This document shows, piece by piece, positions 1-31,910 of a DNA stretch of 31,910 nucleotides. The position numbers and the translations under genes were made by a program. How positions within the stretch are numbered: the stretch's first letter is position 1; each line of letters opens with the position of its first letter. The notes under the pieces are model-generated. The model was given only the letters and a program-made list of their open reading frames with translations, had not been told where the DNA came from and searched no databases. Origin of the DNA: a virus; IMG/VR virus record IMGVR_UViG_3300049855_000134, positions 1-31,910 of that record. The stretch is one strand, 5' to 3'.

Positions 1-92
1 CCTGGCAGGTCCGGCAGTGTCTCTACAATCCGGCGCGAAGATCCGGCCAATGGTTCGCCGCAATAGGCGCATCGTGGTAGTTTCGTGGTCAT
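1..92 (-). CDS. Hypothetical protein, N-terminal part (cut by window edge)
   Basis: The frame opens with ATG at 92 and runs off the left edge; the visible 30 residues begin MTTKLPRCAYCGEPLAG. The CAYC pair suggests a zinc-binding knuckle, but the second pair, if any, is outside the window. The start overlaps the stop of the upstream gene as ATGA, the arrangement used through most of this minus-strand operon, and this is the main reason to accept it. Function unknown. Confidence 0.55.
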   Translation of the reverse strand, partial: MTTKLPRCAYCGEPLAGSSRRIVETLPDLP

Positions 93-313
93 TTCTTGCC
101 CTTTGTTTTTCCGGTTCCGCAGTCATGGCATATCGGCAGACCATCATTGAACGCGACGAAACACGGAAGGCCGCATTCTCCGCATTCGATTAGGTCAATA
201 TCTCCGCTACGCATTAACGCTTGTTTCATCTGATGTTGACAGGTTTTATATCCGGCTTCCCATAGACGTTTATTCTCGTTATATAACTTAGCGTGGCTGG
301 TTGTGTTAATCAT
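89..313 (-). CDS. Small zinc-ribbon protein
   Basis: A 74-residue protein with two cysteine pairs, C44-G-E-C47 and C62-H-D-C65, spaced as in a zinc ribbon, and a basic tail (GKTKGKK). I start it at the ATG at 313 rather than the in-frame TTG at 328, because the TTG lies inside the attC-like element and the bases TTAGGTG just after that element can serve as the ribosome-binding site. It is therefore the first gene after attC-like site 1 in the direction of transcription. It ends with an ATGA overlap into the next gene. Small zinc-ribbon proteins are common in phage early regions; no specific function can be assigned. Confidence 0.7.
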   Translation of the reverse strand: MINTTSHAKLYNENKRLWEAGYKTCQHQMKQALMRSGDIDLIECGECGLPCFVAFNDGLPICHDCGTGKTKGKK

Positions 314-319
314 AAATGC

Positions 320-373
320 ACCTAACAAGACGATGCACCGGAGCCTTCGGCCCGGTGATCGGTGGCGTTGGGC
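320..373. other. attC-like recombination site 1 (complete)
   Basis: On the plus strand this reads ACCTAAC (fits RYYYAAC), a 5-base spacer, GATGCACCGG, a short loop, CCGGTGATC, a 6-base spacer, and GTTGGGC (fits GTTRRRY). The arms pair except for one extra G in the left arm, six pairs from the loop end, like the extrahelical base of integron attC sites. Size (54 bp), end boxes, spacers and bulge all fit a short attC. The minus-strand gene 322-702 reads through it and stops within its terminal box. No integrase is seen, so activity is inference; a plain intergenic hairpin is the alternative. Confidence 0.6.
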
Positions 374-702
374 GCCAGCGACAGCAACACATCACGAAAC
401 GCGGGCGGTGTTGCATTCCTGATCCGCGTCTTGTCCTTCCCGCCGATCATGGCCATCATGCCAATGCGACGCGCCTTCTCGTATCCATATCGCTCAAGCG
501 CCACTGGATGGATCTTTTGCTCTGACGGCCCCCATATCAATTCCGGCTGTCCACAATACCGTCCCCACCGCTGACATGGCGGATGGGCTACAACAGGATG
601 CGGCCCGGCGTATTTCCTGGCATCCCGATTGATGTCCCAGGGATCGACGCCGGGCAGGTTGAAATAACACCCGTTGGTTTCTACGAATAACGCGGCAATC
701 AT
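322..702 (-). CDS. Phage protein, probably internally deleted
   Basis: A 126-residue protein starting MIAALFVETNGCYFNLPGVD and containing VVAHPPCQRWGRYC, ELIWGPSEQ and IRNATPPAFRDVLLSLA. From memory, these blocks belong to a widespread phage protein of unknown function that is usually about 200-250 residues; the segment normally between CQRWG and the ELIWGPSEQ block seems to be missing in frame here. The last 18 residues (from PNATDHRAEG) are encoded by attC-like site 1, so they are not part of the ancestral protein. The start ATG at 702 lies just after attC-like site 2 with only a weak ribosome-binding site (GGTGGCGA). It may be a non-functional remnant. Confidence 0.7.
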   Translation of the reverse strand: MIAALFVETNGCYFNLPGVDPWDINRDARKYAGPHPVVAHPPCQRWGRYCGQPELIWGPSEQKIHPVALERYGYEKARRIGMMAMIGGKDKTRIRNATPPAFRDVLLSLAPNATDHRAEGSGASSC

Positions 703-719
703 TCGCCACCATCCGCAGC

Positions 720-777
720 ATCCAACAAGTCGCTAGACCGGAGCGGCTTCGCCGCCCGGTCAGCTTGGACGTTAGAT
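720..777. other. attC-like recombination site 2 (complete)
   Basis: The plus strand reads ATCCAAC, then AAGTCGCTAGACCGG, a GC-rich loop hairpin (GCGGCTTCGCCGC), CCGGTCAGC, a 6-base spacer TTGGAC, and GTTAGAT. Both end boxes fit the integron consensus exactly. The arms are complementary (GACCGG/CCGGTC, GCT/AGC) with one extra A in the left arm at the same place as the extra G of site 1. The arm sequence differs from the other sites, so the similarity is in structure and end boxes rather than simple copying. The 51-residue gene to its right on the minus strand stops in the ATCTAAC box. Confidence 0.6.
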
Positions 778-927
778 TTTCTTCGCATAAATAACCTTAG
801 CTTCTTGTTGTGTAATGTCTCCAACTTCAATGGCGCACCGAAGGCATAAAATCAATACATCCTTCCATGTATTATATTCAATCATTGGCTTAATGGTCGG
901 GGTGTGATTAAAGTATAATGACTTCAT
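772..927 (-). CDS. Hypothetical 51-residue cassette protein
   Basis: ATG at 927 is preceded by AAGGA seven bases upstream, a good ribosome-binding site. The 51-residue product starts MKSLYFNHTPTIKPMIEYNT and ends AKVIYAKKI; the centre (WKDVLILCLRCAIEVGDIT) is a likely amphipathic helix followed by a charged C-terminus. Its TAA stop is formed by the ATCTAAC box of attC-like site 2, the usual layout for an integron cassette gene. AT content is higher than in the flanking genes, which suggests a separate origin. No family recognised. Confidence 0.65.
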   Translation of the reverse strand: MKSLYFNHTPTIKPMIEYNTWKDVLILCLRCAIEVGDITQQEAKVIYAKKI

Positions 928-961
928 ATTTAATTCCTTGGTATGTGTTGTTTATGAAAAA

Positions 962-1036
962 ATCTAACAAGGTGATGCACCGGAGCCGGACGGCCCCTAG
1001 TGCGGTGGTTGTGGCTCACCGCCGGCCCGGTGATCG
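962..1036. other. attC-like site 3 (one end degenerate)
   Basis: ATCTAAC at 962-968 fits the box consensus, followed by AAGGT, GATGCACCGG, a longer GC-rich loop and CCGGTGATC at 1027-1035. Arms are identical to sites 1 and 4. The expected GTTRRRY box six bases after the right arm is not recognisable (the region reads GATAAAAATGG), so this site has lost or never had one end. The minus-strand ORF 1016-1240 enters it and stops in the loop. Confidence 0.5.
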
Positions 1037-1240
1037 ATAAAAATGGTCATGGCCTTGGCCTTTCATAAACTTCACCCGACGCGGCTTCTTTGGAATAACT
1101 TGTGGGAAATCAAGGCTATAGGTTACCAATGGTTGCGATAGCTTTGTTCCAGTAGAGGTATTCGATAGTTGTATTTCATCAAATCCAACAAGTAGATGCA
1201 CCGGAGCCGGGCCGTCCTGGTTTTGCTTGGCGTCACTCAT
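1016..1240 (-). CDS. Hypothetical protein bounded by attC-like sequence at both ends
   Basis: A 74-residue frame starting MSDAKQNQDGPAPVHLLVGF. Its ATG lies in the loop of attC-like site 4 and overlaps the TGA of the preceding gene (ATGA). Residues about 8-20 are encoded by the right half of site 4, and the C-terminus (FYRSPGRR) by site 3; only the core (DEIQLSNTSTG to MKGQGHDH) comes from the DNA between them. A start upstream of 1240 would have to run antisense through the neighbouring gene and is unlikely. This may be a real cassette protein whose ends were created by recombination, or a fortuitous open frame. No family recognised. Confidence 0.5.
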   Translation of the reverse strand: MSDAKQNQDGPAPVHLLVGFDEIQLSNTSTGTKLSQPLVTYSLDFPQVIPKKPRRVKFMKGQGHDHFYRSPGRR

Positions 1241-1266
1241 TTGCCGGCCTCGGTGATCTGATGGGT
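1183..1266. other. attC-like site 4 (one end degenerate, long loop)
   Basis: ATCCAAC at 1183-1189, AAGTA, GATGCACCGG at 1195-1204, then a loop of about 44 bases, CTCGGTGATC ending at 1258, and GATGGGT, which is one base off the GTTRRRY consensus and badly spaced. The loop contains the stop of the Acb2/Tad1-like gene and the start of the next gene. GCCGGGCC and GGCCGGC extend the stem. The arms match sites 1 and 3. Confidence 0.5.
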
Positions 1267-1572
1267 GCCTTCCACCTTGGCGACTTCGCGGCGATTGGTC
1301 CGCGCATTCAGCCAATGCAACGCCTCCTCCAGCTTGGTCACGGCCAATGCATTTTCACGGCACCTAAATTGTCCGGCCTGATAGTGTTCAATGCGCTGCA
1401 AGGCGGCATAAATGACCGTCTCGACAAATGCGCCATTGGGCGGGGTGCGTTCGCCGTCGCGGCCTAAAGGGCCATTCTGCCAGTCAATTGAAAGCCCGAC
1501 GCCGCGAACGGTTCCTCCAGCAGGCCTACCATTGGCGTCAAGATTGTTGATGGATTCAGGAATGCTCAGCAT
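1237..1572 (-). CDS. Acb2/Tad1-like anti-defence protein (cyclic-nucleotide sponge family)
   Basis: A 111-residue protein. The pattern GRPAGGTVRGVGLSIDWQNG, PNGAFVETVI, FRCRENALAVTKLEEALHWL and RTNRREVAKVEGTH matches, as I recall it, the Acb2/Tad1 family: an N-terminal beta part followed by a two-helix hairpin ending in R-T-x-x-R and G-T-H. Known members bind signalling nucleotides (gcADPR of Thoeris, cyclic di- or trinucleotides of CBASS) and so block these defences; whether this one binds one or both cannot be told here. The ATG at 1572 has AAAGGAAACACC upstream, a form of the local conserved ribosome-binding site. No stop separates it from an upstream frame starting at 1791. The last residues (QITEAGK) are encoded by attC-like site 4. 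Confidence 0.65.
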   Translation of the reverse strand: MLSIPESINNLDANGRPAGGTVRGVGLSIDWQNGPLGRDGERTPPNGAFVETVIYAALQRIEHYQAGQFRCRENALAVTKLEEALHWLNARTNRREVAKVEGTHQITEAGK

Positions 1573-1791
1573 GGTGTTTCCTTTCGAGAAACGTGGCGGC
1601 CCGGTGATCTGGGCGTTGGGCAGACTGTACTTGGCCTGTATGTCAGTAAGTATTTTTCTTTGATTTTTTATTAACTTCTGCATACGGTCAATATGAAAAA
1701 TCAAAGATCTAACGATATGTAATTGTTCATTGCTTCTTAATTTCATTTTTCCGGCATAGGTAATAGATTGTTCGACGGATAGGGCTTCCAT
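1237..1791 (-). CDS. In-frame fusion: small unknown protein joined to the Acb2/Tad1-like gene
   Basis: Without a stop at the junction, translation from the ATG at 1791 (which overlaps the preceding TGA as TGATG) would give a 184-residue fusion. The first 73 residues (MEALSVEQSITYAGKMKLRS and on) are an unrelated, Lys/Arg- and Ile-rich helical protein. Residues PNAQITGPP at its end are encoded by half an attC-like site (1601-1621), as gene 322-702 ends in PNATDH at the equivalent place. I infer that the upstream gene once ended at a full attC-like site, whose other half was lost when the Acb2/Tad1-like gene with its own ribosome-binding site was joined. Both a fusion and a separate internal start are possible. 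Confidence 0.5.
   Translation of the reverse strand: MEALSVEQSITYAGKMKLRSNEQLHIVRSLIFHIDRMQKLIKNQRKILTDIQAKYSLPNAQITGPPRFSKGNTMLSIPESINNLDANGRPAGGTVRGVGLSIDWQNGPLGRDGERTPPNGAFVETVIYAALQRIEHYQAGQFRCRENALAVTKLEEALHWLNARTNRREVAKVEGTHQITEAGK
1601..1621. other. attC-like half site 5
   Basis: CCGGTGATC, TGGGC and GTTGGGC are the right arm, spacer and GTTRRRY box of the attC-like element, nearly the same as 352-373. The matching left half is absent; in its place are the ribosome-binding site and ATG of the Acb2/Tad1-like gene. It reads like a scar of an imprecise exchange. Confidence 0.5.
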
Positions 1792-2051
1792 CACGACCAC
1801 GCCCCTAAGCGCCGCAGTCTGCCCACCGTCTGCTTAACAGCGGCGGCCACCTTCGCCTGCGAGACTCCCTCAGCATACATGCGCCGTGCCTGTGCCAGGT
1901 CGGCCTCTGGCACCGTGCCCCACCTCGCCGCCATCCCGAGCTTGCCGCGCCGCGCAAGCTCACCGGGCCGCGCATTGTCTGCGGCCTCGGTAGCGATCTT
2001 GCGCATGTGCGCGCGGTATTCCTTAGAAGCGAAAATGTTTTCGATGCTCAT
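1791..2051 (-). CDS. Small HTH-like protein
   Basis: An 86-residue protein starting MSIENIFASKEYRAHMRKI. The middle (ARRGKLGMAARWG) is basic, and residues about 60-84 (EGVSQAKVAAAVKQTVGRLR) look like a helix-turn-helix, so DNA binding is possible. The start overlaps the stop of the upstream gene (ATGA) and the end overlaps the next start (TGATG), placing it in one translationally coupled chain. The leader is A-rich (AAAGAAAAAAAC) with only a weak ribosome-binding site. Family not recognised. Confidence 0.7.
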   Translation of the reverse strand: MSIENIFASKEYRAHMRKIATEAADNARPGELARRGKLGMAARWGTVPEADLAQARRMYAEGVSQAKVAAAVKQTVGRLRRLGAWS

Positions 2052-2284
2052 GTTTTTTTCTTTGTTGATGGCGCTATATAGCGCCAGATCTTTGATCTTA
2101 CCAGAGATTCACAGTCTTTGCGAGTAAGGTTTTTGCTTTTTTTGTACCCGGTGCCTTTGATGCACAGGAATACTGTTTCGCCGTCGCCATACGCCAGGTG
2201 ATCGGTTTCGTCAAGAAATCCGTTGATATTACGAACGTATTTTATGGTTCCGTGCAGGTGTTTTTTTAACTCAGACCGTTTCAT
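2048..2284 (-). CDS. Hypothetical basic protein
   Basis: A 78-residue protein starting MKRSELKKHLHGTIKYVRNI and ending in a lysine run (TKKKT). I choose the ATG at 2284 because it is preceded by AAAGAACCCC, a variant of the leader found before several genes here. An in-frame ATG at 2428 would add 48 residues of low-complexity character and competes with another frame, so it is less likely. Basic, mixed alpha/beta, no recognised motif. The stop overlaps the next start (ATGA). Confidence 0.6.
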   Translation of the reverse strand: MKRSELKKHLHGTIKYVRNINGFLDETDHLAYGDGETVFLCIKGTGYKKSKNLTRKDCESLVRSKIWRYIAPSTKKKT

Positions 2285-2339
2285 GGGGTTCTTTACCTGC
2301 CAGCGATGGTGTTCCCTTGTAGCGGCATGTTGGCATAGG

Positions 2340-2483
2340 TCAATAGTCTTTGTCTGGGGTTTCCTTGGCTTCTTTGGATTGCCTGCAATACTCAATACTG
2401 GCAAACCACACTGCTCGGTATGCATCATCGGCCTTTATTTTTGCGGACTGTAGTTCATTCCCATATCTTGGAGTAGATTCCAA
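2340..2483 (-). CDS. Possible small protein with TTG start, or gene remnant
   Basis: This 47-residue frame (LESTPRYGNELQSAK, then ADDAYRAVWFASIEYC) ends TAT TGA at 2340. Composition and helix-like periodicity look more protein-like than the overlapping frame from 2428. It has no ATG and no clear ribosome-binding site before the TTG, and it contains AAGGAAACCCCA, the conserved leader of neighbouring genes but without a following start codon. It may be a decayed gene. Confidence 0.3.
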   Translation of the reverse strand: MESTPRYGNELQSAKIKADDAYRAVWFASIEYCRQSKEAKETPDKDY

Positions 2484-2492
2484 TATACGGGA

Positions 2493-2498
2493 ATTATA
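2493..2498 (-). promoter_or_regulatory. Candidate -10 box for the left part of the minus operon
   Basis: On the minus strand a perfect TATAAT occurs in an AT-rich stretch, after the structured element at 2619-2698 and before the chain of genes from 2483 to 1. The hexamer 17 bases upstream (CAAGAT) is a poor -35, so this is only a candidate. Confidence 0.25.
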
Positions 2499-2618
2499 CG
2501 GCTATCTTGGATGGTATCTTGGAATAATTTGAAAGAGCGTTTCCCACCAGGTAAGCCCAGCGCAGCATTGGCGCTTGGGAGCCCGTTGCGGATTTACCTT
2601 GTCTATATCCGCACACTG

Positions 2619-2698
2619 ACCGCGCTAGGGTTCCCCGCTAGGCTTCCCGGCATTAAGCCGGGAATGCCGACGCAAGGGGAATCCCGACGCAAGCGGGT
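2619..2698. repeat. Structured element, copy A (nested hairpins)
   Basis: Nested complementary segments: ACCgCGCT (2619-2626) with AGCGGGT (2692-2698); GGTTCCCC (2629-2636) with GGGGAATCC (2676-2684); GGCTTCCCGGC (2641-2651) with GCCGGGAATGCC (2657-2668) around the loop ATTAA. The joining segments GCTAGGCTT and AATGCCGACGCAA recur exactly in a second copy at 7402-7488, while the stems differ in sequence but still pair. It lies just downstream of the minus-strand gene 2701-2892, in a gap otherwise empty from about 2500 to 2700. It could be a structured RNA, a terminator or processing element, a palindromic repeat of REP type, or a DNA recognition site. Confidence 0.6.
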
Positions 2699-2700
2699 GA

Positions 2701-2892
2701 CTACTGGAAAGACATAGAATCCTGGTGATTCCAGTGTTCATCAGCTTCGTCCCTGAATCCACGCATCCATGCCTGAACAAGGATCGATGGCTTTATGAAA
2801 TCATCCTCCGATGGCCAGGACGATTCAAAATTGTATTTGTAGGCACTTCGTCCTTCGCGGTACGCCTCACTATATGTTGCTGGTTTTTTCAT
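2701..2892 (-). CDS. Small protein with weak RMF/CrpP-like pattern
   Basis: A 63-residue protein starting MKKPATYSEAYREGRSAYKY. I start at 2892 because AAGGAAACCCG precedes it, the leader used at several genes here; the in-frame ATG at 2922 has no such site and lies in a hairpin. The pattern A-Y-x-E-G-R near the N-terminus and WMRGFRDEADEH near the C-terminus resembles ribosome modulation factor and phage CrpP-like small proteins (tandem short motifs with G and W), but the match is only suggestive. It is followed by structured element A. Confidence 0.6.
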   Translation of the reverse strand: MKKPATYSEAYREGRSAYKYNFESSWPSEDDFIKPSILVQAWMRGFRDEADEHWNHQDSMSFQ

Positions 2893-2923
2893 CGGGTTTC
2901 CTTGGTTGAGTGTGGCATTCATG

Positions 2924-2948
2924 CTTCCCCAGGGTTCACCTGGGGAAG
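2924..2948. terminator. Perfect hairpin between RadC-like gene and next gene
   Basis: CTTCCCCAGG and CCTGGGGAAG form a perfect 10-bp stem around the 5-base loop GTTCA. It sits in the 76-base gap between 2969 and 2892 on the minus strand. There is no U-run after it, so it is more likely an attenuating or mRNA-processing hairpin than a full terminator. Confidence 0.45.
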
Positions 2949-2968
2949 GTGAGGGTCAGACGGATGGG

Positions 2969-3487
2969 TTAACTGAATGCCTGCGGCTCATTGCGTCTGA
3001 TGGACGTAAAATTGCCAGCCGATCCAATCACAATATGATCGTTTAATCTCATATCTACCATGGCGCACGCTTGTGACACTCGCCGAGTCACGGCGATATC
3101 TGCCGCAGACGGCGATGGGTCGCCAGTCGGATGATTGTGTGTGAGCACTATTGACGCAGCGCCTGCCGTAAGTCCCAAGCGCAGTATTTTACGCAATGGA
3201 GCATCGCATCCGCAATCATCGCCTTCACTCACGGTTATGGGGTCGCCAATTAACCGACAGCGAACATCCAGTGGCAATAGTACCATGCGCTCAAATATCA
3301 ATGGCGAGAGAAGTGGAGCGAGAAGGCTGGCGATTGCTTCCGGCCCATTGAGTCCACTACGGGGAGCTCGTGAATGCATCGCGTGCCTATACGCGATGCG
3401 CAATTGTTCCACGTGCATACGGGCCGACTTACCCATGCTTGCCGGCAGCGCAAGCGTGTGATCAACAATAAATGGAGATAGGTCCAT
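2969..3487 (-). CDS. RadC-like JAB-domain protein
   Basis: A 172-residue protein with the RadC/JAB metal-binding signature HNHPTGDPSPSAAD (H117, H119, D130), preceded by the conserved core strand of the fold (ERMVLLPLDVRCRLI, residues 66-80) and followed by LNDHIVIG. The JAB fold usually binds zinc; RadC's true role is unsettled despite its name, and the family is frequent on phages, plasmids and islands. The N-terminal helix-hairpin-helix of longer chromosomal RadC proteins (about 220 residues) appears absent or reduced. The start at 3487 is fixed by AAGGAAACCCC. It lies in the minus-strand accessory operon. Confidence 0.85.
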   Translation of the reverse strand: MDLSPFIVDHTLALPASMGKSARMHVEQLRIAYRHAMHSRAPRSGLNGPEAIASLLAPLLSPLIFERMVLLPLDVRCRLIGDPITVSEGDDCGCDAPLRKILRLGLTAGAASIVLTHNHPTGDPSPSAADIAVTRRVSQACAMVDMRLNDHIVIGSAGNFTSIRRNEPQAFS

Positions 3488-3503
3488 GGGGTTTCCTTAG
3501 GGT

Positions 3504-3563
3504 TCACTTGCGCCATGTTATTCTGGCGACGGTTTCTAGGGTATCAGCAGCGGCTGTACGCTT
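3504..3563 (-). pseudogene. C-terminal remnant duplicated from a neighbouring gene
   Basis: In the frame beginning right after TGA TAA, this encodes K-RTAAADTLETVARITWR-K and a stop. It repeats, with only third-position changes, the C-terminal part of the gene 3748-3984. There is no start codon and the rest of the gene is missing, so it is a gene tail left between the stop of 3567-3773 and the leader of the RadC-like gene. Confidence 0.6.
3510..3560. repeat. 51-bp direct repeat, copy 1
   Basis: It matches 3799-3849 with 46 of 51 bases, including a 33-base identical run at the left end. All five differences fall at third codon positions of the minus-strand frame encoding RTAAADTLETVARITWR. 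Confidence 0.85.
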
Positions 3564-3566
3564 TTA

Positions 3567-3773
3567 TCACTGGTCTATCTCCCATTGCTCGCGGGGAGCC
3601 ATTTCCGCACCACCGCTCAGGTATTCCTTGCCGCAGCGGTTACACTGAAAGTCCGAAAAGCCGTTTCCTTCCACCTTGCACCCGCAGGTACATTCGTAGA
3701 GGGCTTCGACTTGGTGGAAGCCACGGGGTGAGTTGTCCTCGACCATTTCATACTGGCGGATGCACTTGAGCAT
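3567..3773 (-). CDS. Small zinc-ribbon protein
   Basis: A 68-residue protein starting MLKCIRQYEMVEDNSPRGFH. C-T-C-G-C near residue 30 and C-N-R-C-G-K near residue 45 form two cysteine clusters typical of a zinc ribbon. The start at 3773 has GGAG six bases upstream and overlaps the end of the preceding gene by 26 bases. It sits between the two copies of the 51-bp coding repeat, so it may have been brought in by recombination at that repeat. Function unknown. Confidence 0.65.
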   Translation of the reverse strand: MLKCIRQYEMVEDNSPRGFHQVEALYECTCGCKVEGNGFSDFQCNRCGKEYLSGGAEMAPREQWEIDQ

Positions 3774-3984
3774 GGGAGTCTCCGGGGTTGGTTGGTGTGC
3801 GCCATGTTATTCTGGCGACGGTTTCTAGGGTGTCGGCTGCGGCCGTGCGTCGAATAAAGGCCGCTAGGGCCTCGCTTTCCTCCCGGTCGGCACGGTCGCG
3901 ACACTCGCGCAATTCGTGGCCGTTGACCAGCATAGGAGCCTCGATCAACTGGCATGTGCGTAGATGGATGGGGAGGGGGCTCAT
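3748..3984 (-). CDS. Hypothetical helical protein carrying the repeat-encoded tail
   Basis: A 78-residue protein starting MSPLPIHLRTCQLIEAPMLV. The centre (RDRADREESEALAAFI) is highly charged and helical, followed by RTAAADTLETVARITWR, the segment duplicated at 3504-3563. The ATG at 3984 overlaps the TGA of the upstream gene (TGATG); a GTG one codon earlier is less likely. The synonymous pattern of the duplicate suggests that the tail is, or was, under selection as protein. Family not recognised. Confidence 0.65.
   Translation of the reverse strand: MSPLPIHLRTCQLIEAPMLVNGHELRECRDRADREESEALAAFIRRTAAADTLETVARITWRTPTNPGDSHAQVHPPV
3799..3849. repeat. 51-bp direct repeat, copy 2
   Basis: This is the partner of 3510-3560, here within the intact gene 3748-3984. 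The distance between copies is 289 bases, and the unit between them contains the whole gene 3567-3773. Confidence 0.85.
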
Positions 3985-4178
3985 CACTGTGCCGCACGAT
4001 CTAAAAGATGATCAACATACGATTCCGCCTCCGCTTTTTTTGCACCAGCGTCCATCCAGCCGGCTGTAGCGTGCCACGCGGCCCAGCGGTAGCCGGAGTG
4101 TCGTCCAAGGGTCACCCCTCTGTATGAGTACCTAAATAGCTGGAGATTTCGATCTGACTGGCGCGGCATACACTTCAT
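3984..4178 (-). CDS. Hypothetical small protein
   Basis: A 64-residue protein starting MKCMPRQSDRNLQLFRYSYR, with RHSGYRWAAWHATAGWMDAG in the middle and a helical end (AEAESYVDHLLDRAAQ). It is rich in aromatic residues. The start at 4178 is supported by AAGGAACCCC immediately upstream. It overlaps the next gene by TGATG. Family not recognised. Confidence 0.65.
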   Translation of the reverse strand: MKCMPRQSDRNLQLFRYSYRGVTLGRHSGYRWAAWHATAGWMDAGAKKAEAESYVDHLLDRAAQ

Positions 4179-4219
4179 GGGGTTCCTTCGTTATGCCTAT
4201 TGCTAGGCGGTTAATGGTG

Positions 4220-4245
4220 CAGGGTGGACGCGTGAGCGCACCCTG
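4220..4245. terminator. Hairpin in the gap between first and second genes of the minus operon
   Basis: CAGGGTG and CACCCTG form a 7-bp stem with a 12-base loop, between the stop at 4254 and the start at 4178. A smaller hairpin, GCCTA/TAGGC, lies just beyond. There is no U-run, so this is probably not a strong terminator. Confidence 0.3.
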
Positions 4246-4253
4246 ACTGACGA

Positions 4254-4538
4254 CTATTCCGCTACTGGTTCGTGGCCCTCGGATTCCCATGCGGCGATGG
4301 CGTCTCGGGCCTCCTCCTCCTCTGCCTCGACTGCCAGTCTGGCGGCGTCTAGGATATCCTCGAAACTAGTGCCTTCCGGGGTGTTGAAGTATTCATGCGA
4401 GAATGACCCGCTATTGTCGTAGAAGCTACGCCGTTCGGCGCGCTCCTCGTAGCGTCCGCATAAGCGGGTCAGCGATCCGCTGCGCGGCCCTCTGATGCTG
4501 GTCAGGATATCTAGCAGTCTCTCGGCGTGATCGCTCAT
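4254..4538 (-). CDS. Hypothetical acidic protein, first gene of the minus operon
   Basis: A 94-residue protein starting MSDHAERLLDILTSIRGPRS, with a very acidic C-terminus (EAEEEEARDAI to the end). The ATG at 4538 is preceded by AAGGAACCAACC, the local leader; an in-frame ATG at 4592 lacks one. Being promoter-proximal, acidic and small, it fits the general look of early phage modulators, but this is only an impression. Its start faces the divergent plus-strand genes across 4539-4693. Confidence 0.65.
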   Translation of the reverse strand: MSDHAERLLDILTSIRGPRSGSLTRLCGRYEERAERRSFYDNSGSFSHEYFNTPEGTSFEDILDAARLAVEAEEEEARDAIAAWESEGHEPVAE

Positions 4539-4693
4539 GGTTGGTTCCTTGCTGGGTATGCTCGTATCATGCCAGCGCCCTGCAATAATCAATATATATT
4601 TATCCCCAGTGTTTTCCGCGCGTTTCGTATCAACCTGGCTAATGATAATGCACTATCGATAGGGAGGATGCGCGGTAGCGTCATGGAAAACAA
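4539..4693. promoter_or_regulatory. Divergent control region
   Basis: This gap separates the minus-strand accessory operon from the plus-strand late genes. It holds a perfect 10-bp palindrome CTATCGATAG (4653-4662), a TGATAAT sequence (-10-like GATAAT at 4644-4649, reading rightward, without a good -35), an AT-rich block around 4591-4602, and GGGAGG at 4662-4667. Promoters in both directions are expected here, and the palindrome is a candidate operator. No exact start site can be given. Confidence 0.4.
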
Positions 4694-5125
4694 ATGCAAG
4701 AAGAAACTATTGTCTGGCAAACGTATGTTGCTTTGTTATTAATCTCATGCATGCAACGAATACGACTCAAAGTCGGAGCGGCTCTGGCCGGGGTGACTCC
4801 GGAGCAACTAGTTAAGTGGGAGCGAAGGCACGGATGGCCGGAGTTGGGGCGTGATTCGCAGGGCGATAGGTACCTAGAGCCGCACCAAGTGCGCGAGGTC
4901 GGGGAGGTAGCGCGGAGGTGCGCTGCGGGCGCGCGGATTTCGGCGGTGATCGCGGACCTACGAGCGGAGTCGCAGGCGGTGGCTGATCTGCGGGGCCTAG
5001 TCGCTCGGCTAGAGCGATCGCTGGCGGAGTGCGTCGGCGCGAGTGAGCGGATAGCGGAGGAGCGCGCGGCGGCGCTGAGAGCGGTATCGTCCTGGAGATA
5101 CTCATACGCTGCGAGGACGATATGA
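4694..5125 (+). CDS. MerR-like HTH protein with coiled-coil tail
   Basis: The frame is 143 residues from 4694, or 124 from the ATG at 4751 (MQRIRLKVGAALAGVTPEQL), which I think more natural although neither has a clear ribosome-binding site. The segment VGAALAGVTPEQLVKWERRHG resembles the winged HTH of MerR-type regulators, followed by RYLEPHQVREVGEVARRC. The second half (from about residue 85) is a Leu/Ala/Arg/Glu-rich coiled coil. It overlaps the terminase small subunit start (ATGA), so it may be a regulator or an additional DNA-binding partner of packaging. Confidence 0.65.
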   Translation: MQEETIVWQTYVALLLISCMQRIRLKVGAALAGVTPEQLVKWERRHGWPELGRDSQGDRYLEPHQVREVGEVARRCAAGARISAVIADLRAESQAVADLRGLVARLERSLAECVGASERIAEERAAALRAVSSWRYSYAARTI

Positions 5126-5673
5126 GCACCCGCAAACCGGGGGTTAAGAAGATCGTCACCCAGTCAGGTGTACGTATGACTAAGTTCGATCCCGTGCGCC
5201 ATCCGCCCCTGTTTCTACTAATGGCTTCGCAGGGAAAGACTAGGCAAGATATAGCGGAATATTGCGAGGTAAGTAGACAGACTCTATGGCATTGGGAGCA
5301 GGATTTCCCGGCGGCAAAGGCTGCGATAGAGCTAGGAATTGAGCAACGCACGGATGCGGTCGAGCGCTCACTCCACCAGCGCGCGTGCGGATACGAGTAT
5401 CCCAGCGAAAAGATCGTCGTCGTAGAGGGTGAGGTGCAGCGCGTACCTATAGTAGAGAAGGTTGCTCCGGATGTAACAGCTGCAACGTTTTGGCTGAAAA
5501 ATAGGAGGCCGGAGCTTTGGGCCGATCGCTCGGAGGTCGTGACCGGCGATCTCGCTGCGCGTCTCTCTGCAGCGCGTCTGCGACTGCGAGCTGAGAGCCT
5601 GAGCTCCCAGCAGAATCTACCGACCCCACAAGAGCCAGAAAAACTAAACGATGAGTCAGTCAACGCAAAGTGA
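5122..5673 (+). CDS. terS: Terminase small subunit
   Basis: A 183-residue protein. Residues about 33-60 (MASQGKTRQDIAEYCEVSRQ and following TLWHWE) form an HTH like those of small terminases, followed by a helical segment and the DVTAATFWLKNRRPELWADR motif that marks many small subunits near residues 115-135. It recognises the phage DNA and presents it to the large subunit. The start overlaps the upstream stop as ATGA, and the end overlaps terL by 23 bases, so the pair is translationally coupled. Confidence 0.85.
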   Translation: MSTRKPGVKKIVTQSGVRMTKFDPVRHPPLFLLMASQGKTRQDIAEYCEVSRQTLWHWEQDFPAAKAAIELGIEQRTDAVERSLHQRACGYEYPSEKIVVVEGEVQRVPIVEKVAPDVTAATFWLKNRRPELWADRSEVVTGDLAARLSAARLRLRAESLSSQQNLPTPQEPEKLNDESVNAK

Positions 5674-7156
5674 TCAGGAAGACGCGCTTTTAGCAGATAT
5701 CGCGTCATTTGCGCACGATCCTGCGGGGTTCGTTCGTTTCGCTTTCCCTTGGGGCGAGGGACAACTAGCCGAGGAGAAAGGTCCCAGGGAATGGCAGATG
5801 GCTGTGTTAACTGACGTAAAGCAACACCTCGAATCTGGGAAAGGGACGCAGGAAGCGATTAAACTAGCGGTTGCGTCGGGCCATGGAATCGGCAAGAGCG
5901 CTCTCGTATCCTGGTTGATCCTCTGGGCGATATCTACATGCCCTAATACGCGAGGCGTAGTGACTGCGAATACGGAGGGACAGCTAAGGACAAAAACGTG
6001 GCCCGAAGTCCGTAAGTGGCACAACTTAGCAATGAATAGCCACTGGTTTACTTGTGCTGCTACTAGCCTGCACGCAAAAGGGGACGCGGAGAAGACATGG
6101 AGAGTCGATGCAATTCCATGGAGCGAGCACAATACGGAAGCGTTTGCAGGATTGCATAATAAAGGGTCAAGAATCCTCTTGGTATTCGATGAAGCTAGTG
6201 CCATAGCCGACAACATATGGGAAGTTGCACAGGGTGCTTTAAGTGATGAAAATACTGAGATTATGTGGTTTTGTTTTGGGAATCCAACACGCAATAGTGG
6301 GAGATTTCACGACTGTTTTGGACTGTTCAAATCGCGCTGGATTAGCCGGCAAATAGATAGCAGAACCGTAGAGGGAACGAATAAAATAGAAGCGCGAAAA
6401 CTCATCGAAGATTACGGAGAAGATCACGACATCGTCAGGGTTCGTATTAAGGGAATGTTTCCACGCACGGCAAGCATGCAATTCATCTCTAGCGAGTCTG
6501 TATTGACCGCATCAACCAAGGAAGCGGCGTGCTGGCCGAATGATGCGTTGATCCTTGGGGTGGATGTCGCTCGTTATGGTGGTGATGAAACAATTATTCA
6601 ACCTCGCAAGGGACGCGATGCAAGGACATGGCCACGGATCTCCATTAAGGGAGAAAACACCATGGACGTTGCCGGTCGCGTGTCTTCGGAGTGCGCGCGA
6701 TACCGGATGCTTGGTATCCCTGTCTCTGTGGTGTATGTAGATGAAACGGGCGTGGGCGCTGGTGTGGTCGATCGGCTGCGGCAATTGGGTGTGAATGTAT
6801 TGGGTGTCAATAATGGGAGCAAGCCTGATCAAATCTCTATTGATGGAGAGCTTGTTGGCAATAAGGCTGCGGAAATGTGGGCTAACATGCGATCATGGCT
6901 TAAGGATGGTGGAGCTATTGATCCCGATGTTGATCTCATGCGTCAATTGGAATCCCGTGAGTACGGTTACAATGTCCACAATGCCATTGTGCTCGAACGC
7001 AAGGACGACATGAAGCGGCGCGGCCTCTCCTCGCCTGATCGTGCAGATGCTCTCGCTCTCACCTTTGCCTATCCCATTGTTCCTCTCCCTCGCCTGGCCG
7101 ATGGGCAAGCCTACGGCATTGGAACCTGTGACGGCGACTGGGACCCCTATCGATAG
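5651..7156 (+). CDS. terL: Terminase large subunit (packaging ATPase and nuclease)
   Basis: A 501-residue protein. The ATPase domain has Walker A GHGIGKSA (77-84) and Walker B ILLVFDEAS with D180 and E181. The RNase H-like nuclease domain begins at ILGVDVARYGGDE (D305), continues with VYVDETGVG (D364), and ends with SPDRADALALTFA (D463, D466), giving the expected acidic metal-binding set. Length is typical. It drives DNA into the prohead and cuts concatemers. The gene is followed directly by a perfect 9-bp hairpin and then a non-coding island, so the packaging genes form a separate transcription unit or segment. Confidence 0.95.
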   Translation: MSQSTQSDQEDALLADIASFAHDPAGFVRFAFPWGEGQLAEEKGPREWQMAVLTDVKQHLESGKGTQEAIKLAVASGHGIGKSALVSWLILWAISTCPNTRGVVTANTEGQLRTKTWPEVRKWHNLAMNSHWFTCAATSLHAKGDAEKTWRVDAIPWSEHNTEAFAGLHNKGSRILLVFDEASAIADNIWEVAQGALSDENTEIMWFCFGNPTRNSGRFHDCFGLFKSRWISRQIDSRTVEGTNKIEARKLIEDYGEDHDIVRVRIKGMFPRTASMQFISSESVLTASTKEAACWPNDALILGVDVARYGGDETIIQPRKGRDARTWPRISIKGENTMDVAGRVSSECARYRMLGIPVSVVYVDETGVGAGVVDRLRQLGVNVLGVNNGSKPDQISIDGELVGNKAAEMWANMRSWLKDGGAIDPDVDLMRQLESREYGYNVHNAIVLERKDDMKRRGLSSPDRADALALTFAYPIVPLPRLADGQAYGIGTCDGDWDPYR

Positions 7157-7176
7157 CATAGTCTCATAGACTATGC
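7156..7176. terminator. Perfect hairpin at the terL stop
   Basis: GCATAGTCT and AGACTATGC form a perfect 9-bp stem with the 3-base loop CAT, starting at the last base of the terL stop codon. There is no U-run, so it could be a factor-dependent or bidirectional stop, or an RNA-stability or DNA-recognition palindrome. Confidence 0.5.
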
Positions 7177-7401
7177 GTGAGCAGGACTACGGAGACACTC
7201 TCATCTTTAACACCATACGATACCGAGGGGGGTGTACCCCGGGGTTTGGTTTGTTAATGGTTATCCCCCTCCCCCCGCCAATTTATATAATTTCCACATC
7301 CTAATCTATCTACCACATCAATAATACCCTGGTCTATTTCCGGTGCGTCTAAAAATATATAATAATAATTTTATAGAATATTTTCACTTTTTTATAACTC
7401 T

Positions 7402-7488
7402 CGCCGCTCCTAGCAAGGCCCACTGCTAGGCTTGCGCCGATAAAGGCGCAATGCCGACGCAAAGGGGGCCGATGCTTAGGAGGCGGTG
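7402..7488. repeat. Structured element, copy B, with embedded ribosome-binding site
   Basis: It shares GCTAGGCTT and AATGCCGACGCAA with copy A at 2619-2698. Stems: CTCCTAgCA (7407-7415) with TGCtTAGGAG (7473-7482); GGCCC (7417-7421) with GGGCC (7466-7470); CTTGCGCC (7431-7438) with GGCGCAATG (7445-7453) around GATAAA. Stem sequences differ from copy A but remain paired, the pattern of conserved structure. The strong ribosome-binding site AGGAGG (7478-7483) lies in the outer stem, opposite CTCCT, so folding would hide it from ribosomes starting at 7492. Confidence 0.6.
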
Positions 7489-7491
7489 ACC

Positions 7492-7743
7492 ATGCATACG
7501 AATTCGAGTTCGGTTAAGGTAGCTGCGCTCTTGCGTCGTCACGGTCTGCGGCCCTGTAGGGCCTTGCCGTTCCTAGCTCGCGCCAGGGGTTTTTCATGCA
7601 CCACGGGAAGGTGGCGTGTTGCACTATACCGGCGAATATTCAATCCAAGTAGGTCCGCAACGGGCTCCGAGCACCCACTTCGCTTACGCTCAGGGGTTAA
7701 AGGGTATTTTGAGATAATCAAGAGGTTGTCAATTTTGTGCTAG
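7492..7743 (+). CDS. Possible small Arg-rich protein
   Basis: An 83-residue frame starting MHTNSSSVKVAALLRRHGLR. The only strong argument for it is AGGAGG eight bases before the ATG. The product is rich in Arg, Ser and Leu (GRWRVALYRRIFNPSRSATG), a composition also seen when non-coding DNA is translated, though short Arg-rich phage proteins of the Ash/Icd-like kind look similar to me. The DNA contains hairpins (GGCCC/GGGCC near 7550-7563). It may instead be part of an RNA element. Confidence 0.35.
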   Translation: MHTNSSSVKVAALLRRHGLRPCRALPFLARARGFSCTTGRWRVALYRRIFNPSRSATGSEHPLRLRSGVKGYFEIIKRLSILC

Positions 7744-7809
7744 TCTCTATCGCTGTATTTATTGAGTATTCTCTAGGTTGTTCTTACGGTGTCGCAAATT
7801 GTGCTAGTC
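7735..7809 (+). promoter_or_regulatory. Duplicated TTGTGCTAGTC motif
   Basis: TTGTGCTAGTC occurs at 7735-7745 and 7799-7809, 64 bases apart, each preceded by a related GGT-G-TC segment (GGTTGTCAATT and GGTGTCGCAAA). It lies upstream of the HTH gene at 7906. It could be an operator pair for that protein, or two weak promoters in which GTGCTAGTC contains an extended -10-like box. A perfect TTGACA also lies at 7872-7877, but no good -10 follows. Confidence 0.35.
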
Positions 7810-7905
7810 ATGTTTTCTGATGTTGGTGGTATTTGATAAACGTATTTAATAAACCACAATAACGTTACATGTTGACAGCACCGCGTTGCTACGCATGGTG
7901 CGGGT

Positions 7906-8322
7906 ATGAATAGTGAAAATAGCCACGATGAGCGCATGTTCGACAGCGTGGATGCCGCGGCTTTCTTAGGTTTAAAGAACCCGAAGACACTGGCGGTATG
8001 GCGTGTTCATGGATATGGCCCTACATTTACGAAAATGCGGCACCTTGTGAGGTATCGACACAGTGATCTGATTGCGTTTATTGAAAAAAGTACAGTTACG
8101 TCAAAATATAGCTCTATTTATGAATTAAGAAACGGCGGAGCGGGGTCAAAGGTGCCCATGAATAGATACGACAAGACCGCGGCGACCAAAACACGGAAGA
8201 AAATGACGAGGGCGATCTCATTGTTACAGCAAGAAAATAATATACTTTCGTGTTTAAATTACATTAAGGCGCAATCGTCTAGCCTAGTTTTCACTCAAAC
8301 ATTAACGCCAATAAAGCTATAA
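7906..8322 (+). CDS. HTH protein, excisionase/AlpA-like
   Basis: A 138-residue protein. Residues about 11-65 (FDSVDAAAFLGLKNPKTLAV, then VRYRHSDLIAFIE) match the short HTH_17-type domain of excisionases and AlpA-like regulators: helix, turn, helix, then a wing ending in a sequence that reads like R-Y-R-x-S-D-L-x-x-F. The C-terminal half is basic, Lys- and Thr-rich, and unrelated to that domain. The ribosome-binding site before the ATG is weak. Codon use is more AT-rich than in the virion genes. It sits alone between packaging and portal genes, which suggests a moron-like insertion; it may regulate through the duplicated motif upstream. Confidence 0.7.
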   Translation: MNSENSHDERMFDSVDAAAFLGLKNPKTLAVWRVHGYGPTFTKMRHLVRYRHSDLIAFIEKSTVTSKYSSIYELRNGGAGSKVPMNRYDKTAATKTRKKMTRAISLLQQENNILSCLNYIKAQSSSLVFTQTLTPIKL

Positions 8323-8469
8323 TGCCACTGCGCTGATGCCGCGATTCATTCTCTGCGCGCATAGATAGCACCATTACAATGCAAATCCTGCATCACTCGT
8401 CGCTGCCGTGTCTGATATACTACTGGTTTATGATTGCGCTGGGTTGCGGTTGGTGTGAAGGTGGGAGGT

Positions 8470-8916
8470 ATGGGTAATTTCATTAGTAGGGCGGCGGATT
8501 CCATCTCTGCGGAGTATCATCGTACAGATGACCAAATCCGTGAGGGGTGGGCTGATTGGGGCCAAGAAGCGGCGCAATACGCAGCTATCACAGGAATCGC
8601 GGCGCTTGGAGGTGCAGCAGTTGCAGGCGGCGTTGGAGTCGCAGCGGGTGTCGGATATGGCGCTAACGTTGCTATCCGTGGCACCGGCGCTGAGTCCGAG
8701 GCGAAGCAAACGTCCCGCGACATGCGTAAGTTGTCCCGAGCGCAAGCGCGTTTCCGTGAGCAGCAGGCCAAGGGCGTTGGCCGGGATGATGCAGCGCGGC
8801 GTCGGCAGCAGCGGCTTGCTTCGGCGTACGGGCGGTCGGATACCATTCTCACTGGTCCTCTGGGGCTTACCGGGTCGCCGGCGAGTGCGCCTGTAAATAG
8901 ACTTATCGGAGCCTGA
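8470..8916 (+). CDS. Small protein with Gly/Ala-rich hydrophobic segment
   Basis: A 148-residue protein. I choose the ATG at 8470, preceded by AAGGTGGGAGGT, over the in-frame ATG at 8434. Residues about 38-72 (AAITGIAALGGAAVAGGVGV and on) form a Gly/Ala-rich hydrophobic stretch that may cross a membrane, followed by a basic, coiled segment (RKLSRAQARFREQQAKG). It lies two bases before the portal gene, so it probably belongs to the head/ejection set, but no family is recognised. Confidence 0.7.
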   Translation: MGNFISRAADSISAEYHRTDDQIREGWADWGQEAAQYAAITGIAALGGAAVAGGVGVAAGVGYGANVAIRGTGAESEAKQTSRDMRKLSRAQARFREQQAKGVGRDDAARRRQQRLASAYGRSDTILTGPLGLTGSPASAPVNRLIGA

Positions 8917-8917
8917 T

Positions 8918-10606
8918 ATGGATGATTCCAAGCCAGGATCTTCACTGCACTCCAAGCGTCGGCGGTTAGAGGCGCAGGTCGCGGCCATGGATGCGGTACG
9001 TGATCTCTGGACCACGGCGTGGTGGCGCGACTGCCGCGACTACATTCTTCCGCAGCATGGGCAATTTAATCTGACGGACCGGACGCAGGTAACGCGGAAT
9101 ACGTCGAAGATCATCGACTCAACTGCTACCATTGCTGCCCGTACATTCGCCAACGGCATGCTGGTCGGCGTGGTGTCGCCGGCTCGTGCGTGGTTTAATC
9201 TTGGGTTGGAGGATGTGCATCGGCAGGAATATAAACCGATTGCGCTCTGGCTTGAGACGGTGCGCGACATCATGTTGAAGGTGTTCCGTGAGTCGAACTT
9301 CTATAATTCTGCGCAATCGGCGTTCTTGAATCTCGGTGTGTTCGGTACGTCTGCCATGGGCATGTACGAGGACTTCAAGGACATCATTCGGTATTATCCA
9401 TATCCCATCGGCGCGTTCTCGTTGGCGAATAACGTCCAGCGGCGCGTGGATCAATTTAGCCATCGCTGCCAGTACACCGTGGCGCAGTTGGTAGAAAAGT
9501 TTGGGTTGGAAGCTTGTAGTGATCAGGTGAAAACGCTCTGGCGAGCCGGGCAGACTCAGGCGCATTGCGAAGTGGTGCAACTTGTATGCCCGAATCCCGA
9601 TGCCGACGCCACAAAGCTTGAGTCACGCTACAAGCCGTTCCTCTCTTATTATTATGAGCCAGGCACACCGGAAGATAAACAACTGGGCGAATCCGGCTTC
9701 GATGAGTTCCCGTTAGTCTGCCCGCGATTCTTTACGGAAGGCGACGATCCTTACGGCCAATCGCCGGCAATGGATCTCTTGGGAGACATCAAGGCGTTGC
9801 AGGTTATGCATCGCCATAAAGCGCAGGCTGTCGAGAAGATGGTTAAGCCGCCGCTCATGGGGCCATCGAGTTTGCGTAGCCAGCAGATCAGTACCCAACC
9901 TGACAAGATCAACTACGTTGATGTTCGTGATGGGATGACCGGATTGCAGCCGATCTACCAGATGAACTTCCCGGTTGGCGAAGTGCGCCAAGACATCATG
10001 GAATTGCGCCGGTCGATCAATACCGGGCTGTTCTCTGATTTGTTCTTGATGTTGCAGCAGAATGACCGGCGTGAAATTACCGCCGAAGAAATCCGCGCTC
10101 GACAAGAAGAAAAAATTCTTGCGCTGTCGCCGCTGATGGAGCGTCTCGACGATGAGATGCTAGACCCGTTGATTGATCGCACGTTTAATATGTGCCTGCG
10201 TTTCGGCTTGTTCCCAGAGCCGCCAGAGGAATTGCGCGGCCAGCGGTTGCGGGTGATCTACACTTCTACCATGGCGCAGATCCAGAAATCCATGAGCCTC
10301 GGAAGTTCCGAGCGCCTTATCGGATTCACGACCAATATCGCGGCACAGATGCGTGATCCGACGATTATGGATACCGTGGACCTCGACGCGACCGTGCGTG
10401 ATTATGCGATGAACCTTGGTGTTTCACCAAAGATTCTGCGCGATCCAGAGGAAGTCGGAATAATTCGTGAGGGCCGTGCCCGCGCTCAAGCACAGCAGGC
10501 GAAGATCGAACAGGCGGAAATTGCCAGTAAAACGGCCAAAAATCTTTCCGAGACTGATACGTCTGGACAGAATGCGCTCACCGATATTTCCCGCGAGGAA
10601 GCGTGA
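8918..10606 (+). CDS. Portal (head-to-tail connector) protein
   Basis: A 562-residue protein of the T7-like head-tail connector family. Typical features are an N-terminal helical segment (SKRRRLEAQVAAMDAVRDLW), WWRDCRDYILPQHG, the FANGMLVGVVSPARAWFNLG block near residues 80-100, and the acidic-basic crown region near 380-400 (DRREITAEEIRARQEEKI). It forms the dodecameric ring through which DNA is packaged and ejected. It is followed by an ATGA-type overlap with the Bbp19-like gene. Confidence 0.92.
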   Translation: MDDSKPGSSLHSKRRRLEAQVAAMDAVRDLWTTAWWRDCRDYILPQHGQFNLTDRTQVTRNTSKIIDSTATIAARTFANGMLVGVVSPARAWFNLGLEDVHRQEYKPIALWLETVRDIMLKVFRESNFYNSAQSAFLNLGVFGTSAMGMYEDFKDIIRYYPYPIGAFSLANNVQRRVDQFSHRCQYTVAQLVEKFGLEACSDQVKTLWRAGQTQAHCEVVQLVCPNPDADATKLESRYKPFLSYYYEPGTPEDKQLGESGFDEFPLVCPRFFTEGDDPYGQSPAMDLLGDIKALQVMHRHKAQAVEKMVKPPLMGPSSLRSQQISTQPDKINYVDVRDGMTGLQPIYQMNFPVGEVRQDIMELRRSINTGLFSDLFLMLQQNDRREITAEEIRARQEEKILALSPLMERLDDEMLDPLIDRTFNMCLRFGLFPEPPEELRGQRLRVIYTSTMAQIQKSMSLGSSERLIGFTTNIAAQMRDPTIMDTVDLDATVRDYAMNLGVSPKILRDPEEVGIIREGRARAQAQQAKIEQAEIASKTAKNLSETDTSGQNALTDISREEA

Positions 10607-10929
10607 AACAGCCGCCGGTAGATGTTTCCCCGGAAGAAGCTGAGGAAATCAGCGCGAAGGCTAGAGAGCGCGCATGGCGTCGTGAAATGGACGACCTGCG
10701 TACGGTGATGAGCACGGCGCAGGGCCGGCGCGTGATGCATAAAATCCTCTATGATCTTGCGGGAATTATGAAACTTGGCTGGGGCGCGGAGAAGGTGAAC
10801 TATACTGATTTCCATGCCGGTGCCCGCAATCTTGGGCTGACGCTTTTTGAACACCTGAAAATATCTTGTCCGAGACAAATGCAGGAAATGGATGCAGAGC
10901 ATGAATTACCCCCTACACCAGAGCCATGA
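10603..10929 (+). CDS. Bbp19-like protein
   Basis: A 108-residue protein with RTVMSTAQGRRVMHKILYDL, F-H-A-G-A-R-N-L-G-L and the final CPRQMQEMDAEHE. From memory these match the Bbp19-like domain of Bordetella phage BPP-1 relatives (a stretch with GRR, GxRxxGL and a C-terminal M-x-E). The role is unknown, probably head assembly. It sits between the portal and scaffold genes with overlaps at both ends. Confidence 0.75.
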   Translation: MKQPPVDVSPEEAEEISAKARERAWRREMDDLRTVMSTAQGRRVMHKILYDLAGIMKLGWGAEKVNYTDFHAGARNLGLTLFEHLKISCPRQMQEMDAEHELPPTPEP

Positions 10930-11534
10930 CCGACGCCGCCGCTACTCCAGTCGTTGTTGCCGATGCCGCTGCTAGTGCAGTGCCGGACGCATCGGCAGTG
11001 GTCGCCGCTGCGGCGGCCGTACCGAGTGCGCCAGCGAAGCCGGACGCCACGCCTGCAGCCGATGCTAAGGCGGAAATCAGCCCGATTAGCCTGAAGCTTC
11101 CCGAGCAGGCGCTGATTGATGCCGAGGATTTGGCCGATATTACCAAGTTTGCGACCGAGCATAAGATGTCGCAGGCTCAGGCTGAAAAGATGCTTGAGCG
11201 CGAAAATGCTACGGTTCGGCAGTTTGTGGAAGATCAGCAGGCCCTGGTTTCCCGGCAATCGGAAACATGGCGTGCTGCGGCGACCGCTGATAGGGAGTTT
11301 GGTGGCGCGCGTCTTTCAGAGTCGGCTGAACTTGGCAAGCGCTTCGTCCAGAAAATGGCGGGGCCGGATGCGACTGAGGTTGCCACCATCTTGGAAAAAA
11401 CCGGGCTTGGCAATCATCCGGCGATCTTCCGTTTCCTGGCACGGGCCGGGCGCACCATTGCCGAAGACAATCCCGCAGGCGGTCGCATGGCGGCTGCCGG
11501 GGCTAAATCCTTTGCGGATTCTCTCTACGGTTAA
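10926..11534 (+). CDS. Probable capsid scaffold protein
   Basis: A 202-residue protein. The first 50 residues are almost all Ala, Val, Pro and Asp (disordered), followed by a long helical, charged segment (residues 60-125, KMSQAQAEKMLERENATVRQ), and a helical C-terminus (HPAIFRFLARAGRTIAEDN). Position directly before the capsid gene, composition and length fit scaffold/assembly proteins of T7-like and BPP-1-like phages. It probably guides prohead formation and leaves before or during packaging. Confidence 0.75.
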   Translation: MTDAAATPVVVADAAASAVPDASAVVAAAAAVPSAPAKPDATPAADAKAEISPISLKLPEQALIDAEDLADITKFATEHKMSQAQAEKMLERENATVRQFVEDQQALVSRQSETWRAAATADREFGGARLSESAELGKRFVQKMAGPDATEVATILEKTGLGNHPAIFRFLARAGRTIAEDNPAGGRMAAAGAKSFADSLYG

Positions 11535-11614
11535 ACCGCACCCTTCGCTCTTTCCATCTCCATTCATTCTTCATTCTCCAATTTGCTGCATAATAGCAGC
11601 CTGGGAGTTTCATC

Positions 11615-12613
11615 ATGGCCACCACCGGCACGTACAACCTGACCCTTTCTGATCTTGCCAAGCGCATGGATCCCCAGGGTAAGCACGCGAAGATCGTCGA
11701 GATTCTTGACCAGGAAAATGAAATCCTGCAAGACGCGACGTTCATTGAGTGCAACGATGGCGACAGTCATCAGACCACGCTGCGCACGGCTAAGCCGGTT
11801 GGCACTTGGCGTCGGTTTAATGAAGGCGTTGCGCCGGCCAAGAGTGCGGTTCAATCGGTCAAACACACCACCGGCCAGCTTGAGGCGGTTTCGGTTGTTG
11901 ACCAGGACCTTGCAGAAAAGGGCGGCAAGATGAAGGAAGTTCGGGCTAATGAAGCCCGTTCGTTCATCTCTGGCCTTGGCGAACAGCTTGCCACGGCGCT
12001 GATTTATGAAGATGAGCGCACGAACCCAACCCGCATCACTGGGCTTGCCCCGCATTACTCGACCTTGAGCACCGCGACTGCGGCAAGCGCCGAGAACGTC
12101 ATCACTGGCAGCGGCGCCGGCTCGGATAATACCAGTGTTTGGGGCATCACCTGGGGTGAAGATGCCTGTACTGGCATCGTTCCGCAGGGTTCTTCGGTTG
12201 GCCTCCAGCATATTGACGAGGGCTTGGTTGATGTGGTCGATTCGACCGGCATCGCTGGCTCGACGTTCCGTGCTTACCGCGACCGCTTTAAGTGGAAGGT
12301 TGGCCTGAGCCTGCGCGACTGGACGACCTGTGGTCGCATCCCGAATATCGACGTGAGCAATCTGCGCGCTGAGTCGAGTAATGCCGACCTGATCAAGTTG
12401 ATGATCCGTCTGTCAGAGCAGCTTCGCGGCAATGGCCGCAAGGTGTTCTATGTGAACCGCACGGTTCGCACCTGGCTGCGCATCCAGATCCTCAATCGCG
12501 TGGTCAACAACCTGACCTGGGAAACCGTGGGCGGCAAGCGCGTGATGGTGTTCGACGAGATCCCCGTGAAGCTGTGTGATGCGATTCTCAATACTGAGGC
12601 CGCCGTAGTCTAA
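11615..12613 (+). CDS. Major capsid protein
   Basis: A 332-residue protein starting MATTGTYNLTLSDLAKRMDP. Segments such as FNEGVAPAKSAVQSVKHTTG, VDQDLAEKGG and ARSFISGLGEQLATALIYED match what I recall of the Bbp17/GP7-like capsid group, an HK97-type fold. It lies between scaffold and cement genes, as in BPP-1. GGGAG nine bases before the ATG gives a usable ribosome-binding site. An isolated hairpin (GCTGC/GCAGC) just before it may tune expression. Confidence 0.88.
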   Translation: MATTGTYNLTLSDLAKRMDPQGKHAKIVEILDQENEILQDATFIECNDGDSHQTTLRTAKPVGTWRRFNEGVAPAKSAVQSVKHTTGQLEAVSVVDQDLAEKGGKMKEVRANEARSFISGLGEQLATALIYEDERTNPTRITGLAPHYSTLSTATAASAENVITGSGAGSDNTSVWGITWGEDACTGIVPQGSSVGLQHIDEGLVDVVDSTGIAGSTFRAYRDRFKWKVGLSLRDWTTCGRIPNIDVSNLRAESSNADLIKLMIRLSEQLRGNGRKVFYVNRTVRTWLRIQILNRVVNNLTWETVGGKRVMVFDEIPVKLCDAILNTEAAVV

Positions 12614-12639
12614 GCCGCTGCTGTCCCGGTTATCGCTGC

Positions 12640-12666
12640 CCCAGGTGCCGTAGTGGCCCCTGGGGT
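12640..12666. terminator. Hairpin after the capsid gene
   Basis: CCCCAGG and CCTGGGG form a 7-bp stem with 13 bases between, in the 89-base gap after the capsid gene. Only TT follows, so it is probably an mRNA-stabilising or partial terminator structure that helps the capsid gene to be expressed more than its neighbours. Confidence 0.4.
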
Positions 12667-12702
12667 TCAGCGTCAACAGTCTTTCCCCGAAGGAACGCCA
12701 CA

Positions 12703-13134
12703 ATGCGTACCGATAAGCTTCAATACTTTGCCGAATCCCTGGCCATCACCGCCACCGGCGATGCCACCAATGTCATTGACCTGCTTGCAGCCGGCCAGCT
12801 TGGGACGGGCACCCCGCTTCAGGTGGTGATCCAGGTCGGCGTTGCCGCTGACTTCACCAGCGCCAATGAAACGTACGCATTCTCGGTTACGACCGATGAC
12901 AACGCGGCCCTTTCCTCGGATACCACGGTGGTCAGCAAGACCATCTTGGCCACGGCCCTGACGGCGAATAGCCTGCACGTCATCGACATCCCCGAGAATG
13001 TGGATACCGAACGGTACCTCGGCCTTGTGGCGACTCTTGGCGGCACGACCCCGAGCATTACCTACTCGGCATGGCTTGCGGAAAAGGGCTCAGTCCCTAC
13101 CCTCAAGAGCTACCCGAACAACTACGAAGTCTGA
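12703..13134 (+). CDS. Capsid cement protein, Bbp16-like
   Basis: A 143-residue, beta-rich protein starting MRTDKLQYFAESLAITATGD, with LGTGTPLQVVIQVGVAADFT and a tail ending in LKSYPNNYEV. Length, beta content and location directly after the capsid gene match the Bbp16 cement protein of BPP-1, a jelly-roll protein that sits on the outside of the head and holds capsomers together. AAGGAACGCCACA precedes the ATG. An 8-bp hairpin (CTACGAAG/CTTCGTAG, 13122-13143) encloses the stop codon. Confidence 0.8.
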   Translation: MRTDKLQYFAESLAITATGDATNVIDLLAAGQLGTGTPLQVVIQVGVAADFTSANETYAFSVTTDDNAALSSDTTVVSKTILATALTANSLHVIDIPENVDTERYLGLVATLGGTTPSITYSAWLAEKGSVPTLKSYPNNYEV

Positions 13135-13149
13135 TCTTCGTAGTCCCCT

Positions 13150-13428
13150 ATGCCCACCGAATCAGAAAGCCAGCCCGTGGAACAACCCCAGCAGAAGCGA
13201 ATTCGCGTCAAGGCCCAGGCTCGCGGGTATTACGGCGGGAAGATCGTGGAGGTTGGCGAAGTGTTCGAGGTTGCCGATCTGGAACTCGGGGGCTGGATGC
13301 AGCCAGTAGACGGCGAGGATGCCAAGCGTCTTGAGCAGCGTCTAGCCAAGATCCGTCTGCACCGTCCATCAAAGGCCCTCCCGGGTGTGCCCCAGACGCC
13401 GGTCTACGGTCGCCCTGAACGCCAGTAA
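13150..13428 (+). CDS. Small phage protein with an SH3-like pattern
   Basis: A 92-residue protein. The core IRVKAQARGYYGGKIVEVGE, FEVAD and GWMQPVDGED is a pattern seen in many small phage head proteins (RVKA...GYYGG...VGEVFEV...W). The N-terminus is Pro/Gln-rich and probably disordered. It is placed between cement and tail adaptor genes. A structural or head-completion role is likely but unproven. Confidence 0.7.
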   Translation: MPTESESQPVEQPQQKRIRVKAQARGYYGGKIVEVGEVFEVADLELGGWMQPVDGEDAKRLEQRLAKIRLHRPSKALPGVPQTPVYGRPERQ

Positions 13429-13465
13429 GCATCCTCTCGACGTTGCGGCCAGCGCCGCCTCACTG

Positions 13466-13503
13466 CAACCCTGGGGCGCTGTGCGCTATCCCAGGGTTGT
13501 TTG
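13466..13503 (+). terminator. Terminator-like hairpin upstream of the tail adaptor gene
   Basis: CAACCCTGGG (13466-13475) and CCCAGGGTTG (13490-13499) form a perfect 10-bp stem with a 14-base loop, followed by TTTGAT. This is the best terminator-like structure in the window, in the 91-base gap between head and tail genes. It may reduce tail-gene expression relative to head genes. Confidence 0.55.
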
Positions 13504-13519
13504 ATATCGGAGGCACGCC

Positions 13520-14116
13520 ATGGATGAAGTGACCATCTGCAATATGGCCCTCTCGCATCTGCTGATCAATCGGCAGATCGACGACCTTGACGAAGGCACC
13601 CAGGAATCTGAGGCGTGTTCCCTGTGGTATGAGCGCATCCGTAACCAAGTGCTGAAGGACTACCCTTGGCCTTTTGCCGAGCGTTTTGCCGAACTGGCCT
13701 TGGTCGAGGAAGACCCTAATTTTGAATGGGGCTATGCCTATCGTGCCCCGTCAGACTTCCTTGCCGCACGCCGCCTGGCGCGCGATGGCGTACGCGCCAA
13801 CAACATCCCGGCCCTACCTTATCGCACGGGCAGCGATGCCACCGGCGGCTTGATCTTTACCGATGAGCCAGACGCAACCTTGGTCTACACGGCGAGGATC
13901 GAGGATGTCACGCTGTTTCCGGAAGATTTCATCAACGCGCTGTCCCTACGCCTAGCCTATCAGATTTCCAAGCCGCTGTCGGCATCCTTGGCCATCGCCC
14001 AGCAGGCGATGTCGGACTACCGATCGGCGGTGAGCGTGGCCCAGGGCAACTCAGAGAACGAGAACCAGCCTGACGATCAACCAGATGCCGAGTGCATCCG
14101 GGCGCGGGAGTCGTAA
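13520..14116 (+). CDS. Tail adaptor (tail tubular protein A-like, gp11-type)
   Basis: A 198-residue protein starting MDEVTICNMALSHLLINRQI. The opening pattern (T-x-C-N-x-A-L), CSLWYERIRNQVLKDYPWPF, FEWGYAYRAPSDFLAARRL and LSLRLAYQISKPLSASLAIA are typical of the T7 gp11-like adaptor, which forms a ring between portal and tail nozzle. Its C-terminus is acidic. AGGAG-type sequence (GGAGGCACGCC) precedes the ATG. The stop overlaps the next start (TAATG). Confidence 0.85.
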   Translation: MDEVTICNMALSHLLINRQIDDLDEGTQESEACSLWYERIRNQVLKDYPWPFAERFAELALVEEDPNFEWGYAYRAPSDFLAARRLARDGVRANNIPALPYRTGSDATGGLIFTDEPDATLVYTARIEDVTLFPEDFINALSLRLAYQISKPLSASLAIAQQAMSDYRSAVSVAQGNSENENQPDDQPDAECIRARES

Positions 14117-16812
14117 TGCCATCGGTCATTCAGCGTGGATTTTCAGGTGGAGAACTCGACCCGGCGCTGCATGCCCGTGCCGACTTGGCGAAGTATGCCA
14201 TCAGCGCAAAGACCGTGCGGAATATGGTTATCCGCAAAGAGGGCGCAGCGACGAATCGGAGCGGGTTTAAGTATATTGCCGACGGCGGCGATCTTGGCGA
14301 TGTGATCAGCCAATTGATCCCATTTGTGTTTTCCATCGATCAATCATATGTCATTGTTTTACTGGGTGGCGCTATTCGCTTCCTGAAGAATGACGACTGG
14401 CTTCGCCTGTCGAGCACGCCAACGGCGTGGAGCAATGCTACGGCGTATGTGATTGGCGACCTTGTGTCACTGGCCGGTGTGAATTATTATTGCATCGCGG
14501 ACCACACAAACCAATCACCGCCGTATGGCAGCTATTGGTTTACTTTGGAAGACGATATTTATTCCATCCTGTGCGACTACACGAATGACGAGGCGCCGTA
14601 TGTGAAGTACGCGCAATCCGGCGATACGATGATCTTCACGCATCCAGATCATCCGCAGCGCATTTTGCGGCGCTTTGCCGAGACGACCTGGACAATTGAA
14701 GATATGACGCTGGCACCAGAGATTGACGCTCCAGAAAATTGTGCCGGAACTGCCGGCGGCGCAGGCGCAAACACGTATCGCTATCGCATTACGGCACTCG
14801 GCCCTGACGGTACCAAGGAATCGTTGCCGGGGCGCGATGCAGTTCTTACGCCTGGCACGCTTAACCCCAATCTCACACCATGGCAAGTAACCAAGGCCGC
14901 GCACGGCTATACCACCGGCGATGTGCTATACACGGTGTCTGGCGGAAGCCCAGTTTCTCCAGCGCTAGGAGAGGGGACTCAGTATACCATAACAGTTACC
15001 GGCGCTAATACCTATACCCTGGATGGAACCGTTGCGGTTGGATTTCCTGCAACCTATGGAATCTACACCTATCGCTGGTACGTACCAGTATATGCCGCCG
15101 CCGTTCCAACCAGCGCCGCGCCGATTGTCTTGACCTGGGACGCCGTGCCAGGATCAACGCAATACGCGGTCTACAAAGAGTCCAACGGCGTGTATGGATT
15201 CATTGGGTACTCTGGCGTAGGCGAAACGTTTAGCGACATCAATATTATCCCAGACACCACGAGTTCGCACCCGGTGGTTCAAGATATTTTCAACGCTACC
15301 GACGACTACCCCAGTGTCGTTGCGTTTGTGCAGCAGCGGCTTGCATTCGCCAATAGCAACAATAATCCAGAGACGGTGTGGGAGTCTCGCGTTGGCGACT
15401 ACTTCAATTTCACCAAGTCAACGATTACCCAAGACGATGATTCCATCGAGTTCACCCTGGCTGGCAGTCAGGTGAACGAGATTCAGAATATTCTGGATCT
15501 TGGGCGTCTTCTCTTGTTTTCCGCTGGCGGAATCTGGAGCGTGGACGGTGACTCTGATGGCGTGGTGCGTCCAACGGCGATCAACCTTCGCCAGCAAGTC
15601 TACTCTGGATCAAGCGCATTGAAGCCGCTGATCGTGGTGAATAGCGCCCTGTATGTCCAGGCCCGTGGTAACGCCGTGCGTGATCTTGGGTTTAGCTTTC
15701 AGGATGATGGCTACCGCAGCAATGATCTATCCGCATACGCCGGCCATCTTTTATCTGGATACACCATCACGGACTGGGCATATCAAGAAACACCTCACAG
15801 TGTGATCTGGGCCGTTCGTAGCGACGGCACGTTGCTTTCGCTGACGTACATCAAGGAGCAGGAAATCCGCGCGTGGAGTCATCACGATACGACTTTTGGT
15901 CGCTTTAAGAAAGTATGCGTTATCCCAGAAAATGGCGAGGATGTTCTGTACGCCGTGGTGAATGCGGATGTCGGAGGGAATACACCCGATGTCATTGTGC
16001 GTATGGTCAACCGACAATTCACCGAAACCGAAGATGCATTTTTTGTTGATGGCGGTCTGACGTATGACGGCACTGGCGCAACGACCACGAGTATGGATCT
16101 GTCAACCGGGGCAGGATGGACACCGGATGATACCTTGACCTTGACAGCATCCGTGGCCACGTTTTCTGCCGGCGATGTCGGCAACGCCTTCGTGTTGCAT
16201 TCCGGCGATGATTCGGTGATTTGCACGGTGACGGCATACACCAGTACGACGGTGGTTTCGGTACAGCCAGATGTCGATGTGATCCCGGCCCTGCGTGATG
16301 CGACCACGGTTTGGTCCAGAGCGGTGGACGAGTTCTCTGGACTAGACCACTTAGAAGGCCAGATGGTGTCTATCTTGGCGGACGGATCCGTGATCTCTGA
16401 CGGCACCGATGCCGCATACACCGTATCTGGCGGCGAGATCACATTGGACTCACCGTATAGCAAGGTTCATATCGGACTGCCGATCACTGCCGATCTAGAG
16501 CTATTGCCGGTCGAGGATCCGCAAGATGAAACCCTGGTAGACAAGCGGCTGACGATTAACCAAGCGACCCTGATGCTTGAGGCATCGGGTGCGCCAAGCG
16601 TTGGCCCCGATGAGGATCGTCTACGTGAGGTGCCGCCGCTGCGTCCCGCGAACCTGGGCGACATCACCCCGCTGATCACAGGAAACGTTACCGTTGGACT
16701 TAACAATACCTGGGACGACCATGGTCGCACCTTCATCCGCCACACTGATCCTTTGCCCTTGACGGTCTTGGGCGTGGTCAGGCGCGGACGGGTCGAGAAA
16801 GCGCCGATGTAA
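14116..16812 (+). CDS. Tail nozzle (tail tubular protein B-like) with extra binding modules
   Basis: An 898-residue protein from the ATG at 14116, which has GGGAG six bases upstream; an in-frame ATG at 14092 lies in the previous gene. The N-terminus (IQRGFSGGELDPALHARADL) and the middle (VVAFVQQRLAFANSNNNPET) are characteristic of podovirus nozzle/stabilisation proteins. Residues about 105-140 (AWSNATAYVIGDLVSLAGVN) resemble a carbohydrate-binding module of the CBM5/12 type, and residues about 250-290 (VTKAAHGYTTGDVLYTVSGG) the small FCCH-like domain found in many such phage proteins. It closes the tail tip, and the modules may touch host glycans. Confidence 0.85.
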   Translation: MPSVIQRGFSGGELDPALHARADLAKYAISAKTVRNMVIRKEGAATNRSGFKYIADGGDLGDVISQLIPFVFSIDQSYVIVLLGGAIRFLKNDDWLRLSSTPTAWSNATAYVIGDLVSLAGVNYYCIADHTNQSPPYGSYWFTLEDDIYSILCDYTNDEAPYVKYAQSGDTMIFTHPDHPQRILRRFAETTWTIEDMTLAPEIDAPENCAGTAGGAGANTYRYRITALGPDGTKESLPGRDAVLTPGTLNPNLTPWQVTKAAHGYTTGDVLYTVSGGSPVSPALGEGTQYTITVTGANTYTLDGTVAVGFPATYGIYTYRWYVPVYAAAVPTSAAPIVLTWDAVPGSTQYAVYKESNGVYGFIGYSGVGETFSDINIIPDTTSSHPVVQDIFNATDDYPSVVAFVQQRLAFANSNNNPETVWESRVGDYFNFTKSTITQDDDSIEFTLAGSQVNEIQNILDLGRLLLFSAGGIWSVDGDSDGVVRPTAINLRQQVYSGSSALKPLIVVNSALYVQARGNAVRDLGFSFQDDGYRSNDLSAYAGHLLSGYTITDWAYQETPHSVIWAVRSDGTLLSLTYIKEQEIRAWSHHDTTFGRFKKVCVIPENGEDVLYAVVNADVGGNTPDVIVRMVNRQFTETEDAFFVDGGLTYDGTGATTTSMDLSTGAGWTPDDTLTLTASVATFSAGDVGNAFVLHSGDDSVICTVTAYTSTTVVSVQPDVDVIPALRDATTVWSRAVDEFSGLDHLEGQMVSILADGSVISDGTDAAYTVSGGEITLDSPYSKVHIGLPITADLELLPVEDPQDETLVDKRLTINQATLMLEASGAPSVGPDEDRLREVPPLRPANLGDITPLITGNVTVGLNNTWDDHGRTFIRHTDPLPLTVLGVVRRGRVEKAPM

Positions 16813-16815
16813 CCT

Positions 16816-17268
16816 ATGTGGCCTCTTCTTGCCATCACCGCAGTCCAAGGACTGTACACCGCATACGGTCAGGACCGTGCCGGACGTGCCAATCGGCGCG
16901 TAGCCAGGTACAACGCCTTGCGCGCCGAGGAACAGGCCGCCGACGCTATGGCCCGTGGCGTTGCTGACGAAGACCGTTTCCGCCGCACGAACGCCCCGAT
17001 TATTGGCGCACAGCGCGCGGGGTATGCAGCGCAGGGTGTCGAGGTGAACAGCGGCTCAGCGGCTGCCGTACAAGACGCCACGGGAGCGATCATCGAAGAA
17101 GATGCGTCAACCATCCGGCTGAACGCCGCTCGCGAGGCGTGGGGCTTCCAGTCTGATGCCCGCAGTCTGCGCATGGGCGGCGACATTGCGTACCGTGAAG
17201 GTCGCAACCAGTCCATCGGAACGCTGATCACGACCGGCGCAAATATCTACGGACAGTCGCGGAGTTAA
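16816..17268 (+). CDS. Internal virion protein, T7 gp14-like
   Basis: A 150-residue, Ala/Arg-rich helical protein. The N-terminus (MWPLLAITAVQGLYTAYGQD) is hydrophobic, and the body contains GYAAQGVEVNSGSAAAVQDA, a motif typical of the small ejection protein placed after the nozzle gene in T7-like and BPP-1-like phages. In T7 this class leaves the capsid and inserts into the host envelope. It is tightly linked to the next gene (one base between stop and ATG). Confidence 0.75.
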   Translation: MWPLLAITAVQGLYTAYGQDRAGRANRRVARYNALRAEEQAADAMARGVADEDRFRRTNAPIIGAQRAGYAAQGVEVNSGSAAAVQDATGAIIEEDASTIRLNAAREAWGFQSDARSLRMGGDIAYREGRNQSIGTLITTGANIYGQSRS

Positions 17269-17269
17269 C

Positions 17270-19156
17270 ATGCCTACGGTTCCCACGCTGAACGGCCCAC
17301 AAATAAGCCAGCGACCCATTGATAACGGGCGCATGAATGTCCAGTATTCGCCGGATACCTTCGGCGCACCGATCGCACAAAGCCTTGGCACGGTGGCTAA
17401 GGTATACCACCAAGAGCGAGAGAATCAGCGGCAGGTTATTGTCAATGAGGGGCGTCTTGATCTGGAAAAGCGCAACGAGGTGCGCCTGTATAGCGAAGAC
17501 GGCGCCATGCGTACCCAGGGCAAGCAGGCGTTTGGTATCACTGAGCGGACACTTCAGAGTTTCGATGCTGACGTTGCAGAAATATCGGCAAAGATCTCTG
17601 ACCCAGTAGCACGCCGAGACTTTGAATTGTATGCCCAGCAGAGTCGCACGGCAACGGCGCAGCATGTGGACATTCATGAAGGCGCACAATATCGTGAGCA
17701 TGACCGCAATACATTTGTTGCAACGCAAGAACAGATCCGTTCCCAGGCGGTCCGTGAAGCAAGCGATCCGCAGCAAGTAGAGATGCTGATCGGGTGGTCA
17801 GATCTGGACATTCAGTCATACGGCAAGCGCAATGGGATGTCGCAGCAAGAAATCACACAGATGCGCGCGGAGGCCAGGTCTGGCACCCAGGCGGAAGCCA
17901 TCATCGCGCTGTCTGATTCCAATAATTATCTTGGAGCAAATAAGCGATTTGCGGAGGTTGGCGATCAACTGACGCCGAAGCACAAGGCGAACGTGCAGCG
18001 CGTGCTTGAGGGAGGCACCGTTAAGGGTGAGTCACAGCGATACAGCGCCGAGATTATGGCGGCGATGCCAGATGCGACATTGCAGGAATTGAACGCCGAA
18101 GCGGTCAAGCGGGTTGAAGATCCGAAGATCCTCGACGAGGTGCAGCAGCGACTTGCGCGCAATCATGCCATTGCACTCCAATCGCGGGCAGAAAAGCAAG
18201 AGAATGTCTACACGGGCTGGTATCACAAGATGAACGACCAGCAGAATCCGCTAGGCTACGACGCCATCCCGGAGTCTGAGCGACTGCGCATGTCCACGGA
18301 AATGAATGAAGCGCTTAAACGAATAGACATGGCCCATGCCAGCGGCCAACCGATTCAAACCCACTTTCCAACCTATGCCTCATTGATGGCGATGTACCGC
18401 GATGACCCAACGACATTTAATGGAATCAATCTTACGCTGTACGCCGATAGGCTTTCGTTGGAAGATCAACAAAAGCTAGAAGGCATGAAAGGTAAGACCG
18501 ACGCCGTTGCCAAGAGCAATGAAGCGGCGGTGCATAAAACCGCCAACGAGCAATGGATGCTGTCCGGACTTCGCGGAACTAACGATAGGCAAACGCAAGC
18601 TAACGAGCTTGACCAACTGCGCTTTGAGTACGCCCTGCGCCAAATGGTAGAAGCCGCATCTTCCGGCAAGGCGGTCCCGCAGGCGCAGATTGACAAGTTC
18701 GCCCAGGAATTATTGACGGAGCGCCTTATTAAAGGCAAAAAAACGCGCCAATACGCTGTGCCTGGATTTTCGCAGACGATCAAGCCGACAACCGAGGCGT
18801 GGACGCGCGACGACACCGTTGCATACACACAGGCCCTAGAAGATCCTGGCAGCGCAGAAAGCGCCATCCGCACCCTGGCGGCATGGGGCGGCGGGCAGAA
18901 TGAGTACGGCACGCCAGACCCGGTGTATCGGCAGCGGTACGAGCAGGTGCTGAACGAGTACGCAACGCCAGCAGAGCAGCAGGACATTATAGACGTGTTC
19001 CAGAACTCGCCCCAGAAGCGCGACCCGAAACCAGAAGAGATGATAGACGCAGCTTTAAGATTGAAGCGCCGAAAAGAGTCTGCTGCCGCTGCTTCCGAGC
19101 CAGTGTTTGGCCTTCGTGACGCCCTGCCTATGTATCTTCCTCGTATCGGATTCTAG
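17270..19156 (+). CDS. Internal virion protein, T7 gp15-like
   Basis: A 628-residue, mainly helical, Gln/Ala/Glu-rich protein starting MPTVPTLNGPQISQRPIDNG. Size, position between the gp14-like and giant proteins, and helical composition fit the middle ejection protein, which in T7 forms the periplasmic tube. The sequence itself carries no clear catalytic motif. GGAG lies six bases before the start. The first residues (MPTVP) are repeated at the start of the next gene, suggesting a shared targeting or processing signal. Confidence 0.7.
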   Translation: MPTVPTLNGPQISQRPIDNGRMNVQYSPDTFGAPIAQSLGTVAKVYHQERENQRQVIVNEGRLDLEKRNEVRLYSEDGAMRTQGKQAFGITERTLQSFDADVAEISAKISDPVARRDFELYAQQSRTATAQHVDIHEGAQYREHDRNTFVATQEQIRSQAVREASDPQQVEMLIGWSDLDIQSYGKRNGMSQQEITQMRAEARSGTQAEAIIALSDSNNYLGANKRFAEVGDQLTPKHKANVQRVLEGGTVKGESQRYSAEIMAAMPDATLQELNAEAVKRVEDPKILDEVQQRLARNHAIALQSRAEKQENVYTGWYHKMNDQQNPLGYDAIPESERLRMSTEMNEALKRIDMAHASGQPIQTHFPTYASLMAMYRDDPTTFNGINLTLYADRLSLEDQQKLEGMKGKTDAVAKSNEAAVHKTANEQWMLSGLRGTNDRQTQANELDQLRFEYALRQMVEAASSGKAVPQAQIDKFAQELLTERLIKGKKTRQYAVPGFSQTIKPTTEAWTRDDTVAYTQALEDPGSAESAIRTLAAWGGGQNEYGTPDPVYRQRYEQVLNEYATPAEQQDIIDVFQNSPQKRDPKPEEMIDAALRLKRRKESAAAASEPVFGLRDALPMYLPRIGF

Positions 19157-19159
19157 ACG

Positions 19160-22100
19160 ATGCCTACCGTTCCTGGTGAAATAAAGCCAATAGATCCACC
19201 AGCGCCTTCACTTGCAGCAGAGGCGGCGATGGAGGTTATCTCCAGCAATGAAAGACGGTCCGCGCCAACATCGCCAAACAGAGGCAATGATGCAACGTGG
19301 GTAGCTGCGGAGGTTCTTGCTGAATCAATAGACAACCCTGTTCACCAAAGCCTCTACGCCGCCAGCAAGCTTGACCCCAAGCGCACTGGCCGAGTGACGG
19401 CGCTGGCCGACAAACTACAATTGCCAACTGAGCTTGTAGACCGTCAGCTTGAATATCTGGAAGGCGTGGAGGAATACGATACCAACCGGCAGGGGGCCGA
19501 CGTTGGCAATCTGCTTGCCACCCATCCAACGTTATACCATTGGCTGCGTGACCGTGATAATGCGGCGCTTGCGTCAGGGGAAATCCCGGTTTTGCGGCGC
19601 ATCCATCAGTTCATGGAGATGAACTACCCACAGCCAGCGCCGCTATCGCCATTGGCTGAGAAGTCTGGCTTTTGGCGTGATGTGACGGTTGCCGGGGCGC
19701 GAACACTGGGCGCGTTTTATTTGATCGACGAGGAATCCAGGCAGGCCGCAGATGACATGGGGCAGGCATCGGCCGAGGCGTCCCCTGGATTCGGCGGCGA
19801 CATTCGCCGTGGCGCTGCTGGCGTAACCGCCGACCTTCCGTTACTGCTACTCGGCGCCGGTGTCGCTGGCGGCGCTGCCAAGACGTGGACGGCGCTGCGG
19901 GTCAGCCGCGCCCTGTTGCCGGTGCTTGGTCGAGTTGGCACACGGGCGGTGCAATCCTTTGCCGTAGCCAGTGCCGCCAATCTGCCCATCGGTATTCGTG
20001 AGACGGCTGCCGTTGGCCAGGAACATGGGCTGGTTTCCGGCTTGGTCCAGGGTGCCATCAATACCCTGATCCCAGGTCTGTTTGGACGATCTGGTCTAGA
20101 GCGTGGGCTTTTACCCAAGACTGTGGCACAAGCTGGCCGGCAGGCATCCTTGAATCTGTTTCGTGAAACGGCCATGGAAGGCGCCGAGGAAATCACCACG
20201 GAGCTTTCCAGCGCCATCTATGAGGCGATGAGCGGGGATGATCCGACCGCGTTGCAGGGCGACAAGTTGTTCCGTCGCCTTTCTGTTGCGGGTACCCTGG
20301 GCGCTCTGATGGGCGGCGTCTTCAATCTTCCTGAGGCGTTACAGCACCGGGCGACGGCGGTAGGCCAGAACATTACCCTGAGCGCACAGGAGGCCGAAGC
20401 ACGCAAAGTTTTGATCGAGACGGCCATGGCTAGCAAGACCAGGGAAAACGGCCCTGGTCGGTTCCAGGCGATGGTGGAGGCGGCCACCAAGGGTAACGCC
20501 ATGATCTACCACCAGGCGGCAGATTGGGAGGCGTACTGGACCGGGCGCAAAATGGACCCTATGGCCCAGGCGGTGGCGTTTGGGGTGGATGCCAATGTGT
20601 ACGCCACGGCCAAGGCAACGGGCGGCTTAGTGCCGGTGCCGCTTGGGCCAGCCTTGTCCAAGATGGATCCGGCTGACCAAGTGTTTTTCCAGGGCGGGAC
20701 TTCCCGCCCAGACGCCATCCCAAGCAAGGATCTTCAGGGCGCGACTGACCGTCTGCGCAAGGAACTTACCGAGCAGGTGGCCGAGCAGGCACGCGCCGCT
20801 GACCCAGAGAGCATCAACCGGGTCGAGCAGATCATTGCCACTCAGTTGACAGCAGCAGGCACCGAATCAGGTACCGCCACCACGCAAGCCAAGGTAGCGG
20901 CGCGGATGTTCCACCGGATTGCCGATCGACTGGTGCCGGCTGATGCCCCCGATGCGCCGGCAGTAGTTGCCGAGGAATCCACGGCTACTGTGCCTGTTGG
21001 GGCAACTAACGAGGAATCCTCACCAGTTCAACCGACCGCCCCCGCTCCCGCACTTTCCGGGCAACCTGGGGTTGTGTCGATTCGCGCTGAACGTGTCGAA
21101 TCACTGGCCATGGAACTGTTCGCCAAGCATTGGGCCGGCGTAACGTCTGGTGATGCACCGGGTGCATGGTCTGCGGCGCAGCAGATCGACGCCACCGATG
21201 CGCTGATTGCCCGAGTGAAAAAGGGCGAGCGCCCAACTGATCGTGATATTTACGGCCCGAGTCTATTGGAATACCTTCAGGTGAAGGGCATTGTCGATCA
21301 CGGCGGCGAACTGGCCTATCTGGATCTCAATAAGAAGATGGGCAAAGGCGGTCGCTTGGTTCGTAAGAACGGTCAAACGCTGGACGTTGCGCGCGAGGCC
21401 GTTTTAGAGGAAGGGTACGAATTGAGCGAGGATTCGATCAATGGATTGCTTCGCGCCATTAGCGACGAGATTTCCGGAGAGAAATTATATAATCCAGCGA
21501 ACTTCCGCGAGGAACAACTCGCCACTCGTAACGCGATGGATGCAATAGAGCAATATGCCAAGGACGCCGGCATTGATGATGTATCAACGGCAAGCGCGGA
21601 AGACATCCGCGCAGCCGTAGAGCTTGGCAGTCGGCAGTCGATGGAGCAGACCAAAGACACCCCGCGCGGCGCACTAGCCATCGGCCCTGGTCGGCGCATG
21701 TCCATCAAGCTGCTAGAGGGCGCGGATCTTTCCACGTTCCTGCACGAGATGGGGCATATGTATCTGGAATTGCTGTCAGAGTACGCGCCGAAATCCACCA
21801 AGATGGCAGAGGATTTAACGACGTTGCGCACCTGGATGTCCGAGATGGATGTCAATGAGATTAAGCAAGAGGCGGTGGCGCTGGCGAAGACGGACGCGGA
21901 GAAGTTGGCGCTTGGGACGTTGACCAAGGATGAAATCGTTGCATCGGCGAAGTCGTTCACCGGCAACGCCTTGATTCTGCGCGCGTTCCATGAGCGTTTG
22001 GCGCGCGGCTTTGAGGCGTACCTGTTGGAAGGCAAGGCCCCGAGCCGTTCCTTGCGCAATGTGTTTGCTGCTATGAAGGGTTGGATGCTGGCGATTTATT

Positions 22101-25100
22101 CCAGTATCCGCAACCTGAATGTGAAGTTGACCCCGAGTGTGCGCGCGGTGTTTGACCGGGCGCTAGCGACTGATGCCGAGATTTCGGAAGCGGTTGATGA
22201 GATGCAGGTCAGAACCTATCTGACTAGAGAGCAGGCGCTGAAAGAAGGTTGGAAGGAAAGCCAGTGGGATTCGTATGTACAATCAGTGGCTCTAGCGCAG
22301 GAAGAAGCCGAGTCTCGCTTGCGAGCCATGGTGATGAAGGGGCACATGCAGGCGTCTAAGGACTTGCAGCGCCTAGAGGAACAGGAAGTCCGCGCCGCTG
22401 TTGGCATCGCGGTCAATCGCCGGCAGGATTTCGTGGCTATTCGCGCGCTGCAAATTGGGCAGTTGCCGGAAGGCATGACGAAGCCTGATGGCGTGAAGCT
22501 GAAACTTGACCGTGATTCTTTAATCGCGGAGTTCGGTGCATCCAGCTTGGATATGCTGCCAGGTCCGAACAAGAAAGACGCGACTGAGCCGAAGCGCAAC
22601 GCCGGTCCGATTATCTACGCCAAGTCTGGCGGGCTTAATCTCACCGAGGCGGCTGCGATGTTTGGCTATCCGTCTCCGCAGAAATTGTGGGAGGCCTTAG
22701 TAAACGCGCCGGATCGCATGACGCTGATCGACACCGAGACTCGGGAAGAAATACGCCGACGTCACCCAGATCCAGCGTTGAATGGCGAAGCGTCTGCTGA
22801 GGCGGCGTTTATCGTTGCCGATGAGATGGCTGGCGAAGTCTTGGCGCAAGAGATTGAGCACTTGAGCCGGCGACTTGGCAGCGAGGCCGCACCCCGTGAG
22901 GTGATGCGCAAGGCGGCTGGTGAAATCATTTCCGAGATGAAGGCGATGGATATTCGCCCGGACTCATATAAGTCCACGGCGGAAAAAGCTGGTCGCGAGA
23001 AGTTTCGCAAGGTCGCTGAGATGCTGGACGCTAACCCAGAGGCACGCGCTGCCCTGGAGCGCGAAGTGTACACGGCTGCCCAGCGGCAGTTGATGAATCT
23101 GGAGCTTTACCGTGCGGCAAAGATTGCGGTCGATGAAGCGCAGTCTGGCCGCGTGTACCTAGATGCTTTTAATAGCCTAGAGAAACGTGCGAAGATCGGC
23201 AAATCTGGCGGGCTTGAGTACGTAGTGAGAATGCGATCCAATGGGGATCTCGCGCAGGACGAGAATGGAGAGGATCTGATCTTTGACAGCGAGCGCGAAG
23301 CCCGCGCCGCCGCCGATGCGGTGGGTGGCGTGATTGATCGGGTCAGTGGATATCTAGAACAAATGGATCAGGTGCTTGATAGCGTCGATCTACGCCGCGC
23401 CAGCGTTAAGGATCTGCGGCGGCGAGAGAGTTTGATCAAGTGGATTCGCCGGCAGACGGATCGCGGTGAGATGGTAGATATACCGGCCCTTGCGGAAACC
23501 TTGGGCAATACCCCGTGGATGTCGCTGACGATTAACCAGCAACGCGCCGTTACCGATGCGATGAAGAACATTGAGCATCTGGCCAACACGCGGTCCAAGA
23601 TGATGGACGCACAAGATGCCCGTCAATTTGGCGCGGTGGTCGATACGCTGTCATCGAGCCTAGAGGAAAACGCGCGCCGGGTTGTCGTGCCGAAATCCAC
23701 CGGCAAAAGCGCGTGGGACCGTACGGCGCATCTTGGCATGACCTTCTGGAATGCACAGGTAAAAGATGCGTTTTTAGTCCGTGAGATGGACGGCGATAAG
23801 GATGGCGGCGAGGCGTTTAAGAACATCACCGACAAGCGCAGTCGCGCCGCGTCCCATGAGTCTATCCTGTTCCATGATTTTGCGAAGGTGTTCGATAAAG
23901 CCAACAAAACATGGGGCAAGAAACTCGGTATGTTTGCCAGTGCCGTGCCAGGCACAAACATGCGGATCACCAACGAGAACCGCATTATGTATGCGTGTTA
24001 TTGGGGGAATGCCGATGGTCGTCAGCGGGTGTTGCAGTCTATCGCTATGGCAGGGTACGGCGAATCGGATGTGCAGGCGGTGCTGAATTCGCTGGACGAA
24101 GCTGATATTAAGCTGGTCCATGAAATATGGGCATTGGCGAACAAGCACTGGTACGACCTGAAGGCCGTCGATCAGCGCACCACTGGCCTTGCGCCGACCA
24201 AGGTAGAGGCCACGCCGTACAAGACCAAGGCCGGGACGTTATCTGGCGGATACATGCCGATCATGTATGACGCCAGCGAAAGCCTCAACACGGCGAACAT
24301 GGAAGCGCAAGAGGAAGCGGTCAATTCGCTGAAGGCGGCCAACCGTGTTGCCGGTACGCGCCGCCGTGCAAGCAAGCAGCGCGCAAAGAGCGTTAGCAAT
24401 AGGGCGCTTCGATTCGACCTGACAGCGTTTGCGTCAGCGATGTCCGAGACGATCCACGATATTACTCATCGTGAAATGCTGATAGACCAGAACCGATTAC
24501 TGCGGGATCCTGACGTTTCCGAAGCGATTATGAAGTATCACGGGCGAGCGGCGCTTGATCAGTTGTATAATGCAACCGCCGCTGTTGCGGCTGGTGAAAC
24601 TGGGCCGAAGAACGCATTCGATTCTGTCGCATCAAAGATGCGGCGCGGAATCGCTGCGGCTGTTTTCACCTTTAACGCCACGTCGGCGCTGATGCAAATC
24701 ACCGGCATCACGCAATCCATGGTCCGCGTTGGCCCGAAGCATATGCTGAGTGCCGTCGGCCGCATCTTTAGCACTGCGGCACAGATGGACTCTGCGTTTC
24801 AGGAAGCGCAGGATAAATCAGAGTTCATGCGTACGCGCATGATTACCTATCTCCGTGAGGTCAACGATGCGGTGCGCCTGGTTGGAGCCAATCGGACGCT
24901 GGAGAATATCAAGTACGTCGGCTATTGGCCGATGACGCGCATGCAGCAAATGGTTGACACGATTACATGGCACGCCGCCTATGAGAAGTCGATGGCCGAA
25001 TCCGTTGGCAAGCTCGATGTAGCTGAAGCCGAGAAGCTGGCGATAGCGGTAGCGAACCAGACGGTTGTTGACACGCAAGGAAGCGGTCGCGCAACCGATA

Positions 25101-25690
25101 TGGCGGCGGTTCAACGTGGCAGCGAATTGGCCAAGATGATGACTACGTTCTACTCGTATTTTAATGTGACGTTCAACCTGCAACGTTCGGCATGGCGCAC
25201 AGCGTATGCAAAGAGCGCCCCTGGCGCGCGGATCAGCGCATGGGTTAAGTTCACCACGGATACGATGCTGATCTGGATGTTGCCAGCGGCCATGTCTGCG
25301 ATGATTCGCGGCGCTTTAACCGGTGGCGATGACGGCGATGACGACGAGATGGACGTTAGCAAGATTTCCAAGAAGTTCATGGATAATCAGATCAGCTATG
25401 GCCTTGGCATGGTTGTTGGCGCGCGAGAACTGGCCGGCGCGTTTGGCGGTCACTACGGATACCATGGCCCGGCAGGCTTCAGAAACTTCCAGGTCTTGTC
25501 TTCGTTGCTGACGCAGATCCGCGAGGGCGAGCCCGACACCGCAGCGCTAAAGGCGGTGGTTAGCGGAGCCGGGTTGTTTGGCCTTCCGGCCGTAGCTGCC
25601 AACCGGGCGATTGATGCATTCCTTGCGGATGAGGAATCGGGAGTCAATGCACAGGCCATCCGGCACGCGCTGTTTGGCAGACCAAAGTGA
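19160..25690 (+). CDS. Giant internal virion protein with HExxH peptidase-like and LPD38-like regions
   Basis: A 2176-residue protein starting MPTVPGEIKPIDPPAPSLAA, the largest gene here. Its position and size fit the gp16-like ejection protein. FLHEMGHMYLELL with HEMGH at residues 862-866 is a zinc-peptidase signature (HExxH). The C-terminal third, from about residue 1825 (MRRGIAAAVFTFNATSALMQ) to about 2060, looks like the LPD38 domain of large polyvalent proteins, ending with a hydrophobic segment (TMLIWMLPAAMSAMI). A Gly/Ala-rich region near residues 220-245 may also be membrane-active. Lytic transglycosylase motifs typical of T7 gp16 were not seen, so it may cut peptides instead of glycans, or act after entry. 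Confidence 0.8.
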   Translation: MPTVPGEIKPIDPPAPSLAAEAAMEVISSNERRSAPTSPNRGNDATWVAAEVLAESIDNPVHQSLYAASKLDPKRTGRVTALADKLQLPTELVDRQLEYLEGVEEYDTNRQGADVGNLLATHPTLYHWLRDRDNAALASGEIPVLRRIHQFMEMNYPQPAPLSPLAEKSGFWRDVTVAGARTLGAFYLIDEESRQAADDMGQASAEASPGFGGDIRRGAAGVTADLPLLLLGAGVAGGAAKTWTALRVSRALLPVLGRVGTRAVQSFAVASAANLPIGIRETAAVGQEHGLVSGLVQGAINTLIPGLFGRSGLERGLLPKTVAQAGRQASLNLFRETAMEGAEEITTELSSAIYEAMSGDDPTALQGDKLFRRLSVAGTLGALMGGVFNLPEALQHRATAVGQNITLSAQEAEARKVLIETAMASKTRENGPGRFQAMVEAATKGNAMIYHQAADWEAYWTGRKMDPMAQAVAFGVDANVYATAKATGGLVPVPLGPALSKMDPADQVFFQGGTSRPDAIPSKDLQGATDRLRKELTEQVAEQARAADPESINRVEQIIATQLTAAGTESGTATTQAKVAARMFHRIADRLVPADAPDAPAVVAEESTATVPVGATNEESSPVQPTAPAPALSGQPGVVSIRAERVESLAMELFAKHWAGVTSGDAPGAWSAAQQIDATDALIARVKKGERPTDRDIYGPSLLEYLQVKGIVDHGGELAYLDLNKKMGKGGRLVRKNGQTLDVAREAVLEEGYELSEDSINGLLRAISDEISGEKLYNPANFREEQLATRNAMDAIEQYAKDAGIDDVSTASAEDIRAAVELGSRQSMEQTKDTPRGALAIGPGRRMSIKLLEGADLSTFLHEMGHMYLELLSEYAPKSTKMAEDLTTLRTWMSEMDVNEIKQEAVALAKTDAEKLALGTLTKDEIVASAKSFTGNALILRAFHERLARGFEAYLLEGKAPSRSLRNVFAAMKGWMLAIYSSIRNLNVKLTPSVRAVFDRALATDAEISEAVDEMQVRTYLTREQALKEGWKESQWDSYVQSVALAQEEAESRLRAMVMKGHMQASKDLQRLEEQEVRAAVGIAVNRRQDFVAIRALQIGQLPEGMTKPDGVKLKLDRDSLIAEFGASSLDMLPGPNKKDATEPKRNAGPIIYAKSGGLNLTEAAAMFGYPSPQKLWEALVNAPDRMTLIDTETREEIRRRHPDPALNGEASAEAAFIVADEMAGEVLAQEIEHLSRRLGSEAAPREVMRKAAGEIISEMKAMDIRPDSYKSTAEKAGREKFRKVAEMLDANPEARAALEREVYTAAQRQLMNLELYRAAKIAVDEAQSGRVYLDAFNSLEKRAKIGKSGGLEYVVRMRSNGDLAQDENGEDLIFDSEREARAAADAVGGVIDRVSGYLEQMDQVLDSVDLRRASVKDLRRRESLIKWIRRQTDRGEMVDIPALAETLGNTPWMSLTINQQRAVTDAMKNIEHLANTRSKMMDAQDARQFGAVVDTLSSSLEENARRVVVPKSTGKSAWDRTAHLGMTFWNAQVKDAFLVREMDGDKDGGEAFKNITDKRSRAASHESILFHDFAKVFDKANKTWGKKLGMFASAVPGTNMRITNENRIMYACYWGNADGRQRVLQSIAMAGYGESDVQAVLNSLDEADIKLVHEIWALANKHWYDLKAVDQRTTGLAPTKVEATPYKTKAGTLSGGYMPIMYDASESLNTANMEAQEEAVNSLKAANRVAGTRRRASKQRAKSVSNRALRFDLTAFASAMSETIHDITHREMLIDQNRLLRDPDVSEAIMKYHGRAALDQLYNATAAVAAGETGPKNAFDSVASKMRRGIAAAVFTFNATSALMQITGITQSMVRVGPKHMLSAVGRIFSTAAQMDSAFQEAQDKSEFMRTRMITYLREVNDAVRLVGANRTLENIKYVGYWPMTRMQQMVDTITWHAAYEKSMAESVGKLDVAEAEKLAIAVANQTVVDTQGSGRATDMAAVQRGSELAKMMTTFYSYFNVTFNLQRSAWRTAYAKSAPGARISAWVKFTTDTMLIWMLPAAMSAMIRGALTGGDDGDDDEMDVSKISKKFMDNQISYGLGMVVGARELAGAFGGHYGYHGPAGFRNFQVLSSLLTQIREGEPDTAALKAVVSGAGLFGLPAVAANRAIDAFLADEESGVNAQAIRHALFGRPK

Positions 25691-25731
25691 CGTTTATCCT
25701 TCCATCGTGATCCTGCCGACCTAGTGTAAGA

Positions 25732-25737
25732 TATAAT
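25732..25737 (+). promoter_or_regulatory. Candidate -10 box before the tail fibre gene
   Basis: A perfect TATAAT lies in the 62-base AT-rich gap between the giant virion gene and the fibre gene, within a weak hairpin (AGATA/TATCT). The -35 position (GATCCT) is poor. A separate fibre promoter is possible but not shown. Confidence 0.25.
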
Positions 25738-25752
25738 TATCTAGGTAATATA

Positions 25753-28404
25753 ATGACTATAGCCAGCGAAAACGCGAGAAACGACTACACTGGCAATGGT
25801 TCCGTTGATACCTACGCTTACTCGTTTCAGATTTACGACGAGACAGAGCTTATCGTAGTGACCGAAGAAGACGGCACACAGGTCACGTTGACGCTAAACG
25901 TTGATTATACGGTTACCGGTGTTGGCGCAACGGCTGGCGGAAACGTGGTGCTGACTGACGATCTTGGCAGCGGCGTCCTACTGGGCATCATCCGTGACCC
26001 TGACTATCTGCAGGGCATTGATCTACGCCGTTCGGCCACGCTGATCCCGCCGACGCTCGAACGCGGATACGACCGCTTGACGATGCAGACGTTGGCCTTA
26101 TCGGAGAAGGTTAGTCGCTGCCTAACACTGCCGCTAGCGGTTGCCGGCACGACCGCCGCAACGGTGATCCCGTCTGTGGCCGATAGGGCAAGTAAGGCAC
26201 TTGGATTTGACAGTAACGGAGACATTGCTGTTGGGTATGGCGGTGACTTCGTTACGTCAACAGGCGCTGCTGGAGAGGTCCAGTTTAGCGATGGCGCGTC
26301 CGGCTTCGATAGCGACTACAGCTTTGTATTTGATGCAGGGACTGGCGAGCTTACCGTCAGCAGTATCTCAGTAGCCAGCGATCCGACGTTGGCGATTAAA
26401 GCGATTAACTCAGGAGGCGGTGATACCGGCATTTGGTTTGACGATGGGATTTACGCAGGACCAAACTTTCGTTGCGATGGAGTTGAGGTTTTCTGGGCCG
26501 CGCCTGATCAAATAGTTTGCGAGCAACCATTATACGCAGCCAATGGCACCGAAAACGACCCCAGTGTATCGTTTTACAACGACAAACACACCGGGTTTCG
26601 CCGCGCCAGCGCAAACAACATCGGCGTATCGGCCGGCGGCGTAGAGATCGCCCAGTGGGCGCAGACCCAGTTAAGTTTGTATTCTAGGTCGTTGAATATC
26701 TGGGGGACTGGTATCGCTAACCAAGAAACCTCGATATCGGCAATTAACGACCAAACTAACCGGTATGCCAGCGTTGGCGCAGTCGCAACTGGTAGCGGAT
26801 CTGAGATTTCCATGTCGTCGTGGGGATCCGCAACAACGGAAACTTGGGCCGGATATTCGATGCAACGGGCGTGCTCGATGATCGCGGAGCAGAGCGGGAA
26901 CCTCACTCGCGTAGTTCTCGGCCACGCTGAAAATCTCGCTGCTGTGCCTATCCATATCATCTGCGGACGAACCAGCGGCAGCCCAAACACGCAGGTCGAA
27001 GTGGCTCGTTTTACTGGCCGCACCATTGGCACCGACCAGTTCAAGGTGTTGTACACCACATCGTCCACATCGTCGGTGACTGGCGCCGTCACCATCGCTG
27101 GCGGCCTGGGAGTAGCCGGGTCGCTGTATGTTGGTGGAACACTTGTCCCGGCGGCGCTGACGGTGAATGATAATGTTTTCACGGTGCAGGATGACGCCGA
27201 CACCACGAAGAAGTTTCAGTTCCAAGCCAGCGGAATCGCGACTGCCACGACGCGCACACTCACGGTGCCAGACGCCGACACCACGCTAGCCGGTCTTTCG
27301 GTCGCGCAATCCTTCACCGCCAACCAAACCTTCACCGCTAACATCTCCCAGACCGGCAGCGGCACGGTCAGCACGGGGACTGGGGCGCATACGTTCAATG
27401 GAACATCCACCTTTAACGCAGATGTGAGCGCCGTCGCTGGCTACCGCATGTCGGTGAACGGCGGCATTTCCAGCGTTTCGATGCTGTCAATTTCCTCTGG
27501 AGCTTCGCCGCTAACTAGCGCTACGCAATCTGGCGTCAGAATTACCTACGCCGGCACAGTGAATGCCACGACGCGAATCAGCGGTATTACGGTTGAGCCG
27601 ACCACTGCGGCCGCTTCGTTTACTTGCACTGATCTGATTTCTGTGGCGACTAATCAAGCGTTGCTGGCAGCAGGTGCTGGATCCACCGTAACTCGCTTTG
27701 CCGCCTTTGCGACTCGCACACAGACTATCGGCGGAACTTTCAGCGCGGCTTGGTGGCACGGTGCCGGCACCACTCTGAGCGGCTCTGGAACGTGGTGCAT
27801 CTACAACGTCACTGCCGACGCCAACTACCTCGGCACCGGCGCAACGCTGATCAACACGACGACGGATAACGCCACCGACAAGTTACAGGTGTTTGGTTCA
27901 GGAATCTTCACCGCAGCCAGCACACAAGACGCCATTCGCATCCAGGGCCGGGCTGGCGGGTCATCATCGCGCATCGCCACCATCACCGTTGCGGCACTGA
28001 CGGGATCGGTCACCCATACACTGCCAGACATTACTGGCACCTTCGGCATGCTGGAAGGCACGCAGACGTTCAGCGGCGCGAAGACGTTCACAGGCGGAGT
28101 CACCGTCACGACGGCGGATGTTACGGTAACAGATCGAAATATTATACTGAGCGCGACCACTGGCACAAAGTTCGGCACGGCAACCACGCAGAAATTATCG
28201 TTCTTCAACAGTACGCCAGTCGTTCAGCCAACCGCACCAGCAGCCGCATCTGCCGCCGTCGCCACGACTGGATCGACTTCAACAACGCCATTCGGATACA
28301 CTACCGCAGCGCAGGCCGACGACATCATCACGCAGTTGAACAAAGCCACTGCGCGGCTGAATGATATCTACACCAGACTGCAAACCCTCGGACTCATGGC
28401 ATAA
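25753..28404 (+). CDS. Tail fibre with T7-type N-terminal anchor
   Basis: An 883-residue protein. Residues 1-130 (NDYTGNGSVDTYAYSFQIYD, then VDYTVTGVGATAGGNVVLTD and RGYDRLTMQTLALSEKVSR) match the T7 gp17-type domain that attaches fibres to the tail. The rest is Ser/Thr/Gly-rich beta structure with repeated phrases such as TFTANISQTGSGT and GGLGVAGSLYVGG, as in trimeric fibres. It ends in a short helix (ADDIITQLNKATARLNDIYT), a likely trimerisation end. No intramolecular chaperone signature is seen. AGG lies seven bases before the ATG. It decides host binding, so it is probably the most variable virion gene. Confidence 0.88.
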   Translation: MTIASENARNDYTGNGSVDTYAYSFQIYDETELIVVTEEDGTQVTLTLNVDYTVTGVGATAGGNVVLTDDLGSGVLLGIIRDPDYLQGIDLRRSATLIPPTLERGYDRLTMQTLALSEKVSRCLTLPLAVAGTTAATVIPSVADRASKALGFDSNGDIAVGYGGDFVTSTGAAGEVQFSDGASGFDSDYSFVFDAGTGELTVSSISVASDPTLAIKAINSGGGDTGIWFDDGIYAGPNFRCDGVEVFWAAPDQIVCEQPLYAANGTENDPSVSFYNDKHTGFRRASANNIGVSAGGVEIAQWAQTQLSLYSRSLNIWGTGIANQETSISAINDQTNRYASVGAVATGSGSEISMSSWGSATTETWAGYSMQRACSMIAEQSGNLTRVVLGHAENLAAVPIHIICGRTSGSPNTQVEVARFTGRTIGTDQFKVLYTTSSTSSVTGAVTIAGGLGVAGSLYVGGTLVPAALTVNDNVFTVQDDADTTKKFQFQASGIATATTRTLTVPDADTTLAGLSVAQSFTANQTFTANISQTGSGTVSTGTGAHTFNGTSTFNADVSAVAGYRMSVNGGISSVSMLSISSGASPLTSATQSGVRITYAGTVNATTRISGITVEPTTAAASFTCTDLISVATNQALLAAGAGSTVTRFAAFATRTQTIGGTFSAAWWHGAGTTLSGSGTWCIYNVTADANYLGTGATLINTTTDNATDKLQVFGSGIFTAASTQDAIRIQGRAGGSSSRIATITVAALTGSVTHTLPDITGTFGMLEGTQTFSGAKTFTGGVTVTTADVTVTDRNIILSATTGTKFGTATTQKLSFFNSTPVVQPTAPAAASAAVATTGSTSTTPFGYTTAAQADDIITQLNKATARLNDIYTRLQTLGLMA

Positions 28405-28405
28405 C

Positions 28406-28726
28406 ATGGCAACCACCCTTCCTCTCCCGCCAGCCGTTGCGCTTTGCAAGGAACGAACGCGGCACATTTCTATCGATATTCCAGAGACGGACTTGACGGC
28501 AGCGCCGGCAGTCACGTTGCGTTGGGAGCGACAGGTCTGCACCTACGATGACACCGGTAAAGTGCTGACGGCAGAAGTGAAGAAACGGCGTTCACTCTCT
28601 GGCGCAAATCTACTTGGACGGCCAGGTGTCGCTGACCTCTATATCGCTATCGCTGCCAAGTTGGACGAGATAGATGCTGCGATTGATGCTGAGGAAGCGG
28701 CTGCGCAGCAGGCACAGGAAGCGTGA
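28406..28726 (+). CDS. Hypothetical protein linked to the fibre gene
   Basis: A 106-residue protein starting MATTLPLPPAVALCKERTRH, one base after the fibre stop. An upstream in-frame start at 28361 lies in the fibre gene and is unlikely. It has a beta-rich first half (VTLRWERQVCTYDDTGKVLT) and an Ala/Glu helical end (DEIDAAIDAEEAAAQQAQEA). Position suggests a fibre-associated or assembly protein, but I recognise no family. Confidence 0.65.
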   Translation: MATTLPLPPAVALCKERTRHISIDIPETDLTAAPAVTLRWERQVCTYDDTGKVLTAEVKKRRSLSGANLLGRPGVADLYIAIAAKLDEIDAAIDAEEAAAQQAQEA

Positions 28727-28728
28727 CC

Positions 28729-29109
28729 ATGGAAAACCTCGCGGCGGATATTCCAGCGATTGCCCCTGCCAGCACCGATCCGCAGACGGTGATTCTGTGG
28801 GTTATCGGCACGCTTGTTGTAGCTATTGCCTTGTCGTTGAAATACATCGTTGACCAGCAGGGCAAGGCGGAATCCCGCTGCCGCGAAGAAAACGCAGCGG
28901 CGAACAAAAAGGCAGATTCAGCCAACGAGAAGGTCGAGACGATTCTCAAGGATACGCTTGGCCATTACGGCGATGCCATGTCTCGGATGACTCGCACGTT
29001 AGATCGCACGAATGACATCCAAGATCGGTCAAATGAAGTGCTTGAGCAAAGCACGAAAGTTTTTCAGAAGTTTATTGAAACCGACCGATACGAGAAAAAG
29101 CACCTATGA
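28729..29109 (+). CDS. One-TM coiled-coil protein, holin-like
   Basis: A 126-residue protein starting MENLAADIPAIAPASTDPQT. Residues about 20-40 (VILWVIGTLVVAIALSLKYI) are a clear membrane helix; the rest is a charged coiled coil with KADSANEKVETILKD. Size, topology and closeness to a lipoprotein gene fit a class III-like holin or a spanin-type component, but neither is proven. The start at 28729 is preferred to GTG at 28723, with AGGA nine bases upstream. It overlaps the next gene by ATGA. Confidence 0.65.
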   Translation: MENLAADIPAIAPASTDPQTVILWVIGTLVVAIALSLKYIVDQQGKAESRCREENAAANKKADSANEKVETILKDTLGHYGDAMSRMTRTLDRTNDIQDRSNEVLEQSTKVFQKFIETDRYEKKHL

Positions 29110-29513
29110 GACTTTACGCTGTCGCTATTATTTTATCGCTTTCTGGTTGCTCGCTGTTTGAGTCCCGCGAGCAGTCTAGCACCGTCGAAGTGGAGCGCCG
29201 CACGGGCCAAGAGGGCGGCTATCCGGTAGACGTTACCGTCCAGCGCACGGCACAGACGACGGCGCAGGCGCAGCTTTCCAGCCCAGTCCTTACCCAGGCA
29301 ACGCAAGCTGGCGGTGGACTGCTCGGGTTGTTGTCTGGTGCCGGTGGCGTCACTGGTCTGGCCGGGATTGCGTTTGCCATGTTCAAATCCAAGCAAGCCA
29401 AGACCGAATCCGAGTACGGCGACGGCGAGCGTGCCCGTGCCGAACGTGCTGAGATGAAACTTAACCGCGCACTCGCTGCGCTTCCGCCTGAAACCGCGAA
29501 AGACATCGCCTAG
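29106..29513 (+). CDS. Lipoprotein with a Gly-rich hydrophobic segment
   Basis: A 135-residue protein with a short signal peptide and lipobox (LSLSGC, Cys at residue 15), then a Gln/Thr-rich, probably extended linker and a hydrophobic Gly-rich stretch (GGGLLGLLSGAGGVTGLAGI, about residues 69-90), ending in a charged helix (ERARAERAEMKLNRAL). A lipid anchor plus a later hydrophobic segment resembles unimolecular spanins and some phage envelope proteins. It follows the holin-like gene with overlap, so a lysis role is plausible; a superinfection-exclusion role is another option. Confidence 0.65.
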   Translation: MRLYAVAIILSLSGCSLFESREQSSTVEVERRTGQEGGYPVDVTVQRTAQTTAQAQLSSPVLTQATQAGGGLLGLLSGAGGVTGLAGIAFAMFKSKQAKTESEYGDGERARAERAEMKLNRALAALPPETAKDIA

Positions 29514-29563
29514 TTGCAATTTCCATTGGGCCGTTAGTGTACGGCAAACCCCTACGGAAATCC

Positions 29564-29989
29564 ATGCTTCTTAAAATCAGTCAAGTCGTCGCACTATCGT
29601 CAGCCATCAAGTCGCTAGATGGTCGCGCAGAGGTGGCACTTGACGCAAACGGGAAGAATATCGGCGTAGTTGTTAAGCCATATGAATTTGAAAATGCGCA
29701 GGTTCGCTATGCCCTAGCACGGACTCAGCGCCACCTACGGAACACAATCGAATCCTACAATAAGGATGTTAAGGAAATCGTGCACGTCCATTCGGGCGGA
29801 AAGGACCAGATCAAGTCTGGCGATCCAGCGGCCCAGGTAGCGCGAAAGGAAATTGACCTGCTTGATGATGAAATGCATGATGTAACGGTGCATACTTTGA
29901 AGCTGGCCGATCTTAAAGCGCATGATAATAAGTTGTCCCCCGACCTGCTGTGCGACCTCGACCCGATGATCGAGCCAGACGCCAAGTAA
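29564..29989 (+). CDS. Hypothetical helical protein
   Basis: A 141-residue protein starting MLLKISQVVALSSAIKSLDG. The ATG at 29564 has GGAAAT close upstream, better supported than the in-frame GTG at 29537. The protein is mostly helical, with QVRYALARTQRHLRNTIESY and HDVTVHTLKLADLKAHDNKL. No family recognised; small helical proteins of this kind occur near the end of late operons in related phages. Confidence 0.6.
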   Translation: MLLKISQVVALSSAIKSLDGRAEVALDANGKNIGVVVKPYEFENAQVRYALARTQRHLRNTIESYNKDVKEIVHVHSGGKDQIKSGDPAAQVARKEIDLLDDEMHDVTVHTLKLADLKAHDNKLSPDLLCDLDPMIEPDAK

Positions 29990-30007
29990 GTCTGTCCGAC
30001 TTGGCGT
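29979..30007. terminator. Hairpin at the stop of 29564-29989
   Basis: ACGCCAAGT and ACTTGGCGT form a perfect 9-bp stem around an 11-base loop; the stop codon lies at its edge. Only TTG follows, so it may be a weak terminator or an mRNA 3' end protector. Confidence 0.4.
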
Positions 30008-30036
30008 TGCATATTGCGTGCGTTGGACGTTGGTGG

Positions 30037-30065
30037 GCATAGCCTCTAAATCTTAGGGGCTATGC
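30037..30065 (+). promoter_or_regulatory. Hairpin that buries the ribosome-binding site of 30067
   Basis: GCATAGCCTCTAA and TTAGGGGCTATGC form a 13-bp stem (one G-T pair) with loop ATC. The 3' arm contains AGGGG, the ribosome-binding site, and the stem ends one base before the ATG at 30067. In an unfolded transcript the site is well placed (seven bases); when folded it is hidden. It may act as a translation switch, for example needing a helper protein or active ribosome passage. Confidence 0.55.
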
Positions 30066-30066
30066 A

Positions 30067-30426
30067 ATGAGTGTGATCCCGCCGACTTACCCGACGAAGG
30101 CCGAGACGCTAGATTATGCTGGCGTTTCCATCGTCCAGTGGACCCCGTTGGCCAATAGTGACTCTGGAACCCCAGTAGAAATGGCCAATTTCTCGGATCG
30201 TTCCGTGCAAGTTACCGGCACTTTTGGCGCTGGCGGTACGATTGTCATTGAGGGCAGTATTGATGGCACGAATTATGTCACCCTGAGCGATCCTTCCAGC
30301 ACTGCGCTGTCGAAGACCGCCGCATTTTTAGAAGCCATCCTTGAGGTCGTCCGGTACATCCGCCCCAGGGTTACGGCTGGCGATGGCACCACTTCGTTGA
30401 CCTGCACCATGATTTTTAAGAAGTGA
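30067..30426 (+). CDS. Probable small virion (decoration-type) protein
   Basis: A 119-residue, beta-rich protein starting MSVIPPTYPTKAETLDYAGV. The stretch DRSVQVTGTFGAGGTIVIEG, then S-I-D-G-T-N-Y and YIRPRVTAGDGTTSLTCTMI resembles a phage structural family that I recall but cannot name, with a beta-sandwich look. The hairpin directly upstream suggests strict control. A capsid decoration role is inference. Confidence 0.6.
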   Translation: MSVIPPTYPTKAETLDYAGVSIVQWTPLANSDSGTPVEMANFSDRSVQVTGTFGAGGTIVIEGSIDGTNYVTLSDPSSTALSKTAAFLEAILEVVRYIRPRVTAGDGTTSLTCTMIFKK

Positions 30427-30434
30427 GCCATTCC

Positions 30435-30905
30435 ATGAGTGATGTCCCTAAGATCGTGACGCAGTTGCTTGATTCCTTGGAAAGCCTGCGCGTGATTGTC
30501 GCGGAGCGCGCAGAGATCAAGAGTATGGAAAACCTGCGCCGTGAGCGCGCCGCCCAGGCTGAAGCTGCCAAGGCTGAGGCCGTGCGTGCCGTGGCAGAGC
30601 GCGATGCAGCAAAGGCGCTGGCCGCATCGATCTTAAACAAGGCCAACGAAGACGCCGACGCCATGCTCGCAAAATGCAAGGAGCGGGTCGCTAAGATTTC
30701 AGCCGAATCGGATTCACAGGTTCGCCTGGCCAAAGAAGCTGCCGAGCGCCTGATGGCTGAGGCTGGCGCAGCGGCTGAGTCGCGGACCAAAGCCGTCAAG
30801 CTGGCCGATGCTCAACTGGCCGACCTTGAAAAGCGCGCAATGGCGTCTGAGGAACGGCTGCATAATGCCGAGCAAGCCTTGGCAAAACTGCGCTCAGGAA
30901 TCTAA
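30435..30905 (+). CDS. Long coiled-coil protein
   Basis: A 156-residue protein starting MSDVPKIVTQLLDSLESLRV. From residue 35 to the end it is a nearly unbroken Ala/Glu/Lys/Arg coiled coil (ERAAQAEAAKAEAVRAVAER). The ATG at 30435 is preferred to a GTG at 30423 that overlaps the previous stop. Such proteins can be structural spacers or assembly factors. No family recognised. Confidence 0.65.
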   Translation: MSDVPKIVTQLLDSLESLRVIVAERAEIKSMENLRRERAAQAEAAKAEAVRAVAERDAAKALAASILNKANEDADAMLAKCKERVAKISAESDSQVRLAKEAAERLMAEAGAAAESRTKAVKLADAQLADLEKRAMASEERLHNAEQALAKLRSGI

Positions 30906-30954
30906 CCTTTCACAACTTGCGACTGGGCCGGCTGGTCGCTCTAAGGACCATACC

Positions 30955-31389
30955 ATGCCCAAGGCCACGAATTTCTGTAACAACTTCCTCGATCTGATTC
31001 TACGAGGCACCGCGATTGCGGATCTCGCAGAGAACGACACAAGTTCTCCAAACACCAGCGTCTACCTGTCGTTGCATGTTGGCAACCCCGGTGTCGGCGG
31101 ATCGCAGTTGACCAACGAAGCAACGTACACCAGCTATGCGCGCCTTGCGGTCAATCGCACCGGCACCGGCTTTGCGGCTGCATCCGGTGGCGCAACGGCA
31201 AATCTCGCCTTAGCGCAGTTCATCGAATGCACGGGCGGCTCATCCGCTGTGGATTACATCGCCATCGGCACTGACGCATCCGGCGCAGGCCGCGTCTTGT
31301 GGGCCGGAGCGCTCTCCGCTGCACGTACCATCTCATCGGGCATCCAGCCGCAATTCGCCATCGCTGCATTGACGGTCACGGAAGCCTAA
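30955..31389 (+). CDS. Phage protein, probable virion component
   Basis: A 144-residue protein starting MPKATNFCNNFLDLILRGTA. Features such as VYLSLHVGNPGVGGSQLTNE, TSYARLAVNRTGTGF, FIECTGGSSAVDYIAIGTDA and the end IAALTVTEA are typical of a common phage family of unknown function, often found beside other small virion genes. AAGGA seven bases before the ATG fixes the start; the longer in-frame version from 30808 overlaps the previous gene and is unlikely. Confidence 0.75.
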   Translation: MPKATNFCNNFLDLILRGTAIADLAENDTSSPNTSVYLSLHVGNPGVGGSQLTNEATYTSYARLAVNRTGTGFAAASGGATANLALAQFIECTGGSSAVDYIAIGTDASGAGRVLWAGALSAARTISSGIQPQFAIAALTVTEA

Positions 31390-31391
31390 CC

Positions 31392-31601
31392 GTGGCCAGC
31401 GAGCGGTATCTCTGCAAGGAATGCGGCGCAAGCGCGACTGTCGCTCTCGACGGTGCGATCTCGCGTACCTGTCGCCATAACGGCACCATTCTGTTGGATA
31501 TGACCGTCACCTGCACAGGTGATGGCGGCATGAAAGAAACGCCTAGCCGTCTGCGTCAGATCGTCGATCTCATCATTGCCATGGTTAAAGCGAAACCATG
31601 A
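31392..31601 (+). CDS. Small zinc-ribbon-like protein with GTG start
   Basis: A 69-residue protein starting (GTG) MASERYLCKECGASATVALD. C-K-E-C near residue 8 and C-R-H-N around residue 27 suggest a degraded or mixed zinc knuckle. The C-terminus (IVDLIIAMVKAKP) is a hydrophobic helix. I start it at the GTG right after the preceding stop; longer frames run back into that gene. It overlaps the next gene (ATGA). Function unknown. Confidence 0.6.
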   Translation: MASERYLCKECGASATVALDGAISRTCRHNGTILLDMTVTCTGDGGMKETPSRLRQIVDLIIAMVKAKP

Positions 31602-31910
31602 GCGGCATCCTCAACGTCAAAGAGCTCTGCGAAGCGGAGTGGAACGGACAGACGCGCTCAACTGAGTGGGTGAAGAACGTCAACCAGGTTACGACCGCTG
31701 GCATCTGGTATGATCTCACTGGGTCAGCAGGCAATCCGCGCGCAAAGCAATGGTTTGACGCTGCCCCACTGACGGCGCAGCAAGTCAAGCAATCAACTGA
31801 CGGCGGTATCTACCATGGATCAGATGTCAGCGCGGCAGGCTATCGTAAGTTTCTGCGCTCCATTCGCGTTGGATGCGCCAGCGCAACGCCGCTGCCGTGT
31901 CAGTTGGAAA
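31598..31910 (+). CDS. Phage protein, probable virion component (cut by window end)
   Basis: The frame opens with ATG at 31598 (MSGILNVKELCEAEWNGQTR) and stays open to the window end, giving at least 104 residues. QSTDGGIYHGSDVSAAGYRK follows. From memory this matches a phage protein family seen beside the previous genes, probably structural, with no defined function. It is the expected next gene in this cluster, and the start is coupled to the previous stop by ATGA. Confidence 0.7.
   Translation, partial: MSGILNVKELCEAEWNGQTRSTEWVKNVNQVTTAGIWYDLTGSAGNPRAKQWFDAAPLTAQQVKQSTDGGIYHGSDVSAAGYRKFLRSIRVGCASATPLPCQLE

Follow-up and report, generated by a model that had tools for sequence, protein, structure and literature searches.

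A probable Tad1-family sponge gene in an integrase-less, gene-antisense attC cluster of a phage contig, in a slot with decayed borders

Integron attC sites have been described in phage genomes, where Qi et al. reported 17 attC clusters lacking an integron integrase (CALINs), noted their methyltransferase cassettes as counter-defence, and found that IntI1 recombined five of the six phage attC sites assayed (Qi et al., 2023; PMC9892861). As far as we found, that paper mentions neither arrays antisense to their genes nor phage attC sites that contain translation signals, and our search of the open-licence literature returned no report of an antisense attC layout in phages.

Here, we analyze a viral contig of 31,910 nucleotides (IMG/VR record IMGVR_UViG_3300049855_000134), the whole of which we call the window. 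At one edge of this phage contig, a leftward block of small genes contains a tad1 gene and a cluster of attC sites. We consider it quite likely that this is a Tad1-family sponge gene in a phage attC cluster that lacks an integrase and runs antisense to its genes, and that the slot it occupies has decayed borders. Tad1 is a known kind of protein; the importance of the locus lies in its setting, phage attC arrays that are antisense to their genes and have translation signals built into them.

Tad1 identity of the 1237–1572 product

An initial annotation of the window had named one small gene as a likely member of the Acb2/Tad1 anti-defence family. Reading the sequence located this ORF, along with every motif on which the assignment had been based:

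1237 to 1572, minus strand: tad1 homologue, 111 aa plus stop; matches phrog_2428, and CmTad1/CbTad1 by sequence and fold
1573 to 1800, minus strand: small ORF upstream of tad1, same frame, no stop between

The tad1 start codon is the ATG at 1570–1572, preceded by a Shine-Dalgarno-like stretch (GGAAAC), and the stop codon lies at 1237–1239. Because there is no stop between tad1 and the upstream small ORF, the frame stays open back to 1800, for 187 aa in all.

The Acb2/Tad1 hairpin family (PF24729) matched the window protein at 26.8 bits (E 6e-6), 0.2 short of its curated cut-off of 27, and phrog_2428 matched it at 1.4e-19. Among solved structures, a sequence search recovered CmTad1 (8kbb, 1.8e-12) and CbTad1 (7uav, 6.5e-8), matches that a family profile search raised to 1e-24 and 3e-20, respectively. 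Phage features annotated as Tad1 in SPG24 and SBSphiJ7 are 46–50% identical to the window protein, and its relatives, with identities of up to 70%, occur on 72 viral contigs.

AlphaFold2, given an alignment of 37 rows, modelled the protein with a mean pLDDT of 89.9 as three N-terminal strands (residues 6–11, 17–24 and 27–31) followed by two long helices. In a Foldseek search of the PDB, all 20 matches at E ≤ 0.001 were Tad1 chains, with a TM score of 0.74 to CbTad1 bound to gcADPR; the top viral model was the Acb2/Tad1 hairpin protein of Vibrio phage VP-1 (TM 0.85). Acb2 belongs to the PF24729 hairpin family, which the window protein matches just below the curated cut-off. According to a review, Acb2 has a short N-terminal helix in place of the beta-sheet (PMC12043709), where three strands are predicted here, and the significant PDB matches of the predicted fold included no Acb2. 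We therefore rejected an Acb2 identity: a sheet plus two helices is the layout of Tad1. On the strength of the sequence matches, the relatives and the modelled fold, we regard the product of 1237–1572 as a confirmed member of the Tad1 family. The family assignment was thus borne out and narrowed to Tad1, and the structure prediction that the annotation had proposed as a check gave a fold matching solved Tad1 chains.

The solved or verified Tad1 proteins (CmTad1, 8kbb; CbTad1, 7uav and 8smd; SBSphiJ7; SPG24) have in common with the window protein the hairpin core CRENA..TKLEEAL.W...RT..R....GT, and solved Tad1 proteins are likewise phage-encoded and built from N-terminal strands and two long helices. 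Compared with them, the window protein has a shorter N-terminus, extra C-terminal residues that come from an attC site, and, against the solved structures, 25–33% identity in structural alignments.

We predict from family membership that the window protein acts as a sponge. It would be made during infection and assemble with copies of itself, as in the Tad1 hexamer, then bind gcADPR (Thoeris) and cyclic di- and trinucleotides (CBASS), so that with these signals captured the host effectors would stay off; both the assembly and the nucleotide binding are predicted from solved Tad1 proteins. The C-terminus deserves attention in this respect. Its last residues, ITEAGK, and the stop codon are encoded by the attC site D listed below, most relatives end two or three residues past GTH, and the Tad1 pocket takes in the C-terminal tail (PMC12043709). 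Such a tail, or a fusion with the upstream ORF through the open frame, could leave a Tad1 fold that has no sponge action, an outcome that we judge rather unlikely: all strongly conserved family residues are retained, tad1 has a Shine-Dalgarno sequence and ATG of its own, and two other relatives (L026 and L031) also carry C-terminal extensions.

attC sites and array genes around tad1

The initial annotation had placed the gene between attC-like sequences. They are genuine and well beyond what chance would give: the pattern YAACAAGNNGMTNSACCGGAGC, derived from the window repeats, has four plus-strand occurrences versus none in 100 shuffles, and a covariance model built from window and related sites (sites A and B in its training set, C and D outside it) gave four matches with E from 5e-9 to 3e-14, the next best match reaching 12.9 bits. 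A second, broader covariance model recovered the same four sites; an Rfam scan of the window returned zero matches. The sites, with a half-site recognized beside tad1 and the neighbouring genes, are:

320 to 373, plus strand: attC A, complete; 59.3 bits, fold z −2.7
322 to 702, minus strand: array gene of the phrog_12600 family, with C-terminus and stop from attC A
720 to 777, plus strand: attC B, complete; 60.9 bits, fold z −5.0
772 to 927, minus strand: array gene, 51 aa, with its stop codon within the attC B R box
962 to 1048, plus strand: attC C, 41.3 bits; R' box lost
1016 to 1240, minus strand: array gene, 74 aa, starting in the attC D loop (start codon 1240), leader MSDAKQNQDGPAPVHLLVG
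1183 to 1266, plus strand: attC D, 43.9 bits; R' box non-canonical (GATGGGT), spacer short; shares positions with the 3' end of tad1
1598 to 1620, plus strand: half-site E, retaining only L' and R' (GGCCCGGTGATCTGGGCGTTGGGC region), just 5' of tad1; 8.8 bits as a full site

The strand on which an attC site recombines is its bottom strand, expected to form a hairpin with bulged bases. Folding the minus strand of A and B gave such a hairpin, in which one arm has single bulged bases. The full architecture (R'' and R' boxes, L''/L' stem, bulges and bottom-strand hairpin) is present in A and B and incomplete in C, D and E, leaving A (320–373) and B (720–777) as the only intact sites in the window. 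In the broader model's alignment, which takes in the window sites and others that we picked ourselves, 13 of 21 pairs are altered on both sides, versus 9.4 in shuffles; pairing in the attC alignment holds in 93% of cells, compared with 75% when shuffled and at most 42% when slid. With four attC sites and no TIGR02249 match, the window record falls within the definition of a CALIN, and may be a fragment.

Two Planctomycetota contigs from one genome, BJHQ01000008 and BJHQ01000022, carry the same attC type in dozens of copies. The genome encodes two integron integrases that pass the cut-off; they lie on contigs numbered 8 and 22, which we take to be these two. Large cassette arrays with the window's attC type were observed at five loci on these contigs (L083, L084, L089, L092 and L095). 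Because sequence, structure and this Planctomycetota-type kinship agree, we read the window repeats as attC sites. They might instead be phage intergenic hairpins that resemble attC and act in termination, RNA processing or translational coupling; they do occupy gene junctions and contain stop and start codons, and the phage records lack an integrase. We think this improbable, given that near-identical sites stand in Planctomycetota cassette arrays adjoining true integron integrases, that the R boxes and bulged bases are conserved, that breakpoints in a related phage array fall exactly at the crossover box (see below), and that phage attC sites have previously proved functional with IntI1 (PMC9892861).

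Does tad1 itself behave as a cassette? The gene has attC D on one side and half-site E on the other, two complete sites are close by, and cassettes in related phage arrays break at R boxes, all of which would suit an intact, currently mobile integron cassette. The bordering sites argue otherwise. D retains R'', L'' and L', but GATGGGT stands where GTTRRRY is expected, and the site runs into the codons for the conserved GTH residues of tad1. E has neither R'' nor L'', and the Shine-Dalgarno sequence and ATG of tad1 occupy the position expected for its loop. An intact recombination core is thus absent from both flanks.

Related loci point the same way. Covariance models found attC near none of 72 related tad1 loci, and a search across the whole records of 48 related tad1 genes, a set that held no positive control, also found none; a single weak match beside tad1 in one record (L045) disappeared under the second model and was discarded. 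We found no tad1 in other attC-bearing records or in the two Planctomycetota genomes searched. We therefore consider it unlikely that tad1 is a mobile cassette today: it sits inside an attC array, and the damage to both bordering sites leaves the idea that it moves as an intact cassette unsupported. The annotation's suggestion that anti-defence genes are cassette cargo holds insofar as tad1 lies among attC sites. The term is fair for the region, but with no intact flanking site and no attC at related loci such a history is not proven for tad1 itself.

The attC sites lie at the extreme end of a linear record, as they would if host integron DNA had been joined to the phage by assembly or at a prophage border. 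This explanation is highly improbable: genes of phage families (phrog_12600 and phrog_2428) are interspersed with the sites, and comparable arrays in three other phages (L002, L003 and L006) are internal to their records.

The window copy of phrog_12600 lacks about 100 central residues compared with its relatives and matches them in two separate halves; full-length relatives have a weak likeness to C5-cytosine methyltransferases (M.HhaI, Foldseek E 0.017). The other small array genes of the window gave no convincing family matches. N6/N4 DNA methyltransferase cassettes are present in the arrays of L003 and L117. The idea that attC blocks collect counter-defence genes, which the annotation had extended to neighbouring small genes, fits these observations but is not proven.

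Several features lie beyond the array. Among the small minus-strand genes is a RadC-like JAB-domain gene (2969–3487; PF04002, E 1.5e-26), and a 73-aa ORF at 2701–2922 weakly resembles ribosome modulation factor (PF04957, E 6e-4, below cut-off). The segments 3509–3560 and 3798–3849 form a direct repeat of 52 nt with 90% identity; it lies near small minus-strand gene ends and suggests another duplicated segment, here without attC. Within the structural gene block, 19160–25690 is a single ORF of 2176 aa.

Antisense attC arrays in other phage records

A search of phage records for the attC pattern found four further arrays (L002, L003, L005 and L006), on records that also carry portal, terminase or head genes. 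Relatives of the phrog_12600 gene led to more: L117 (11 sites, E up to 0.1), L167 (11), L162 (six), L112 (three) and L174 (three), with single sites elsewhere. Having been found through the attC pattern or through one shared gene family, these phage arrays are a biased sample. The L003 array (727–3340) contains eight attC sites, five of them near-identical over 60 nt, with different small genes between them, and several of these genes have C-termini encoded by the attC site.

In the window, the genes oppose their sites because the attC top strands point rightward. The window and about ten other phage records share this layout, with genes running against the attC top strand; one site, in L148, lies on the gene strand. 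Taking the strand of the longest ORF, 18 of 20 intervals in the window and the first four phages are antisense, versus 3 of 37 in Planctomycetota-type arrays. For GC-rich phages, longest-ORF calls gave many 'same strand' results that rested on implausible ORFs; we dropped those calls and for this reason adopted a codon score, with other phage loci as its training set. By this score, 42 of 44 phage intervals are antisense to attC, and we attribute the two exceptions to classifier error because homology puts tad1 and phrog_12600 on the minus strand. The classifier is weak (it scored RadC negative and called two window intervals wrongly) and ill-suited to bacterial arrays, where it gave 17 intervals on the same strand and six on the opposite one. 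The co-orientation of genes with attC that characterizes a canonical cassette array was not found in the phage arrays.

No phage record has an integron integrase over the cut-off, so any recombination at these sites would need an integrase supplied in trans. Searches for relatives of the window phage added no arrays: none were found by portal protein, 21 records related by terminase large subunit had no significant attC, and BLASTN of window positions 1–5000 against phage records gave no match. Model R2 detected no sites in TJE1, P12002L, Persinger, Jess A, MW202476 or Doze, and we consequently have no array isolate with a known host.

Junction anatomy, a possible exchange route and known integrons

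Across these arrays, many upstream genes stop at a TAA within the R box (GCC TAA C), and others read on through the site (PNARDHRAPEGRSGASTC in L003). The hairpin loop of many sites contains an ATG, often with a Shine-Dalgarno sequence, and the next gene's leader then comes from L''/R''; at the remaining sites, the next start lies just beyond attC. In L117, two adjacent genes begin with an identical leader (MTDTEKDEALSGVAIDPMV) and diverge after it. The region 1100–5600 of L117 also contains two duplicated genes followed by unrelated attC sites; the identity breaks off directly past YAACG, and one duplicate has a 5' end that starts at the same box, giving three junctions in all. As read from the sequence, these breakpoints are the signature expected of crossover at RYYYAA|C.

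These junctions suggest how exchange might proceed. The cassette unit would be an attC site followed by a gene, with the R box providing the upstream gene's stop and the hairpin loop the Shine-Dalgarno sequence and start of the next. Crossover at RYYYAA|C, presumably catalysed in trans by a host integron integrase, would swap gene bodies. The tad1 gene is now probably fixed in its array slot, given the decay of its bordering sites. A more general proposal, which we offer tentatively and would not yet count on, is that a class of tailed phages builds its accessory blocks from reversed integron cassettes, in which attC hairpins hold stop, ribosome-binding site and start, captured bodies are joined in frame to a leader or tail that attC encodes, and host integrases shuffle genes such as tad1 and DNA methyltransferases. 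If true, phages would have a distinct route to gain and swap small accessory genes through host integron machinery, and integrons would be tied to the arms race over phage defence.

The attC type suggests contact with integrons of the Planctomycetota type. The window terminase most resembles the terminases of Pseudomonas phages UFJF_PfDIW6 and AF (49–51% identity), and we did not adopt a Planctomycetota host, which the attC type alone would fit.

The window phage shares with the Planctomycetota chromosomal integron an attC type of the form AACAAGNNGATGCACCGGAGC...GCCCGGTGATC...GTTGGGC. Unlike the phage arrays, that integron has its own IntI and genes co-oriented with attC (34 of 37). The CALINs of Qi et al., with typical arrays described in TJE1 and PH101 (PMC9892861), resemble the window in having attC sites in phage genomes without IntI; our covariance model evidently misses some attC types, as it detected no site in TJE1 or P12002L. 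Window-type arrays differ from those CALINs in that their genes are antisense to attC, start and stop codons lie within the sites, and an array can hold up to 11 sites. The window array is thus a variant of the phage CALINs, with a Tad1 member inside it.
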